Shown here in pieces: positions 1 through 64,000 of a DNA stretch of 64,000 bases. This DNA is from Geitlerinema sp. PCC 7407 (GTDB taxonomy: Bacteria > Cyanobacteriota > Cyanobacteriia > PCC-7407). Location: the NCBI RefSeq assembly GCF_000317045.1, contig NC_019703.1:4472934-4536933 (forward strand), in the 5' to 3' direction. The notes under the pieces are model-generated. The model worked only from the letters and a program-made list of their open reading frames with translations. It did not search any database and was not told where the DNA came from. Position numbers and translations under genes: made by a program. Within the stretch, counting starts at the first letter, position 1, and each line of letters starts with the position of its first letter.

Positions 1-2
1 TC

Positions 3-893
3 CTGGTGCCGGATGGGGCCTGCATGATCGACCGGCGAATGGGCATTGCTGGACATCCCCTGGAGATCCAGGCGCTGTTTTATGGAGCGCTGCGGGCGGC
101 TCAGGAGCTGCTGCTGGAGAATGAGGAAAATCAGTACTTTGTGCAGGCGGTCAACAATCGCATTGCGCCGCTGCAGCGGCATATTCGGGACGAGTACTGG
201 CTGGATGCGGAGCGGCTAAATGTGATTTACCGCTATCAGGTGGAGGAGTACGGCGAGGAAAGTTTCAACAAATTTAATATTTATTCGGACTCGATTCCCT
301 TTGACTGGCTGGTGAACTGGATACCCGAAAAAGGGGGCTATCTGGCGGGTAATCTGGGGCCGTCTCAACTAGATTGCCGATTTTTCGCGCTGGGGAATCT
401 CATGGCGATCGCCACGTCTCTGGCCAGCGATCACCAGGCCCACGCGATCATGGAGCTGATTATTCAGCGGCAGGGCGATCTGATTAGTCAAATGCCAATG
501 AAGATCTGCTTCCCGGCCCTCGAGAATTCGGAATGGCGGCTCTTGACGGGCTGCGACCCGAAGAATCGCCCGTGGTCCTATCACAATGGCGGCAGTTGGC
601 CTGTGCTGCTGTGGATGCTGGCGGCGGCGGCCATCAAAACGGGGCGCAAGGAAATCGCCTATGAGGCGATCGCCATTGCGGCGAAGCGACTCAGCCAGGA
701 TGGCTGGCCAGAATACTACGACGGCCAGAGCGGACGCTTGATTGGCAAGGAAGCCCGCAAATTCCAGACCTGGACGATCGCTGGTTTCCTATTGGCCGTT
801 GAGCTGATGAATCGTCCCGAAGCCCTGAGTATGCTGAGCTTTGAGGATGTGATCGTACCCCCAAACGGGAACGGCAGCTCTCTTTCTGACTAG
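3..893 (+). CDS. Alkaline/neutral invertase (GH100), C-terminal part; 5' end outside window
   Basis: This gene hydrolyses sucrose to glucose and fructose in the cytoplasm. About 296 C-terminal residues are present, and the reading frame is open to the left edge, so the true start lies outside the window. Family hallmarks are the segment [16 protein letters not shown] and, further on, WPEYYDG. The glutamate in WPEYYDG aligns with the catalytic nucleophile of cyanobacterial GH100 enzymes. The following [13 protein letters not shown] stretch is also typical. The stop codon lies only 2 bp from the convergent lspA stop, so no terminator fits between them. Identification is firm from family sequence. 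Whether it is the InvA or InvB paralogue cannot be told. Confidence 0.93.
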
Positions 894-895
894 CC

Positions 896-1384
896 CTAGG
901 CATCGGGTGGCGGTGAATCTTGGGTGGAGCCAGACTGGCGGAAGTAGGTCCACAGCAAGCAGCACACTCCCAGGGTGATGGCTGAGTCGGCGATGTTGAA
1001 GACCGGAAAGTTGATGAAAGCCAGCTGAATAAAGTCCGTGACGCCGCCATCGTCAGAAAAGCGCTCGATGCCATTACCGACGGCGCCACCCAGGATGCAG
1101 CCCCAGCCGAGCTGCTCCCAGCGGTTGAGTTTGGAGCCGGAGAAGGCCAGGGCTACGAGCAGCAGGCTAGCGATCAGGGAGAGCCAGCGCAGCCAGCCGC
1201 CGTTGTTGCTCATGATGCCCCACGCTGCGCCGTAGTTGATGATGTAGGTGAGCTTGAAAATGCCGGGGAGGAGAGGCCGCACTTCTCTGAGTTCCAGGTT
1301 TTGGACGACCCAGGCCTTGGTGAGCAGGTCGAGGACCAGCGCCACGAGGGCGGCATTCCAGAACAAAAGGTTCTTTAGGCGCAT
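896..1384 (-). CDS. lspA: Lipoprotein signal peptidase (signal peptidase II)
   Basis: This inner-membrane aspartyl protease cleaves signal peptides of diacylglyceryl-modified prolipoproteins. At 162 residues it has the normal length, with four hydrophobic segments. The two catalytic aspartates are visible at D117 (VTDFIQL) and D133 (FNIADSAI), and the conserved GGAVGNGIER motif precedes them. It is the last gene of a leftward run bioB-bioY-lspA, but about 108 bp with two hairpins separate it from bioY. Co-transcription with the biotin genes is therefore possible but not certain. The ATG start is immediately followed by the first membrane segment. Confidence 0.96.
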   Translation of the reverse strand: MRLKNLLFWNAALVALVLDLLTKAWVVQNLELREVRPLLPGIFKLTYIINYGAAWGIMSNNGGWLRWLSLIASLLLVALAFSGSKLNRWEQLGWGCILGGAVGNGIERFSDDGGVTDFIQLAFINFPVFNIADSAITLGVCCLLWTYFRQSGSTQDSPPPDA

Positions 1385-1432
1385 GAACAGTGTAGGAGCA
1401 TAGGAGGGCGGGTAGGCGCAGCCAGAGTGGGC

Positions 1433-1494
1433 AGACCGCCAGACGGTCTATCCGTGGCTGTGTCTACAGGAGGGCGATCGCCCTCGCCTTTTTT
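1433..1494. other. Two hairpins between bioY and lspA
   Basis: AGACCG (1433-1438) is complementary to CGGTCT (1444-1449). A HIP1-centred palindrome, GAGGGCGATCGCCCTC, sits at 1470-1485. On the plus strand the second hairpin is followed by a T run (1489-1494), but no plus-strand gene precedes it. On the coding minus strand there is no U tract. The pair may act as an mRNA processing or attenuation site between bioY and lspA. Function is unproven. Confidence 0.4.
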
Positions 1495-2074
1495 AGTAAA
1501 ACATCAAACGGCGCAGCCCATAGGCAAGGACGGCGGCAGCACAGGCGATCGCCAGCTGCCCAGGCACCGGCTGGAGCGAATAGCGCCAAATCGCCTCCCA
1601 CAGCGGCATAGGCATCTCAACCCAGCCCGTCAGGTAGGTAATCAGCAAATAGCTGAACCCCGTCAGGTGAATCCCCAACAAGCCACACAAGCAGCTAAAG
1701 CCCAGCAATTCCAGACGCGGCGCCGCCTGAAAGGCCAGCCAGCCGCACACCCAGGCCCCCACCACAAAGCCAATCAGGTAGCCAAAGGTCGGCTCTCGCA
1801 CGTAGCCCAGGCCGCCACCCCGGGAAAAAACGGGAAACCAGGCCAGTCCCAGGGCCAGATAGGCGATTTGGGACAGAGCCGCCGCATTTCGGCCCCCGAG
1901 GCACCCAATGAGCAGCACCGCTCCGGTCTGGTAGGTGACTCCCAGGGAGTAGGTCAAAATGCCTTCCGCGCCCCAGCTCCAGGGAGGGCTGGCGATAAAG
2001 GCTTCGAGGAAGGTGCCGCCAATGGTCAACAGGAGACCAATTAGCGCCCACAGCAGCTCATTGGGGGTGAACAC
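1493..2074 (-). CDS. bioY: Biotin transporter substrate-binding S component BioY
   Basis: This is a six-helix membrane protein that binds biotin and works alone or with an ECF energizing module (EcfA/EcfT). At 193 residues it has the family length. The BioY signature GGLGYVREPTFGYLIGF is present between hydrophobic segments. It begins 6 bp downstream of the bioB stop on the same strand, so the two are almost certainly one transcript coupling biotin synthesis and uptake. No ECF ATPase or transmembrane partner is encoded in this window, so those would have to come from elsewhere. Confidence 0.95.
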   Translation of the reverse strand: MFTPNELLWALIGLLLTIGGTFLEAFIASPPWSWGAEGILTYSLGVTYQTGAVLLIGCLGGRNAAALSQIAYLALGLAWFPVFSRGGGLGYVREPTFGYLIGFVVGAWVCGWLAFQAAPRLELLGFSCLCGLLGIHLTGFSYLLITYLTGWVEMPMPLWEAIWRYSLQPVPGQLAIACAAAVLAYGLRRLMFY

Positions 2075-2080
2075 GGCGTC

Positions 2081-3196
2081 CTAGTGGGCGTCACCAGTGG
2101 CGGGCTGATACTCTCCCGGCACGGGCGCTTCGCCCCCTTCGAGGCCCAGAGAGTGCAGCATTTCGTGATCTTTTTCGGGGGGCTGACCCAGGGTGGTCAG
2201 GTAGTGGCCGATCAGCATGGCGTTGATGCCGGCCCGCAGGCCCAGGTTCTGCATCTCGCCCATGATGGCTTCGCGGCCGCCGGCGTAGCGGAGGATCTGC
2301 TGGGGCAGGATCAGCCGGAAAATCGCGATCGCCTTCAGCGCTTCGTGGACCGTCAGCCGGGGGCGATCGCCCAGGGGCGTCCCCGATCGCGGATTGAGCA
2401 GGTTCAGGGGCACCGAGTCCACCTCCAGTTCCCGCAGCGACAGCGCCAAATCTACGCGATCGCTCCAGCTCTCGCCCATGCCCAAAATGCCGCCCGTACA
2501 GGCCTGGATGCCAGCCTGCTTGAGATTGCGCACCGTTTCCACTCGGTCTTGCCAAGAGTGGGTCGAGACCACCTCCGGATAGAAATTCTCAGAAGCTTCG
2601 AGGTTGTGGTTGTAGCGCGTCACCCCCGCCTCGCGCAGGGCGATCGCCTGCTCCGGCGTCACCTCGCCCAGGGCGCAGCAAGGCTTGATGTTCGTTTCAT
2701 CGGCGATGCGGCGCACCGTTTCCAAAATCTGCTCAAATTCCCCAGACTTGGGGCTGTTGTACTTGGGACCGCGCCCCTGGCTCACCAGACAAAAGCGCTT
2801 GGCGCCTGCGGAGGCCGCCGCTCGGGCGTTCTCCAAAATTTCGTCCATCGTCTTGAGGCCGTAGACCGGCGACGCCTCGCCCGGATGGTGGACCGACTGG
2901 GAGCAGAAGCTGCAATTTTCGGAGCAGTTGCCCGATTTGACATTAATAATGCTGCACAGATCGACGGTGTTGCCGCAGCAAGCCTGACGCACGCGATCGG
3001 CCGCTTCACAGAGCAGGAAAATCTTTTCCTCATCCTCAATGCGGGTCAAGGCGAGGGCCTCTTCCCGACCCAGGCGCTCCCCAGCAATGATGCGATCGGC
3101 TAGGGCGCTGAGGTAGTCCCGCAGAGCGGCTGTATCGAGGACGGCAGGGTCAACGCTTGGTCCAGACTGGACGGCGGACAACGGTGCTTGAACCAC
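2081..3196 (-). CDS. bioB: Biotin synthase
   Basis: This radical-SAM enzyme inserts sulfur into dethiobiotin, the last step of biotin synthesis. With the chosen GTG start at 3196 the protein has 371 residues. The radical-SAM cluster motif is C91-x3-C95-x2-C98 (NCSENCSFC). Further conserved blocks are LVSQGRGP, YNHNLEA, and GILGMGE near the middle. The frame stays open upstream to 3334, but that extension runs through a strong extended -10 element (TGATACAAT) and has no family similarity. The GTG about 35 nt below that element is therefore preferred. bioY follows directly. Confidence 0.95.
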   Translation of the reverse strand: MVQAPLSAVQSGPSVDPAVLDTAALRDYLSALADRIIAGERLGREEALALTRIEDEEKIFLLCEAADRVRQACCGNTVDLCSIINVKSGNCSENCSFCSQSVHHPGEASPVYGLKTMDEILENARAAASAGAKRFCLVSQGRGPKYNSPKSGEFEQILETVRRIADETNIKPCCALGEVTPEQAIALREAGVTRYNHNLEASENFYPEVVSTHSWQDRVETVRNLKQAGIQACTGGILGMGESWSDRVDLALSLRELEVDSVPLNLLNPRSGTPLGDRPRLTVHEALKAIAIFRLILPQQILRYAGGREAIMGEMQNLGLRAGINAMLIGHYLTTLGQPPEKDHEMLHSLGLEGGEAPVPGEYQPATGDAH

Positions 3197-3231
3197 GGTC
3201 GATCTTCCGGTTTCAGGATTGAAATGATGGC

Positions 3232-3240
3232 ATTGTATCA
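3232..3240 (-). promoter_or_regulatory. Extended -10 promoter of bioB-bioY
   Basis: Read on the minus strand the sequence is TGATACAAT, an extended -10 (TG-n-TACAAT). No convincing -35 is seen 17 bp upstream. It would give a leader of roughly 30 nt to the GTG start at 3196. This element is the main argument against the longer bioB reading frame. Confidence 0.6.
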
Positions 3241-3297
3241 CCCACGGGCTGCCTGACCGCCGCAATTCGCCCGCCCTGGCCCCTGGCCGCCTAAAGC

Positions 3298-3975
3298 TCA
3301 GGGCCGGGGCGGTTTGGTGCAGGGGGCGCAGCACACAAAGGCCCGCCGGAGATTGGTGCCTGTCAGGTTGGCGCGATCGAGATCGGCGCCGATCAAGTTG
3401 GCGCGCTCGAGGTCCGCATTGGCCAGATCCGCGCTGCGCAGGCTGGCATCCGTCAGCTCGACGCCCCGCAGGTCAGCCTTGACCAAGGTCGCGCCCCGCA
3501 AATTTGCGCGCCCCAGCAAACTGCCCATGCAGCGAGCGTGATTGAGGTTCGAGCCCGCCAGCTCCGAGGCCGCCAGATTTGCGCCGACCAGGTTGACGCC
3601 ATGCATCAAAGCGCCCCGGAGCTGCACGCCCTGCATTTGGGCACAGCGCAGATCGGCTCCCCGCAAGTCCGCGCCGCAGAGGTTGGCCTGCTCGAGATTC
3701 ACGCCGCGGAAGTTGGCGCCCAGGAGCGTCGCACCCCGCAGATCAGCCCGCTTGAGGTTGGCATAGCTCAGGTCGGCTCCGTTGAAGTTGGCTCCGGCGA
3801 GATCCGCCGCTTCCAGGTCGGCGCGGGACAGCAGCGCTCCCTGGAGGTTGCCGCCCGGACAAGACGCGCGATCGCGCAGGCGCTGCAAATCATCAGCATT
3901 GGGCTCGGCGGCCGCAGGCAGCAGGGGCACAACGGCACCCCCCAAAAGCCAAGGGGTAAAACCAACAGGGTCCAT
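3298..3975 (-). CDS. Secreted/periplasmic pentapeptide-repeat protein
   Basis: The 225-residue protein has a hydrophobic N-terminus ending in an AAAEP-like signal peptidase site (about residues 5-24). The rest is almost entirely A(D/N)LxX pentapeptide repeats, which fold as a right-handed quadrilateral beta-helix. The C-terminus is short, proline-rich and has three cysteines (CCAPC). Such proteins are abundant in cyanobacteria and mostly of unknown function, some being in the thylakoid lumen. It lies upstream of bioB on the same strand with a 101-bp gap containing the bioB promoter, so it is probably a separate unit. Confidence 0.85.
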   Translation of the reverse strand: MDPVGFTPWLLGGAVVPLLPAAAEPNADDLQRLRDRASCPGGNLQGALLSRADLEAADLAGANFNGADLSYANLKRADLRGATLLGANFRGVNLEQANLCGADLRGADLRCAQMQGVQLRGALMHGVNLVGANLAASELAGSNLNHARCMGSLLGRANLRGATLVKADLRGVELTDASLRSADLANADLERANLIGADLDRANLTGTNLRRAFVCCAPCTKPPRP

Positions 3976-4122
3976 AGGGAAAGAGTCTCCTCAGGGCACA
4001 GCGCGGAATCGAATCGGGGGCAACTGTAGTTGTTCCCCTATCTACGAAGATCGGCGCTAAGGCAGGGTTTCGCCCTCCCTCCGCTGGGTCGTCCAGTTGG
4101 GTGAGGGCCACGGGAATCGAGT

Positions 4123-5046
4123 CTAGGAGGCCTGTTGGCGCAAGAAATCTTTAAGCATCGCTTGGTTGGGCATGGCGCTCTGGGCGCCGGTCTGGGTGAC
4201 GGCGATCGCCCCCGCAGCCATCGCCCACCGCAGAGCCTCACTGAGGGATAATCCCTGATCGAGGGCCGCCGCCAGGGCCCCGTTGAAGGCATCCCCCGCC
4301 GCCACGGTGTCCACGGGCTGGACCGGAAACGCGGGCAGCCAGAGGCCCCCACCGTCGGACAGGCAGTAGGCACCCTGGCCGCCCAGCTTGAGAATCACGG
4401 TGCCCACGCCGCGCGATCGCAGCGCTTGGGCGGCGGCGACGACGGCCTCCGGCGTGTCCAGGCCAAAGCCCACAAGCTGGGCGGCTTCGGTTTGGTTGGG
4501 GGTCAGGAAATCCAGGCAGGGATAGAGCGCGGCAGGGAGTGCGGCGGGCGCTGGGGCCGGGTCGAGAATCACCGTTACGCCTTGGGCGTGGGCCATGCGC
4601 GCAGCGGCGATCGCAGCTTCTAGGGGGATTTCGAGCTGGAGCAGCAGGACGCTGGCCTCCGCCAGCAGGGGCCGCAGGCGATCGCAGTCGGTCTGATCCA
4701 GGCGGCCATTGGCGCCGGGCACCACGATAATGTGGTTTTCGCCAGCCTCGTCGAGGGCGATCGCCGCCACCCCAGACTGGGCCATGTCGTCCCGAAAAAC
4801 ACCCGCCGTTTGGACACCCGCAGCCTCCAGGTCCGCTTGCAGGCGATCGCCAAAGAGATCCGCGCCCAGCCGCCCCACCAGATGGGTCACCGCCCCCAAG
4901 CGCGCCGCCGCCACAGCCTGATTGGCGCCCTTGCCGCCGGGCACCATGGCAAATGCCGAGCCCAGCAAGGTCTCACCGGGCCGAGGCAAGCGGGGCGATC
5001 GCGTCACTAGGTCCAGGTTGATACTGCCAAACACGACAACAGCCAT
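4123..5046 (-). CDS. rbsK: Ribokinase (PfkB family)
   Basis: The enzyme phosphorylates D-ribose to ribose 5-phosphate. The 307-residue protein has the N-terminal substrate motif NLDLVTRSPRLPRPGET, the GGKGANQAVAAARLG block (residues 37-51) and the PfkB signature DTVAAGDAFNG with catalytic base D252. It is divergent from the nucleoside hydrolase gene with only 42 bp between the starts. This suggests joint control of ribose released from nucleosides: the hydrolase makes ribose and this kinase traps it. Other PfkB sugar kinases are possible, but the motifs fit RbsK best. Confidence 0.92.
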   Translation of the reverse strand: MAVVVFGSINLDLVTRSPRLPRPGETLLGSAFAMVPGGKGANQAVAAARLGAVTHLVGRLGADLFGDRLQADLEAAGVQTAGVFRDDMAQSGVAAIALDEAGENHIIVVPGANGRLDQTDCDRLRPLLAEASVLLLQLEIPLEAAIAAARMAHAQGVTVILDPAPAPAALPAALYPCLDFLTPNQTEAAQLVGFGLDTPEAVVAAAQALRSRGVGTVILKLGGQGAYCLSDGGGLWLPAFPVQPVDTVAAGDAFNGALAAALDQGLSLSEALRWAMAAGAIAVTQTGAQSAMPNQAMLKDFLRQQAS

Positions 5047-5088
5047 TGCGCTACACTCCGGGGAACGATTGGGTCTTGTGTCTCAGCT

Positions 5089-6036
5089 ATGCGTCCACGA
5101 CCGCTTATTATCGACTGCGATCCGGGGGTCGATGACGCGATCGCCCTGCTGTTGGCGATCGCCTCTCGCGAGGCGCTCTCGCTCTTGGGCATCACCACCG
5201 TCGCGGGCAATGTCCCCCTGGCCCTCACCGAGAAAAACGCCCGCCGCATCGTCACCCTGAGCGGCCAAGACATTCCCGTGTACGCGGGCTGTCCGCGCCC
5301 CCTGATGCGCCCGCTGGAAACTGCCGAGTACGTCCACGGCGCAACTGGCCTAGGTCAGGTCACCCTGCCGGAGCCCCAGCAGCCTTGTCAGGCCCAGCAC
5401 GGCGTGAATTTCTTGATCGAAACCCTTACCCAGGCGCCAGAACCCGTCACCCTGGCCGCCCTCGGCCCCTTGACCAATCTGGCGATCGCCCTGATTCAGG
5501 CGCCCCAGATCGGCCCGAAGATCGCAGAAATCGTGATCATGGGCGGGGCCATCACCCACGGCAACGTCACGCCCGTAGCCGAATTTAATTTCTACAATGA
5601 CCCCCACGCCGCCCAGATCGTCCTGAGCAGCGGCTGCCCGATCACGCTGATCAGCCTCGACGTCACCCACCGGGCGATCGCCACCCCCCAGCGCGTCGCC
5701 GCCCTACGAAATTTGGGCTCCCCCGTCGCCCTCGTAGTCGCCGATCTGCTCGAAACCTATGGAGACTTCTATCGCGATCGCTACGGCTTCGAGGGGGCAG
5801 CCCTCCACGACCCCTGCGTGATCGCCTATCTCTTGCGGCCAGACCTCTTTAGCGGCAAAGCCTGCCCGGTCACTGTGGACACCGCCGGGCCGCTGACCTG
5901 CGGCCAGAGCATCGTGGACTGGTGGCACCTCAGCGGCCAGCCCGCCAATGCCCTAGTTCTTGAGACCGTTGACGCTGACGGGTTTTACAGGCTCCTGACC
6001 GATCGCCTCGCTCGCTATTCAGTCTCGACCCCCTGA
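5089..6036 (+). CDS. Nucleoside hydrolase (inosine-uridine preferring family)
   Basis: The enzyme cleaves the N-glycosidic bond of ribonucleosides to base and ribose. The calcium/ribose-binding signature DCDPGVDD occurs at D9-D16, and the protein has 315 residues, the family norm. Further conserved blocks are LGPLTNLAIAL, VIMGGAI and the EFNFYNDPHAA segment. It shares a 42-bp divergent promoter region with ribokinase, which would consume its ribose product, and is followed 32 bp later by tenA. Substrate preference among inosine, uridine and cytidine (RihA/B/C type) cannot be deduced. Confidence 0.93.
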   Translation: MRPRPLIIDCDPGVDDAIALLLAIASREALSLLGITTVAGNVPLALTEKNARRIVTLSGQDIPVYAGCPRPLMRPLETAEYVHGATGLGQVTLPEPQQPCQAQHGVNFLIETLTQAPEPVTLAALGPLTNLAIALIQAPQIGPKIAEIVIMGGAITHGNVTPVAEFNFYNDPHAAQIVLSSGCPITLISLDVTHRAIATPQRVAALRNLGSPVALVVADLLETYGDFYRDRYGFEGAALHDPCVIAYLLRPDLFSGKACPVTVDTAGPLTCGQSIVDWWHLSGQPANALVLETVDADGFYRLLTDRLARYSVSTP

Positions 6037-6068
6037 CCCAAAACGCCCTGATTCCTGCACTTCTTGCT

Positions 6069-6698
6069 ATGACGCTTTCCAATTCTCTCTGGCAAAACTC
6101 CCAGGACCTCGCCCAGGCCTGCCTAGAAAATCCCTTCGTGCGGGGCCTCGCCGATGGCACCCTGCCGCGCGATCGCTTCGCGTACTACGTGGGCCAAGAC
6201 GCGTTTTTCCTGGAGTCCTTTGCGCGGGCCTACGCGATCGCCGCGGCCAAGGCCCCCGACTGGGACGGGTACGGCCAATTTTTGCAGATGGCCCAGGGCG
6301 TGCTGGGCGAGCTCCAGCTGCACCAGAGCTATGCCGCGGCGTGGGGCGTGGACTTGGCCAACGTGAAGCCAGGGGCAGCCACGCGGCGCTACGTGGACTT
6401 TTTGCTGGCGACGGCCTGGGCAGGTGAGGTTGGTCGCACCACCGCCGCCATGACCCCCTGCATGCGCCTGTACGCCTTTTTGGGCGATCGCCTAGCTGCC
6501 GAAGCTCAGGCCGAGCACGCCTACAGCGACTGGATCCGCACCTACAGCAGCCCCGAGTTTGCCGCCCTGGCCGAGACGCTCGAGCAGCTGACCGATCGCT
6601 ATGGCCAAGACACCGACGCCGTCCAAGACGCCTATCGCTACGCCATGGAGTGCGAGCGCGATTTCTTCCAGGCGGCCTGGGAAAGCGACCTGCCCTAG
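6069..6698 (+). CDS. tenA: TenA-family thiaminase II / aminopyrimidine aminohydrolase
   Basis: TenA enzymes deaminate aminopyrimidine breakdown products of thiamin for salvage. The 209-residue all-helical protein keeps the key positions of the catalytically competent class: D44 in YVGQDAFFL, C131 in MTPCMRLY, and glutamates near 194-196 (MECERDFF). It lies 32 bp after the nucleoside hydrolase on the same strand. Its last 4 bp overlap the end of the convergent reductase gene. The role in thiamin salvage is inferred from the family; no thi gene or TPP riboswitch is seen nearby. Confidence 0.88.
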   Translation: MTLSNSLWQNSQDLAQACLENPFVRGLADGTLPRDRFAYYVGQDAFFLESFARAYAIAAAKAPDWDGYGQFLQMAQGVLGELQLHQSYAAAWGVDLANVKPGAATRRYVDFLLATAWAGEVGRTTAAMTPCMRLYAFLGDRLAAEAQAEHAYSDWIRTYSSPEFAALAETLEQLTDRYGQDTDAVQDAYRYAMECERDFFQAAWESDLP

Positions 6699-7564
6699 CG
6701 CGGCTCCTCTGGATTGACCGCCGCAAAGATCGCCGAATAGTCTGCGTCGGCGAAGCCCCCGTCACTGGCCGCTGCAATGATGTCGCGAACTCCGGCGATC
6801 GCCCGCCCATCTAGGCCCACTGCCTCCGCCGCCTGCAAAAACAGGTTGGTGTCCTTCAGCATGTGCTTGGTGGGGAAGTTGGGATTGTCAAAATTGCGAT
6901 CGAGCATGCGCTGGAGCTTTTTGTCGAAGGTGGGCGCATAGAGCGCGCTCTGGCGCAGGATCGTCATAAACAGCTCTGGGTCCACGCCCTGGCGCTGCAC
7001 CAAGCCCAAGCTCTGGGCAAAGGCCGTCGTGAGCGAGGCAATGAGCTGATTGAGGGCTAGCTTGAGCGCGGCAGCGGTGCCGACCTCGCCCACATAGCGC
7101 GGCTCTGGCCCGAAGGTTTGCAGCACAGGCCGGTAGCGATCGAACTGCTCCGGCGTCGAGCCCACCATCACCAGCAAAGTGCCCTGGGTCGCCTCAGGAA
7201 TGCTGCCCAGGACCGGCGCTTCTAGGTATTCGCCGCCCGCCGCCGCCACAGCCTGGGCGATCGCCTGGCTTTCCTGGGGAGCGATGGTGCCCATCTGGAT
7301 CACGGTCCGACCGGCGATCGCGCCCTGGGCCTCGGGGGACAGCAGCATCGCGCGGATCGCGGCTCCATCCGACAGCATCAGGCATACGCAGTCCACCGCT
7401 CGCAGCAGCGCCGCTGGCGACTCGGCCACCGTCGCGCCCTGGGCTTGGAGAGCCTGCACTTTCTCAGGGCTGCGGTTGTACACCGTCACAGCGCCGTGGG
7501 CCGCCAGGAGTCGCTGAGCCATCGGCTGACCCATCAGGCCCGTGCCCAGAAATCCAAACTTCAT
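6695..7564 (-). CDS. NAD(P)-dependent beta-hydroxyacid dehydrogenase (HIBADH/GLYR family)
   Basis: This family reduces short-chain aldehydes such as glyoxylate, succinic semialdehyde and tartronate semialdehyde. The 289-residue protein opens with the Rossmann motif GTGLMG (G7, G9, G12). YNRSPEK follows the second strand, and its arginine favours NADPH. The substrate loop is EAPVLGS (115-121). The catalytic lysine is K168 with N172 in LKLALNQL. The closest functional analogues would be glyoxylate/succinic-semialdehyde reductases, but the exact substrate is not predictable. It ends inside the tenA tail. Confidence 0.88.
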   Translation of the reverse strand: MKFGFLGTGLMGQPMAQRLLAAHGAVTVYNRSPEKVQALQAQGATVAESPAALLRAVDCVCLMLSDGAAIRAMLLSPEAQGAIAGRTVIQMGTIAPQESQAIAQAVAAAGGEYLEAPVLGSIPEATQGTLLVMVGSTPEQFDRYRPVLQTFGPEPRYVGEVGTAAALKLALNQLIASLTTAFAQSLGLVQRQGVDPELFMTILRQSALYAPTFDKKLQRMLDRNFDNPNFPTKHMLKDTNLFLQAAEAVGLDGRAIAGVRDIIAAASDGGFADADYSAIFAAVNPEEPR

Positions 7565-7868
7565 TCCCTCTCTCCTGTGAACGTCCTCTCTATGCTAGGG
7601 CAGCGATTGCCGCTCAATGCCTTCCAAGCGCCGGTTTTGAGCCTGCATGCGCGGACTTTCCAACTGATTTTCCGGATAAAGAAAAATTCCCTAGAGAGTA
7701 GTCCTGGGAGCAGTGGCACGCTGGAGGAGCGCGGGCTTTTTTATACCTTTGTACGCATTGACAGCGTGATCAATCGCTGAAGAGTTTGCGTATTTCGTCT
7801 GATGAATCCCTCCAATTCCTCGTCAACAATAGAGAAAACGATCCTTCTTTAGGAGTCGGTGAAGCGTT
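7565..7868. other. Intergenic region, mostly featureless
   Basis: No coding signal was found. A GC-rich imperfect hairpin before a six-T run (about 7720-7741, plus strand) looks terminator-like but has no upstream plus-strand gene. A TTGACA hexamer at 7758-7763 could be a -35 for the small gene starting at 7869, but no good -10 follows at normal spacing. Confidence 0.3.
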
Positions 7869-8096
7869 GTGACTGATATTCTCTGTCTTGGCTACTTAAT
7901 CATTACGGCGATCGCTGCAATCTGGTGGATCGGAGCCTTTCTAAGCGATGAAGAAGCCGCCAAAGACGATCCGATATCCTGGATTGTCTTGAGCCTGGGA
8001 CTCATTTTTTCGCCTATCACGCTACCGGTTTCTCTTGCTGAAGTTTTGCTTAAGAAAGGCCTGGGTCACTATTACGTGATTGTGCGAAACCTCTAG
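7869..8096 (+). CDS. Small membrane protein of unknown function
   Basis: The predicted protein has 75 residues with a GTG start and an AGGAG motif about 13 nt upstream. It has two hydrophobic segments (roughly residues 5-25 and 36-55) separated by a short acidic linker (SDEEAAKDD). No family is recognised. It stands alone between two leftward genes. Coding status rests on length, ribosome-binding site and sensible membrane topology only. Confidence 0.5.
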   Translation: MTDILCLGYLIITAIAAIWWIGAFLSDEEAAKDDPISWIVLSLGLIFSPITLPVSLAEVLLKKGLGHYYVIVRNL

Positions 8097-8345
8097 CTTC
8101 CATGGGCGCTAGAAATGCCTCTTTGTGATGAAATGAGGGCATTGTCTACGATTTAGCCCAGATTTTCGTTTTTCACAACAATTTGGCCGGAGTGCTTTTG
8201 TTTTTACAGCCCGGTCTGTCTTTGGGATATCGCTTGATGAGGTTGAGAGAGCGACAGAGTCGCTCCCACGGGGCGATCGCCCCCTAACCTCAGCCGACAC
8301 AGAAACACACACTGCACCCAAGTGCTTCCTATACAGACGGCTCCC

Positions 8346-8921
8346 TCAGTATCTTGGTTCACGGCCCGGTTTCCACTTGATGTTGCAGCCGATGCTGGGC
8401 TTTTGATCGGGGCTGACGGGCTGGCCCGCCAAGACCGCATCGATGGCCCGGCGCAAATCTTGGCCAGTCAGGGGCTGGTCGTTGCTGGGGCGGCTGTCGT
8501 CGAGCTGGCCGCGATATACCAGCGATCGCCCGCGATCGAAGAGAAAGAAATCGGGCGTGCAGGCTGCCGTATAGGCCAGGGCTACGGCCTGAGATTCGTC
8601 GTAGCACAGCGGGAAATTGAACCCCTGCTCTCGCACCATCTCCGCTAGGCGCTCGGGGGCGTCGGCGGGGTAGTTTTGGGCGTCGTTGGCGCTGATCGCC
8701 ACAATGCCGAGGGGCGAGTTGACATAGTCTCGGCCGAGCTGGGCTAGCTCCGCCTGCACATGCTTGACGTAGGGACAGTGGCGACAAAGAAACATCACCA
8801 GCAAGGCACTCTTTTCTTGGAAGGTGGCCAGGGAGATGGTTTGGCCGGAGACGACGTCGGGAAGGGCAAAGTCCGGCGCGGATGTTCCCAGGGCCAGCAT
8901 GGTAGAGGGAGTGAGAACCAT
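8346..8921 (-). CDS. Thioredoxin-fold (AhpC/TSA-Redoxin) protein with CxxC
   Basis: The 191-residue protein has a peroxiredoxin/thioredoxin fold. A CRHC redox motif sits at C46-C49 (LCRHCPYVKH), and a conserved GCNIKWKPG tail near the C-terminus is typical of a widespread cyanobacterial redoxin family. With no signal peptide it is probably cytoplasmic. The ATG at 8921 is preferred over the in-frame TTG at 8942, which adds only seven residues. The CxxC suggests thiol-disulfide exchange rather than classical peroxide reduction. The physiological target is unknown. Downstream (8249-8283) lie a 7-bp hairpin, GAGCGAC/GTCGCTC, and a HIP1 palindrome. Confidence 0.85.
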   Translation of the reverse strand: MVLTPSTMLALGTSAPDFALPDVVSGQTISLATFQEKSALLVMFLCRHCPYVKHVQAELAQLGRDYVNSPLGIVAISANDAQNYPADAPERLAEMVREQGFNFPLCYDESQAVALAYTAACTPDFFLFDRGRSLVYRGQLDDSRPSNDQPLTGQDLRRAIDAVLAGQPVSPDQKPSIGCNIKWKPGREPRY

Positions 8922-9023
8922 CGTCTTTTTGGAGGTGAGCAACGCTTTAAATTAGAGCAAGTTTCGCGGCGATCGCTCCATCCCACCCGCGATCGGTGCC
9001 GCTAGCCCCGCCAGAAACTCCAC

Positions 9024-9051
9024 AAAAAAAACAGCCTGCGATCGCAGGCTG
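9024..9051 (-). terminator. Intrinsic terminator of gdhA built on a HIP1 core
   Basis: A perfect 20-bp palindrome at 9032-9051 gives an 8-bp stem with loop GATC, the centre being GCGATCGC. On the minus strand it is followed by eight T (9024-9031). It lies about 84 nt below the gdhA stop. This is a textbook Rho-independent terminator. Confidence 0.85.
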
Positions 9052-9134
9052 GGGTGGGAAGATGATCTTCCGAATCAGGGCAAACTTAAATTTCTGAATG
9101 GGAGCGGGTCGCCCAAGGCGCTAGGGGCCGCTGG

Positions 9135-10424
9135 TTAATGGCCATTGAGGTAGTAGTCGCGGGTGCCTTTGGTGCGGATTGCCTCTTCGAGGCGCTCGAG
9201 GGCGTAGACGTAGGCCGCTGTGCGCACCGGCATTCCTTGGTCACGGGCGATCGCCCAAATCGGCTCGGCCGCGTCGAGCATCTTTTGCTTGAGGCGCTGA
9301 TTCACCTCGTCTAGGGTCCAGTAGAGGCCGCTGCGGTTTTGGACCCACTCGAAGTAGCTCACCGTGACGCCCCCCGCATTCACCAAAATGTCCGGAAAAA
9401 CGTAGACGCCCTTGGCCTCCAGCACCCGATCCGCCGCCGACGTGATCGGACCATTGGCCACCTCGAAAATGTAGCGCGCCCGAATGCGATCGGCGTTGGC
9501 GCTGGTGATCTGGTTTTCGAGGGCCGCTGGCACCAAGACATCAACATCCAGCTCCAGCAATTCTTCATTGGTGATCACCGTGTGCTCGACGATGTTGCAC
9601 ACCGTATCTTTGCAGTACACCGCCTGAATGCTGCGGCTAGCCTCTTTGTAGTGGCGAATGCTCGGAATATCGAGGCCCTGGGGCGCGTAGATGCCGCCCT
9701 TGGAGTCGCTCACCGCCACTACCTTGTAGCCTGCTTGCCACAGCAGCTCGGCCAGCATCGCCCCCGCATTCCCGAAGCCCTGGACCGCGACGGTGGTCTC
9801 TTGGGGCCGTCGGTCAAACTTGGGCAGCATGGCCTCCATGACAAAAAAGGCTCCCAAGGCTGTAGCGGTATCGCGGCCGACGCTGCCGCCGATGGTGATC
9901 GGCTTGCCGGTGACGACAGCGGGGCAGAGCTTGCGCTGGAGAATGCTGTACTGGTCCATCATCCAGCCCATGATCATGGCGTTGGTGTAGACGTCGGGGG
10001 CGAGGATGTCCACGTCGGGGCCAATGAAGTCGGCGATCGCGTCAATGTAGCCCCGGCTGAGGCGCTCGAGCTCCATCCGCGACAGCTCTTTGGGATTGAG
10101 GGTGATGCCGCCCTTGCCGCCGCCAAAGGGCAAGTTGAGGGCCGCACACTTGAAGGTCATCCAAAAGGCCAGGGATTGGACCTCGTCCATGCACACGTTG
10201 GGATGGTAGCGCACGCCGCCTTTGGTCGGGCCGCGAGTGTCGTCGTAGCGCACCCGATATCCCTGAAAAATTCGCAGTGAACCGTTATCGAGGCGTACCG
10301 GAATCGAAACGCTGATGCTGGCCTTGGGATACTTCAGACGCTCGATGGCATCTTCGGAAATCTTGACGTATTTCAAGGCATTTTCCAGCCGCTGACTGGC
10401 ATCAGCCAACAAAGATTCAGACAT
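9135..10424 (-). CDS. gdhA: Glutamate dehydrogenase (Glu/Leu/Phe/Val family)
   Basis: The enzyme interconverts glutamate and 2-oxoglutarate plus ammonium. With the ATG at 10424 (MSESLLADAS) the protein has 429 residues, like cyanobacterial GdhA. Visible motifs include RVRYDDTRGPTKGG, the catalytic lysine K104 in PFGGGKGG, and the Rossmann block VAVQGFGNAGAMLAELL. The frame is open 9 codons further upstream, but the family start and a GGGAG about 12 nt before this ATG favour 10424. A strong terminator follows. The upstream region is long (562 bp) and carries a repeated octamer. Confidence 0.95.
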   Translation of the reverse strand: MSESLLADASQRLENALKYVKISEDAIERLKYPKASISVSIPVRLDNGSLRIFQGYRVRYDDTRGPTKGGVRYHPNVCMDEVQSLAFWMTFKCAALNLPFGGGKGGITLNPKELSRMELERLSRGYIDAIADFIGPDVDILAPDVYTNAMIMGWMMDQYSILQRKLCPAVVTGKPITIGGSVGRDTATALGAFFVMEAMLPKFDRRPQETTVAVQGFGNAGAMLAELLWQAGYKVVAVSDSKGGIYAPQGLDIPSIRHYKEASRSIQAVYCKDTVCNIVEHTVITNEELLELDVDVLVPAALENQITSANADRIRARYIFEVANGPITSAADRVLEAKGVYVFPDILVNAGGVTVSYFEWVQNRSGLYWTLDEVNQRLKQKMLDAAEPIWAIARDQGMPVRTAAYVYALERLEEAIRTKGTRDYYLNGH

Positions 10425-10986
10425 ACCTTTAAACTCCCAAAGCCTATTCACGTGAGCGATCGCGCTTTGACCAAAGTCGATGCCTTAGTCCAGAATCTGC
10501 GTAAAAGTCAAGCACTCAAAGCCAAAATTTTGGTGCTCAATAGGGAATTTTGGTTTGAGAATTAACGCTTGAGTGATGAAGGTAGATTTTGCTCTCTTTG
10601 CATCGATGACGTGTGGCGATAAATCGATTAATTGAGCTTAAAACTATCAGGGATCAACTTAAAACCCCTCTATTTCAATTTAGTAGATGGAGAAAAGGGT
10701 GTCATAGTTTCTCCAAAAACTTAATATGCCCCTGTGAGACAACCTTGGGGTAGCGAGGCGTCAGAAAGCTAGGGGGCGATCGCTTGTGAGCGTTCGGGGC
10801 AGCATTAACCCGTCTGGAGGGCTTCCGAAGCGAGGAAACAGTGCCACACTAAAAGTATGTCTGCAGGGTCGATGCCGCCACTGCGGGCGCCAGAGACGTC
10901 AGCAATCTCCAGTCTCAATGAGCCCGCATATTAACACCTTGGTTTCTGGTTGACCGCGATCGCACCTCAGCTCATTTCTGGTTTCT
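10425..10986. other. Long gdhA/DUF4126 divergent intergenic region
   Basis: No gene is apparent in 562 bp. The gdhA-proximal half is AT-rich. It holds an octamer direct repeat (10637-10665) and a 7-bp inverted repeat, GGAGAAA/TTTCTCC (10689-10695 and 10708-10714). The GC-rich right half shows nothing clear. It must contain the promoters of both flanking divergent genes, but no confident -10/-35 pair was identified, and no GTA-N8-TAC (NtcA) site was seen. Confidence 0.4.
10637..10665 (-). promoter_or_regulatory. Octamer direct repeat upstream of gdhA
   Basis: CTTAAAAC occurs at 10637-10644 and again at 10658-10665, exactly 21 bp (two helical turns) apart, about 215-240 bp upstream of the gdhA start. 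Such spacing is typical of a dimeric activator or repressor binding on one helix face. No known factor is assigned. Confidence 0.3.
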
Positions 10987-11601
10987 ATGATTGCCCTCCT
11001 TGCTGCCCTTTCTGCCTCCGCTGCCGCAGGCCTGCGGGTTGCCCTTCCTCTGCTGGTCATTGGCCTGCTCTACGGCGAAACGATCTGGGCCCAGGCCCCC
11101 CTCCTGTCGCTGATTCCCCCGCGGGTGGTGCTGGGAGTGCTGGTTAGCTGGTCACTGTTTGAGCTGCTTGGGTCCAAGCAGCTTTTGGGTCAGCGCACGC
11201 TGCAAATCATCCAGCTGATTTTCAGTCCCATCGCCGGCACGATCTTGGGGGTGGCGATCGCCGAATTTACCGATCGCGAAGCGCCCATGATTTTGATCAT
11301 GGGGGTCCTGAGCGGCCTGCTCGCGCTGGTGCTGCAACTGGTCCAGGTGGGCTGGTTTTACCGGCTCCAGGGGCTGCCGCTGTGGGCCATCTTTGCCCAG
11401 GACGGCCTCTGCATTGCCCTGACGCTCTTTGCCTTTGATGCGCCCCGCCAGGGCGGCGTGATCGCGCTGCTGCTGCTGTGGCTGGCCATCCGCAGCACCA
11501 ACGAGTGGCGGCGCTGGTACCAGGCTCAGGCGGCCTACGGCGATCGCCCCAATCTGCGAGACTCCCGCAATCCTCGCCGCTTCAAGCAAGACCCCGATTA
11601 G
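10987..11601 (+). CDS. DUF4126 membrane protein
   Basis: The 204-residue protein is largely hydrophobic, with about five membrane segments. It opens with the family-typical alanine-rich ALSASAAAGLRVALPLLV, and glycine-rich helices follow. The C-terminal 40 residues are polar and basic. The function of DUF4126 is not known. It is common in cyanobacteria and plastid-bearing organisms. The gene is monocistronic and ends in a strong hairpin shared with the convergent hemH. Confidence 0.85.
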   Translation: MIALLAALSASAAAGLRVALPLLVIGLLYGETIWAQAPLLSLIPPRVVLGVLVSWSLFELLGSKQLLGQRTLQIIQLIFSPIAGTILGVAIAEFTDREAPMILIMGVLSGLLALVLQLVQVGWFYRLQGLPLWAIFAQDGLCIALTLFAFDAPRQGGVIALLLLWLAIRSTNEWRRWYQAQAAYGDRPNLRDSRNPRRFKQDPD

Positions 11602-11621
11602 AGCCTGCTGCCAAACACCAC

Positions 11622-11659
11622 GCCAAACCCCTCTTACCTAGTGGCAAGAGGGGTTTGGC
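11622..11659. terminator. Bidirectional hairpin between DUF4126 gene and hemH
   Basis: GCCAAACCCCTCTT (11622-11635) and its exact complement (11646-11659) form a perfect 14-bp stem with a 10-nt loop. It lies between two convergent stop codons, about 20 nt after the first and 40 nt after the second. The U tracts are poor, so it may act by stabilising 3' ends as much as by termination. Confidence 0.7.
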
Positions 11660-11698
11660 ATTTAGAAGGTTGGGGGGAGTTCGTGCGAGAGGCGATCG

Positions 11699-12862
11699 CT
11701 ACAGCAGCCCCGCAAAGTGCAGCGGACCGTGGCCGCTAATCAACTCCAGCAGCAGCGCAAAGAAGCCAATCATGGCCAGACGACCATTCCAAACCTCGGC
11801 TGCCGTGGTCATGCCCCACTCCCAGCGCTCCTGGGGATACATCTTCACCTGCTTTTTGGGGCGCATCACCTGCGACAGGTCCGTTGGCGGGCTGGCCAAG
11901 GCGTCTGTCACCAGCTGCGTCAGACCATTAATAAAGTCAGGGTGGGTGTTGAGAGCGGGGACGCGGTGGAACCCGTGAATGCCGTGCTCTTCGGCCAGTT
12001 CCCGATACTCCATGTCGATTTCTTGGAGGGTCTCGATGTGCTCCGAGACAAAGCTGATCGGCACCACCACCAAGTCCTGCACGCCCTGCTCAGCCAGCTG
12101 GACGATCGCATCTTCGGTGTAGGGCTGCAGCCACTCCACCGGGCCGACGCGGCTCTGGTAGGCCAGGGTATGGGGGTTGGAGCGACCCAGCTTTTGCATG
12201 ATCAGCTCGGTGCACTGCTCGATTTCTTCTTGGTAGGGGTCGCCCGCCTCTTCGACGTAGCTGACCGGCACCCCGTGGGCGCTGAAGAACACGTGGGCCT
12301 TTTCAGGCTCAGGGCACTTGTCGATTTCTTCGCGGATGAGCTGGGCCATGGCGCTCACGTAGCCCGGCTGGTCGTACCACGAGGGGACAACGGTGTGCTC
12401 GACTTTTTGCAAATCGGGATCTTGCTTCCAGATCTGCTCGAGGAGCCGGAAGCTGGAGCCGCTGGTGCTGATGGAAAACTGAGGATAAAGGGGCAGGATG
12501 ACGAGTTTTTCGATGCTGTCGCGCTTGAGACGGGCGATCGCCTCTTCGGTGAAGGGGTGCCAGTAGCGCATCCCGATGTAGATTTTGGCGTCCTGACCGA
12601 CCCGCTGCAGGCTCTCTTGGAGGGCGTGGGCCTGGGCCTCGGTGATGCGGCGCAGGGGAGAACCGCCGCCGATCTGGGCGTAGTTCTCTTGGGACTTCTT
12701 GACTCGGAGCGTGGAGATCATCCAGGCCAAGGGGCGCTGTAGCCACGGGAAAGGTAGCCGGATGATTTCTGGGTCAGAGAACAGATTAAACAGGAAGGGA
12801 CGCACATCTTCTATCTGATCTGGCCCACCCAAGTTCAGTAGTAATACGCCTACACGACCCAT
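11699..12862 (-). CDS. hemH: Ferrochelatase with C-terminal chlorophyll-binding (HLIP/CAB) helix
   Basis: The enzyme inserts ferrous iron into protoporphyrin IX, the last step of heme synthesis. The catalytic ferrochelatase domain fills about residues 1-320 (LLLNLGGPD at the start; [11 protein letters not shown] with the active-site histidine; [16 protein letters not shown]). A linker leads to a transmembrane helix with the chlorophyll-binding motif [14 protein letters not shown] near residue 365. This type II form is found in cyanobacteria and plastids. The tail is thought to anchor the enzyme at the thylakoid and bind pigment when chlorophyll biosynthesis needs balancing. The reading frame is intact at 387 residues. 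Confidence 0.97.
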
Positions 12863-12898
12863 AGCGGCTTTATTTCCTGGCTCTCAGCTTTGTTACCG

Positions 12899-12952
12899 AT
12901 TTTAACAATAAATCTCGTTCCTCTGCGGGGGCAATGTTATGGAACACATAAC
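12899..12952 (-). promoter_or_regulatory. hemH promoter with upstream palindrome
   Basis: The minus strand reads TGTTAAAAT (12899-12907), an extended -10 about 37 nt above the hemH ATG. Further upstream, GTTATG (12936-12941) and CATAAC (12947-12952) form a 6-5-6 inverted repeat centred about 42 bp from the -10, a usual place for an activator. The remaining gap to 13186 shows only one HIP1 palindrome (AGGCGATCGCCT). Confidence 0.4.
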
Positions 12953-13186
12953 TTAATAATTCTTCCAATAGCTGACAAAAACTCAGGACGCAAATGGGGC
13001 CAGCGGGCAGCGATCGCCCCATTTGCCTAGCTCCAGCAGAGTCGCAGGGGCAAGGTTTTAGGCGATCGCCTCTTTTTAGACTTCCTTTGCAAATTCGCGT
13101 CAGCTTGCCGAATAAATCGATGGCTTGTGCATACCCCTAGAGCAGCGTTTCCCGACGGGAGTTACGCCGCTTCAGAGGGCAGACGA

Positions 13187-14971
13187 TTAGCGTTTTTGAC
13201 TGAAGTAGGCCCGGTACACCGCCTGGGCAACGGGCACCGCTGATGTCGCGCCATAGCCGCCTTCCTCAATCACCACACTGATGGCAATTTTGGGATCGTT
13301 GGCCGGTGCAAAGCCCACATACATCGAGTTGTCCTCTTGACCCAGGACTTCTACGGTGCCGGTCTTGCCGCCCGTGAGGGGGATGGTGCCGTCGTTGAGC
13401 TGACGCGCTGTGCCCTTTTGGACAACCGCGATCAGGCCCTCTCGGATGACTGCGATCTCCTCCGGTGAGAGGCCAACTTTCTCGCGGGCAGTCTGCGGCG
13501 TGTTGGTCTGCGCTGTTAGCAGGTGAGGCTTGACGCGCCAGCCTCCGTTGGCGATCGCCGACACCATCACCGCCATTTCTAGCGGCGTCATCAGGGCTAG
13601 CCCCTGACCGATCGACATCGTCACCGTATCCCCGGCATACCAAGGCTCATCGTAGAGTTCTTGCTTCTCCTTGGGCGTGGGCAGCGAGCCATGGCTCCCG
13701 CCATCGAGGCCCAGCAGCGACAGGTCGGTCGCACCAATGCCCAGGGCCTTACCCCACTTGGAAATCTGCTCTGGGCCGATCGCCAAGCCAACTTGGTAGA
13801 AGAACGTGTTGCTGCTGTAGGCCAGGGCATCGCGAAACCCAATCAGGCCGTAGCCGCTGTTGCCGTGCTCGTGGAAACTGATACCGCCCACCGTGATCGC
13901 CGCGCTGCTCACCAGCATCGAATCGGGCGAAAACTGCCCCGAGCCCATGGCCGCCGCCGACGTCACGATTTTGAAGGTGCTGCCGGGGGGATAGCCCTGG
14001 AGCGATCGGTTGAGGAAGGGATTATCGCTCGCCTGGAGCTGTTCCCACTCGCTCGCTGACACCTTGCGCGTAAAGAGGTTGGGGTCAAAGGTCGGGTGGC
14101 TGACCATGGTCAGAACCGCACCGGTTTTGGCATCCAGCACCACGACAGAGCCCCGGCGTCCGCCTAGGGCCGCTTCCGCTGCTTTTTGCAGGGCGATATC
14201 CACCGTCAGCTTGACCGACTCCCCGCCCACCGGGGACTGATAGCCCAGGATCCGCCGCTCTTTGCCAGCGGCATCTACCTCAACCAGGCGGTTGCCCCAC
14301 TTGCCTTGGAGCACTTTGTTGATGGTGCGCTCGAGGCCCATTTTGCCCAAGAGCATGCCCATGGGGTATTCGGGGTGCTCCTTGAGATCGTCGGCAGTCG
14401 CTTCGCCGATGTAGCCCAGCATGTGGGCTGCCACGGAGCCGTTGGGATAGTTGCGCGCCGCCTCTCCCCGAATTTCGAGGCCGGGCATCTGGCCCGCGAA
14501 CTCAGCTAAGCCGATGAACTCCGTCGGGGAGAGGTCCCGCGTGATGCGCACGGGCAGGCTGGAGGCAAAGCCGGCTTCTTCGAGCTTTTTCAGGATTTCC
14601 TGGGGCTCTAGGCCGAGGATTTTGCCGAGGCGCTGGGCGCTAGCGTACCACTGCTCGGGGCTCTGCTGGCGAGGCCACAGGTAGACAGCGCGGGTCAGAC
14701 GGTTGGTGGCAAGGAGTTTGCCGTTGCGATCGAAGATGTTGCCGCGATCGGCGGGAATGGGGACAAAGCGTACGCGGTTGTCTTCGGCCAACAGCCGGTT
14801 GTACTTGCCTTCGATGAGCTGGAGCTGGGCCAGCCGGAAGGTACACACCATCAAGGGCGCTGTCACTGCGATCAACAGGGCGATCGCCCGAAGCGATCGC
14901 GCGCTTGGCGGTGTTGCGGTCACTGCCCGCTTGCGGGCCAAACCGGGCGAAAACGAAAGTCCACGAGCCAT
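13187..14971 (-). CDS. mrdA: Penicillin-binding protein 2 (peptidoglycan transpeptidase)
   Basis: This class B PBP cross-links peptidoglycan during lateral elongation, normally with RodA. With the ATG at 14971 (GAGGAAG ribosome-binding site just upstream) the protein has 594 residues. It has one N-terminal membrane anchor (about residues 25-47) and a dimerisation domain opening with PIPADRGNIFDRNG. The transpeptidase domain shows SxxK (PPGSTFKI), SxN (YSSNTFFYQ) and KTG (GGKTGTVEV). No rodA or mreBCD is adjacent. The open frame upstream to 15100 lacks family character. Confidence 0.94.
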   Translation of the reverse strand: MARGLSFSPGLARKRAVTATPPSARSLRAIALLIAVTAPLMVCTFRLAQLQLIEGKYNRLLAEDNRVRFVPIPADRGNIFDRNGKLLATNRLTRAVYLWPRQQSPEQWYASAQRLGKILGLEPQEILKKLEEAGFASSLPVRITRDLSPTEFIGLAEFAGQMPGLEIRGEAARNYPNGSVAAHMLGYIGEATADDLKEHPEYPMGMLLGKMGLERTINKVLQGKWGNRLVEVDAAGKERRILGYQSPVGGESVKLTVDIALQKAAEAALGGRRGSVVVLDAKTGAVLTMVSHPTFDPNLFTRKVSASEWEQLQASDNPFLNRSLQGYPPGSTFKIVTSAAAMGSGQFSPDSMLVSSAAITVGGISFHEHGNSGYGLIGFRDALAYSSNTFFYQVGLAIGPEQISKWGKALGIGATDLSLLGLDGGSHGSLPTPKEKQELYDEPWYAGDTVTMSIGQGLALMTPLEMAVMVSAIANGGWRVKPHLLTAQTNTPQTAREKVGLSPEEIAVIREGLIAVVQKGTARQLNDGTIPLTGGKTGTVEVLGQEDNSMYVGFAPANDPKIAISVVIEEGGYGATSAVPVAQAVYRAYFSQKR

Positions 14972-15432
14972 ACTCTTCACTTCCTCACCAGATGCCCCAG
15001 GGGAGCGGTACGTGGGCCAAAATTTTGAGTTAACGAGGCGAGGTCGGGCGTTTAGGCCGCCCATCGGGTCAGGGGGTGACTGCTGTAGCCCCGAGCCCAA
15101 GGGTTTTTCAGCCCATTCCTCAAGGGAGATTCTTGTGTAGCTTCCGGTCCCCAGGACGGCGATTCCGGACAGTTTGGAGGGCGACAGCGCCTCCAGATTG
15201 ACGGTGTGCCAGCGCCAGCGATCGCGCCGATGCTATCTCCCCTAACGTTAATTTAAAGGGCTTTTTTGATCCCCGATCGCAATTTTTCGTTCGTTCTCAA
15301 GATTCGCTATCCGCCAACCTGGGGGAATGGTCCGCCAAAGAGCATCCGCTCGAGATCCGCAGCTTTTGCGACACCACTGGCCCTCAGAGATTCGGATATC
15401 CTAGAGGACGAGCCTTTCCCCCTCTGGACGCT
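14972..15432. other. Divergent intergenic region mrdA / STAS gene
   Basis: The 461 bp carry no supported gene. They must hold the promoters of both divergent genes, but no confident pair of boxes was found. GC-rich imperfect hairpins around 15175-15195 are the only structure noted. Confidence 0.3.
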
Positions 15433-15759
15433 ATGAGTCTTTCAGTGAAAGTTGTACAGCCCGCCGGCATTCTCGACAGCACGCAGGTCAACTCCTTTCG
15501 TCAGGCCGTGAGTGACGCGCTAGCCGAACAGCCGGATGTTGTCCTGATTGAGCTCAAAGATGTGTCCTTTATTGACAGTTCAGGGCTCGGAGCCTTGGTA
15601 GCTGTCCTGAAAATGACGCGATCGCGCGGCAAAAAGCTTTTTGTCTGCTCAGCCAATGCTCAGATCAAGATGCTTTTTGAGCTGACCAGCATGGACCGGG
15701 TCTTCGAGAGCTTCGAGAGCCGCCAAGCCTTCCAGGAAGCCGTTCTCGCCACCGACTGA
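15433..15759 (+). CDS. STAS-domain anti-sigma-factor antagonist
   Basis: The single-domain STAS protein has 108 residues. The conserved loop FIDSSGLGAL carries the expected phosphorylation serine (S50). In partner-switching systems the unphosphorylated form sequesters an anti-sigma kinase and a PP2C phosphatase restores it. The convergent neighbour 30 bp away encodes such a phosphatase fused to a receiver, so the two probably form a module. No HPK-type anti-sigma kinase (RsbW/SpoIIAB) lies in this window. Confidence 0.9.
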   Translation: MSLSVKVVQPAGILDSTQVNSFRQAVSDALAEQPDVVLIELKDVSFIDSSGLGALVAVLKMTRSRGKKLFVCSANAQIKMLFELTSMDRVFESFESRQAFQEAVLATD

Positions 15760-15789
15760 GGCTGGCGCCGGCGGGCAAGGGGCGATCGC

Positions 15790-16923
15790 CTAGGGCAAAT
15801 TGAGCTGCAGCAGCGAAAAGTCATCATCAAACAGATCGCGCTGGGTAATTTGCTCGATCTTGGCCGGCAGCTCCGCGACTGCCGCAGCCGGATTGGCCCA
15901 GTGCTGCTGTAGCAGAGCAATAAACTCCTCTAGGGTCCACACCTCACCGTTTGAGCGCTGAATCTCGTACACTCCATCGCTGAAGAGAAACAAACTGCTG
16001 CCCGGCGCAACCTGACAAAAATCATGGGCATAGCGCGCCTCCGGCAGCATGCCAATGGGCAGCCCTGGCGTCCGCAGAGACTGTACCTCGGGGCCATGGT
16101 CAGTGGCCGTGATCAAAATCGCGGGAGGATGGCCCGCGCTGGCGTAGATCAGCCGGCGGGTGGTGCGATTGTAGACGCCGTACCAGATGGTGAAATATTT
16201 GTCGCTCTGGTCCTCCATCTGAAAGGCTTCGTTGAGGGCCTGCAAGACTTCCTTGGGCTGGTAGACGTTGACGCCGGGCAGGGAATGGGAGCGGATCAAG
16301 TTCAGCACAGAAATCGAGAGCAGGGCCGCGCTGAAGCCGTGGCCAGCGGTGTCTAGGAGGTAGAGGGCTAGGTACTCCGGATCGAGCCAGTAGTAGTCAA
16401 AGCAGTCGCCGCCGAGCCGGCTTGAGGGAATGTAGCAGGAGCGGATCTGGAGGGGGCGGTCCATGGGGGAGGGCAGGAGCGATCGCACGTAGTCTGCGGC
16501 TTCGCTGAGCTCTGCTTCGAGGCGCTGCTTTTTTTCTTGGAGCTCCTGGGTGAGCTGGTAGAGGCGCAGGATAGCCCGGACACGGGCGGTCAGCTCGGTG
16601 AGGTCGATGGGCTTGGACAAAAAGTCGTCAGCGCCGGTGTCGAGGCCCAAGACGCGATTTTCGACGCCGCTTTTGGAGGTGAGCAAAATAAAGCCTGTGG
16701 CGGCCATGGCGGCGTCGGCCTTGATGCGGCGGCAGACCTCAAGGCCGTCGAGCCCCGGCATGATCCAGTCGCAGAGGATCAAGGAAGGGGGGGTCTTGCG
16801 GGCGCAGTCGATGCCGTCTTGACCATTGGTGGCGACCTGAACGCTGTAGCCTTGTTTTTCCAGCGATCGCTTTAGCAGCAGCTGAATGGCTGGGTCGTCA
16901 TCAATCACCAAAATATCAGGCAT
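15790..16923 (-). CDS. Response regulator with PP2C (RsbU/SpoIIE) phosphatase output
   Basis: The 377-residue protein has a receiver domain (residues 3-120, phospho-acceptor D52 in LILCDWIMPGLDG, conserved K in LSKP). A coiled coil follows (about 125-155), then a PP2C-type SpoIIE phosphatase domain (SRLGGDCFDYYWLD, LLDTAGHGFSAALLS, LFLFSDGVYE). Phosphorylation of the receiver is expected to control dephosphorylation of a STAS protein, most simply the convergent one at 15433. It lies 85 bp downstream of a large hybrid kinase on the same strand, a plausible phosphodonor. The ATG at 16923 gives the natural receiver start. Confidence 0.92.
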   Translation of the reverse strand: MPDILVIDDDPAIQLLLKRSLEKQGYSVQVATNGQDGIDCARKTPPSLILCDWIMPGLDGLEVCRRIKADAAMAATGFILLTSKSGVENRVLGLDTGADDFLSKPIDLTELTARVRAILRLYQLTQELQEKKQRLEAELSEAADYVRSLLPSPMDRPLQIRSCYIPSSRLGGDCFDYYWLDPEYLALYLLDTAGHGFSAALLSISVLNLIRSHSLPGVNVYQPKEVLQALNEAFQMEDQSDKYFTIWYGVYNRTTRRLIYASAGHPPAILITATDHGPEVQSLRTPGLPIGMLPEARYAHDFCQVAPGSSLFLFSDGVYEIQRSNGEVWTLEEFIALLQQHWANPAAAVAELPAKIEQITQRDLFDDDFSLLQLNLP

Positions 16924-17008
16924 AGCGAACAGCACAGAGAAGGGCTACACAGCCATTTTCAAGGATTTCTGAGAAAGCGCAGCGCTGCCCTGGCAGACTG
17001 GCCGGGGG

Positions 17009-20000
17009 CTAGGGCGACTTTTGGTCAATGAGGGCTTGGACCTGCTGGAGCAGGGTCGTGAGCTGGTAGAGCAGGGGGACGGCGTTGTCGAGGTAGCCCT
17101 GGCGCACGTCCTGCTCTAGGGTAGCGGCGATCGCCTGCATGTCGAGGATGCCGACATTGGCGCTGGCGCCCTTGACGTGGTGGGCGATGCTTTCGAGCTG
17201 CTGGCGGTTGCGCGCGGCGATCGCCTCTGTCGCCTTGCTGAGCTGCTGGTGCACGTCCTCCACGAAAATGGCCAGCAGCTCCTGCTCAAACTCCGGATTA
17301 TCGTCAGAAATCAGGTGCAAATGCTCCCAATCAATGCGCAGGGGGCTGGGGGGCTGCATCTGGCAGGGAAGCACCCACCGATCGATCATGCGGCCCAGAT
17401 CATCAATGCGAATTGGCTTGCAGAGATAGTCATCCATCCCGGCCTCAAGACACAGGTCGCGGTCCTCGGTCATGGCGTTGGCCGTCATGGCGATCACGAT
17501 GGTGTGGCGCTGACCGTCTTCGCGGCTGCGCAGCATCCGGGTCGCGCTGTAGCCGTCGAGGACCGGCATCTGGCAGTCCATCAGCACGATGTCGTAGGGA
17601 ATGGTCTCCAGCATTTGCAGGGCCTCTTGGCCGTTGGCGGCCACATCCGCCGCGTAGCCCAAGCGCTCTAGCTGCTTGAGGGCAACTTTCTGATTGACGG
17701 CACTGTCTTCGACCACCAGGATTTTGGGTTTGGTTGTTGTCTGCATAGCCCATTGTGAAGGCAGAGGGGATGACGACCAGGACTCCAAGTAGCAACCCAC
17801 AGCAGGGCGATCGCCCGTCGCAGGATCTCCCCAAGCGCCTCGGGACTCCGCCGGAGGTTTGGGGGCGATCGCCTGCACGAGGCTCTGGAGCAGGCGCGCC
17901 TGCTTGACCGGCTTAATTAGATAGGCCGCAAAACCCAGATCCAGCAGCGTCTGCCGCTGCCCCGATTGGTTGACGGAGGTCATCATGATCAATGGCGTCG
18001 ACGCCAGAACCGGATCGGCTTTGATCTGGCGGCCCAGCATCTCGCCATTCATCTCTGGCATCAGCATATCGAGTATTGCCGCATCGTACGGCTGATTTTC
18101 GGCGATCGCCCCCTGCATCATCGCCCAAGCTTCCGCCGCTCCTGCCGCCTCTTCCACCTGCATACCCCAGGCGATCGCCTGCTCCCGCAGGATCCGGCGG
18201 TTCGTCCCATTATCATCCACCACCAGCAGCCGCGCCCCCACCAGGCTTCCAGGGTCTAGCGCCTCTGGCTTGCGCGGCCCTGGCTTCGCCACGCCCACCT
18301 GAAACCCCAGCCGCACCCAAAAGCGCGACCCGCGCTCCCACTCGCTCTCCACCCCGATCGCGCCCCCCATCAGCTCCGTCAGCTGACGACAGATCGCCAG
18401 CCCCAGCCCCGTCCCGCCATAGAGCCGCGTCATCGAGGCATCCACCTGGGAGAAGGGCTGGAAAATGCGCTTTTGGGCCTCCGGCTGAATCCCAATCCCC
18501 GTGTCGCTCACCGAAAACTCCAGCCGTGCCTCCGACGCCGACGCGCGGAGCAGCGCCGCCCGAATCACCACCTCCCCCTGGGCCGTAAACTTGATCGCAT
18601 TGCCCACCAAGTTGATCAGCACCTGACGCAGGCGGCTAACATCCCCCAGCAAGCAGGGCGGCAGCTGAGGATCGCTCCACACCGCCATCTCCAGGCCCTT
18701 GGCGTGGGCGCTGGGGGCCAGCAGGTCCGCTACCTCCTCCAGAGCGTCCTTGGGGTTGAACTCCAAGATTTCGAGCTCCATCTCCCCCGCCTCAAGCTTG
18801 GAGAAGTCCAGAATCTCGTTGATCAGCGTCAGCAGCGCGTCGCCGCTGACCTGGATGGTCTCCACGTAGTCTCGCTGCTCGGGGTTCAAGTCAGTGTCCA
18901 GCAGTAGCCCCGTCATGCCGAGCACCGCATTCATGGGGGTGCGGATTTCGTGGCTCATGGTCGCCAAAAAAATGCTCTTGAGCTGGGAGGCGCGCTCGGC
19001 TTCTTTGCGGGCGGCTTCGAGGGCCAGGTTTTGCTGGGCGAGCTGCTGGCGCTGCTGGCGCTCCTGGCTGAGCAGACGGGCCTGGGCGACGGCCAGGCCT
19101 ACCTGGTTGGCGAGCTGGCACAGCAGGTCGATCTCAAAGGGGGTCCAGGCGCGCGGCGTGCTGCACTGGTGGGCAATCAGCAGGCCCCAGAGCTGGGTGC
19201 CCTCCAAAATGGGAACCCGCAGGCTCGCGCGCACCTCAAAGCGGGCCAGCAAGGCCTGATAGGCGGGGGGTAGCGTAGCACAGGGAACGTCTTCGATGGT
19301 GCGCACGTGGCCCTGGCGGGCGTCGTCGCTGGGGATTTCCCAGAAGCTGGGGTCGTCGGTCAAGGTGGCGGGCCAGGGCGCTTGGACCGATTCGACGACG
19401 ACGCTGCCGCGGCCTGTGGGGTCAAATTGGTAAATCAGGACGCGATCGGTGTGCAGGAAGTGGCGAATCTCGGTGACGGCGGTCTGGAGGATGGTGTGGA
19501 GGTCGAGGGACTGGCGAATGCGCAGGGTGATGTCGGCAAAGAGCTGCGATCGCAGGGTTTGGCGCTGCAGATCGGCTTCGGCCTGCTTGCGATCGCAGAT
19601 GTCCTCCACCGAGCCTTCGTAGTAGAGCAGATGCCCCGCGCTGTCGCGCACCGCTCGGGCATGTTCCCGAATCCAGGTGACTGTGCGATCGCGCCGGTAA
19701 ACCCGCACCTCAAAGTCGCGCACTGCACCCTGCCGCGCGAGCTGGGCCAGCAGATCGGTCCGCCGATGGGGATCGACATAGAGGTCATCTACCTGGGACA
19801 CCGCCGTCATCAGTTCCGCCGGTGAGCCATAGCCGTAGATGCGGGCCAGGGCCGGGTTGGCCGTCAGGTACTGCCCCTCCGGTGTGATCTGAAACATGCC
19901 CTCTAGGGCGTTGTCAAAAATACTCTTGAGCTGGGCTTCGGTTGCCTGCACCTGGGCCAGCTTGAGCCGGAGCTCCATCTGGGTGACCACCTGCTCCCCC

Positions 20001-20521
20001 AGCACCTGCAAAGCCTTGATTTTTTGGGGATCTAGGGAGCGCGGGGTCTGGTCGATCACGCACAGCGTGCCCATGCCGAAGCCGTCGGGCGTCATCAGCG
20101 GCGTCCCCGCATAAAAGCGAATGTGGGGCTCCCCCAGCACCAGGGGATTGTGGGCAAAGCGCGGATCGAGACTGGCGTCTTCGATGATCAAGATTGAGCC
20201 CTGCTCGAGGGCGTGGGGACAAAAGGCAATGTCGCGAGCTGTTTGCTGGACGGTCACGCCGACTTTGGCCTTGAACCACTGGCGATCGCGATCAATCAGG
20301 GAGATCAGCGCGATGGGCGCCTGACAAATCTCCGCCGCGAGCTGCACCAAGCTATCAAACGAGGCCTCAGCATCCGTATCTAGAAGGTTGTATTCATAGA
20401 GCTTCTGAAGTCGCTGAAGCTCCTGCAAAGAACTGTGCGGTCTCACGGGGCTATTTCCAGGGTCATCAAGGGCGAAGCGCTGGCCCGGTCCGGCAGACAA
20501 CAGGAGCGCGATAGGGACCAT
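17009..20521 (-). CDS. Hybrid sensor kinase GAF-PAS-GAF-HK-REC-REC-HPt
   Basis: This soluble multistep phosphorelay kinase has up to 1170 residues. The order is GAF (45-190), PAS/PAC (197-315), phytochrome-like GAF (335-485), coiled coil, HisKA with H524 ([10 protein letters not shown]), and HATPase (630-745; [19 protein letters not shown]). It continues with REC1 (D818), REC2 (D982) and C-terminal HPt (H1114, AHHVKGAS). The second GAF matches cyanobacteriochrome-type GAFs but has Ala-Tyr (420-421) where the chromophore Cys-His would be. A GTG at 20446 is an alternative start. The PP2C regulator follows 85 bp downstream, and cheR is divergent. Confidence 0.92.
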
Positions 20522-20817
20522 GGTTTACTATGCCCAGTTTTGGTGGGGGCATCCCGGTCGCGCTGAAATTTTCGCGGCGATCGCCGGGGCTGGGCTTTGT
20601 CCAAGTGGGGTTCGCGGGGCTGCATTTTGGGCGATCGCGGCGGCATCTGAGCACCCCTCTGCTGGCGTTCGTCTTGAGGGCCAATTTGGCCCCAAAGCGA
20701 GGCAAAGTCAGGGACCGACAGCCCCCGATATTTATAACTTTTATCACCAAAATCGTGAGGCCTAAAACAGTTTTGGGCATTGTAAGAAGGACCCTATCCC
20801 GCTGAGATTTTCGCTGA

Positions 20818-22218
20818 ATGGACAACGCACTGCTTCAGGCTTTTGTTCAGCTGATTTCCCACAAGACCGGCCTACAAATTCGGCCTGAAGATCGCACGAA
20901 CCTGCACAAAAAAATTGATGCTCGCGTGCGGGCGCTCCGTTTGCCGAGCGCAGTGCAGTACTACCAGCTTCTGGATCTGGCGCGACACCATGACGCTGGG
21001 ACAAACCACGATCTGCGCTGGGAAGCGGCGCAGCAGGAATGGCAGACCCTGATTCAGCTACTGACGATCACGGAGAGCTATTTTTTCCGCGATCAGGGGC
21101 AGTTTCGGCTGCTGCGGGAGCTGATTTTGCCGGAGCTGATTCAGCAAAACGCCCAGCGGCGATCGCTGCGCATCTGGAGCGCTGGCTGCTCGACCGGCGA
21201 AGAGGTCTATTCTTTGGCGATCGTCTTGATGGAGCTGCTGCCCAATCACAGCCGCTGGGACATCACGCTGGTGGGGACTGATATCAATGAAGGGGCGCTC
21301 CATCGGGCGCGAGAGGGCCTCTACAATGACTGGTCGTTTCGGCTGGTGGAGCCGAGGCTGCGGGAGCAGTACTTTGCGGATCACAAGGCTCTCTGGCGGA
21401 TCGATGATCGGGTGCGGCGCTGGGTGAAGTTTGTTCCTCACAATTTGGTGCAAGATTCGTTTCCCAATCCCCAAAATCATCTGTGGGAGATGGATTTGAT
21501 TATCTGCCGCAATGTTTTTATCTATTTTGATCAGCCGACGATCGGGCGGGTGCTGCCCAAGCTCTATCACACGCTGCGGGTGGGTGGCTATTTGATGGTG
21601 GGGCACACGGAGCTCTACGGCCAGGATCTGCGGGCGTTCAAGACGCGGATGCTGCCGGAGTCGGTGGTCTATCAGCGCAGTTCGGGGGCGATCGCCCCTG
21701 AGACGATGGTGGCCTCGCCGGCCCCCAGCGCGGTCCCAGCGCGATCGCCCGCTGCGGCCCCTTTGCCCCGCCGGTCTGCTCCGGCCCCCCAGGCCGCCCC
21801 CCCAGCGCCCAGCACCCTGATGCAGTGGATCGAGCAGGCGCGCGCCCACGCTCACCGGGGAGAGCATGATTTGGCAACGGCGGCGTGCCAGGCGGCTTTG
21901 GGCCTCGATCCCTTTGCCCTAGAGCCCTACTACCTGCTGGCGGCGATCGCCGAGGAGCAGGGCGATCGCGACGGGGCGAAGCTGTTTCTCAAGCGGGTTA
22001 TTTACCTCGATCCGGAGGCGGTGGCGGCCTATCTGGAGCTGAGCTTGATCTACGGCCAAGAAGGCGATGAGGGGCGATCGCAAAAAATGAAGCAGCTGGC
22101 TTTGGAGTTTTTGCAGCGGCTGCCGCCCGAGACTCCTGTGGTCAACCATGAGCCCTTGACGGCCCAGGATTTGCTGCTGGCTTTGACCCAGTCCGGCAGT
22201 ACTCCGACGCCTGAGTAG
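20818..22218 (+). CDS. cheR: CheR-type MCP methyltransferase with TPR C-terminus
   Basis: The enzyme methylates glutamates of the chemoreceptor using S-adenosylmethionine. The 466-residue protein has a helical N-domain and the motif TESYFFRD (85-92). The SAM-binding block is WSAGCSTGEEVYSLAI (120-135), and GTDINEGAL follows. A Pro/Ala-rich linker (about 285-330) leads to TPR-like helices (330-450). The TPR tail is typical of WspC/FrzF-like CheR. It is the first gene of a five-gene operon. The 296-bp upstream gap carries a possible -10 (TATAAC, 20733-20738) but no clear -35. Confidence 0.94.
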   Translation: MDNALLQAFVQLISHKTGLQIRPEDRTNLHKKIDARVRALRLPSAVQYYQLLDLARHHDAGTNHDLRWEAAQQEWQTLIQLLTITESYFFRDQGQFRLLRELILPELIQQNAQRRSLRIWSAGCSTGEEVYSLAIVLMELLPNHSRWDITLVGTDINEGALHRAREGLYNDWSFRLVEPRLREQYFADHKALWRIDDRVRRWVKFVPHNLVQDSFPNPQNHLWEMDLIICRNVFIYFDQPTIGRVLPKLYHTLRVGGYLMVGHTELYGQDLRAFKTRMLPESVVYQRSSGAIAPETMVASPAPSAVPARSPAAAPLPRRSAPAPQAAPPAPSTLMQWIEQARAHAHRGEHDLATAACQAALGLDPFALEPYYLLAAIAEEQGDRDGAKLFLKRVIYLDPEAVAAYLELSLIYGQEGDEGRSQKMKQLALEFLQRLPPETPVVNHEPLTAQDLLLALTQSGSTPTPE

Positions 22219-22265
22219 CGAATCTTCTCGCGAATCTTTTCTTCGATCCTGAGCGTTTACGGTCT

Positions 22266-23324
22266 ATGGATAGTCAGTCATATCTCATTTTTAGTTTGGG
22301 AGATGCGCGCTACGGGGTCGAGGCGCTGCTGGTGCAGGAGCTGTTTTTCTTGCCCCAGTTGACCCCGGTGGTCGAGGCTCCCCCAGCGATCGCGGGCATC
22401 GTCCGGGTGCGAGGCGAGATTTTGTCGGTGATCAATCTTGAGCGCTTTTTGCGGTGCAAGCCCCGGCCTTACAGCATCACCGACAGCGTGATTGTCCTGG
22501 CCCAGGGCGATCGCCGCGTCGGCATCCTCGTGCACCAAGTCCACGAAATCCAGACCATCTCGGCAGACCAAGTCGTCACCGACTGGGCCGGGCGATCGCC
22601 CATCAGCATCCCCACTGCCACCCTCACCGGCGTCACCCAGATCAACGATCAGCTCGTCTTTTTGCTCAACGCCGCCAGCTTGTTTGGCTATCTCCACGCC
22701 AGCGCCCCGCCGGTCAGCAGCAGCGAGCAAGACCTCAGCGGCGACGCCGAGAGCCTTTCGGGGAGCGATCGCGCCCACAGCTACTTTTTCCCCGAGGCCA
22801 CCCCCGAAGAACGAGAAATTTTTCTGCATCGGGCCAAAAACCTCCTGTATCAGACCGAAACTCAGGACGCCAGCCAGCTCATTCCCCTCGCCGTGATTGG
22901 CCTCGGCAACGAATACTTCGGCATCGAGCTCGACATCGTGCGCGAGTTCACCGACGTTCGCCAAGTGACGCCAATTCCCTGCTGCCCCGCCCACGTCGTC
23001 GGCAACATGAACCTGCGAGGCGAAATCTTGACCCTGGTGGATGTGCGCCCATCCCTCAGCGTCGTCACCACCGCCCAGACCACTTCAGACCAAGCCGTGG
23101 TCCTCCAAGTCGAAGACATCATCGTCGGCCTTCAGGTCGACGAGGTCTGCGACGTTGTATACCTTCATCCCAGCGATATCAAGCCCGTGCCCAATGCTGT
23201 CCGCAACAGCACCGAAGACTATCTCAAAGGATCCGCCCCTTACCAGACCGCGATGATGAGCATTCTGGATTTAGCCAAGTTTCTGAGCCAAGGGGGCCTG
23301 GTCGTCGATGAAGAAGTTGCTTAG
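22266..23324 (+). CDS. cheW: Tandem CheW-domain scaffold protein
   Basis: The 352-residue protein carries two CheW domains, at about residues 1-145 (PAIAGIVRVRGEILSVINL) and about 200-345 (AHVVGNMNLRGEILTLVDVRP). CheW couples receptors to CheA. Two domains in one chain could bridge neighbouring core units or bind receptor and kinase simultaneously. It is 47 bp downstream of cheR and 43 bp upstream of the receptor gene. A polar linker of about 50 residues separates the domains. Confidence 0.92.
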   Translation: MDSQSYLIFSLGDARYGVEALLVQELFFLPQLTPVVEAPPAIAGIVRVRGEILSVINLERFLRCKPRPYSITDSVIVLAQGDRRVGILVHQVHEIQTISADQVVTDWAGRSPISIPTATLTGVTQINDQLVFLLNAASLFGYLHASAPPVSSSEQDLSGDAESLSGSDRAHSYFFPEATPEEREIFLHRAKNLLYQTETQDASQLIPLAVIGLGNEYFGIELDIVREFTDVRQVTPIPCCPAHVVGNMNLRGEILTLVDVRPSLSVVTTAQTTSDQAVVLQVEDIIVGLQVDEVCDVVYLHPSDIKPVPNAVRNSTEDYLKGSAPYQTAMMSILDLAKFLSQGGLVVDEEVA

Positions 23325-23367
23325 GGCCGGCCGTTTATCTTCATCATTTTGCTAGAGGTACCCACTC

Positions 23368-24819
23368 ATGCTCGAAAACCTCAACCTCAGAAGTCGCATT
23401 CTTTTGGGCTACGGCATACCCGTGATTCTGTCGATCGTATCCTCCGGCATTGTGTACTCGCGCGTGACCATGGTGCAGCAGCAGACGACCTTGACCCACA
23501 AGTCCTACGAGGTGCTGGACAAGGCCCAAAAGCTCGCTCTGAGCGTCCAGATCATGGATCGCGCCGTGCGGGGACACCTGCTCGATCGCAGCTCGATCTC
23601 ACTAGAAACCTATGAGCAGGCCCGCACCACCTATCAGGCCCTGGCCGAAGAGATCTCTGGGCTGATCAGCGATTCGCAGCAGCAGGCTATGTTCCAGGAA
23701 ATCCAGCAGGCTCACCGCCAGATCGCCGAGCTCAATGACACGCTGGTCGATCTGGTCAACGATGGCCGGGGCGAGGCGGCGATCGCCCGCTGGAAGGCCT
23801 CCGATGGCCGGCGCCGCTCCGAAGAAATCTCGCGTCTCCTAGAAGCCTTTGAAGAGCGGGAGCAAGACATCATTGAGCAGCGCACCAAAAGCAACGAAGA
23901 AGCTCTCAAAACCCTCGTTCTAGCGGTCTTTGTAGCGACCCTGAGTTCGGCGCTGCTAGCGGTGATTATTGGGCTGCGCATTGCCTCAGGCATTTCCCAG
24001 CGAATGAACCAGGCCGCCAGCGCCGTGAGCAGCTCTTCGTCGGAGATTGCCGCCACCATCGAGCAGCAGGAGCGCACCGCCACCCAGCAGGCCACCTCGG
24101 TCCACGAAACTACGGCCACGATGGATGAGCTGGGGGCCTCGTCGCGCCAGATTACCGAGCAGGCAGAGGCCGCTGTGCTGGAGGCACGTCAGGCCTTGAC
24201 CCTGTCGGAGGCGGGCACGGTGGCAGTCGATCGGACGATGGAGGGCATGGAGGTGCTGCGGGAGAAGGTGAGCGCGATCGCCGACCAGATCCTGCGCTTG
24301 AGCGAGCAAACCAGCCAAATCGGAAATATTTCTGGGCTGGTGAGCGATCTGGCCAACCAAACCAATATGCTGGCCCTGAATGCAGCGGTCGAAGCGGTCC
24401 GGGCAGGCGAGCACGGCAAGGGCTTTGCGGTGGTGGCCGCCGAGATCCGCAAGCTGGCGGACCAGAGCCGCAAGTCCGCCGAGAAAATCAACACGCTGGT
24501 GGTCGATATTCAAAGCGCGATCAATTCCACGGTGATGGTGACCGATGAGGGCACCAAAACGGTAGAAACCGGGGTGAAAGTGGCCCAGGAAACCGCCCAG
24601 TCCTTCAATGGGGTGAAGGATTCCCTGGGGCACGTCATGCTCAATAATCAGCAGATTTCTCTGAGCGTGAAGCAGCAGGCGATCGCCATTCAGCAAGTGA
24701 TCGAGGCAATGAATGCCCTCAATGCAGCGGCCCAAGAGAGCGCCGGGGGCATTTCCCAGGTGCGCATTGGCACCCAGCGTCTCAACGCCGCCGCGCTCAA
24801 TCTCCAGGCGGTGATTTGA
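23368..24819 (+). CDS. Methyl-accepting chemotaxis protein without HAMP domain
   Basis: The 483-residue receptor has TM1 at about 11-31, an extracytoplasmic four-helix (CHASE3/4HB-like) sensor at 32-180 and TM2 at 183-203. The signalling coiled coil follows directly. The hairpin tip shows the strongly conserved NQTNMLALNAAVEAVRAGE block, with valine at a position usually alanine. No HAMP domain is recognisable between TM2 and the MA domain. Short alanine- and serine-rich segments near 210-250 and 455-483 could be methylation helices for CheR/CheB. The ligand is unknown. Confidence 0.93.
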   Translation: MLENLNLRSRILLGYGIPVILSIVSSGIVYSRVTMVQQQTTLTHKSYEVLDKAQKLALSVQIMDRAVRGHLLDRSSISLETYEQARTTYQALAEEISGLISDSQQQAMFQEIQQAHRQIAELNDTLVDLVNDGRGEAAIARWKASDGRRRSEEISRLLEAFEEREQDIIEQRTKSNEEALKTLVLAVFVATLSSALLAVIIGLRIASGISQRMNQAASAVSSSSSEIAATIEQQERTATQQATSVHETTATMDELGASSRQITEQAEAAVLEARQALTLSEAGTVAVDRTMEGMEVLREKVSAIADQILRLSEQTSQIGNISGLVSDLANQTNMLALNAAVEAVRAGEHGKGFAVVAAEIRKLADQSRKSAEKINTLVVDIQSAINSTVMVTDEGTKTVETGVKVAQETAQSFNGVKDSLGHVMLNNQQISLSVKQQAIAIQQVIEAMNALNAAAQESAGGISQVRIGTQRLNAAALNLQAVI

Positions 24820-24924
24820 TGCTTTTTGACGGCTCTGCTTCCCCTGGGGGCCGGGGCAGCTTACCGCGATAGTCCTGGGTCGGCGATCGCCCCTTCTCTC
24901 AAACGCTATTGCCAAGAGGCGCTT

Positions 24925-27342
24925 ATGTTCATTGAGGACGAAGAGCTGCGCGGGCTTTTCAAAACCGCCAGCGAGGAACATCTCCAGCAGCTCGATGCGG
25001 GGCTTTTGCACCTCGAAAAGCACCCTGACGATCAGGCCTGCCTAGAAAACCTGATGCGAGAAGCCCACAGCCTCAAGGGGGACGCCAACATGCTGGGGGT
25101 GCGCGAGGTGGGAGCCTTGGCCCACGAGATCGAGCATGTGCTGGGACAGGTGCGCCGCCAAGAAATCGCCTTTTCGCCGGAGCTGGGCGATCGCGTGTCG
25201 GAGGTGCTGGAGGTGATGGGCGAGCTGGTCCACGAAGCCGTGACCGGCGAGCGCGCCTCCGTCAATCCCGTGCACGCTCTAGCGCGCTTTTTGGGCGGCG
25301 GGACGCCGCCTGAGGAGTCCCCGCCCGCGCCGCCCGCCGACGAAGCGGCACTGGCAGCCGGATTGCCGCTGCCAGAACCGCTGCCAGAACCACTGCCAGA
25401 GCCAGGAGACAGCTTGAGCCTTGGCATGAACGGGGGCACCCATACCAGCCTGAGTCCTGACCTGAACGGGGGCACCCATGGCGGCGCGATCGCCCCAGAC
25501 GCTCCCACCGCTGTGCTTCTGCCGCCCATTGCCACCCTGCCGCCCCCGGCCCCTCGCCCAGCCAACGGACCCACCGACGACTACCGCATCAAGACGCTGC
25601 GGGTCGAAACGCGGGATCTCGACTCCCTGATGACCCAAGCCGGAGAGCTGACGGTGACGAAAATCCGCATTGCTCACCGCCTCAATGATGTCGAGTCGCT
25701 CCTGGGATTTTGGGAAGACTGGAGCCGCGACGCCTTTGTCAATCGCTATGCCCTGGGTAGTACCGGCGCGATGGGCGATCGCAGCCAGATTTGGCAGACC
25801 TTCCAGCAGCGCACCGAAGAGCGCATCGAGCAGATGGGCACCGCCATCACCCGCCTGCGCAACGCCCTCTACGAAGACACGATGCGCCTCGAAGGGCTGG
25901 CCGAGGAGCTCGAAGCGGGGGTGCGCACCCTGCGCCTGATGCCCCTGTCGAGTCTTTTTAGCCTCTTTCCTCGCATGGTGCGCGATCTGGCCCGCCAGGA
26001 AAGCAAGCAGGTCGAGCTGGTGCTCGAAGGGGGCGAAACGCGCGCCGACAAGCGCATCCTGGAGGAGATGAAAGACCCGATCGCCCACATGCTGCGCAAT
26101 GCCATCGACCACGGTCTGGAGTCGCCGGAGGAGCGCCAGCGCCTGGGCAAACCGGCGATCGCCACCATCACCCTGCGCGGCTACCAAACCGCCAACAACA
26201 TCCTGATCGAGGTCTCCGACGATGGCCGGGGCATCGATCCTGTCGCGATCCGGCGCGCGGCGATCGCCAAGCAGCTTTGCCGCGAAGAAGACCTCGACGC
26301 CATGACCCCCAGCCAGATCCAGGCCCTGATCTTCGAGCCGGGCTTCTCGACCCGCAACTTCGTCACCGAAGTCTCCGGACGGGGCGTCGGTCTGGACGTC
26401 GTGCGCACCAACGTCGATCGGCTCAAGGGCAGCATCGAAGTCCTCTCGACGCCGGGTCAGGGCTGCACCATTCGCATCCGCCTGGGCACCACCCTGGCCA
26501 CCGTCCACGTGCTGATCGTCCGCGTCGCGGGCATCGACTATGCCCTGCCGGTCGAATTTGTGTTGCGGACCCAGCTGGTGCGCCCCTCCGAGATTTTCAC
26601 CATCGAAGGCCGAGAAGCCACCCTCCTGGACGAATCCCCCGTCCCCGTAGCTCACCTGATCGATCTGCTGGAGCTGCCGGCCCAGGATGCCAAAACCAAA
26701 GCGGCCCTCAGCGCCGACCAGCCCATGCCCTGCATCGTGCTGAAGGTGGGAGAAGAGCGGCTCGCCCTGCTCGTGGATGACCTGCTAGACGAACAAGATG
26801 TGATGCTCAAGCCCCAAAGCAAAATCCTGCGGCGCGTCCGCAACGTGGCCGGGGCAACGATCCTAGGCACCGGGGAAGTCTGCATGATCCTCAGCGCGCC
26901 GGACCTAGTGAAGTCCATCAATCGCCGCCAGCGATCGCGCTCGGCCGTCGCCCCTGCCCCCGCTGCCCAGCCCACCCGCAAACAGGTGATCCTGCTGGTA
27001 GAAGACTCGATCGCCACCCGCACCCAAGAAAAACGCATTCTAGAGGGGGCGGGCTACGAAGTCGTGACCGCCGTCAATGGCCTCGACGGCTTTAGCAAGA
27101 TCATGTCTCGCGCCTTTGATGCGGTCGTGTCCGATGTCCAAATGCCCAAGATGGACGGCTTCGAGCTGACCGCCCAAATTCGCCAAAATCGCGACTTCGC
27201 CGAGCTGCCCATCGTTTTGGTGACCACCCTGGCCAGCGACGAAGACAAAAAGCGCGGCGTCGAGGTGGGAGCCAATGCTTACATTACGAAGGGCACCTTC
27301 AATCAAGAGGTTCTCTTGGATACCCTGCGGAGGCTGATGTAG
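24925..27342 (+). CDS. cheA: CheA histidine kinase with C-terminal receiver
   Basis: With the ATG at 24925 (AGAGG ribosome-binding site 7 nt upstream) the protein has 805 residues. Order: P1/HPt with H48 (REAHSLKGDA), a low-complexity linker (about 115-215), dimerisation and ATPase domain (MLRNAIDHGLESPEE; VSDDGRG), P5 CheW-like domain (VHVLIVRVAGIDYALPVEF), and a receiver at the end (LLVEDS; AVVSDVQMPKMDG). There is no separate P2 CheY-binding domain that I can recognise. A receiver-bearing CheA is typical of Pix/Pil-like and Wsp/Frz systems. cheB follows with no gap. Confidence 0.94.
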   Translation: MFIEDEELRGLFKTASEEHLQQLDAGLLHLEKHPDDQACLENLMREAHSLKGDANMLGVREVGALAHEIEHVLGQVRRQEIAFSPELGDRVSEVLEVMGELVHEAVTGERASVNPVHALARFLGGGTPPEESPPAPPADEAALAAGLPLPEPLPEPLPEPGDSLSLGMNGGTHTSLSPDLNGGTHGGAIAPDAPTAVLLPPIATLPPPAPRPANGPTDDYRIKTLRVETRDLDSLMTQAGELTVTKIRIAHRLNDVESLLGFWEDWSRDAFVNRYALGSTGAMGDRSQIWQTFQQRTEERIEQMGTAITRLRNALYEDTMRLEGLAEELEAGVRTLRLMPLSSLFSLFPRMVRDLARQESKQVELVLEGGETRADKRILEEMKDPIAHMLRNAIDHGLESPEERQRLGKPAIATITLRGYQTANNILIEVSDDGRGIDPVAIRRAAIAKQLCREEDLDAMTPSQIQALIFEPGFSTRNFVTEVSGRGVGLDVVRTNVDRLKGSIEVLSTPGQGCTIRIRLGTTLATVHVLIVRVAGIDYALPVEFVLRTQLVRPSEIFTIEGREATLLDESPVPVAHLIDLLELPAQDAKTKAALSADQPMPCIVLKVGEERLALLVDDLLDEQDVMLKPQSKILRRVRNVAGATILGTGEVCMILSAPDLVKSINRRQRSRSAVAPAPAAQPTRKQVILLVEDSIATRTQEKRILEGAGYEVVTAVNGLDGFSKIMSRAFDAVVSDVQMPKMDGFELTAQIRQNRDFAELPIVLVTTLASDEDKKRGVEVGANAYITKGTFNQEVLLDTLRRLM

Positions 27343-28440
27343 ATGCCCCAGCCCATTCGTGTGCTGTTGGTCGAGGATTCTCCAGTGGCGCTAGCAGTGC
27401 TCACGCGGATCCTCAAGGCGTCTCCCGACATCGAAATTGTGGGAACAGCACGCACGGGTCAAGAAGCCCTGGATCTGCTGCCCGAGGCTCGGCCCCAGGT
27501 CATTTGCACCGATTTGCACATGCCGCAGATGGACGGCCTGGAGCTGACGCGGCGCGTCATGTCGACTTCGCCCAAGCCGATTTTGGTGATCAGCGCTTCG
27601 GTCCAAGAGGACGACAGCCAAAATATTTTTCAGCTCCTGGAGGCGGGGGCTGTGGACATTTTTCCGAAGCCGGTCGGCGGCCTAGCGGTGAGCGATCCGA
27701 AGATTGCGCAGGCGCTGATCGACAAGATCAAGGTGCTGTCGGGGGTGACGGTGTTTACGCAGCACCGGGGGCGATCGCCCTCAGCCAACCCAGGCAATCC
27801 AGCCGCTGTCGTGCCGCTGCCGCTGCCGCCGCTCCCCGCCGACGTGAACCCCCGCCCCGCAACGGGCGGGGTGCTGGTCATTGGCGCCTCCACCGGCGGG
27901 CCGCAGGCGCTGTACACGATCTTGAGCCAGCTGCCGCCCAAGTTCCCCCTACCCATCGTGTGCGTCCAGCACATCAGCGAAGGCTTTTTGCAGGGGCTGA
28001 TCAACTGGCTGGGCCACGGCTGCGCGCTGCCGGTGACGATCGCCCGAGCGGGCGATCTGCCGCGATCGGGCCACGTTTACTTTCCGCCCGAGCGCCAGCA
28101 CCTGCTTTTTGATGGGGCGGGCCGCTTTGTGACGCGCTCAGGCGCACCGGTGTCCGGCCACTGTCCCTCGGTGACCGTGACCTTTGAGTCGGTGGCCCAC
28201 ACCTTTCGTCGCAGCGCCATCGGCGTCTTGCTGACGGGGATGGGGCGCGACGGCGCTGACGGGCTCCTGACGATCGCCCAAGCCGGAGGCATGACCATTG
28301 CTCAGGACGAAGCCAGCAGCGTCATTTTTGGCATGCCGCGAGAGGCGATCGCCCTGGGAGCCGCTCAGCACATTCTGCCCCTCAACGACATTGCGGGCTA
28401 TGTGATCCAGCGCTGCATGACCGGGCGATCGCGCCTCTAG
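27343..28440 (+). CDS. cheB: CheB receptor methylesterase/glutamine deamidase
   Basis: The enzyme removes receptor methyl groups and provides adaptation. The 365-residue protein has a receiver (D57 in VICTDLHMPQMDG) and a proline-rich linker (about 150-172). The esterase domain has catalytic S183 (GASTGG), H210 (VQHISEG) and D303 (TGMGRDGADG). The start codon follows the cheA stop immediately, implying translational coupling. A complete CheR/CheB pair is unusual in cyanobacterial chemotaxis-like operons, which frequently lack CheB. The general observation is from memory of such operons, not measured here. Confidence 0.95.
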   Translation: MPQPIRVLLVEDSPVALAVLTRILKASPDIEIVGTARTGQEALDLLPEARPQVICTDLHMPQMDGLELTRRVMSTSPKPILVISASVQEDDSQNIFQLLEAGAVDIFPKPVGGLAVSDPKIAQALIDKIKVLSGVTVFTQHRGRSPSANPGNPAAVVPLPLPPLPADVNPRPATGGVLVIGASTGGPQALYTILSQLPPKFPLPIVCVQHISEGFLQGLINWLGHGCALPVTIARAGDLPRSGHVYFPPERQHLLFDGAGRFVTRSGAPVSGHCPSVTVTFESVAHTFRRSAIGVLLTGMGRDGADGLLTIAQAGGMTIAQDEASSVIFGMPREAIALGAAQHILPLNDIAGYVIQRCMTGRSRL

Positions 28441-28457
28441 GCCGCGCCACTCCCGAG

Positions 28458-28490
28458 CCAGCGCGCGCTGGTGCCCAAAAATTTTTTGGG
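28458..28490. terminator. Terminator region between cheB and convergent receiver gene
   Basis: A perfect GC palindrome CCAGCGCGCGCTGG (28458-28471) is followed by CCCAAAAATTTTTTGGG (28474-28490), whose T and A runs could serve either strand. The position between convergent stops fits a bidirectional terminator. Confidence 0.55.
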
Positions 28491-28526
28491 ACTGGGCGAT
28501 CGCCCCCGCCAGCAGCCGTGGCCCGA

Positions 28527-28937
28527 CTAGGCCACGCTGCCAGCCGGAGACTCCGTCGATCGCGTCAGGCGATCGACAATCTGCTTGAGCTGCTGGGCCT
28601 CAAAGGGCTTCGTCAAATATTCGGTTGCCCCAGCCATGCGCCCTTGCACCCGATCAAACGCCTTATCGCGCGATGTGATCATCACAATGGGCAAATTTCG
28701 AAACTGCGGCAAATTTCTCACTGTGCGACACAGTTCGAGCCCATCGATCTGCGGCATCGAAACATCTAAAAGCAAGACCGAAATCGGTTCGTGATAAATC
28801 TTAGACAGAGCTTCTACGGCGTTGTCCGCTAGTAGAACCTGATAGTCATCCTTGAGGATGCGGCGGACCATCTCTAAGACGATCGGGCTATCATCAACGG
28901 CTAAGACTTGTGGCAGCTTTGCGGCTCCTTCAGGCAT
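28527..28937 (-). CDS. Single-domain response regulator (CheY/PilG-like)
   Basis: The 136-residue protein is one receiver domain with a short Ser/Thr tail. The acidic pair is DDSP, the phospho-acceptor lies in VLLLDVSMPQIDG, and the conserved lysine is in YLTKPF. The ATG at 28937 has a good AAGGAAG ribosome-binding site; the 16 codons open upstream are not needed. It is convergent with cheB, so not in the che operon. Even so, it is the nearest stand-alone receiver that could be the CheA output. Its YLTKPF and long C-terminal helix resemble PilG-type regulators of motility, which remains a guess. Confidence 0.9.
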   Translation of the reverse strand: MPEGAAKLPQVLAVDDSPIVLEMVRRILKDDYQVLLADNAVEALSKIYHEPISVLLLDVSMPQIDGLELCRTVRNLPQFRNLPIVMITSRDKAFDRVQGRMAGATEYLTKPFEAQQLKQIVDRLTRSTESPAGSVA

Positions 28938-29807
28938 GACGCTTCCTTTCCATGGAATGCTGTGACCTAGGTTTAAAGTTCCCATTGAGCAACTTGAGAA
29001 ATAATACTCTGACGGTTTTTAATAGTTTGAATAGAAAGTCGAGCAATGATGAAGAATTAGTCCGGATTCATCAAAATTGTTCGTAAAAAATCACTTTTGG
29101 ATAGCAGTTTATAAATACCTTTCGGTTTCTTGATCTCGTTCATTCCCCAATCAGGGATTCGATCTTTTTTTAAAAAGAATTAGTTAATTTCATTGGACGC
29201 AATCATCCCCTGATTTGACAACGATCACAAACGCGTAATGGCGGAAATTCCATCGCGATCTCGCTGAGGCAGCGGGAAAGTCCGCCAAGGATCTCAAGGG
29301 CGCGGTGATTTTGTGGCCTTTTATTTGGGAATCTTGGCAGTCGAGGAGCCCGCAGGGAGGATTTTGGCTGGCGCGATCGCCAAGGATAAGCCACAGACAC
29401 CAAGCCCGGAGTAGCCACTCTCATCGCGGTGGCCAAGGATCCGCGAGGCGCTGGAATGGGGAGGCGGTTTCCGACTTGAATTTGGGTCAACAATTGGCTT
29501 GGGAGCGGATAGAAGCAGCCGGAAGATGGGCACTTTAGAGAGTAGTGGAAACCAGCGTCAATCTGACTTTTGGCCCATTCCACAAAGTGTGTCGATCGGC
29601 TGCTGTGGTCTAACAGGCTGCTTCCATGCTAGAAACCTGGGCAATTCATGGTTGATGTGGGTGGCGGTGGATTGAATACATGTATCAATGCATGGCAGCG
29701 GTCGGGGTGGAGGGGCAGCATCCATGGGGGATGCTCGTTCGGAAGCTCAGGGGTTGCCAGGCGCTGGCGGCACTGCTTGGGTTTTACTTACAGCCAGGAA
29801 CCTACCC
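28938..29807. other. Long intergenic region, no gene recognised
   Basis: The 870 bp change from AT-rich (28980-29200) to GC-richer. The nonamer GCCAAGGAT appears three times (29284, 29379, 29432). A minus-strand open frame at 29203-29583 has no recognisable domain and unnatural composition. The promoters of the divergent receiver and kinase genes must lie here. No riboswitch or tRNA was recognised. Confidence 0.35.
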
Positions 29808-32744
29808 GTGCTTATTCCCTCTTCTTGCTCCCCTGAGAGTGTTCCTGCACTCCCTTTTATCCCTTCCTTCTCTGGTGACATGGCGCGGCTAGAGACCCTG
29901 CGGCAGTATGGCATTTTGGATTCTGCACCGGAAGTCGCCTTTGACAATCTGGTGCGATTGACTGCTCGATTTTGTGAGGTGCCGATGGCGGCGATCGCCT
30001 TTGTCGATCGCGATCGCCTGTGGTTCAAGGCCCAAGTGGGACTGCCCCAGCGGCAAGTCCCTCGGGAGGGCAGTTTTTGTGATTATGTGGTCCAGCAGGG
30101 CCGCGGGTGGTACGTGGGCGATGCGGCGACGGATCCGCAGTGGCAGGCCAATCGCTGGGTGGTGGATGCGCCGGGGGTGCGCTTTTATGCGGGGGAGCCT
30201 CTGGTAACGGCGGAAGGCGCGATTTTGGGGACGCTGAGCATTCTGGATACGGTGCCGCGCACCCTCACCCCGGAGCAGCGGCAAACGCTGTGCATGATGG
30301 CTCAGCAGGTGATCGATCAGCTGGAGCTGCGGCGGCTGCGCCACGGGGCAGGAGATTCGCTGGGGGCGGCCCTGACGGCGGGGGCGCTGGCACCGCAGTG
30401 TGAGCTGACGATCCAGCCGAGCAACCAGGCGATCGCCTACATCCTCGAAGGCATCACGGACGCTTTTTTCACCCTGGACGCTGATTGGCGCTTTAGCTAT
30501 CTCAATGTGCGGGCGGAGCAGGTGCTGGGGCGATCGCGCGATGAGCTGCTGCACCAGTGCATCTGGGAGATGTTTCCGGACGCGGTGGGCTCGATCTTTG
30601 AGCAGGAGTACCGCCGGGCCGTCACCCAAGGCACCAAGGTCAACTTTGAGGAGTACTACGATCCGCTGGGTCTCTGGCTAGAGGTCCACGCCTATCCCCA
30701 CACCGGCGGGCTGGCGGTGTACTTTCGGGACGTGACGGCGCGCAAGCAAACTGAGGCCAACTTGCTAGAGCAGTCGCGCCTCTCGACCCTGGCGACGACG
30801 GTGGGTCTGCTGCTGGGCCAAAGCGGCTCGCTCACGGATGTCTTGGCCCAGTGCGCCGAGGCGATCGCCGTCTATCTGGACATCGACTTTGTGCGCCTGT
30901 GGACCTACAACGAGGAAACCCACCTGCTCGAATTGCAGGCGATCGCCGGACACCACAGCCACACCGACGAATTTCCCGCGTCGATCCCCATGGGCATCAG
31001 CCTGATTGGCCGGATTGCTCAGAGTCGGCAGCCCTACGTCGCAAACCAGCTAGCCAGCGACATTTGCATCTTGGACCAAACCTGGGTCCAGCAAGAAGGC
31101 TTTCAGTCCTTTGTGGGCATTCCCCTGGTGCTCGAAGATCGCGTCATCGGCGTCATGGCTCTATTTGGCAACGAGCCCCTGAGCGACGCCGCCTTCGGCG
31201 CGATCCAGTGGCTGGGCATCAGCATGGCCGTGGCGATCGATCGCAACTGGGCTCGCGAGGCCCTGCTGAGCCGCCGGGAGGCCCTGCTGTTTCGGCTGGC
31301 CAACCAGATTCGCAACTCCCTCGACCTCGACACCATCCTGGAAGCCGCCGTCACCGAAATTCGCAACCTGCTGCAAATCGATCGCTGCTACTTTTTGTGG
31401 TGCTGGATTCAGTCGCGCGACAGCATTGGCGAGCAGGCGGCCCAGCTGGCGGTCACCCACGAAGACAAACCCGCCGAGCTGCCGAGCCTGCTGGGCGACT
31501 TCCCGGCGGACCGCACCCCGGCGATCGCCACCAGCATCCTCAACCTGCAAACCCTGCGGATCAACAGCGTCCTCGATGACGACGAGCTGCCTTCCGACAC
31601 GCGATCGCTCCTGCTCGATCAGGGCATCGTTTCCCAGCTCCTGGTGCCCCTGGAGACGCGGGCGGGCCAGCTCGGGGCCGTCGTGTGCAGCCACTGTAGC
31701 GGTCCCCGCTCCTGGAGCGAGAGCGAAGTCGAGCTCGTCACCGCCATCACCAACCAGCTCGGCCTCGCCATCGACCAAGCCGAGCTCTACGCCCAGAGCC
31801 GAGCCGCTGCCCTCGCCGCCCAGACCCAGGCCCAGCAGCTCAACGAAACCCTCGAGCACCTCAAACACACCCAGACCCAGCTCATCCAGAGCGAAAAAAT
31901 GTCCAGCCTGGGTCAGCTAGTCGCTGGCATCGCCCACGAAATCAACAACCCCGTTAACTTCATCAACGGCAACCTCACCCACGCCAGCAACTACACCCGC
32001 GACCTGCTAGAGCTCGTCGAGCTCTACACCAAGCACTATCCCCAGCCCGTGCCGGAGATCGACAGCTTTACCGAAACCATTGACCTCGAGTTTCTCGCCG
32101 ACGACCTGCCCAAAGTCCTGGCCTCCATGAAGATGGGCGCCGACCGGATTCGCCAAATCGTCCTGTCTTTGCGCAACTTCTCGCGCCTCGACGAAGCCGC
32201 CATGAAACCGGTCGATATCCACGAAGGCATTAACAATACGCTGCTGATTCTCCAGGGCCGCCTCAAGCCCAAGGCCAACCGCGATGGCGTCAAGGTGATC
32301 AAGGCTTTTGGCGAGCTGCCCCTGGTGGAGTGCTACGCGGGCCAGCTCAATCAGGTGTTTATGAACGTGCTGAGCAACGCCGCGGACGCCCTCCAGCAGC
32401 ATCACGATCCGCTGCTTGTGATCTCAACGGAGGTCAAGCAGTCCGAGGGGGAGCCCATCGGGACCCATGGAGCGCTGGCCTGCTCGGTGCCCACGTCCGT
32501 CGTGATTCGGGTTCGGGACAACGGGCCTGGAATGACGCCGGAGGTGCAGCAGCGGCTGTTTGATCCCTTCTTTACGACTAAGCCGGTGGGCCAGGGAACC
32601 GGCCTGGGGCTCTCGATCAGCTACCAAATCGTGGTGGAGCGCCACGGCGGCACGCTCCAGTGCCTTTCCGCACTGGGAGAAGGAGCCGAGTTTGTGATCG
32701 AAATTCCGGTTTTTCCGCGCAGCTATCTCCAGGGCCATCCCTAG
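29808..32744 (+). CDS. Soluble sensor histidine kinase GAF-PAS-GAF-GAF-HK
   Basis: The 978-residue protein uses the GTG at 29808, which has an AGGAA box with 7-nt spacing. The frame is open 40 codons more, but that part is not protein-like. Domains: GAF (about 25-165; ARLETLRQYGILDSAPE start), PAS (200-315), GAF (320-480), GAF (490-665), coiled coil, and phospho-acceptor helix with H710 (GIAHEINNPVNFINGN). The ATPase ends in GTGLGLSIS. There is no receiver, so the partner regulator is separate. It lies next to the chemosensory operon, but the gap of nearly 900 bp argues for independent transcription. Confidence 0.92.
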   Translation: MLIPSSCSPESVPALPFIPSFSGDMARLETLRQYGILDSAPEVAFDNLVRLTARFCEVPMAAIAFVDRDRLWFKAQVGLPQRQVPREGSFCDYVVQQGRGWYVGDAATDPQWQANRWVVDAPGVRFYAGEPLVTAEGAILGTLSILDTVPRTLTPEQRQTLCMMAQQVIDQLELRRLRHGAGDSLGAALTAGALAPQCELTIQPSNQAIAYILEGITDAFFTLDADWRFSYLNVRAEQVLGRSRDELLHQCIWEMFPDAVGSIFEQEYRRAVTQGTKVNFEEYYDPLGLWLEVHAYPHTGGLAVYFRDVTARKQTEANLLEQSRLSTLATTVGLLLGQSGSLTDVLAQCAEAIAVYLDIDFVRLWTYNEETHLLELQAIAGHHSHTDEFPASIPMGISLIGRIAQSRQPYVANQLASDICILDQTWVQQEGFQSFVGIPLVLEDRVIGVMALFGNEPLSDAAFGAIQWLGISMAVAIDRNWAREALLSRREALLFRLANQIRNSLDLDTILEAAVTEIRNLLQIDRCYFLWCWIQSRDSIGEQAAQLAVTHEDKPAELPSLLGDFPADRTPAIATSILNLQTLRINSVLDDDELPSDTRSLLLDQGIVSQLLVPLETRAGQLGAVVCSHCSGPRSWSESEVELVTAITNQLGLAIDQAELYAQSRAAALAAQTQAQQLNETLEHLKHTQTQLIQSEKMSSLGQLVAGIAHEINNPVNFINGNLTHASNYTRDLLELVELYTKHYPQPVPEIDSFTETIDLEFLADDLPKVLASMKMGADRIRQIVLSLRNFSRLDEAAMKPVDIHEGINNTLLILQGRLKPKANRDGVKVIKAFGELPLVECYAGQLNQVFMNVLSNAADALQQHHDPLLVISTEVKQSEGEPIGTHGALACSVPTSVVIRVRDNGPGMTPEVQQRLFDPFFTTKPVGQGTGLGLSISYQIVVERHGGTLQCLSALGEGAEFVIEIPVFPRSYLQGHP

Positions 32745-32760
32745 GGCGATCGCCCCTAGG
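32740..32760. repeat. HIP1-centred hairpin overlapping a stop codon
   Basis: CCTAGG + GCGATCGC + CCCTAGG forms a near-perfect palindrome (one extra C) spanning the kinase stop codon at 32742-32744. It has no U tract, so it may protect the 3' end rather than terminate. It is one of several HIP1-cored hairpins at gene ends in this window. Confidence 0.5.
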
Positions 32761-32889
32761 CCTTATTCTCCGTATACTGGTCAACTCTTCATAGCAACTT
32801 CACAGAGGCTTTTTAGTAATTTCCGTATTTTCAGTGGAATCTGTATCTGAGGGGTTTTCTTCCTCTATCAAGACTCCTGAAAAACACGG

Positions 32890-33516
32890 ATGTTGACTGG
32901 TACCTTCATTCCGCCGGAACTCGCGATCGCCCCCAGTCCTGCGGCCATGGTCAATGGTTTGCAGTTGCGCACCGTCCTCGTCGATCACCAAAGCAGCTTT
33001 GAGCTGTGGTACCCGACCCAAGATTTGCTAGCGGTCAACGAAGCCTCGCTGCTGATGAGCGATTTTGCGCGGCTAGAGACGATCGCCAAACGGCTCACTT
33101 GGCTGATGGGGGCCACCTGCTTTGTGGCTGGACAGCAAATCTCGCTCCACAGCACCGACAGCTGGGGCCAGGTGCAGACGCTACTGGCCAACCAGGCGTG
33201 CCGCCCCAACGCGATGATCTGGGAGTATCAGGGCCAGACGATCCGGCCAGTGTACGAAAACCAGCGGCACCTGGGCTGGATGATGCAGTCCCCCTGCTGG
33301 AAAATTTCGCTGATGCGGATCGAGGGGGGCCTGGGGCGATCGCAGATAGAGGTGCTGCCGGTGACGGTGCAGATCGGCGTTGAGCAGTCCGTGGTGCGGC
33401 GATTTCGGGGGACCCGAACGGCGGGCCTAGGGGAGGGCGATCGCGGCTGGCTGGCTCAGGGACAGGCCTGGATGGGCAATGTGAGACGTTTCAAAAAACA
33501 AGCACAAAATTCTTGA
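32890..33516 (+). CDS. Hypothetical protein
   Basis: The 208-residue soluble protein has no recognised domain. It is rich in tryptophan and glutamine, with no signal peptide or membrane segment. The middle part (GATCFVAGQQISLHSTDSWG, then IWEYQGQTIRPVYENQRHLG) looks like compact beta structure. The C-terminus is basic. It lies between a kinase gene and tRNA-Gln, and the tRNA promoter -35 box overlaps its last codons. Composition and codon use match the neighbours, so it is probably a real cyanobacterial gene. Confidence 0.7.
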   Translation: MLTGTFIPPELAIAPSPAAMVNGLQLRTVLVDHQSSFELWYPTQDLLAVNEASLLMSDFARLETIAKRLTWLMGATCFVAGQQISLHSTDSWGQVQTLLANQACRPNAMIWEYQGQTIRPVYENQRHLGWMMQSPCWKISLMRIEGGLGRSQIEVLPVTVQIGVEQSVVRRFRGTRTAGLGEGDRGWLAQGQAWMGNVRRFKKQAQNS

Positions 33517-33543
33517 CAAATCGCCCTCATGTTCTGTTACAAT
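33513..33543 (+). promoter_or_regulatory. Sigma-70 promoter of tRNA-Gln
   Basis: TTGACA (33513-33518) and TGTTACAAT (extended -10; TACAAT 33538-33543) are separated by 19 bp, slightly long but with consensus hexamers. The expected start near 33550 gives a 5' leader of about 37 nt for RNase P to remove. Confidence 0.75.
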
Positions 33544-33586
33544 CAGTTTCGCTGAGGCGACAGCAATGAAGCCCAAGCGACAACGA

Positions 33587-33658
33587 TGGGGTGTGGCCAA
33601 GCGGTAAGGCAGCGGATTTTGGTTCCGCCATTCCTAGGTTCGAATCCTAGCACCCCAG
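33587..33658 (+). tRNA. tRNA-Gln (anticodon TTG)
   Basis: The 72-nt cloverleaf has acceptor stem TGGGGTG (33587-33593) pairing with CACCCCA (33651-33657) and discriminator G33658. The D arm contains GGTAAGGC. The anticodon stem is GCGGA/TCCGC with loop TTTTGGT, giving anticodon TTG at 33619-33621. The T arm is CTAGG-TTCGAAT-CCTAG. CCA is not encoded. It reads CAA and, by wobble, CAG. As in other cyanobacteria it is expected to be charged through Glu-tRNA(Gln) amidation. Confidence 0.97.
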
Positions 33659-33676
33659 CTCTTAGAGCAAAATAAC

Positions 33677-33704
33677 AAAGCCGTCCTCCAGGGCGGCTTT
33701 TGTC
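33677..33704 (+). terminator. Terminator after tRNA-Gln
   Basis: AAAGCCGTCC (33677-33686) pairs with GGGCGGCTTT (33691-33700), including one G-U pair, around a TCCA loop. TTTTGTCTT follows. It starts 18 nt after the tRNA. Confidence 0.8.
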
Positions 33705-33757
33705 TTGGAACGATCTTGGATATTTTGGGGCGACTTGGGATGGCTTAGGGGCGATCG

Positions 33758-35077
33758 CTAATGGCCCAGCTCATTGGGGATGCCTTCGCAGCCTCCCACC
33801 ACCGTCGCTCGGGTCCGCGCCCCGCCCCAAGCACAAATGTAGTAGCGCTGCCCTTCAGACAATCGCTCCACCCGGCTAAAGTCAGCGTCTTCGACCACGG
33901 CCCCCGTGCACTCACCCGTTGCGTAGTTGGGGGGCTCGGTGCGGCTGCGCGGCGTCGCGGTCTGGGGTTCGCCATAGAACAGCCGCGCGCCCCGCAGGTC
34001 CGCGCCCCGCAGCTTCGCCCCGTAGAGAATTGTGCGGGCCAGATTGGCCTTGACCAGATCCGCCTCGCTCAGGTCCGCGCTCACCAGGTTGGCGTCGCTG
34101 AGGTCGGTCCAGCGCAGATCCGTGCGCGACAGGTCTGCCTTGGCCAGCATGACCCCCAGGTCGATCACCCGGACGCCCTGCTCGCGGTCCTCGGCATAGC
34201 CGCCGACACCGTCGAGGATGGCGCGGCCCAGGCGCTGGTCGCGCTTGAGGGGAGTCAGCAGCTTCGATTGGGACAAAAAGCGAATGACTTTGGCTTTGCC
34301 GTTGGCGTCGATGCTGCTGAGGATGGCGGCGGTGCGGCCTTCGGCGATCGCCCGCTCCTGGGGCCAGTCTTCGAGGAGTCCTTCTTCATCTAGGACCAGA
34401 TCCGAGACGCCCTGAAAGTAGGTGTCGATGGTCTGCTGCTGAGTAATCAGGTTTTGCTGAATAGTCAGCAGGTTTTGCTGGGTGGTGAGGTCCTTGGAGA
34501 TGACGTACTGCCGCCAGGCCACGTACACCGCCAGAATCGCAATCAAGATTTGGCCAAAGGCGCCGATGAAGTCGCTCAGGACGGCGACTATGTCCCAGTT
34601 GATGGTTTTGAACCAGGCCACGATCGGGCGGTCCCAGCCCAGCAGGCGGCAAAGGCCAACAAATCCCAGCGTTAGCCCCAGGCTGCCGACCAGAAAGGTG
34701 CGCTGCTGAGGTTTGACCAGCTCCTCCAGGATGTCGCGAAAGAGGGGCCACAGCAGGCGAAGGGAAATCAGCAGCGACACCAGGGTGGCAGGCCAGGTCA
34801 GCCAGTCTAGGTCGAGGGCCAGCCCGAGAATCAAAATGGCGATCGCCACGAGGCCAAATAGTGAGCCCGGCGGTACTCGGCGGGGGAGCCGGGAGGCTGC
34901 GATCGCCAGCTGAGCGTTGCGGCTGGCGGCCAAGATAGCGGTGGCTGAGGGGCTGAGGCCTTCCACCGGCTGAGCAAGGCCGTTGAGATTGTCGAGCGCG
35001 TCGTCTTCTTCGGAGAGGTCCGCAGCGGGCGGAAATTCTTGGGCGGGGGGCTGGTCAGCGTGGGGATCTGGGGTCAT
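33758..35077 (-). CDS. Membrane protein with C-terminal pentapeptide repeats
   Basis: The 439-residue protein has an acidic N-terminus and then three to four membrane segments (roughly residues 73-200, including LFGLVAIAILILGLALDL). A glutamine-rich coiled coil follows (TTQQNLLTIQQNLITQQQ), then a soluble region. A short block of A(D/N)LxX pentapeptide repeats (about 315-375) and a cysteine-containing tail complete it. The architecture resembles cyanobacterial membrane-anchored pentapeptide proteins; function is unknown. The ATG at 35077 is used; a GTG two codons upstream is also possible. Confidence 0.82.
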   Translation of the reverse strand: MTPDPHADQPPAQEFPPAADLSEEDDALDNLNGLAQPVEGLSPSATAILAASRNAQLAIAASRLPRRVPPGSLFGLVAIAILILGLALDLDWLTWPATLVSLLISLRLLWPLFRDILEELVKPQQRTFLVGSLGLTLGFVGLCRLLGWDRPIVAWFKTINWDIVAVLSDFIGAFGQILIAILAVYVAWRQYVISKDLTTQQNLLTIQQNLITQQQTIDTYFQGVSDLVLDEEGLLEDWPQERAIAEGRTAAILSSIDANGKAKVIRFLSQSKLLTPLKRDQRLGRAILDGVGGYAEDREQGVRVIDLGVMLAKADLSRTDLRWTDLSDANLVSADLSEADLVKANLARTILYGAKLRGADLRGARLFYGEPQTATPRSRTEPPNYATGECTGAVVEDADFSRVERLSEGQRYYICAWGGARTRATVVGGCEGIPNELGH

Positions 35078-35215
35078 AGGCACGGTTCAGGACGCGAGAG
35101 GTGAGCAAAACAAAAAGGCCACGACAAGCATCAAGGGCAAAACCTGCGTTTACGGGCGCGGCTCAGAGGCGCTGGCCTGTTCGCTAGGATCGCAATATAT
35201 CCTGTCAAAGCGTCT

Positions 35216-36145
35216 ATGCTGCCGATTATTTACGCCGACGACTTTCTTCTCCACGATACTGGGTTGTTTCATCCGGAGCGGGCCGATCGCCTGCGGGCGG
35301 TGATGTCTGCTCTGCGAGCCGCTCCCTGGGCCGATCAGCTGGCGTGGCGATCGCCCACTCCCATTGAAACGCGATCGGTCTTGCCCTGGATCGAGCAAAT
35401 TCACACACCCGACTATGTCCAGCAGGTGCGGGTCTTGGCCAATCGCGGCGGCGGCCATCTCGACGGCGATACGGTGGTGTCTCCCCGCAGCTTTGAGATC
35501 GCGCAACTGGCAGTCAGCGCGTGGCTCGATGGCGTCGATCAGGTCCTGGAGACGGGTCGACCGGCCTTTGTGCTGGCGCGGCCGCCGGGTCACCACGCCG
35601 TGCGCGATCGCGGCATGGGATTTTGCATTTTTGCCAATGCGGCGATCGCCGCTCACTACGCCCTTAGCCAGCCCGGCATCCAGCGCGTTGCCATCCTCGA
35701 CTGGGACGTCCACCACGGCAACGGCACCCAGGCCCTCACCGAAACCCACCCCCAGATTTTTTATTGCTCGCTGCACCAGTCGCCCTGCTATCCCGGCACG
35801 GGCAGCCGCTCCGAGCAGGGGTTTCACCACAATGTGCTCAACCTGCCCCTGCCGCCGGAGAGCACCTTCGAGGACTACGACCCCCTCTTTCGCGAAAAGA
35901 TTGTCCCGACCCTCAAAGCATTTCGGCCCGATCTGCTGATTGTCAGCGCGGGCTACGACGCCAACAAGGACGACGCGATCGCCAGCCTTTGCCTCAAGCC
36001 AGCCGATTACGGCCTCTTCACCCAGCACTGCCTCAGCCTCACGCCCCGCATCCTATTTGGCCTAGAAGGCGGCTACGATCTAGCCAGCCTGGGCCAATCG
36101 GTGGTCGCCACCCTCGAGCGCTGCCTGCTCACCCCGGGGCATTAA
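35216..36145 (+). CDS. Histone-deacetylase-family amidohydrolase (class II-like)
   Basis: Zinc-dependent deacetylases of this family act on acetyl-lysine or acetylpolyamines. The 309-residue protein shows the charge-relay histidines H126-H127 (RPPGHHAVRDRGMGFC) and zinc ligands D164 and H166 (DWDVHHGNGTQ). A further aspartate lies in SAGYDANKDD, and the C-terminal GGYDL completes the family set. All catalytic residues are present. The bacterial substrate is unknown. It stands alone between the pentapeptide protein and terB. Confidence 0.93.
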   Translation: MLPIIYADDFLLHDTGLFHPERADRLRAVMSALRAAPWADQLAWRSPTPIETRSVLPWIEQIHTPDYVQQVRVLANRGGGHLDGDTVVSPRSFEIAQLAVSAWLDGVDQVLETGRPAFVLARPPGHHAVRDRGMGFCIFANAAIAAHYALSQPGIQRVAILDWDVHHGNGTQALTETHPQIFYCSLHQSPCYPGTGSRSEQGFHHNVLNLPLPPESTFEDYDPLFREKIVPTLKAFRPDLLIVSAGYDANKDDAIASLCLKPADYGLFTQHCLSLTPRILFGLEGGYDLASLGQSVVATLERCLLTPGH

Positions 36146-36315
36146 ATTTTTCGCAGAATTCTAGGCGTTTGCTAAATCTGTCGCCATGCTGGTGAAGTCA
36201 TCCCTGTAATTTCTGGGAGTGCCTCCGCTGATGGGGGTGACTAGAGCCACTATCCGCGCGCTTCCGGACCTTGCAGCAGCAATTTCCATTTCCTACCACT
36301 TGTTGAGGAAAGCAT

Positions 36316-36768
36316 ATGGGCTTGTTTGACAAAGTGTTTGGTGGCGCTCGCACGGAACAGCAGCAAGACGTCCTCAATCCTCCGGAGGCGTTTGCAGCGA
36401 TCGTGCTAGTGGCGGTGGCATCGGATGGGTACTTGTCCGACGAGGAGTCCACGGGGGTCTACACGACCCTGTCGCGGATGCAGATGTTTAAGAACTATTC
36501 CACTGATGTGGTGCGGCGGATGTTCGACAAGCTGCTGGGCATCATGCGGCGGGACGGAGCTGGCTCTCTGGTGGATTTGGCGATCGCCTCTTTGCCCTTT
36601 GAGCTGAAGGAAACGGTGTTCGCCGTGGCCACGGACTTGGTCCTGGCCGATGGTCACGTGGCAGAAGAAGAAAAGAAATTTTTGAACGATTTGCAGATTG
36701 CTCTGGGCCTCAATGACGCGATCGCCATCAAGATCATCGAAGTGCTGCTGATCAAAAATCGCGGCTAG
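36316..36768 (+). CDS. TerB-like (tellurite-resistance family) protein
   Basis: The 150-residue all-helical protein has the TerB acidic metal-binding signatures in two copies: VASDGYLSDEE near residues 35-45 and LADGHVAEEEKKF near 110-122. TerB-like domains bind calcium or manganese and are linked to envelope and stress complexes. No other ter genes are present, so a tellurite phenotype should not be assumed. A strong terminator follows, making it monocistronic. Confidence 0.88.
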   Translation: MGLFDKVFGGARTEQQQDVLNPPEAFAAIVLVAVASDGYLSDEESTGVYTTLSRMQMFKNYSTDVVRRMFDKLLGIMRRDGAGSLVDLAIASLPFELKETVFAVATDLVLADGHVAEEEKKFLNDLQIALGLNDAIAIKIIEVLLIKNRG

Positions 36769-36825
36769 ACCTGCGCAGCAGGAGCCTCTGCCATGCTCTC
36801 GCCCAATCTTTTTCGACCCTCTCCC

Positions 36826-36847
36826 AGCTCCGAATCGGAGCTTTTTT
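36826..36847 (+). terminator. Intrinsic terminator of the TerB gene
   Basis: AGCTCCG (36826-36832) and CGGAGCT (36836-36842) form a stem with loop AAT, followed by five further T (36843-36847). It lies 58 nt after the terB stop. Confidence 0.85.
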
Positions 36848-36922
36848 CTGGGCAAAAAGCGTGCGCGGTGGGGAGCAGTCAGCTTAAGGTGGGGGCGATA
36901 TTCGCAGCAGGAGACAAGGTTC

Positions 36923-37489
36923 GTGGCTGAGCTGCACAAATGGAAAACCCTGGCCTCCCAGATGGCCTTTGACCACGCCTGGTACAAGGTGCGGCGCGAT
37001 CGCGTGCAGCTCCCCAACGGGACCGTCATCGATGACTATTTTCTCAGCGTGCGCCCCGATGTGGCTCTCGTGCTGCCCGTGACCCGTGCCGGGGAACTGG
37101 TCTTTGTGCGTCAGTATCGTCACGGAGCGGGCGAAGTTTTGCTGGAGCTGCCCGCGGGGACCTTTGACCCTGCCCAAGAAGCGCCCCAAGGGGCAGCCCA
37201 GCGAGAACTGCTAGAAGAAACGGGCTATACCGCCTCGACCTGGATATCCCTAGGGGTTCTCTACGACAACCCGGTGAAGGAAACCAACAAAATTCACGTG
37301 TTTTTGGCTCAAAATGCCCAAAAAACCGCTGATCAAATCCTCGACATTACGGAAGAAATCGAGATTGTTTTAATACCGCCTTCGGAGCTGGTCGCCAAAA
37401 TAGAAGTAGGGGATATTTGCGTCGCGGGCAGCGTGGCGGCGGTGTTTTTGGGCCTAGCCTATCTGCAACGTCAGGCTGCCCAGGGCTAG
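36923..37489 (+). CDS. Nudix hydrolase, ADP-ribose pyrophosphatase type
   Basis: The 188-residue protein has a Nudix box at about residues 77-100, ending REL-LEETGY, with the catalytic REx2EE core intact. The upstream LELPAG and VFVRQYRHGAGE segments are typical of ADP-sugar pyrophosphatases. It probably hydrolyses ADP-ribose or related sugar nucleotides. The start is GTG with an AGGAG about 10 nt upstream. It is monocistronic, following the terB terminator. Confidence 0.9.
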   Translation: MAELHKWKTLASQMAFDHAWYKVRRDRVQLPNGTVIDDYFLSVRPDVALVLPVTRAGELVFVRQYRHGAGEVLLELPAGTFDPAQEAPQGAAQRELLEETGYTASTWISLGVLYDNPVKETNKIHVFLAQNAQKTADQILDITEEIEIVLIPPSELVAKIEVGDICVAGSVAAVFLGLAYLQRQAAQG

Positions 37490-37680
37490 GGCGCCATAGC
37501 GAGATCAGCGGCCCAGCGAGAGGGCGATCGCAGCGATCGCGTGCTGCCAAAAGCGCCACTGCCGTGCTCGTCGATACCTTCACAAAATCTTCTTGAGTAG
37601 TAAGTCATATATTGCGCAAGATTCACCTTGCTCAGGCGCAGACCAGTGCACCCTAAAAATAGCAGCCTCCCCTGATTGCC

Positions 37681-38214
37681 ATGTCTTCTTCTCTATTGCC
37701 CCAGCCGCTGATCCAGCCCAATGCAGTTTTGTCCCAGCTACAAAGCGGCCAGATTTTTATTGTCCAAGGAGAACGAGGCAGCGGCCTGATTATTTGCCAT
37801 CGCCACCATGCCGAGATCGCCGGTCCCGGTTCTGCCATTGGCGGCGTTTTTGACCTCGACTGTCAGCGCGTTGTGCCCTTTGGCGCGCCGTCCTTGATCT
37901 ACTCCGATGATCGGGCCGTGCGTCGCCAAGCCTACACCACTCGCCAGCGCTGGCTCACGATCACGCAAAAAATCGTCGGTCTGCCGGCCCCCCTCAAGCG
38001 CGCCCAGGGCATCCTGCACACGCTGGGGCGCTGCGCCAATCCCGAGACCGTCGATCGCCTGCCCAATGAGGTGCTAGCGCAGCTCGTCGGGGTGCTGCCC
38101 GAGACGATCGCCATGGCTAGGCCACTGATGGGCACTGAGGCGGCGTCCGCGGACACCAATGGGCACGGCTCGGCACCGCGATCGCCCTTTGCTCCGGCCA
38201 AGGCACTGCTCTAG
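37681..38214 (+). CDS. Hypothetical protein with possible Crp-like helix-turn-helix
   Basis: The 177-residue protein has a compact beta-rich N-terminal part (LQSGQIFIVQGERGSGLIICHRH) and a helical C-terminal part. The segment LAQLVGVLPETIAMAR (about 139-154) resembles the recognition helices of Crp/Fnr regulators. The overall size fits a degenerate cyclic-nucleotide-type regulator. The similarity is by eye and may be fortuitous. Its last 4 bp overlap the convergent HAS-barrel gene. No regulated target is evident. Confidence 0.6.
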   Translation: MSSSLLPQPLIQPNAVLSQLQSGQIFIVQGERGSGLIICHRHHAEIAGPGSAIGGVFDLDCQRVVPFGAPSLIYSDDRAVRRQAYTTRQRWLTITQKIVGLPAPLKRAQGILHTLGRCANPETVDRLPNEVLAQLVGVLPETIAMARPLMGTEAASADTNGHGSAPRSPFAPAKALL

Positions 38215-38873
38215 GGATGAACCTGATTCAAAATGACCTGGAGGCGATCGTAGTCGTCCTTGAGCAAAATTCCGAGGGAGCGCCCCGCCTGCACGAGCCA
38301 CGGGCGATCGGCCTGACGACACTGATACACCTCCCGGATCGCCGCCGCCACCAGGGCATCCACCGGTGCCTGGGTCACCTCGAGCAGCGTCCGCAAAAAA
38401 TCAAAGCGCTCCGTAAAGCGCACCACCTCCGCCGGTTCGCAGCGATACACCGCCTGGTGAATCTGGGGCGGCCTGGGCGGCAGATGCTGATAGACCGGGC
38501 CTAGATCGTCGGCGCTGGGCGATCGCGGCGGTGCCTGAAAACCAACGATCGCCGCCCGAAACTCCGTCTTGAGCATGGCAAAAATTTGGGGCTGCTGCTC
38601 TCGCAGATCCTGGAGAGACAGGCCCAAGGCCCGAGCCCGGTGCACCGAGTCGATGGGGCTGGTGGTCGCGTGGTAAACCACTGCGTAGACCTGGTTGCCC
38701 GACTCTTCGTCAACGGACTTGACCCAGCTACCGAAGGGCGGCATCACCGCGAAGCTGAGGTCTTCGGGCTCCAGGCACTGGGCCAAAAACTCCGTCGTGG
38801 ACGTCTCGATGACCTCCGCGAAATGGTTGGGATGGCGATCGCGCGCCGCAAATTGCGATCGGGGCAGGCGCAC
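38211..38873 (-). CDS. HAS-barrel domain protein, conserved in cyanobacteria
   Basis: The 220-residue protein starts MRLPRSQFAARDRHPNHFAE and continues with DLSFAVMPPFGSWVK and YHATTSPIDSVHRARALG. This matches the HAS-barrel family (a beta-barrel otherwise found at the N-terminus of HerA-type ATPases). Here it is not joined to an ATPase. It lies 2 bp below ndhS on the same strand, so the two are cotranscribed. This hints at a link to NDH-1, but that is only context. The molecular role is unknown. Confidence 0.8.
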   Translation of the reverse strand: MRLPRSQFAARDRHPNHFAEVIETSTTEFLAQCLEPEDLSFAVMPPFGSWVKSVDEESGNQVYAVVYHATTSPIDSVHRARALGLSLQDLREQQPQIFAMLKTEFRAAIVGFQAPPRSPSADDLGPVYQHLPPRPPQIHQAVYRCEPAEVVRFTERFDFLRTLLEVTQAPVDALVAAAIREVYQCRQADRPWLVQAGRSLGILLKDDYDRLQVILNQVHP

Positions 38874-38875
38874 CG

Positions 38876-39064
38876 CTATTTCCCTTTGCGACCCGCCGTC
38901 ACCACCTCAAGCTCCGACAGCCGGAAGGTCACGAGCTTGTCCCAGTTCCCTCCCTCAAACAGCACCGCCGCTTTTCCGTCGCTGACTCGCTGCACCTGTC
39001 CCTGGAAGCCGTAGTAGGTATCGCTGGCGTTGACAACGCGAACCGCAGAACCGGGCAAAATCAT
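38876..39064 (-). CDS. ndhS: NAD(P)H-quinone oxidoreductase subunit S (ferredoxin-docking)
   Basis: The 62-residue protein (ATG at 39064, [10 protein letters not shown]) has an SH3-like fold. The conserved core is [20 protein letters not shown], then [19 protein letters not shown]. NdhS helps ferredoxin bind the photosynthetic NDH-1 complex for cyclic electron flow. Length and motifs fit cyanobacterial NdhS well. In-frame codons up to 39085 add a non-conserved MCRRHKP. It is an operon with the HAS-barrel gene 2 bp downstream. Confidence 0.88.
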
Positions 39065-39305
39065 GGGTTTATGTCTCCTGCACATCGGTGAGCCTACACT
39101 GCAGCCCAGACTGCCGCCAAAACGGGCGCTGGCACTGCTTCCCTACTAGCTTATCGGGAAATTTGGCCATGATATCTCTTGGTCTCTCACCACCCCGAAG
39201 CCAAAGTCAGAATCTGCATTCAGATCCAACAGCCGAGGCTTCCCAAATCCTTGGCAGTGAGCGGGCCATTTCTATCCCCTTTCAGCGCTTTGGTTCACCG
39301 TCCCT

Positions 39306-40076
39306 TCAAAGGCCCTCAGGATCGACTAGCAGCCAGCGCAGAATCTCCGGCAATCGCCGCTGCCAAGCCGTTTCGTGATGGATGTCACCCTCCGCCAAGC
39401 TAAAGCGCACCTCATGGTCGCCATAGCCCAAACCCCGGAGATGACGATAAAAATCCTGGGTGATGGGCACGTAGTCCAGCCAAACCCCATAGAAGGAATA
39501 CTGCTCCTGGCTGCCCACGTGCAGAGCAATTTTGGACCAGTGCCGGGTGTGGCGGTCCCAGAACTGAAACATTTGGCCGCCGCCCCACATGAGCGCCGGG
39601 GACAGGCCGCCAATCCGCCCAAATATTTCTGGGAAGCGACGCCCCAGGTAGAGAGCCATCAAGCCGCCCATGCTGGCCCCCAGAATCCCGGTCCAGGGGG
39701 CCTCAGGCAGGGTGCGAAAGTGCTGGTCAATGTAGGGCTTGAGATGGTGGACGACAAACTCTGCGCACTGGGGACCCCGACCGCCAATCCAAGGCGAATA
39801 TTCTTCGAGGCGATTGGGCAAATGGTCGATGGCCACGATGATCCACGGTCGGATACTGCCCTCGGCAACCAGCCTTTCGAGGGTGGTATTGGCGCACCAG
39901 GTGTCGTAGACCGCCGATTCGGGATGGGAAAACACGTTTTGGCCATCGAACAGGTACAGCACCGGGAAGCGCTGATCGGGCTGCTGATCGTAGGCATCTG
40001 GGGTGAAGATGCGAATCGTGCGCTGAAGCTGCTCCGGGGGCGAAGGAAAGTCTCGCAGGATTTGGATAGAGCCCAT
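39306..40076 (-). CDS. Esterase D / Fes-like alpha/beta hydrolase
   Basis: The 256-residue protein has the putative-esterase fold of the enterochelin-esterase/EstD family. Conserved features are FPVLYLFDGQNVF, the nucleophile elbow GASMGG and a late histidine (DIHHETAWQ). No signal peptide is present after the chosen ATG at 40076. The substrate is unknown; siderophore and acyl-ester roles are both known in this family. The gene lies downstream of tex with a structured 250-bp leader between, see 40156-40290. Confidence 0.88.
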   Translation of the reverse strand: MGSIQILRDFPSPPEQLQRTIRIFTPDAYDQQPDQRFPVLYLFDGQNVFSHPESAVYDTWCANTTLERLVAEGSIRPWIIVAIDHLPNRLEEYSPWIGGRGPQCAEFVVHHLKPYIDQHFRTLPEAPWTGILGASMGGLMALYLGRRFPEIFGRIGGLSPALMWGGGQMFQFWDRHTRHWSKIALHVGSQEQYSFYGVWLDYVPITQDFYRHLRGLGYGDHEVRFSLAEGDIHHETAWQRRLPEILRWLLVDPEGL

Positions 40077-40155
40077 GGGGAGAAGAGGCCGAAGAGACAA
40101 TAAAGGGGGCGATCGCAACGGGTAGGGGTCAATCCAGCCCTATTAGACAGCCGAG

Positions 40156-40198
40156 AAAAAAGTCTGCCTGAGCCAAGGTTGGTTGACCCCAAGCAGAC
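40156..40198 (-). terminator. Terminator-like hairpin below tex
   Basis: GTCTGC (40162-40167) and GCAGAC (40193-40198) pair across a loop with internal structure. The minus strand then reads TTTTTT (40156-40161). It is 135 nt below the tex stop and about 80 nt above the esterase start, so it could end the tex transcript or attenuate the esterase. Confidence 0.6.
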
Positions 40199-40290
40199 AG
40201 GTAAGGTCTTTAGGAGTAGTCTCCAAGAAAAGTATCGCGGAGGTCCCGGCAGAACACGGCACCCTTCGGAGTACCTTTATTTCTCTGGCA
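40156..40290 (-). ncRNA. Candidate structured RNA / leader between tex and esterase gene
   Basis: On the minus strand a hairpin GGTACTC-CGAA-GGGTGCC (about 40266-40283) folds with two G-U pairs that would be A-C mismatches on the plus strand, so the RNA is likely minus. GGAG-ACTA-CTCC and a final GTCTGC/GCAGAC stem followed by six T complete it. It matches no RNA class I recognise (not SRP, tmRNA or a known riboswitch). It could be a processed sRNA from the tex 3' end or an attenuator for the esterase. Confidence 0.4.
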
Positions 40291-40332
40291 TCTGAAATTT
40301 TCGGGCAGGGCGATCGGGGCGTGATCGGGGCT

Positions 40333-42597
<2,265 letters not shown>

Positions 42598-42966
42598 AGA
42601 CGCGAAAACAACCTCGAAAATCCTGGCAGGGCCAAGGCGGTGGCCCTCTTCTTAGCTTAATCGGCCCCAAGCCGCTCCTCCTTCCGGAGTGCTGACGGCT
42701 CGGAGCGTGCGGGGGGTCGGGGACGCTTTTGCAGGAGAACCTGCCGGGAATTTAAGAATTCTTGTCAACGAATCGCCGTATTCGCAGTCGGCAATGATCG
42801 CAGACTGGCGTAGGGAGGTAGGATCTTGTGGAGCAGACGAGGCCTGTGCTGGCGGTGGACCGTGATTTCTCACTTCACAAATGAGGATCTAAATCGCATC
42901 TAACGTGATAGGTATTGGCTTCCTGGGAGAAACGTCTGCGAGAGCCATACGCTGCTTGAAATTGAG
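42598..42966. other. Divergent intergenic region tex / aspC
   Basis: The 369 bp have no recognised gene; a minus-strand open frame (42652-42873) is Ala/Pro-rich and unsupported. Imperfect GC hairpins lie near 42675-42720. TTGTCA (42755-42760) could be a -35, but no matching -10 was found. Confidence 0.3.
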
Positions 42967-44139
42967 ATGAGCATCAAATTAGCCGCACGAATCAGTCAAG
43001 TAACGCCTTCGATGACGTTGGCGATCGCCGCCAAAGCCAAGGCCCTAAAAGCCGAGGGCGTGGATGTTTGCAGTTTCAGTGCCGGTGAACCGGATTTTGA
43101 GACTCCGGCTCATATCAAAGCAGCGGCCAAGCAGGCTCTCGACGAAGGCAAAACGCGCTACGGCCCAGCAGCAGGAGAACCGGAACTGCGCGAGGCGATC
43201 GCCCACAAGCTCCAGACCGAAAACCTGCTGTGCTACAGCGCCGAGAATGTCTTGGTCACCAACGGCGGCAAGCAGTCAATCTACAACCTGATGCAGGTGC
43301 TGCTCGATCCCGGCGACGAGGTGATCATCCCAGCGCCCTACTGGCTGAGCTACCCCGAGATGGTGCGCCTAGCGGGGGGCACGCCGATCATCGTCGAAAC
43401 CACCCTCGAGAGCGGCTACAAAATCACTCCCGAGCAGCTGCGGCAGGCCATCACGCCCAAGACGCGGCTGTTTGTGCTAAATTCGCCCTCCAATCCCACG
43501 GGCATGGTCTACACGCCGGAGGAAATCCGGGCGATCGCCCAGGTGATCGTGGAGGCAGACCTGCTGGTAGTGTCCGATGAAATCTACGAAAAAATCTGCT
43601 ACGACGGGGCCGAGCACCTGAGCATTGGCGCGGTGGGACCCGAGATCTACGAGCGCACGATCACCAGCAGCGGCTTTGCCAAGGCCTACTCCATGACCGG
43701 ATGGCGCATTGGCTACCTGGCCGGCCCGCCAGAAATCATTCGGGCAACCACCACCCTCCAGAGCCACAGCACCTCGAACGTGTGCACCTTCGCCCAGTAC
43801 GGGGCGATCGCCGCCCTCAAAGGCCCCCAGGACTGCGTCGAGGAGATGCGCCAAGCCTTCGCCCAGCGCCGCCAAGTCATGCTGGCCGGCCTCAACGCCC
43901 TCGAGGGCGTGAGCTGCCCGGAGCCCAAGGGGGCGTTTTATCTGTTTCCCGATATCAGCAAGCTGGGCATGGGCTCGCTGGAGTTTTGCAATCGCCTGCT
44001 AGAAGAGCAGCAGGTGGCGGCGATTCCCGGCATGGCCTTCGGCACAGACGCCAATATTCGCCTGTCCTACGCGACGGATTTGCCCACCATTGAGAAAGGC
44101 CTTGAACGTTTTGAGCGCTTCGTGCGATCGCACCTGTAG
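42967..44139 (+). CDS. aspC: Aspartate aminotransferase family (class I, PLP)
   Basis: The enzyme transfers amino groups between aspartate and 2-oxoglutarate. In cyanobacteria this I-beta subgroup may also make arogenate from prephenate. The 390-residue protein shows [21 protein letters not shown], the LNSPSNPTG turn, the PLP lysine in [16 protein letters not shown], and the substrate arginine in IRLSYAT. The stop is 9 bp before ggt, so the two genes form an operon. Confidence 0.94.
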
Positions 44140-44148
44140 GGCACGCTG

Positions 44149-45723
44149 ATGGGCCGACAGCCCCTGGGAGGGGCGATCGCGGCGGGCCATCCCCTCACGG
44201 CCGAAGCAGGCCTCGAAATGCTGCGTCAGGGCGGCAATGCCTTTGATGCGGCGGCGGCGGCCGTGCTGACTTCCTGGGTGGTGGAGTCCCCCCTGACTTC
44301 GCCCGCGGGCGGCGGCTTTTTGCTGGCCTACACAGCCGATCGGCAGGCCCAGCTGTTTGACTTCTTTACCCAGACGCCCCGCCAGCGGCGATCGCCCCCT
44401 CTGGACTTCTATCCGGTGGGGGTAAATTTTGGGGGCGCGGTCCAGGAATTCCACATTGGTTTAGCTTCGATGGCGGTGCCCGGCGCCCTCAAAGGGATTC
44501 ACGCGGTGCATCAGCGGCTGGGACGCCTGCCCTTTGCAGCGGTGGCTGAGCCGGCCATTCACTACGCCGAGGGGGGCGTGGCCCTGAATGATTTCCAGGC
44601 CTACTGCCTCCAGATTTTGGCGCCCATTTTGACAGCGTCAACCGAGGGGCGGGCCATCTACGCGCCCCAGGGCAGCTTGGCCCAGGCCGGGGACGTGCTG
44701 CACTTCCGTGACTTAGCCGAGACCCTGCGGGGCTGGGCAAACCACGGGATCGAGGGGCTGTATCAAGGGGAAATGGCCCATCAGCTGGCAGCGGACTGTC
44801 GCCAGGGCGGCGGCCACCTGAGCCTGGAGGACCTGACGCGCTACCAAGTTCAGGCGCGATCGCCCCTCCAGATTCGCTATCGGGGCCATACGCTGTTGAC
44901 CAACCCGCCCCCCAGCTCCGGCGGCGCGCTGATTGCCTTTGCCTTGGCGCTGCTGGAAACCCAGGATCTCGGCGCGATGGGCTTTGGCAGCGATCGCCAC
45001 CTGGCCACCCTGGCCACGGCCATGGCCCTGACCAACGCCGCCCGCAAGGACGGCTACGACGACCACATCCACAGCGCGGACATTGCCCAGCGATTTCTCG
45101 GGCTAGACCACGTGCAGCCTTACCAAGCCGAGTTGACCAACGCCGTGAACCGGTGGGGCAGCACCACCCACATCAGCGTCCTCGACGCCGAAGGCAACGC
45201 CGCCAGCGTCACCACCTCCAACGGCGAAGGCTCGGGCTACCTGATTCCTGGCACCGGCATCATGGTCAACAACATGCTGGGCGAAGAAGACCTCAATCCC
45301 GCTGGGTTCCACCGCTGGGCCGAAAATGTGCGCATGTCGTCCATGATGGCGCCCACCCTGGTGCTGCGGGAGGGCCGCCCCGAAGTCGTGCTGGGCTCCG
45401 GCGGCTCCAACCGCATCCGCACGGCGATCTTGCAGGTGATTTCCAACATTTTGGACTTTGGCATGGCGGCCCCGGCGGCGGTGAGCAGTCCCCGCATCCA
45501 CTGGGAGCAGGGGCGCCTCAGCCTTGAGCCCGGGTTTGACCCCGGGGCGGTGGAGCGCCTAGCCCGCTACAGACCGGCGATCGCCCAGGAGCAGACCCAG
45601 TGGCAAGCGCCCAGCATGTTCTTTGGCGGGGTCCATACGGTGATGGCCCAAGCGGGCGATCGCTTTGCGGGGGCGGGCGATGAGCGGCGCAGCGGCGTCT
45701 TCCTCGCAGATTCGTTTAGCTAG
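44149..45723 (+). CDS. ggt: Gamma-glutamyltranspeptidase family protein
   Basis: This N-terminal-nucleophile hydrolase cleaves gamma-glutamyl bonds such as those of glutathione after autoprocessing. The 524-residue protein starts with the GGNAFDAAAAAV block. The processing/catalytic threonine is in GSTTHISVLD, and GTGIMVNNMLGEED plus the C-terminal GSGGSNRIRTAIL are conserved. No signal peptide is visible, as for many cyanobacterial homologues. The stop codon directly abuts the convergent small gene stop (zero gap). It is probably cotranscribed with aspC. Confidence 0.92.
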   Translation: MGRQPLGGAIAAGHPLTAEAGLEMLRQGGNAFDAAAAAVLTSWVVESPLTSPAGGGFLLAYTADRQAQLFDFFTQTPRQRRSPPLDFYPVGVNFGGAVQEFHIGLASMAVPGALKGIHAVHQRLGRLPFAAVAEPAIHYAEGGVALNDFQAYCLQILAPILTASTEGRAIYAPQGSLAQAGDVLHFRDLAETLRGWANHGIEGLYQGEMAHQLAADCRQGGGHLSLEDLTRYQVQARSPLQIRYRGHTLLTNPPPSSGGALIAFALALLETQDLGAMGFGSDRHLATLATAMALTNAARKDGYDDHIHSADIAQRFLGLDHVQPYQAELTNAVNRWGSTTHISVLDAEGNAASVTTSNGEGSGYLIPGTGIMVNNMLGEEDLNPAGFHRWAENVRMSSMMAPTLVLREGRPEVVLGSGGSNRIRTAILQVISNILDFGMAAPAAVSSPRIHWEQGRLSLEPGFDPGAVERLARYRPAIAQEQTQWQAPSMFFGGVHTVMAQAGDRFAGAGDERRSGVFLADSFS

Positions 45724-45933
45724 CTAGTTCTGGCGGTAGTTTGGGTCGAGCCAGCAGCGGGGCAGGGCCTCCCCCGACGGAAACACCAGCTCCTGTTTGG
45801 CAAAGGGCGTGGGGTCTTGCTCTTCTTGACCCGCCTGAATCTGGCCCTCAATGGACTCTGTGGACGGGTTGAACAGGTCGGTGGGATCGACAACTTTGAT
45901 CAAGTTCGCAGTTTCTTTGTGCTGAAGCAGCAT
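45724..45933 (-). CDS. Small conserved-looking protein of unknown function
   Basis: The 69-residue acidic protein uses the ATG at 45933, which has a strong GGAGG box. Notable segments are NLIKVVDPTDLFNPS and QELVFPSGEALPRCWLDPNY. I recognise the pattern as a small cyanobacterial family but no function is assigned. It has no membrane segment or signal. The longer open frame to 46098 runs through the transposon end and is not used. The 5' leader folds around the ribosome-binding site. Confidence 0.75.
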   Translation of the reverse strand: MLLQHKETANLIKVVDPTDLFNPSTESIEGQIQAGQEEQDPTPFAKQELVFPSGEALPRCWLDPNYRQN

Positions 45934-45996
45934 GATGGAATTCCTCCAGAGGTCTACTGTCTTCAGGCTAAAGGCCCGGAGCGTCACCAACCTCTG
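45934..45996 (-). promoter_or_regulatory. Structured 5' leader of the small gene
   Basis: CAGAGGT (45947-45953) and ACCTCTG (45990-45996) are perfectly complementary and enclose a smaller GGC/GCC hairpin. On the minus strand the 3' arm abuts the GGAGG ribosome-binding site of the gene at 45933, so folding could limit initiation. No ligand class is recognised. Confidence 0.4.
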
Positions 45997-46027
45997 TCTT
46001 GAAGGGGTTTTGGCTCTCTGCTCAGCG

Positions 46028-46150
46028 TTGACATCCTCACCGGGGTAAACCCACGGTGATTCCCAAACCTCACGACTTGGGTTTCTGCTTCCTAGCACCC
46101 GCCTTCCGGGACTTGCTCCCTTCTGGTCTTACAGTCGCTCCACAGACTGA
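46028..46150 (-). ncRNA. Predicted omegaRNA / right end of the tnpB element
   Basis: A hairpin CCCAA/TTGGG (46062-46066 and 46077-46081) spans the tnpB stop. The terminal hairpin is TCACCG-GGG-TAAA-CCC-a-CGGTGA (46037-46059). On the minus strand AGGATGTCAA follows, ending at 46028, which resembles the right cleavage tetramer TCAA of IS200/IS605 elements. By analogy with TnpB systems the RNA covers the 3' part of the gene and ends in a guide from the flanking DNA. The 5' limit is approximate. Confidence 0.6.
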
Positions 46151-47242
46151 CACGGTGTGTCCCACCGCCAAGATGTTTTTTGCTGCGTTCACATCCCGAT
46201 CATGGTGACTGCCACACTTCGGACAATCCCACTCTCGAATGCTCAGCGGCAATCGCTCTACGACATGGCCGCAGCTCCCGCAGCGCTTAGAGCTGGGAAA
46301 CCAGCGATCGATCTTCACCAACTCTCGCCCATACCACAGGGCCGTGTACTCCAGTTGGCGAATCAGCTCACCCCAACCCGCATCGCTAATGGCGCGGGAG
46401 AGCTTGGGGTTCTTGACCATGTTCTTCACCGCCAGCGTCTCGACCGCGATCGTTTGGTTTTCACGAATCAGTCGAGTCGTCAGCTTGTGAAGATGGTCTT
46501 CTCGGGAATTAGAAATCTGCTGGTGAATCCGCGATACCTTGAGTCGAGCTTTGTCTCGATTGCGAGAGCCCTTTTGCTTGCGACTCAGGGACTTTTGGGC
46601 TCTGCGAAGTCGTCGGTAATGCCGGTCAAAGTGCTTGGGATTGGCGACCTTTTCCCCGTCACTCAGGGCGACCAAGCTGGTAATCCCAGCGTCCACCCCA
46701 ATCGACTGGTTAGAAGCCTCCAGTGTGAGATTCCGAGGATCGTCAAAGCGGAGGCTGATGTACCACTGACCAGACGGGTTCAGTCGTACAGTCACCGTGG
46801 AGGGCTCAGCCCCCTCGGGAATCCGCCTGGACCATCGAATGTTCAATGGTTCTGGGCTTTTAGCCAGAAACACCTGACCCTGTTTCCATTTGAAAGCAGA
46901 CTTTGTGAACTCTGCACTGCCACCATTGCGCTTCTTCTTGAAGTTCGGATAGTTTGTCCGACCGGCAAAGAAGTTAGTGAAAGCCGTTTGCAGATGTCTC
47001 AGTCCCTGCTGAAGAGGAACGCTGCTTACTTCATTGAGAAACTGGAGGTCTTCTTGCTTTTTCCACTCCGTCAGCTTCGAAGAGGTCTCGGCATAGCCGA
47101 TTCTCTCTTGTCGCTCATACCAAGCTTCAGTCCGTTCTGCCAGGGCTCGGTTGTAAACTAGCCGAACACAGCCCAGTGTCCGACGCAAGAGATTTTCTTG
47201 CTCGAAGGTGGGATAGAACCGGTAGCTGAAGGCTTTTTCCAT
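46070..47242 (-). CDS. tnpB: TnpB RNA-guided transposon endonuclease
   Basis: The 390-residue protein is full length. The N-terminal helix-turn-helix region is YRFYPTFEQENLLRRTLG. The split RuvC nuclease has D184 (IGVDAGITSL), E268 (AVETLAVKNM) and D350 (HDRDVNAAKN). The zinc ribbon is C321/C324 and C340/C343. No frameshift or lost catalytic residue is seen, so it is predicted active as an omegaRNA-guided DNA nuclease that protects or spreads its element. No tnpA is adjacent. Its codon use seems less HIP1-rich than that of the neighbours. A structured RNA block lies upstream as well as downstream. Confidence 0.95.
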   Translation of the reverse strand: MEKAFSYRFYPTFEQENLLRRTLGCVRLVYNRALAERTEAWYERQERIGYAETSSKLTEWKKQEDLQFLNEVSSVPLQQGLRHLQTAFTNFFAGRTNYPNFKKKRNGGSAEFTKSAFKWKQGQVFLAKSPEPLNIRWSRRIPEGAEPSTVTVRLNPSGQWYISLRFDDPRNLTLEASNQSIGVDAGITSLVALSDGEKVANPKHFDRHYRRLRRAQKSLSRKQKGSRNRDKARLKVSRIHQQISNSREDHLHKLTTRLIRENQTIAVETLAVKNMVKNPKLSRAISDAGWGELIRQLEYTALWYGRELVKIDRWFPSSKRCGSCGHVVERLPLSIREWDCPKCGSHHDRDVNAAKNILAVGHTVSVCGATVRPEGSKSRKAGARKQKPKS

Positions 47243-47335
47243 GTCTCACGTTCTAACATTTCTACTGTGAAAACCACAGACTCTAATGGCAATTTCGAGG
47301 GCATCGAGCCCTGCTCAATTGCCGCTCCTATCCCT

Positions 47336-47514
47336 CCCCGCCCTGAAACGGCGGGGTCTCTCGGAGGCTTCTGATGATACCTCCCAGGAAGTTCTACGCG
47401 TTTTTTGGAATGCCTGAGAAGCCCGCACCTCTCTTGGATTGACGCTCATCCAGCTAGCGCTGCGCGTATCGCTGGAGATTCCCCGTTCCCAGACACGTAG
47501 GTGTGGGAGCGTCA
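47336..47514 (-). ncRNA. Second omegaRNA-like / solo right-end structure upstream of tnpB
   Basis: In minus-strand order: a three-way junction closed by TGACGCTC/GAGCGTCA (47440-47447 with 47507-47514), with arms CCAGC/GCTGG (47450-47454, 47471-47475) and ACAC/GTGT (47493-47504). Then come GAGA/TCTC (47416-47433), GGAGG/CCTCC (47363-47384) and a terminal CCCCGCC/GGCGGGG hairpin (47336-47356). AGGGATAGG follows, like the AGGATGTCAA of the nearby tnpB end but degenerate. It looks like the 3' RNA and right end of another TnpB element whose gene is gone. Confidence 0.5.
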
Positions 47515-47579
47515 CCCTGCGCAGCTAGTCAAAGCGCTCTAGGCGACGCTCTCTCGTGGCCCCGACGGCCAAAAGCAGT

Positions 47580-48455
47580 CTATTCTTCAGCCGCCGCGTC
47601 TAGAACCAGGTAGGAGCACCAGTCACTCCAGCTCCCGGCGTACAGTTTGCCCGTCAGGCCTGCCAGCTCCAGAGACAGCAAGTTGACGCAGGCCGTGACG
47701 CCAGAGCCGCAATAAACCTGAATTTCTTGGGCGGGTTGCACCTCAGCCCAGCGGCGGCGCTGCTCCTCGACCGGCAGCACACAGCCTTGGGCGTCGGAGA
47801 CCGCTTGCCAGGGGTAGTTGACGGCCCCCGGGATATGGCCCGCGATCGGATCAATGGGCTCCCGCTCGCCTCGGTAGCGATCGCCCTCCCGCGAGTCCAC
47901 CAGCACCACCCCCGGCTGATCCTTGCGCGCCTCTACTTCTTGCTTGGATACCAGCATCTCGGCCCGGGGTCGCGGCACAAAGACGCCTGGCTGAGCTGAG
48001 GGGCGCTCCGTAGAGACAGGGTATCCAGCATCCTGCCAGGCCTGAAAGCCGCCATCGAGAACGACCACTTGAGCGTGGCCCAGGTAGCGCAGCAGCCACC
48101 AAAAGCGCGCCGCAAAGGCAAAGCGAGAATCATCGTAGGCCACGATCAGCGTGGGGCTAGGGCCTTCGGAGGTGATGCCGCAGGCCGAGAGCTTGGCGGC
48201 GATCGCCTCTGGATCGGGCAAGGGGTGCCGACCGCCGTGGCGCTGGACCGGCGATGACAAATCTTGATTGAGATCAAAATAGTGCGCCCCCGGGATATGG
48301 CCCGCCTCATACTGCTGGCGCCCCAGCTCTGGCTGCATTAGCGAAAAGCGGCAATCGGCGATCGCCACCTGCGGATCATTCAAATGCTCTGCCAACCACG
48401 CCACCGAAACCACCGGAGAATCCACGCCAGCGCCCTCCATCCACAGGGTTTGCAT
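47580..48455 (-). CDS. sseA: 3-mercaptopyruvate/thiosulfate sulfurtransferase (two rhodanese domains)
   Basis: The enzyme transfers sulfur from mercaptopyruvate or thiosulfate to thiol acceptors or cyanide. The 291-residue protein has an inactive N-terminal rhodanese domain (AGHIPGAHYFD; LDGGFQAW) and a catalytic C-terminal one (AGHIPGAVNYPW). The active cysteine is C249 in YCGSGVTAC, a loop typical of the mercaptopyruvate-preferring type. Starts at 48455 or 48440 are both possible. It is divergent from the M23 peptidase gene. Confidence 0.93.
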   Translation of the reverse strand: MQTLWMEGAGVDSPVVSVAWLAEHLNDPQVAIADCRFSLMQPELGRQQYEAGHIPGAHYFDLNQDLSSPVQRHGGRHPLPDPEAIAAKLSACGITSEGPSPTLIVAYDDSRFAFAARFWWLLRYLGHAQVVVLDGGFQAWQDAGYPVSTERPSAQPGVFVPRPRAEMLVSKQEVEARKDQPGVVLVDSREGDRYRGEREPIDPIAGHIPGAVNYPWQAVSDAQGCVLPVEEQRRRWAEVQPAQEIQVYCGSGVTACVNLLSLELAGLTGKLYAGSWSDWCSYLVLDAAAEE

Positions 48456-48611
48456 CAAAACAATTGCGCTGGCAGCCGCAGCCACCAGCCTTTCAATTGC
48501 TTATTGTCCCCCAGACCCGGCGCGATCGCCCCTCAGCCAGACCCTTGGAAACCGATCGCCCAAAGCGATAGTCTATGTCCACGGCCAAACCATTCGCAGC
48601 GGAAAGCATTC

Positions 48612-49499
48612 ATGACTGTCGCTCCTTCCTCCACACCCTTCGCGGCTCAGCGCCCTTGGCTCGGCACCCTGCTGGGCGCTGCCGTCGGCCTGACCGCCAC
48701 CCTGCCCGCCCAGGCCCTCGAAGTCCAGATCAAGCCCGAACAGCCCGAACTCGGAGACACCATCTCCGTGCTGATCCAAACCGATCAAGTCAGCGACCCC
48801 CCCAGCGTCACCGTCAACGACAAGACCTACCCCGTTTTTGAAATCGCGCCCCAGCGCTACCGGGCCTTTTTGCCCACCACCCCCCTAGACGCCCCGGGCG
48901 CCCGCACCGTTCGCATCAGTGGCGAAGGCGAAACGCGCAATCTGGCGGTGTGGGTCAAAAACCGCAGCTTCCCCACCCAGAGCATCTGGCTGCCCCCCGG
49001 CAAAGACGACCTGGAAGGAACCGATCGCGAATTTGACCTTGTAGACGCCTTCAAGGCCACCGTCTCCCCCCAAAAATTCTGGAATGGCCCCTTCACGCGG
49101 CCCAACCAGGGCGAAGTGACCACCGTCTTTGGCGTGCGGCGCTACTACAACGGCGATTTTGCCGAAGACTACTACCACCGGGGCGTGGACTATGGCGGCG
49201 CTCAGGGGTCTCCCGTTGTGGCACCCGCTGCGGGTCGGGTCGCCCTCGTTGGCCGCGAAGCAGACGGCTTTGAAATTCATGGCAATACCGTTGGCATCGA
49301 CCACGGTCAGGGGGTGCTCAGCATTCTTATCCACCTCAGCCGTATCGATGTCAAAGAAGGCGACATGGTCCGCGCTGGTCAAGTCGTCGGAGCGGTCGGG
49401 TCCACGGGCGCATCGACCGGCCCGCACCTACACTGGGGCCTCTACGTCAATGGCCAAGCCGTTGATCCGGCTCCGTGGCGCTACGAAAGCCTGCAATAG
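48612..49499 (+). CDS. Secreted M23 (LytM/NlpD-type) peptidase
   Basis: The 295-residue protein starts at the ATG 48612. It has a Sec signal peptide ending PAQA (about residue 36), an all-beta N-terminal domain (about 37-150) and an M23 zinc-metallopeptidase domain. The zinc-site motifs HRGVDYGG and HLHWG are intact, so an active peptidoglycan endopeptidase is expected in the periplasm. The pre-domain resembles those of cyanobacterial LytM proteins with a Big/Ig-like fold. A 16-bp inverted repeat follows the stop. Confidence 0.93.
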   Translation: MTVAPSSTPFAAQRPWLGTLLGAAVGLTATLPAQALEVQIKPEQPELGDTISVLIQTDQVSDPPSVTVNDKTYPVFEIAPQRYRAFLPTTPLDAPGARTVRISGEGETRNLAVWVKNRSFPTQSIWLPPGKDDLEGTDREFDLVDAFKATVSPQKFWNGPFTRPNQGEVTTVFGVRRYYNGDFAEDYYHRGVDYGGAQGSPVVAPAAGRVALVGREADGFEIHGNTVGIDHGQGVLSILIHLSRIDVKEGDMVRAGQVVGAVGSTGASTGPHLHWGLYVNGQAVDPAPWRYESLQ

Positions 49500-49518
49500 C
49501 AAAATTTGTGAGTAGCAA

Positions 49519-49578
49519 GGCAATCTGCGATCGCATCTTATCGACAGTTCGATCGGGCTAGGGCGATCGCAGATTGCC
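49519..49578. repeat. Perfect 16-bp inverted repeat with HIP1 ends
   Basis: GGCAATCTGCGATCGC (49519-49534) is the exact complement of 49563-49578, with a 28-nt loop. It sits 19 nt after the M23 peptidase stop. It is followed by CCCGTTTC, so termination would be weak; RNA 3'-end protection is another option. Confidence 0.65.
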
Positions 49579-49666
49579 CCCGTTTCTTGGCAAGGGCAGC
49601 GCGTCAAAAGGCGCATCAAAAAAAGTTTGGGACTCTTTCCGAAATTCCCGAGCTGGCTGCGGAAGC

Positions 49667-49834
49667 TTAAGACTTGGGACAGTCAGGATGAATTTCAGGC
49701 ACACAGCCGGGATTTTTGGCTTGCAGCCCTTCCACAGAAAAATGAACCGGAAGCACAGCACTCATTAAAAGCGCAAACAGAACAGCTCCGACGCTGGCAT
49801 TGATAATGGCTGTGGAAGACAAGAAACGGTTCAT
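49667..49834 (-). CDS. Small single-helix membrane protein (55 aa), putative
   Basis: This short frame reads MNRFLSSTAIINASVGAVLF and continues through one hydrophobic helix (residues 8-31). The tail has two cysteines (NPGCVPEIHPDCPKS). The helix-plus-short-lumenal-tail design suits a small membrane-complex subunit or stress peptide. A promoter-like pair lies 60-90 bp upstream. No clear ribosome-binding site is present. It matches no family I can name. Confidence 0.5.
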   Translation of the reverse strand: MNRFLSSTAIINASVGAVLFALLMSAVLPVHFSVEGLQAKNPGCVPEIHPDCPKS

Positions 49835-50265
49835 GGCAAGATGACGCTGATTTTTACCTGACTAGTGTTCAGCGTGCCCCAATCAGCGCGTGATTTTAGC
49901 GCGCCTTAGATTCTCTTTAAAGAGTCTTGATGTGAATCCATTGGGGACTCAGTATCAAGATATTTCTTGATAAGAATAAAAAAGAATTCAGCAAAAATAC
50001 GAGGCTTGGCTCATTGACCTCGTTAGTCAAAGCAATCAAAAAATAAGGGATGACTGCACTGCTCGATCAAAAAGAACGCTGCAGTCCGTAAAAACACAAT
50101 TGAAAAAAGAAATAAACTGATCGGTGTAATCAATTCGATTACGTCAGGGCACCAGCGTAATCTAGCAGGAATTGACCGTCAGAAAAAGTGATGTCCGTGC
50201 GATCGCCCACTTTCCGTCTGTTCCCTCCGCTAAACTACGGACAGATTTTGTTGGCTGGGGCGAGC
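49835..50265. other. AT-rich intergenic region with operator-like palindromes
   Basis: No gene is apparent. It holds a promoter candidate for the 55-aa ORF and the palindrome CTCTTTAAAGAG (49913-49924) over its -35. A 6-5-6 inverted repeat, GTAATC-AATTC-GATTAC, lies at 50126-50142. The AT content is clearly higher than in surrounding genes. Confidence 0.4.
49893..49921 (-). promoter_or_regulatory. Promoter candidate for the 55-aa ORF
   Basis: On the minus strand TTTAAA (49916-49921) and TAAAAT (49893-49898) are separated by exactly 17 bp. The start would be near 49886, giving a leader of about 50 nt to the ATG at 49834. The overlapping CTCTTTAAAGAG palindrome could be an operator. Confidence 0.45.
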
Positions 50266-52047
50266 CTAGCCGCCAGTGCTTGGCGCCATCCTGGCATCGG
50301 CAGAGGTAGCGTCTGGGGCCACCGGCAGTCGCACCACAAAGGTCGTCCCGACCCCTTCCTCGCTGCGAAACGAAATATCTCCGCGGTGACTCACCACGCA
50401 CTGACGCACGATCGCGAGCCCCAGGCCCGTTCCTCGGATCGTGGTTGCATTACTTGCCCGGTGAAACAGCTCAAACAGGCGCGGCTGGTCTTTGAGGGGA
50501 ATGCCGATTCCCTCATCGTGGACGGTGAACTCGATCAGGGTCGGACTGCAAGACAGCAGCAGACGAATGGTGCTGCCCGGCGGCGAGTACTTCAGCGCAT
50601 TGGAGAGGAGGTTGGTCAAAATCGATCGCAGCAGCTTTTTGTCCAGCTTGGCCTGGTGGCAGTTGCCATAGGGAATAAACTCCAGCACATGGCCATCGCT
50701 AAAGCCCAGCTGCACCTCTTCCAAAATGTCCTGGCAAAACTGCTCCACATCGATCCAGCTTGGATGAAAATCCAGCTTGCCGGCCTCTGCCTTGCCAATC
50801 GTCAGCACATCCTCCATCAGCTGAGTCATGTGGCGAACTGCGCTGCGAATCCGCAAAAAGTACTCCTGACGCTTTTCAGCTGGGGCCACATCTCCATAGC
50901 AGTCCAGCAGCTCTGTTGAGGTGCGAATCACCGTCAGCGGCGTGCGCACTTCATGGGACACCATCGCAATGAAGCGAGACTTGAGCTCATTGAGTTCTCG
51001 CTCCTCTTGCAGGGCATGGCGAATCTGTTTGGCGACTTGCTGGCCTTCCTGGATTAGCTGCTCGCGAATGCGAATGGAATGAATCATGCTCGTGAAGGCT
51101 TGGGCGAGGATATTCATCTCGTCAACCAAGCGCCCCGAAGTCTTGAAGGGAATGGTGCTGTCGTAGTCGCCAGCGGCAATGCGCTGGGCGGCATAGGTGA
51201 GGCCGCTGAGGCGGCGGGTCAGGACCCCCGAGAAGACATACAGCAGGGAAAATAGGGCTGCATAGCCGACCAAGAACGCCACAATGACCTGTTTGAGAAT
51301 GGCCCGCTGGACCTCTCGGATATAGTCAGCTTCGATGTCGAGGCCCAGGATGGCGACGGTCCTGCCAGTGGAGTCCTTGAGGGGCGCAAAGGCTGAAATC
51401 CAGGTTCCCCAGCTATCGTCGTAAATGCTGCTTTGCTCCATGACGCGATCTTTTTCGAGGACCAGGCGCGCAACGGAGCTAGCAACATCGGATTGCAGAA
51501 AGCGGGCGGCTTTGGCGGGGTTGTATTTGGCCCACAGGTCGACGATGTAGACGGCTTCTTGGTACTCGGGGCCGACGGCGGGTGGGCCGATGCGCCGGAG
51601 GTTTTGGGGGCGATCGACGACGAAGGAGTACAGCCAGGCCCGCTGCTCAATGCGGTGAACGGTGTCAAACCATTCGAGCTGACGCCGATAGCGTGGGTCA
51701 TCGGAGAAACCGGCGGCGTTGGCTTCGCCCTCTCGGTAGAGGGCCATGAGTTCTTCTACGTTGACGCCTTGGACGGCCCCGCTCAGGGTGGAGGCCATGT
51801 CCTTGCGCAGTCGAGCAATGGCGTGGTCAGTGGTGAAGCTGTAGAACCAGTAGAAGGCTCCAGCAAAGGCGATGCTGAAGACCAGGGTGAACCCCAGGAG
51901 TAGCTTGACGCGCAGGCTCACGAGCCGGACGTTGTGCCGAGAAGTGACGAGGGCTCGAGGGGGTGCGGAGCTGAGGGATCGGTAATCTGGGGACTTCACC
52001 TTGGACCTGAAGAAGGGTACAAGTAGGGCGGCAAATCTGGCACTCAT
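50266..52047 (-). CDS. Membrane sensor histidine kinase (TM-sensor-TM-HAMP-HK)
   Basis: The 593-residue protein has TM1 at 48-70, a periplasmic sensor of about 180 residues (71-252), TM2 at 253-275 and HAMP at about 275-325. HisKA has H365 (AMVSHEVRTPLTVIR), and the HATPase shows NALKY, DEGIGIPL and GTGLGLAI. The sensor's IYDDSWGTWISAFAPL segment resembles Cache-type domains. The partner regulator is not adjacent. The ATG at 52047 is chosen; the frame is open to 52665, but that part has low-complexity, non-protein composition. Confidence 0.9.
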   Translation of the reverse strand: MSARFAALLVPFFRSKVKSPDYRSLSSAPPRALVTSRHNVRLVSLRVKLLLGFTLVFSIAFAGAFYWFYSFTTDHAIARLRKDMASTLSGAVQGVNVEELMALYREGEANAAGFSDDPRYRRQLEWFDTVHRIEQRAWLYSFVVDRPQNLRRIGPPAVGPEYQEAVYIVDLWAKYNPAKAARFLQSDVASSVARLVLEKDRVMEQSSIYDDSWGTWISAFAPLKDSTGRTVAILGLDIEADYIREVQRAILKQVIVAFLVGYAALFSLLYVFSGVLTRRLSGLTYAAQRIAAGDYDSTIPFKTSGRLVDEMNILAQAFTSMIHSIRIREQLIQEGQQVAKQIRHALQEERELNELKSRFIAMVSHEVRTPLTVIRTSTELLDCYGDVAPAEKRQEYFLRIRSAVRHMTQLMEDVLTIGKAEAGKLDFHPSWIDVEQFCQDILEEVQLGFSDGHVLEFIPYGNCHQAKLDKKLLRSILTNLLSNALKYSPPGSTIRLLLSCSPTLIEFTVHDEGIGIPLKDQPRLFELFHRASNATTIRGTGLGLAIVRQCVVSHRGDISFRSEEGVGTTFVVRLPVAPDATSADARMAPSTGG

Positions 52048-52752
52048 GATGGGAATGGCCACCGGGTGAGGAGGCTTGGTGGGGATACTTGCTGCCCAGG
52101 GAAGCCCGTTGAGTGACCGTTCGCCACTAGCATAGCGCTCAGAACTGGGGGGCGATCGCCGTCCGCCCAGAGACTCAGTTGGGCTGAGGGCTAGGCCCGC
52201 AAGTGACGCAGAGACAGAACGTCGATGGTAGCACCCAGACGCAAGACACAACGCTGTTGACTTCACTGGGGCACCGGCATTTTCCTTGTTTCTACAGCAG
52301 CATTGGTGTCGATTGTGAGAGGGCCAAAGATCCGTGATTTTTAGCTCTGAGGCGGCTTTACCGGGATAGCTAAAGATAACTAGGGTATTTACGGGACTTT
52401 GCCCGATCTCGCTATAAAATCGCGCTGCTAATGGCCTGTGGCGGGGGCGATGGATCGGCGAAGGCTGCTTAGAGCCCCTCAAAGAGCGCTGAAGCTGATC
52501 TACATCGGGGGCAAAGACGGTGACTTGTCCACGCGGAGACGTCCAAGCAAATCTGATCAGAGCGCACTGCTTGGGTAGGACTGAGGCGGTCAAACACTTC
52601 TCTGGGGTCTGGAGGCTGCGCCACTGCGGGCTGGGGCCGGAAATAGCCTGGGAATCTCTGGACATGGTGCCGGTTGAGGGGGCGATCGCCTTCTAGGGTT
52701 GTCAGGTTCTGCACCTCTGCGTTTCTAAGTCGCAGCCAAATGGAGGGGCCAA
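52048..52752. other. Long intergenic region between divergent kinase genes
   Basis: The 705 bp have no supported gene. The open minus frame continuing the kinase is judged non-coding. A TATAAAAT box (52413-52420, plus strand) with a poor -35 could start a long leader for the kinase at 52753. No other structure is evident. Confidence 0.3.
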
Positions 52753-55700
52753 GTGGAGAGTTCGTTGATCAATAATCATGCGCCGGAGTCTGACCAGTTA
52801 CTCGGTTGGGTCAGGGCCTGGGCCAAGCTAGCCAGTGGCCTTGTTATCTTGATTGGCGGGATCGTGATCCTGGGATGGCTGTTGGATATTCCAACCCTCA
52901 AAAGCATTTCGCCGGCTTGGGTGACGATGAAGGCGAACACAGCAGTCGGTTTAGTGCTGGGGGGTACAAGCCTCTGGCTGCTGTCCTCAGGCACTCGTCG
53001 CTCCTGCCGCTACGCCCAGATCTTGGCGGCGATCGTCTTGGGCCTGGGGCTGCTGACCCTCATTCAGTACCTGTTTAGTGTGAATCTGGGCATTGATCAG
53101 CTGCTTTTTCGGGAGTCGGCGGGAGCGGTGGGCACCTCTGCACCGGGCCGCATGGCCGCCAACACGGCGCTGAACTTTTTGCTGCTGGGGTCTTCGCTGC
53201 TGCTGCTGAGCCAGCGGCGATTGCTGCGAGCTGGGATTCAAGTCTTCGCGATCGTTGCGTTTTTTATTGCCTTCCTGGGCCTCTTGGGCTACGTCTACGA
53301 CATCCAAGAGTTTTATGGCTTTGGGTCCTATACAAAAATGGCGGTCCATACGGCGATCGCCTTTTTGCTCCTGTCGACGGGCACCCTGGGTCTCCACCCG
53401 GCGTGGGGCGTCATGAATGTCCTGACCAGCTCCCACGCTGGCGGCATGATGGCAAGGCAGCTCATCCTGCCCGTGTTGGGTATCCCGCCGATTCTCAGCT
53501 GGCTGGTCCTAGCGGGTCACCGCGGCCAGCTCTACAGCGGAGAAGTCGGTCTATCGCTTTTGGCGGTTCTGAACGTGATTGTATTTGCCGTGCTGATCTG
53601 GCTCAATGCCCGATCCCTCGGCAAAATTGACACCCGGCGTCAGCAGGCCGAAGATCAGCGCCAAAGCGAAGCCAGATTCCGCTCCCTGACCACAGCAACG
53701 TCTCAGATCGTTTGGACTGCTGACGCCAGTGGCTGCGTCATCGAAGACTCGCCGACTTGGCGAGCGTACACGGGCCAAACCCTCGAAGAGTACCAGGGCT
53801 GGGGCTGGGTCGACGTAGTCCACCCTGAGGACCGCGAAATCTCAACCGAGCGCTGGAATCAAGCCGTCGCGACCAAAAGCGTCTTCGAAACCGAATATCG
53901 CCTGCGATCGCCCACCGGAGAGTATCGGTACGTTTGGGTGCGCGGCGTGCCAATTCTCGCGTCCGACGACAGCACCATCTACGGCTGGATGGGCACCTGC
54001 ACCGACATTCACGATCGCAAGCAAACAGAAGCAGCCTTGCGCCAGAGCGAAGAGCGGTTTCGATCGCTCATGCAGGCCTCCGCCCAAATTATTTGGACCG
54101 CCAGCGCCGCTGGCGAACTCGTCGAGGAACAAGCCAGCTGGAGCCAGTTCACCGGCCAAGACTTCGACACCTACCGAGGCCGGGGCTGGCTGAGCGCCAT
54201 CCATCCAGACGACCATGACTCTGTAGCCGCTCAGTGGTCCGCGTCTGTCGCCGAGCGATCGCCCTACGAAGTCGAATTCCGCATGCGCCGCCACGACGAG
54301 CAGTATCGTTATATGATTTGCCGCGCTATTCCCATCTTGAACCCCGACGGCACCATCCGCGAGTGGATCGGCGCCAACACCGACATCACCGAGCGCAAAC
54401 AAGCCGAGATCGCCCTCACCGAAGCCAAAAACGCCGCTGAAGCCGCCAATCGAGCCAAGAGCGAATTTCTGGCCAACATGAGCCACGAACTGCGCACGCC
54501 TCTCAATGGCGTCATCGGCTACGCCCAAATTTTGCAGCGCACCAAAACCCTCAGCGAAGAAGACCGATCGCGCATCGACGTGATTCGCCAGTGCGGCTCT
54601 CACCTGCTGACTCTCATCAATGACATCCTCGATCTCTCCAAAATCGAGGCCCGCAAAACCGAGCTTCTGCTCAGCGACTTTCACCTGCCCGCCTTTTTGC
54701 AAGGCGTGGCCGAAATGTGCCGCATTCGCGCAGAGCTCAAAGCCATTCAGTTTTGCTATGAAGCCGCGCCCGAGCTGCCTTTGGGCGTGCGAGCCGACGA
54801 AAAGCGCCTGCGCCAAGTCCTGATCAACCTGCTCAGCAACGCCATCAAATTCACCGACACCGGCAGCGTCACCTTCACCGTCAGCTTCGCCACCGCCGGC
54901 AAAATCCGCTTCTCCATTCGCGACACCGGCATTGGCATTCCCGATGACAAACTCCAGACCATCTTTCAGCCCTTTGAGCAGGTGAGCGACGCGCTGCGGC
55001 AGTCAGAGGGAACGGGCCTAGGCTTAGCCATCAGCCAAGAAATCGTCGAGCTGATGGGCAGCAAAATTCAGGTGCAAAGTGAAGTCAATGTCGGCAGTAT
55101 CTTTTGGTTTGATGTCGAGCTGCCGCAGGCAGAAGAATGGGTCAAAACCTCCCAAGCCGATCGCTATGGCCAAATTATTGGCATCCAAAATCGAACGCCT
55201 AAAATCTTGGTCGTCGATGACAAGTGGGAAAACCGCTCCGTCATCAGCAATTTATTGACACCGATTGGCTTTGAAGTCACAGAAGCTGTGAATGGCAAAG
55301 AAGGCTGGCAAAAAATCTGCGATCGCCAGCCCGATCTCGTCATCACAGACCTCATCATGCCGGATATCAATGGCTTTGAGCTAATTCGCCAAATTCGCCA
55401 GGAAGAAGCCTTTAAAGACCTAATTATTATTGTTTCCTCGGCGAGCGTTTTTGAGGCCGATCAGTACCGCAGCACCGAAGCGGGAGGCAATGATTTTTTA
55501 GCAAAGCCAATCCTAGCCTCGGAGTTGCTGAAAAAATTGCAAACGCATCTGCACCTAACGTGGATCTACGAGGAGCAGATCCCGGAACCTCAGGGCGTAA
55601 GCAATGACACAGCTCTCGTAGCACCTCCAGTGGCAGAATTAGAAGCCCTGTATGAGCTGGCCATGAAGGGCAATTTTAAAGGCATTATTCGCCAAGCCGC

Positions 55701-55812
55701 GCTCATTGAGGAAATGGATCCTCGCTATCTTTCCTTTGCTCAGAAAATCCATCAGCTAGCCAAAAACTTCCAAGATCGAGACATTCTTGCCCTCATTCAG
55801 TCCTATCAGTAA
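52753..55812 (+). CDS. Membrane hybrid histidine kinase (8TM-PAS-PAS-HK-REC)
   Basis: The 1019-residue protein has an N-terminal block of about eight membrane helices (26-288) forming an integral sensor of no named type. Two PAS/PAC domains follow (about 310-425 and 435-550). HisKA has H578 (ANMSHELRTPLNGVIG); the HATPase shows NAIKF, DTGIGIPD and GTGLGLAI; the receiver has D866 (VITDLIMPDINGF). A final helical region (about 960-1019) is often seen on such kinases. Start is GTG. The next kinase, with an N-terminal receiver, follows 31 bp later and may be the relay partner. Confidence 0.92.
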   Translation: MESSLINNHAPESDQLLGWVRAWAKLASGLVILIGGIVILGWLLDIPTLKSISPAWVTMKANTAVGLVLGGTSLWLLSSGTRRSCRYAQILAAIVLGLGLLTLIQYLFSVNLGIDQLLFRESAGAVGTSAPGRMAANTALNFLLLGSSLLLLSQRRLLRAGIQVFAIVAFFIAFLGLLGYVYDIQEFYGFGSYTKMAVHTAIAFLLLSTGTLGLHPAWGVMNVLTSSHAGGMMARQLILPVLGIPPILSWLVLAGHRGQLYSGEVGLSLLAVLNVIVFAVLIWLNARSLGKIDTRRQQAEDQRQSEARFRSLTTATSQIVWTADASGCVIEDSPTWRAYTGQTLEEYQGWGWVDVVHPEDREISTERWNQAVATKSVFETEYRLRSPTGEYRYVWVRGVPILASDDSTIYGWMGTCTDIHDRKQTEAALRQSEERFRSLMQASAQIIWTASAAGELVEEQASWSQFTGQDFDTYRGRGWLSAIHPDDHDSVAAQWSASVAERSPYEVEFRMRRHDEQYRYMICRAIPILNPDGTIREWIGANTDITERKQAEIALTEAKNAAEAANRAKSEFLANMSHELRTPLNGVIGYAQILQRTKTLSEEDRSRIDVIRQCGSHLLTLINDILDLSKIEARKTELLLSDFHLPAFLQGVAEMCRIRAELKAIQFCYEAAPELPLGVRADEKRLRQVLINLLSNAIKFTDTGSVTFTVSFATAGKIRFSIRDTGIGIPDDKLQTIFQPFEQVSDALRQSEGTGLGLAISQEIVELMGSKIQVQSEVNVGSIFWFDVELPQAEEWVKTSQADRYGQIIGIQNRTPKILVVDDKWENRSVISNLLTPIGFEVTEAVNGKEGWQKICDRQPDLVITDLIMPDINGFELIRQIRQEEAFKDLIIIVSSASVFEADQYRSTEAGGNDFLAKPILASELLKKLQTHLHLTWIYEEQIPEPQGVSNDTALVAPPVAELEALYELAMKGNFKGIIRQAALIEEMDPRYLSFAQKIHQLAKNFQDRDILALIQSYQ

Positions 55813-55843
55813 GCATCATTCTCCTAGATCAAGAGCTAGCGCC

Positions 55844-57184
55844 ATGAATCCAGTCATTGATCAGCCTGCCACCGTTCTTATTGTTGATGACAACCCCGCC
55901 AATCTGGGCGTTTTGTCAGATACCCTCGATCAGGCGGGCCTAGAAGTTTGGGTGGCTCAATCCGGAAAAATTGCGCTGGATCGGGTGGAGTATGCCCTGC
56001 CGAACTTGATCTTACTGGATGTGATGATGCCAGAAATTGACGGTTTTGAAACCTGCCGTCGCCTCAAAACGAATCCAGCCACTCAGCATATTCCAGTCAT
56101 TTTTATGACGGCCCTTTCTGACACTGAAAATAAAGTGGAAGGGTTTCGTTTGGGCGCCGTAGATTACATTACAAAACCATTTCAGCAAGAAGAGGTTTTG
56201 GTCCGCATCAAGCTGCATCTCAAGCTAGCAGAGCTGTCAGAAAGCCTGACAGAAAAAAATGCCCAGCTAGAGCAAAAAATCGCTGAAGTTAGCCATGCCT
56301 ACGGCGATCTCAAGGAAATGCAGCTTCAGCTGATCCAGAGTGAAAAAATGTCGAGTATTGGTCAGATGGCCGCTGGCATTGCCCATGAAATTAACAATCC
56401 GGTGAATTTCATTTATGGCAATCTTTCCTATGCCCAAGAGTACATCGAGGATATTGTTCGGCTGCTGAATCTTTATCAAGCTGACTATCCTAATCCAACG
56501 CCTCGAATCCAGGCTGAACAAGCGGCGATCGACCTAGAATTTGTCCGAGATGATTTGCTCAAGCTTTTTCATTCGATCACGGTGGGAGCGCAGCGCATTC
56601 ACGATATCGTCAAGTCCATGCGGATTTTTTCGCGAGTGGATGAAATGGGGCCTAAGCCCATCGACGTTCATGAAGGAATTGACAGCACGCTGACGATTTT
56701 GCACTATCGCCTGAAGTCTCGGCCCGACAATGGGGCGATCGCCGTTCTCAAGGACTATGGACAGCTGCCGCCCGTAGAGTGCTACGCGGGGCCGCTCAAT
56801 CAGGTGTTGATGAATATTTTGTCCAATGCGATCGACGCGCTGGATGAAGCGAGCCAATCAGCATTTCCGGAAAGCGCCATCCGAGAGCCGGGGCGGATTC
56901 ACATTTCCACCGCCATGGCGGGCGAAGATGCGATCGCCATTCGCATCGCTGACAATGGCCCCGGCATTGACGAAGCCATCAAAGACCGACTGTTTGAGCC
57001 GTTCTTTACGACCAAGCCCGTGGGTAAAGGGACCGGGCTGGGCTTGTCCATTAGCCATGAGCTGATTGTCGAGAAGCACGGCGGCAAACTCTACTGTCAG
57101 TCTGAGCCGGGTCAGGGAGCGGAGTTCGTGATTGAGATTCCAATCCGGCAACGAGCAACCACGGCCCAACGCAACATCCCCTGA
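55844..57184 (+). CDS. Receiver-histidine kinase (REC-HK)
   Basis: The 446-residue soluble protein has an N-terminal receiver (residues 8-128, D59 in LILLDVMMPEIDG, YITKPF) and a coiled coil (about 130-165). The kinase core has H181 (GIAHEINNPVNFIYGN) and an ATPase ending GTGLGLSIS. It is the same H-box subtype as the kinase at 29808. Its receiver could accept phosphate from the hybrid kinase 31 bp upstream. The ATG at 55844 is used; in-frame codons to 55787 overlap the upstream gene. Confidence 0.92.
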   Translation: MNPVIDQPATVLIVDDNPANLGVLSDTLDQAGLEVWVAQSGKIALDRVEYALPNLILLDVMMPEIDGFETCRRLKTNPATQHIPVIFMTALSDTENKVEGFRLGAVDYITKPFQQEEVLVRIKLHLKLAELSESLTEKNAQLEQKIAEVSHAYGDLKEMQLQLIQSEKMSSIGQMAAGIAHEINNPVNFIYGNLSYAQEYIEDIVRLLNLYQADYPNPTPRIQAEQAAIDLEFVRDDLLKLFHSITVGAQRIHDIVKSMRIFSRVDEMGPKPIDVHEGIDSTLTILHYRLKSRPDNGAIAVLKDYGQLPPVECYAGPLNQVLMNILSNAIDALDEASQSAFPESAIREPGRIHISTAMAGEDAIAIRIADNGPGIDEAIKDRLFEPFFTTKPVGKGTGLGLSISHELIVEKHGGKLYCQSEPGQGAEFVIEIPIRQRATTAQRNIP

Positions 57185-57266
57185 CCGCAGAAGCTCGATC
57201 AGGGGATGGGACGGGCGATCGCCGCGATTCGCCTGCCTTAACCCGCAGGCTGGGTTGGCGAGAAGC

Positions 57267-58784
<1,518 letters not shown>

Positions 58785-59128
58785 GCGGCTGATTGGCTCC
58801 TAACAGCAGAGTTGGGTGAGCAAGACGGCGATCGAAGGGGTCGCTGAGACTGTTTGGACAGCCCAGAATGACCTGGGGCGGCTGTATGGAGCCGGTGTAT
58901 CGACAAAAGGTGCGTGGGCTTTCTGAGGATACAGGCTGCGATCGCCACAGGCCTCTATCTCAATCTTGCAATCCACAGTTGGACCCGTCGTTAAGACTTT
59001 CTTAATGTCCTCATTAACAACCATTCGGGCCAGGGAGGCAAGGGGGAAAACCGATCGCCCGCGATCGCCAGAGGGACGGGCGATCGCGGGCAAAAGCCTT
59101 TCAGTTCAAGGATTGGAGGCCCCCAAGG
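58785..59128. other. purL-purF intergenic region with spaced TTAA repeats
   Basis: There are 344 bp between codirectional genes. TTAA occurs at 58991, 59002 and 59014, a spacing of 11-12 bp that recalls a Pho box, but the outer bases fit the consensus poorly. A minus-strand open frame (58800-59093) is not convincingly coding. The purF promoter probably lies here. Confidence 0.35.
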
Positions 59129-61480
59129 CTACAGGTCGAGGCGACGCTCGATGGCGCTGGACCACTGCTCGGCCATGGCTTTGATCCTAGCGTCAATGAG
59201 GGGGTGGCTGTCGGCGGTGGTAATGCGGAGAGAGCCGCTGGCGCTGCCGACGGTGCCCAGGCGCTGCCAGCGATCGCCTAGCTGCTCTTTTAGATAGGTT
59301 TCCCAGGCCTCCGCGCGATCGCTCGCCACCGAGACGATGATGCGCGCGCCCCCTTCGCCAAACAGGACTTCGTCCCAGCGCACCGCTGCCGAAGCGGCGA
59401 TCGCCAGCTGGATCTCGGCCCCGCGATCGCTGCCAATGCAGCACTCAGCCAGGGCCACCGCCAAGCCGCCGTCGGAGCTATCGTGGGCCGACTGCACCCA
59501 GCCTTGGCGAATGCCCTCTCGGCAGGCGGCCTGGACCCGCACCTCCAGATCGCCATCGATCCGGGGCGGCTGGCCCGCCACCGTGTCGTGGAGCGACGCC
59601 AGGTACTCCGAAGCGCCCAGGGTCACGCGGCCCTCAGACGCCTCGCCCACCGGCCAGCCCAGCAGATAAATCCCATCCCCTTCATTTCGCCAGCTCTGGC
59701 CGCGCACCTGGGCGATATCCGGCACCAGGCCCACCATCCCCACCACCGGCGTCGGATAGATGGGCTGAGGCTGGCCGTTGCTGTCGAAGGTTTCGTTGTA
59801 GAGCGAGACATTGCCGCCCGTGACCGGCGTTTGGAAGGTGCCACAGGCCTCAGCGAGACCCCGGCAGGCCTCGGCCAGCTGCCAGTAGCCAATGGGTTTC
59901 TCGGGGCTGCCAAAGTTCAGGTTGTCCGTGACGGCCAGGGGCTCCGAGCCGACACAGCTCAGGTTGCGAGCGGCTTCGGCCACCGCCGCCTTGGCGCCTT
60001 CGTAGGGGTCGAGGTAGACGTAGCGCGGGTTGCAGTCCACCGTCGCCGCGACGCCTCGCCGACAGGTTTTGGTGTCGGCATCAATGGGCCGCACGCGCAC
60101 CACCGCCGCATCGGCGCCGCCGGGCAGCAGGACGGTGTTGTTTTGCACCTGGTGGTCGTACTGGCGATAAACCCAGCGCTTGGAGGCGATGCTGGGGACA
60201 TCCAGCATCTTCAGCAAAACCTCGCTCCAAGACTGGGAGCCGCTACCGGGCAGCTCAATGCCGTCGGCGCTGGCCGCAGGCAGGCGATCGCTCGTCCAGG
60301 TCCAGGCCGCCTGGGCGTAGGCTGGCGGCTCCGCCATCAGCTCCCGATGATAGATTGGCGTGTTGTCCGAGAGCGCTGTGGCCGGAATCTCAGCCGCCAC
60401 TTCGCCCTTAAACCAAATCCGCACGATGGGCTCCTCGATCACCGTGCCAGCGACCACCGCGTGCAGACCCCAGCGGTGGAAAATGTCGATCAGCTCCTGT
60501 TCGCGGCCCTTGTGCGCCACAAACAGCATCCGCTCCTGGGACTCCGACAGCAGGTACTCGTAAGGGACCATGCCGGTTTCGCGCACCGGAATCTTGTCGA
60601 GATCAAAGTCAACCCCGACGCCGCCCTTGGCCGCCATTTCAGCCGTCGAGCAGGTGATGCCCGCCGCGCCCATGTCCTGGGCTGCGACCACCGCGCCCGT
60701 TTTGAAGGCCTCCAGGCACGCCTCGATCAGGGACTTCTCCAAGAAAGGATCGCCCACCTGCACAGCGGGCCGATCGTCCATGGATGCGTCGCTCAGCTCG
60801 GCGCTGGCAAAGCTGGCGCCGCCCATGCCGTCGCGCCCCGTGGTGGAGCCAACATAAAGGACGGGGTTACCAATGCCCGACGCCCCGGATTTGACGATTT
60901 CTTCGGTCTCCATCAGGCCGAGGGCCATGGCGTTGACCAAAGGATTGCCCGAGTAGGCGGCATCGAAGTACACCTCGCCGCCCACGGTGGGGACGCCGAC
61001 GCAGTTGCCGTAGTGAGCGATGCCCTCCACGACACCGCTGAAGAGGCGGCGGGTGCGTGGATCTTCGAGCTTGCCGAAGCGCAGAGAGTTGAGGGCGGCG
61101 ATCGGCCGGGCTCCCATGGTGAAAATGTCGCGCAAAATGCCGCCGACGCCGGTGGCCGCTCCCTGGAACGGCTCAACAGCAGAGGGGTGATTGTGGGACT
61201 CAATCTTGAAGGCCAGGCGAAGGCCATCTCCGAGGTCTACAACGCCTGCGTTTTCGCCGGGACCGACCAGAATGCGATCGCCCGTGGTGGGGAACTGCTT
61301 GAGCAGGGGCCGAGAGTTTTTGTAGCAGCAGTGCTCGGACCACATCACGCCAAACATGCCCAGCTCTGCTTTGTTGGGATGGCGGCCCAAACGCTGCACA
61401 ATTTCTGCGTACTCGTCGGGCTTGATGCCCTCAGCAGCAATTTCTTCGGGCGAAAACGGCGCGGAGGAGATGGCGGACAT
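59129..61480 (-). CDS. purL: Phosphoribosylformylglycinamidine synthase subunit II
   Basis: The enzyme converts FGAR to FGAM with ATP and ammonia. The 783-residue protein (ATG at 61480, [10 protein letters not shown]) is the small-type PurL, which needs PurS and PurQ as partners; neither is in this window. Motifs are [49 protein letters not shown] and [12 protein letters not shown]-like HDSSDGG. In-frame codons upstream lack family similarity. It is divergent from the uracil-DNA glycosylase, with a 301-bp gap that holds no other gene. Confidence 0.96.
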
Positions 61481-61781
61481 GGTGTCACTGGCAAAAACGG
61501 ACAAGCCCAATTTTGACATCCTCGCTAGACGATCGCTAGGCAGTCTCGGGCGGGATTCCCGAATTGGGTCTGAGCAAGGACCGCTCAAGGGTGCGATCGC
61601 CTCTCCTCGAAAAATCGATCGGCCGCTTTTGGCCCAAGGGTTTGGGCTCGTCCAGCAAAAGGTTGAGGCCAAAACCCTCGCGGGAGGGGTGAGAAGTGCT
61701 GCAATTTGCGAAACAATGGCCATAGAGCTTCCTGTTTTCAGCCCACTGCCTTTGTCCCGCGTTTATCGCCACGCTCGCCCT

Positions 61782-62492
61782 ATGTCTACCGACGACCAAA
61801 TCAACCTCTTTGAACTGTCCACCTTTGCCGGTAGTGCGGAGAGCGCGACGCCGCCAGCAGGGTTTGATCCAGACGCCATTCCGACGCGGGCCAGCGTGCC
61901 GATTCCGCCAGGGACCTATGAGTCGCTGGAGCCCCTAGCTGCCCACTGTCGCCAGTGCCAGCGCTGCGATCTGGGGGCGACGCGGACCCATGCCGTGGTC
62001 AGTCGCGGCAATCCCCGGGCGCCGATCATGATCGTGGGCGAGGGGCCGGGCCAGAACGAGGACGAAACGGGCCAGCCCTTTGTGGGGAAAGCGGGCCAGC
62101 TGCTGGAGAAAATTTTGGAGTCGGTGCGCCTCAACAGCGAGACCGACGTCTATATCTGCAACGTGGTGAAATGTCGCCCGCCCGGCAACCGCACGCCGAC
62201 GCCTGAGGAGATGGCGGCCTGCATGCCCTACCTGCTGGAGCAGATTCGGCTGGTGGACCCGAAGATTATTTTGCTGACGGGGGCCACGGCGGTGAAGGGC
62301 GTCACGGGCGACAAACGCGGCATCACCAAGATTCGGGGCCAGTGGATGGAGTGGCAGGGACGGCTGTGCATGCCCATTTTGCACCCGGCCTATCTGCTGC
62401 GAAATCCGTCTCGCGAAAAAGGCAGCCCGAAGTGGCTGATGTGGCAGGACATTCAGCTGGTGCGATCGAAGCTAGATGAGCTGCGCGCCTAG
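61782..62492 (+). CDS. Uracil-DNA glycosylase family 4 (Fe-S type)
   Basis: The enzyme removes uracil from DNA in base-excision repair. The 236-residue protein (ATG at 61782) has four cysteines suited to a [4Fe-4S] cluster: C59 and C62 (CQRCDLGATRT), C131 (VVKCRPPGNR) and C147 (MAACMPYLLEQ). Active-site motif GEGPGQNEDETGQPFVGKAG lies at 87-106, and the second motif is HPAYLLRNPS near the C-terminus. The N-terminal 45 residues are a low-complexity extension. No neighbour is functionally linked. Confidence 0.94.
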   Translation: MSTDDQINLFELSTFAGSAESATPPAGFDPDAIPTRASVPIPPGTYESLEPLAAHCRQCQRCDLGATRTHAVVSRGNPRAPIMIVGEGPGQNEDETGQPFVGKAGQLLEKILESVRLNSETDVYICNVVKCRPPGNRTPTPEEMAACMPYLLEQIRLVDPKIILLTGATAVKGVTGDKRGITKIRGQWMEWQGRLCMPILHPAYLLRNPSREKGSPKWLMWQDIQLVRSKLDELRA

Positions 62493-62516
62493 GCTTGAAG
62501 ATTAATTAAAGATGAA

Positions 62517-63113
62517 TCAGGGAGTTTTGCCAGCTCGGCAGTCCGCCAGCCAGAGCTTGACGGCTTGGGCGATCGCGCCGTCGCTGCTGTCCTGGGGCGG
62601 CGCAATCGGGCGATCGCGGCCTGGGCCGGAACCCGTGCGCGAAAAGGCCATCGCCAAGCGCCAGCCGTCGTCGGCCTGGGTGAAAAAGAACCAGTGGTAC
62701 TGCTGGAGACGCACCAGGCCCTTGGGGCCGTACTGGCGCGACAGCGTTGTCAGAAATACCTGGCGTGGATCATTGGGGACCGGCGCGCCGGGATCGGCGG
62801 TCGGGCTCAGGGGCAGGGGCTCAAACTCCGGGCGTCCAGCCACCAGCACGTAGCTAATGGGATAGTCGGGGTTATCAATGCGCGATCGCTGAAAGACCCG
62901 GTTGGCGTAGCTCGGCAGGCTGGGCACCAGGCGATCGACCAGGGCCTCGAGGTCGTCGGGGCAGGCCTGGGGCGAGTTATTGGCGGCGGCGGCGGGAGAC
63001 GGCGGACCCAGCAGGGGCGCGATCGCCTCAGTGGGCCGAGCGTGCCCGACGATCCCGGTCGCCAAGAGGGCGATCGCCCGCCATCCGATTTTGGGAAACT
63101 GGGTCAGCCCCAT
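62517..63113 (-). CDS. Exported hypothetical protein
   Basis: The 198-residue protein (ATG at 63113) has a signal-peptide-like N-terminus (WRAIALLATGIVG) and a lumenal/periplasmic domain with two cysteines. Conserved-looking segments are SYVLVAGRPEFEPLPL and LVRLQQYHWFFFTQADDGW. It starts 13 bp below pyrF on the same strand and is likely translated from the same mRNA. No function is assigned; it may be a cyanobacteria-specific family. Confidence 0.75.
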   Translation of the reverse strand: MGLTQFPKIGWRAIALLATGIVGHARPTEAIAPLLGPPSPAAAANNSPQACPDDLEALVDRLVPSLPSYANRVFQRSRIDNPDYPISYVLVAGRPEFEPLPLSPTADPGAPVPNDPRQVFLTTLSRQYGPKGLVRLQQYHWFFFTQADDGWRLAMAFSRTGSGPGRDRPIAPPQDSSDGAIAQAVKLWLADCRAGKTP

Positions 63114-63126
63114 CGCGGCTCCTCGG

Positions 63127-63846
63127 TCACACCGACGCCATCTCGTCGCAGATCCGCCCGAAGGCCTCTGCCGGGTCCGGCGCCGCCGTGATCGGTCGGC
63201 CAATCACCAAGTAGTTGGCCCCCGCCTTGACGGCTTCGGCAGGCGTCATCGTGCGCTTTTGGTCCCCGGTCTCGGCCCAGCTCGGCCGCACCCCCGGACA
63301 CACCAGCAAAAAGTCGTTTTCGCACATGCTGCGGAGCTGCTGTACCTCCTGGGGGGAGCACACCGCTCCATCGATGCCGCTTTCCTGGGCCAGCAGCGCC
63401 ATATTGAGCACATACTCCGGCAGCTCCAGGGGCACCTTCAGGTCAAAGGCGAGGGTGCGGGCGTTGATGCTGGTTAGCAGCGTAATCGCCAGGAGCCGGG
63501 GCGCCAAAACGCCCGTTTCGAGGGCGCCTGCCTCTGCGGCTTCCTTGGCCCAGCGCAGGCCTTCTTTACCGTTGGCCGCGTGGACAGTCAGCAGATCAAC
63601 GCCGTAGCGGCCCGCAGCGTGGCAGGCCCCTTTGACGGTGTTGGGAATGTCGTGGAACTTGAGGTCGAGGAAAATTCGCTTGTCGCGTTCCTTGAGCACG
63701 GTCAGGATGCTGGGACCGCTGCTGACAAAGAGCTCTAGGCCCACTTTCCAGAAGCCCACCTGGGGCAGGCGATCGAGAAGGGCGATCGCCGCGGCCTCCG
63801 TCGGCACATCCAGCGGCACAATGATTCGGTCAGCCATGGACGACAT
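63127..63846 (-). CDS. pyrF: Orotidine 5'-phosphate decarboxylase
   Basis: This is the last step of UMP synthesis. The 239-residue TIM-barrel protein has the signature [11 protein letters not shown] (D61, K63, D66). Further conserved blocks are VPLDVPT and the C-terminal [12 protein letters not shown] phosphate-binding loop. The ATG at 63846 has an AAGGAAGGAG box directly upstream; the ATG three codons later is less well spaced. It follows tyrS by 18 bp and precedes an exported hypothetical by 13 bp. Confidence 0.96.
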
Positions 63847-63864
63847 AGGCGCTCCTTCCTTGCC

Positions 63865-64000
63865 CTAGGGCACTAAACGCACAAACCGCTTCTTGCCGAC
63901 TTGCAAGACTTTGCCCACCAGCGCTTCGGGGCTCTCGACCACGAGATTCACATCCTCCACGCGATCGCCGTCAATCTTGACCGCCTTATTTTGGATCTGG
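63865..64000 (-). CDS. tyrS: Tyrosyl-tRNA synthetase, C-terminal end (gene continues beyond window)
   Basis: Only the last 45 codons are present, running off the right edge. They read QNKAVKIDGDRVEDVNLVV and end VGKKRFVRLVP, the C-terminal S4-like RNA-binding domain typical of bacterial TyrRS. The catalytic domain lies outside. The stop is 18 bp above the pyrF start, so tyrS-pyrF-hypothetical appear to be one operon. Identification rests on a short piece but fits well. Confidence 0.8.
   Translation of the reverse strand, partial: QIQNKAVKIDGDRVEDVNLVVESPEALVGKVLQVGKKRFVRLVP

Follow-up and report, generated by a model that had tools for sequence, protein, structure and literature searches.

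The block considered here, minus-strand positions 47514 to 47336 of the window (the whole stretch of 64,000 nt from Geitlerinema sp. PCC 7407, contig NC_019703.1, that was analysed), lies next to an intact tnpB gene and had been read as an orphan omegaRNA. Sequences of three IS200/IS605-type families, hereafter X, Y and Z, meet at the locus, and the features, in window coordinates, are the following.

46009..46027, plus strand: putative further coding remnant of Y across Z (...GSLLS-DDTSQEV...), from the joined flanks compared with the Y copy L054; tentative because it is short
46028..46070, minus strand: right end of Z, GGGAATC-[ACCGTGGGTTTACCCCGGT]-GAGGATGTCAA, the 3' part of Z's own omegaRNA region
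46028..47373, minus strand: Z, a tnpB-only IS200/IS605-type element of 1346 bp inserted after TCAT in the Y remnant
46070..47242, minus strand: tnpB, intact, 390 aa, with the Pfam domains OrfB_IS605, Cas12f1-like_TNB and HTH_OrfB_IS605
47336..47356, minus strand: CCCCGCC-GTTTCAG-GGCGGGG, the left-end hairpin of Z (element positions 18-38), shared with the other Z copies and with a solo left end (L004)
47374..47377, minus strand: TCAT target of Z, which stands before the left tip of every Z copy and of L004
47374..47438, plus strand: 5' part of the Y right end, with the last TnpB codons (DDTSQEVLRVFWNA and stop) and the 5' arm of the terminal hairpin, assigned by homology to L054/L008 and L007
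47439..47496, minus strand: mini-X, a terminal-only element of exactly 58 nt, GTGTCTGGGAACGGGGAATC-[hairpin]-GAGCGTCAA, inserted in the loop of the Y hairpin
47440..47447, minus strand: tip of mini-X, GAGCGTCA, one arm of an 8-bp closing stem
47449..47477, minus strand: terminal hairpin of mini-X and of the X right end, seen in 19 X right ends (15 distinct)
47497..47500, minus strand: CTAC target of mini-X, part of the Y hairpin; CTACC precedes the left tip of the X elements L148, L151-L153 and L157
47497..47515, plus strand: 3' part of the Y right end, with the 3' arm of the hairpin and the tip GGGAGCGTCAC, identical in L054, L007 and the Y relatives
47507..47514, plus strand: tip of Y, GAGCGTCA, the other arm of the closing stem

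When the genome was searched with the block, it returned separate sets of partial matches with differing limits, and each family was delimited by its own copies. The genome carries two more Z copies (97% and 93%); their match to the window runs from 47377, taking in the target, to 46027/8, where it breaks off. Among the relatives in other genomes of the class, many have element position 1346 as their exact end, and several begin at positions 1-9. Since the copies stop at the same limits and the relatives share the tips, Z corresponds to 46028-47373, and its tip at 46028 is common to all copies. The gene it carries is intact, as had been proposed, and typical: beside its Pfam domains, the protein scores 381.6 bits against the NCBIfam model guided_TnpB, whose cut-off is 100. 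The right end of Z has the order GAAT, hairpin, TCAA, like the right end of IS608, and the left-end hairpin is preceded by GAGA, a probable guide for the target TCAT. The hairpin CCCCGCC-GTTTCAG-GGCGGGG that ends the fold of the block is indeed followed by AGGGAT on the minus strand, as the original prediction described, but it does not belong to an orphan block: it lies inside Z, whose left tip is at 47373, and is the left end of that element. This hairpin resembles the right-end tip AGGATGTCAA only superficially. Elsewhere in the same genome a solo Z left end, 75 bp long and 89% identical, without tnpB, follows TCAT (L004 1501-1575, genome positions ~3288740-3288814), and one Z copy (L033, 3779389-3780555), ~2.5 kb from an intact copy (L032), has an in-frame TAA in its tnpB.

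The second family, Y, is represented by a remnant. Window positions 47373-47429 (57 nt) are 88% identical to a full copy (L054/L008) and to a solo copy (L007) in the same genome; in L054 the matching segment closes another tnpB, a complete one, at its 3' end, and the Y piece is opposite in strand to the tnpB of the window. An uninterrupted Y would be expected to read ...CAGCGATGATACC... across the Z site; with 46028-47373 taken out, the joined flanks read GSLLSDDTSQEVLRVFWNA and stop, against GSITDVTSKEVLRILRNA and stop in L054, a resemblance that supports the insertion of Z inside the Y tail. Forty-five loci of cyanobacterial Y relatives were fetched with the L054 protein, and the right-end tails were read in about 40 of them; they end in ...EVLRILRNA and stop, followed by GAGAAGCC-hairpin-GGAGCGTCAC or variants. 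In 30 relatives the terminal hairpin has 95.4% of its cells paired, against 31-48% when the alignment is slid, and both sides have changed in 10 of the 13 pairs, which is strong covariation. The remnant thus combines homology to the tail of a full tnpB with a covarying terminal hairpin, both marks of an IS200/IS605 right end, and by these comparisons a Y right end is present on the plus strand (47374-47438 and 47497-47515). By eye, the Y TnpB (L054 1306-2673) apparently lacks the CxxC zinc-finger cysteines of the Z TnpB, and it seems to have the D and E motifs of a RuvC-like domain.

The two parts of the Y right end are separated by mini-X. The segment 47439-47496 has matches in 14 other genomes, among 390 of the class searched, and at three other places in its own genome. 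In full-length X, an IS605-type element that carries a divergent tnpA as well as a tnpB of ~417 aa, the matching segment forms the 3' end; the hits in other genomes sit at the end of open reading frames finishing in ...SSQDSVNGESPAIREVLAG and stop. Copies next to TnpB right ends, whose search had been suggested, were found: X right ends lie directly behind tnpB in other cyanobacteria. The terminal hairpin has 95.7% of its cells paired across the 19 X right ends (15 distinct), with compensatory AU/UG/CG at one pair. Mini-X is thus homologous to the sequence that, in full-length elements, ends tnpB or follows it directly on the 3' side, and has the conserved subterminal hairpin, the guide GAAT and the cleavage site TCAA of a right end. 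In its own genome no X tnpB closer than 48% was found, and the right end of that 48% relative differs. In this respect the original prediction of a solo right end of a lost element was partly correct: mini-X is on the minus strand, is homologous to right ends behind tnpB and has no full copy here, but the block is not one right end, mini-X being inside a plus-strand Y right end that is joined to the left end of Z.

Six mini-X copies are known from three genera, the five others being again exactly 58 nt long (L005, L006 and L009 in this genome; L060 and L139 in two other genera), and the flanks of the six are unrelated. They are preceded by CTAC in four of six copies and by CCAC or CGAC in the other two. 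When the 58 nt are taken out and CTAC is kept, Y reads CCCGCACCTCTC-TTG-GAG-T-AGGTGTGGG, a 12-bp hairpin with one bulge that matches the Y terminal hairpin elsewhere; this restored hairpin indicates that mini-X was inserted, on the minus strand, in the loop of the Y hairpin. Short, without transposase, with fixed ends and several copies in unrelated flanks, and inserted at the target motif of its parent (CTAC in 4/6; CTACC at X left ends), mini-X has the properties of a PATE, or terminal-only element, and appears to be a new, cyanobacterial IS605 derivative of this terminal-only kind, 58 nt long. It contains no second hairpin recognisable as a left end, and any guide read from past its tip at 47439 would be TCCAAGAGAGGTGCGG.

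Other X copies show further variation. In L148, L152 and L153 the tnpB frame crosses the terminal hairpin of the right end (...DSVNGESPAIREVLAG and stop); in this family coding sequence and omegaRNA-type structure overlap, reaching within a few bases of the element tip. In other genomes L149, L150, L151 and L154 have lost internal sequence or survive as solo right ends, of roughly 108-136 nt, and solo right ends seem common in these families.

The predicted fold can be read against these boundaries. The minimum free energy structure of the minus strand from 47514 to 47336 is a multibranch closed by TGACGCTC/GAGCGTCA and followed by more hairpins, so that the three-way junction with its 8-bp stem does exist as a computed fold; it is not one unit, since copies and relatives of the separate elements split the block and its energy of -76.2 kcal/mol (z = -1.80; the shuffles average -67.9) was equalled in 8 of 200 shuffles. 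The fold is unremarkable, and one structured unit beyond chance was not confirmed. Rfam covariance models gave no match over the block, at gathering threshold or even at E<=1, and a scan of the block found no promoter-like or terminator-like site. No homolog of the block as a unit exists among the 390 genomes of the class (0/390), only its X part being matched elsewhere, and the number of other loci with both arms of the closing stem is 0. Two helices of the reported fold join sequences of different insertions, the penultimate hairpin being the Y tail paired with the Z left end across the insertion junction. The only natural hairpins within that fold are the X hairpin and the Z left-end hairpin. 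As for stem covariation, which had also been put forward as a check, conserved pairing backs only the separate hairpins of X (with compensatory change at one pair) and Y, and not the 8-bp closing stem.

The closing stem itself has a simple origin. Both families X and Y end in GAGCGTCA, and here their tips face each other on opposite strands, hence the perfect pairing. In all pattern-located X right-end hits outside the locus, TGACGCTC is absent from the 120 upstream bases (where available), so that other X right ends have no partner for their tip. The stem proposed as an RNA structure is, on the evidence of these sequences, a fortuitous pairing of two foreign right-end tips, whose back-to-back placement made a perfect-looking helix. 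A further GAGCGTCA (GGAGCGTCACC, plus strand) occurs at 45979-45986, ~40 bp past the right tip of Z, and may be a scrap of a right end or chance.

We are confident that in the block sequences of the IS200/IS605 superfamily are nested in three layers, and that it is not an omegaRNA gene. A Y-type tnpB element was once present at the locus on the plus strand, of which only the right end is left. Two minus-strand insertions followed: the 58-nt mini-X, an X right-end tip with its left side trimmed, entered the loop of the Y hairpin behind CTAC, and the tnpB-only Z entered the Y tail behind TCAT. Both are younger than Y, and the sequence does not fix their mutual order. From other strains no exact empty site for either insertion was found at the locus, the family having one genome. 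The ends in the block would have served as recognition sites for a TnpA transposase of the Y1 family; five TnpA genes are present elsewhere in the genome (near positions 371408, 1216828, 2972351, 3665944 and 3730389), and their proteins could mobilise Z and mini-X in trans. Most likely the block itself now does nothing.

It has been demonstrated for IS608 that a 4-nt guide 5' of each hairpin reads the cleavage site, with GAAT/TCAA at the right end and AAAG/TTAC at the left end (PMC5934647). At the right ends of X and Z, GAAT precedes the hairpin and the tip carries TCAA, and the right end of Y has GAAG and TCAC; at the left ends we find GAGA with target TCAT in Z and AGTG with CTAC in X. The motifs of X, Y and Z fit the IS608 guide/cleavage scheme, the left-end readings being putative. 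X and Z resemble IS608 and ISDra2 in the subterminal hairpin that follows a 4-nt guide (PMC5934647), and the likeness extends to the target motif left of the left end and to the reRNA/omegaRNA region at the 3' end of tnpB (PMC5934647, PMC8612924). Unlike in those elements, the ends of three families are stacked here, and Y and mini-X are without a complete gene.

The main alternative for mini-X is a passive relic, a truncated right end of a full-length X instead of a 58-nt mobile unit. Decay is common in X, as shown by the longer solo right ends and the internally deleted copies in other genomes (L149-L151, L154), and deletion of the core after insertion of a longer copy, as proposed for Haloquadratum (PMC3119063), is possible. 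We nevertheless consider a relic unlikely: the six copies share the 58-nt length in unrelated flanks, and truncations that arose separately would not all have the same end point; moreover CTAC belongs to the Y hairpin, so that the left tip of mini-X is an insertion junction.

Far less probable is the view that the block is the solo omegaRNA of a lost element, on the minus strand, from which the neighbouring TnpB would still be guided in trans. In its favour, mini-X is a true right-end tip on the minus strand, its family has no full copy here, and both it and Z are laid out as GGGAATC, hairpin and ...GTCAA. Against this, the ISDra2 reRNA is ~150 nt long, spanning the 3' end of tnpB and the right end (PMC8612924), and only 58 nt are left here; the last hairpin is the Z left end, and Y is on the other strand; identity between the X and Z TnpB proteins is only ~31%, along part of the sequence; the scan gave nothing promoter-like, and the fold is not beyond chance. 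By analogy with ISDra2, the X and Y right ends of full-length elements would be the DNA of a TnpB reRNA/omegaRNA, but at this locus X is truncated to 58 nt and Y, opposite in strand to the window tnpB, is interrupted twice (at 47373/4 and 47438/47497), short of a ~150-nt scaffold running from the 3' end of tnpB through the right end. That the block supplies the Z TnpB with a guide in trans therefore seems unlikely: no complete omegaRNA scaffold is left, the X and Z TnpBs are only ~31% identical, and nothing ties the block to the Z TnpB, which has its own, different 3' right end. It is still more doubtful that mini-X, as a mobile right-end-only unit carrying the 3' part of an omegaRNA, would, if transcribed, take a guide from each new flank for one of the many TnpBs of the genome. 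A regulatory RNA or attenuator for tnpB or for the upstream rhodanese gene, suggested by stable hairpins between two minus-strand genes, is equally improbable given the composite origin, the lack of an Rfam match and of terminator-like or promoter-like sites, and the fact that none of the other genomes among the 390 of the class conserves the block as a unit.

Within the nested reading, the block is mostly ordinary and only mini-X is mildly interesting. The nearest parallels are the terminal-only, 52-bp IS605 derivatives of Haloquadratum, which occur in several strain-specific copies and are frequently nested (PMC3119063). Like the 52-bp PATEs of HqIRS46 and ISHwa23 in Haloquadratum walsbyi, mini-X is terminal-only, measures ~50-60 bp and has one palindrome; it also has several copies, no transposase, a 4-5 nt target before it and nesting with IS605 elements (PMC3119063). 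Mini-X differs in being cyanobacterial and 58 nt long, and the likeness drawn here is one of architecture; a sequence relation to the archaeal elements, or an origin by repeat-mediated core deletion as in Haloquadratum (PMC3119063), would be conjectural for mini-X. A PATE-like IS605 form of Halanaerobium hydrogeniformans is similarly an ends-only derivative that keeps part of the tnpB 3' end and the right end, but it is 271 nt long with a left-end hairpin, whereas mini-X has 58 nt and one hairpin (PMC7290912). With mini-X, the very short mobile repeats derived from IS605 and reported from haloarchaea would gain a cyanobacterial case of 58 nt. Its insertion falls precisely within the loop of the end hairpin of another element, and the restored hairpin is the evidence for this. 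At the same time, the locus illustrates a trap in the search for guide RNAs near tnpB, because nested transposon ends on opposite strands with identical tips can imitate a structured RNA.

Elsewhere in the window, ARAGORN calls a tRNA-Ala at 45144-45240, within a region that a 524-aa open reading frame (44149-45723) covers on the opposite strand; the call is not confirmed by Rfam and is probably false.
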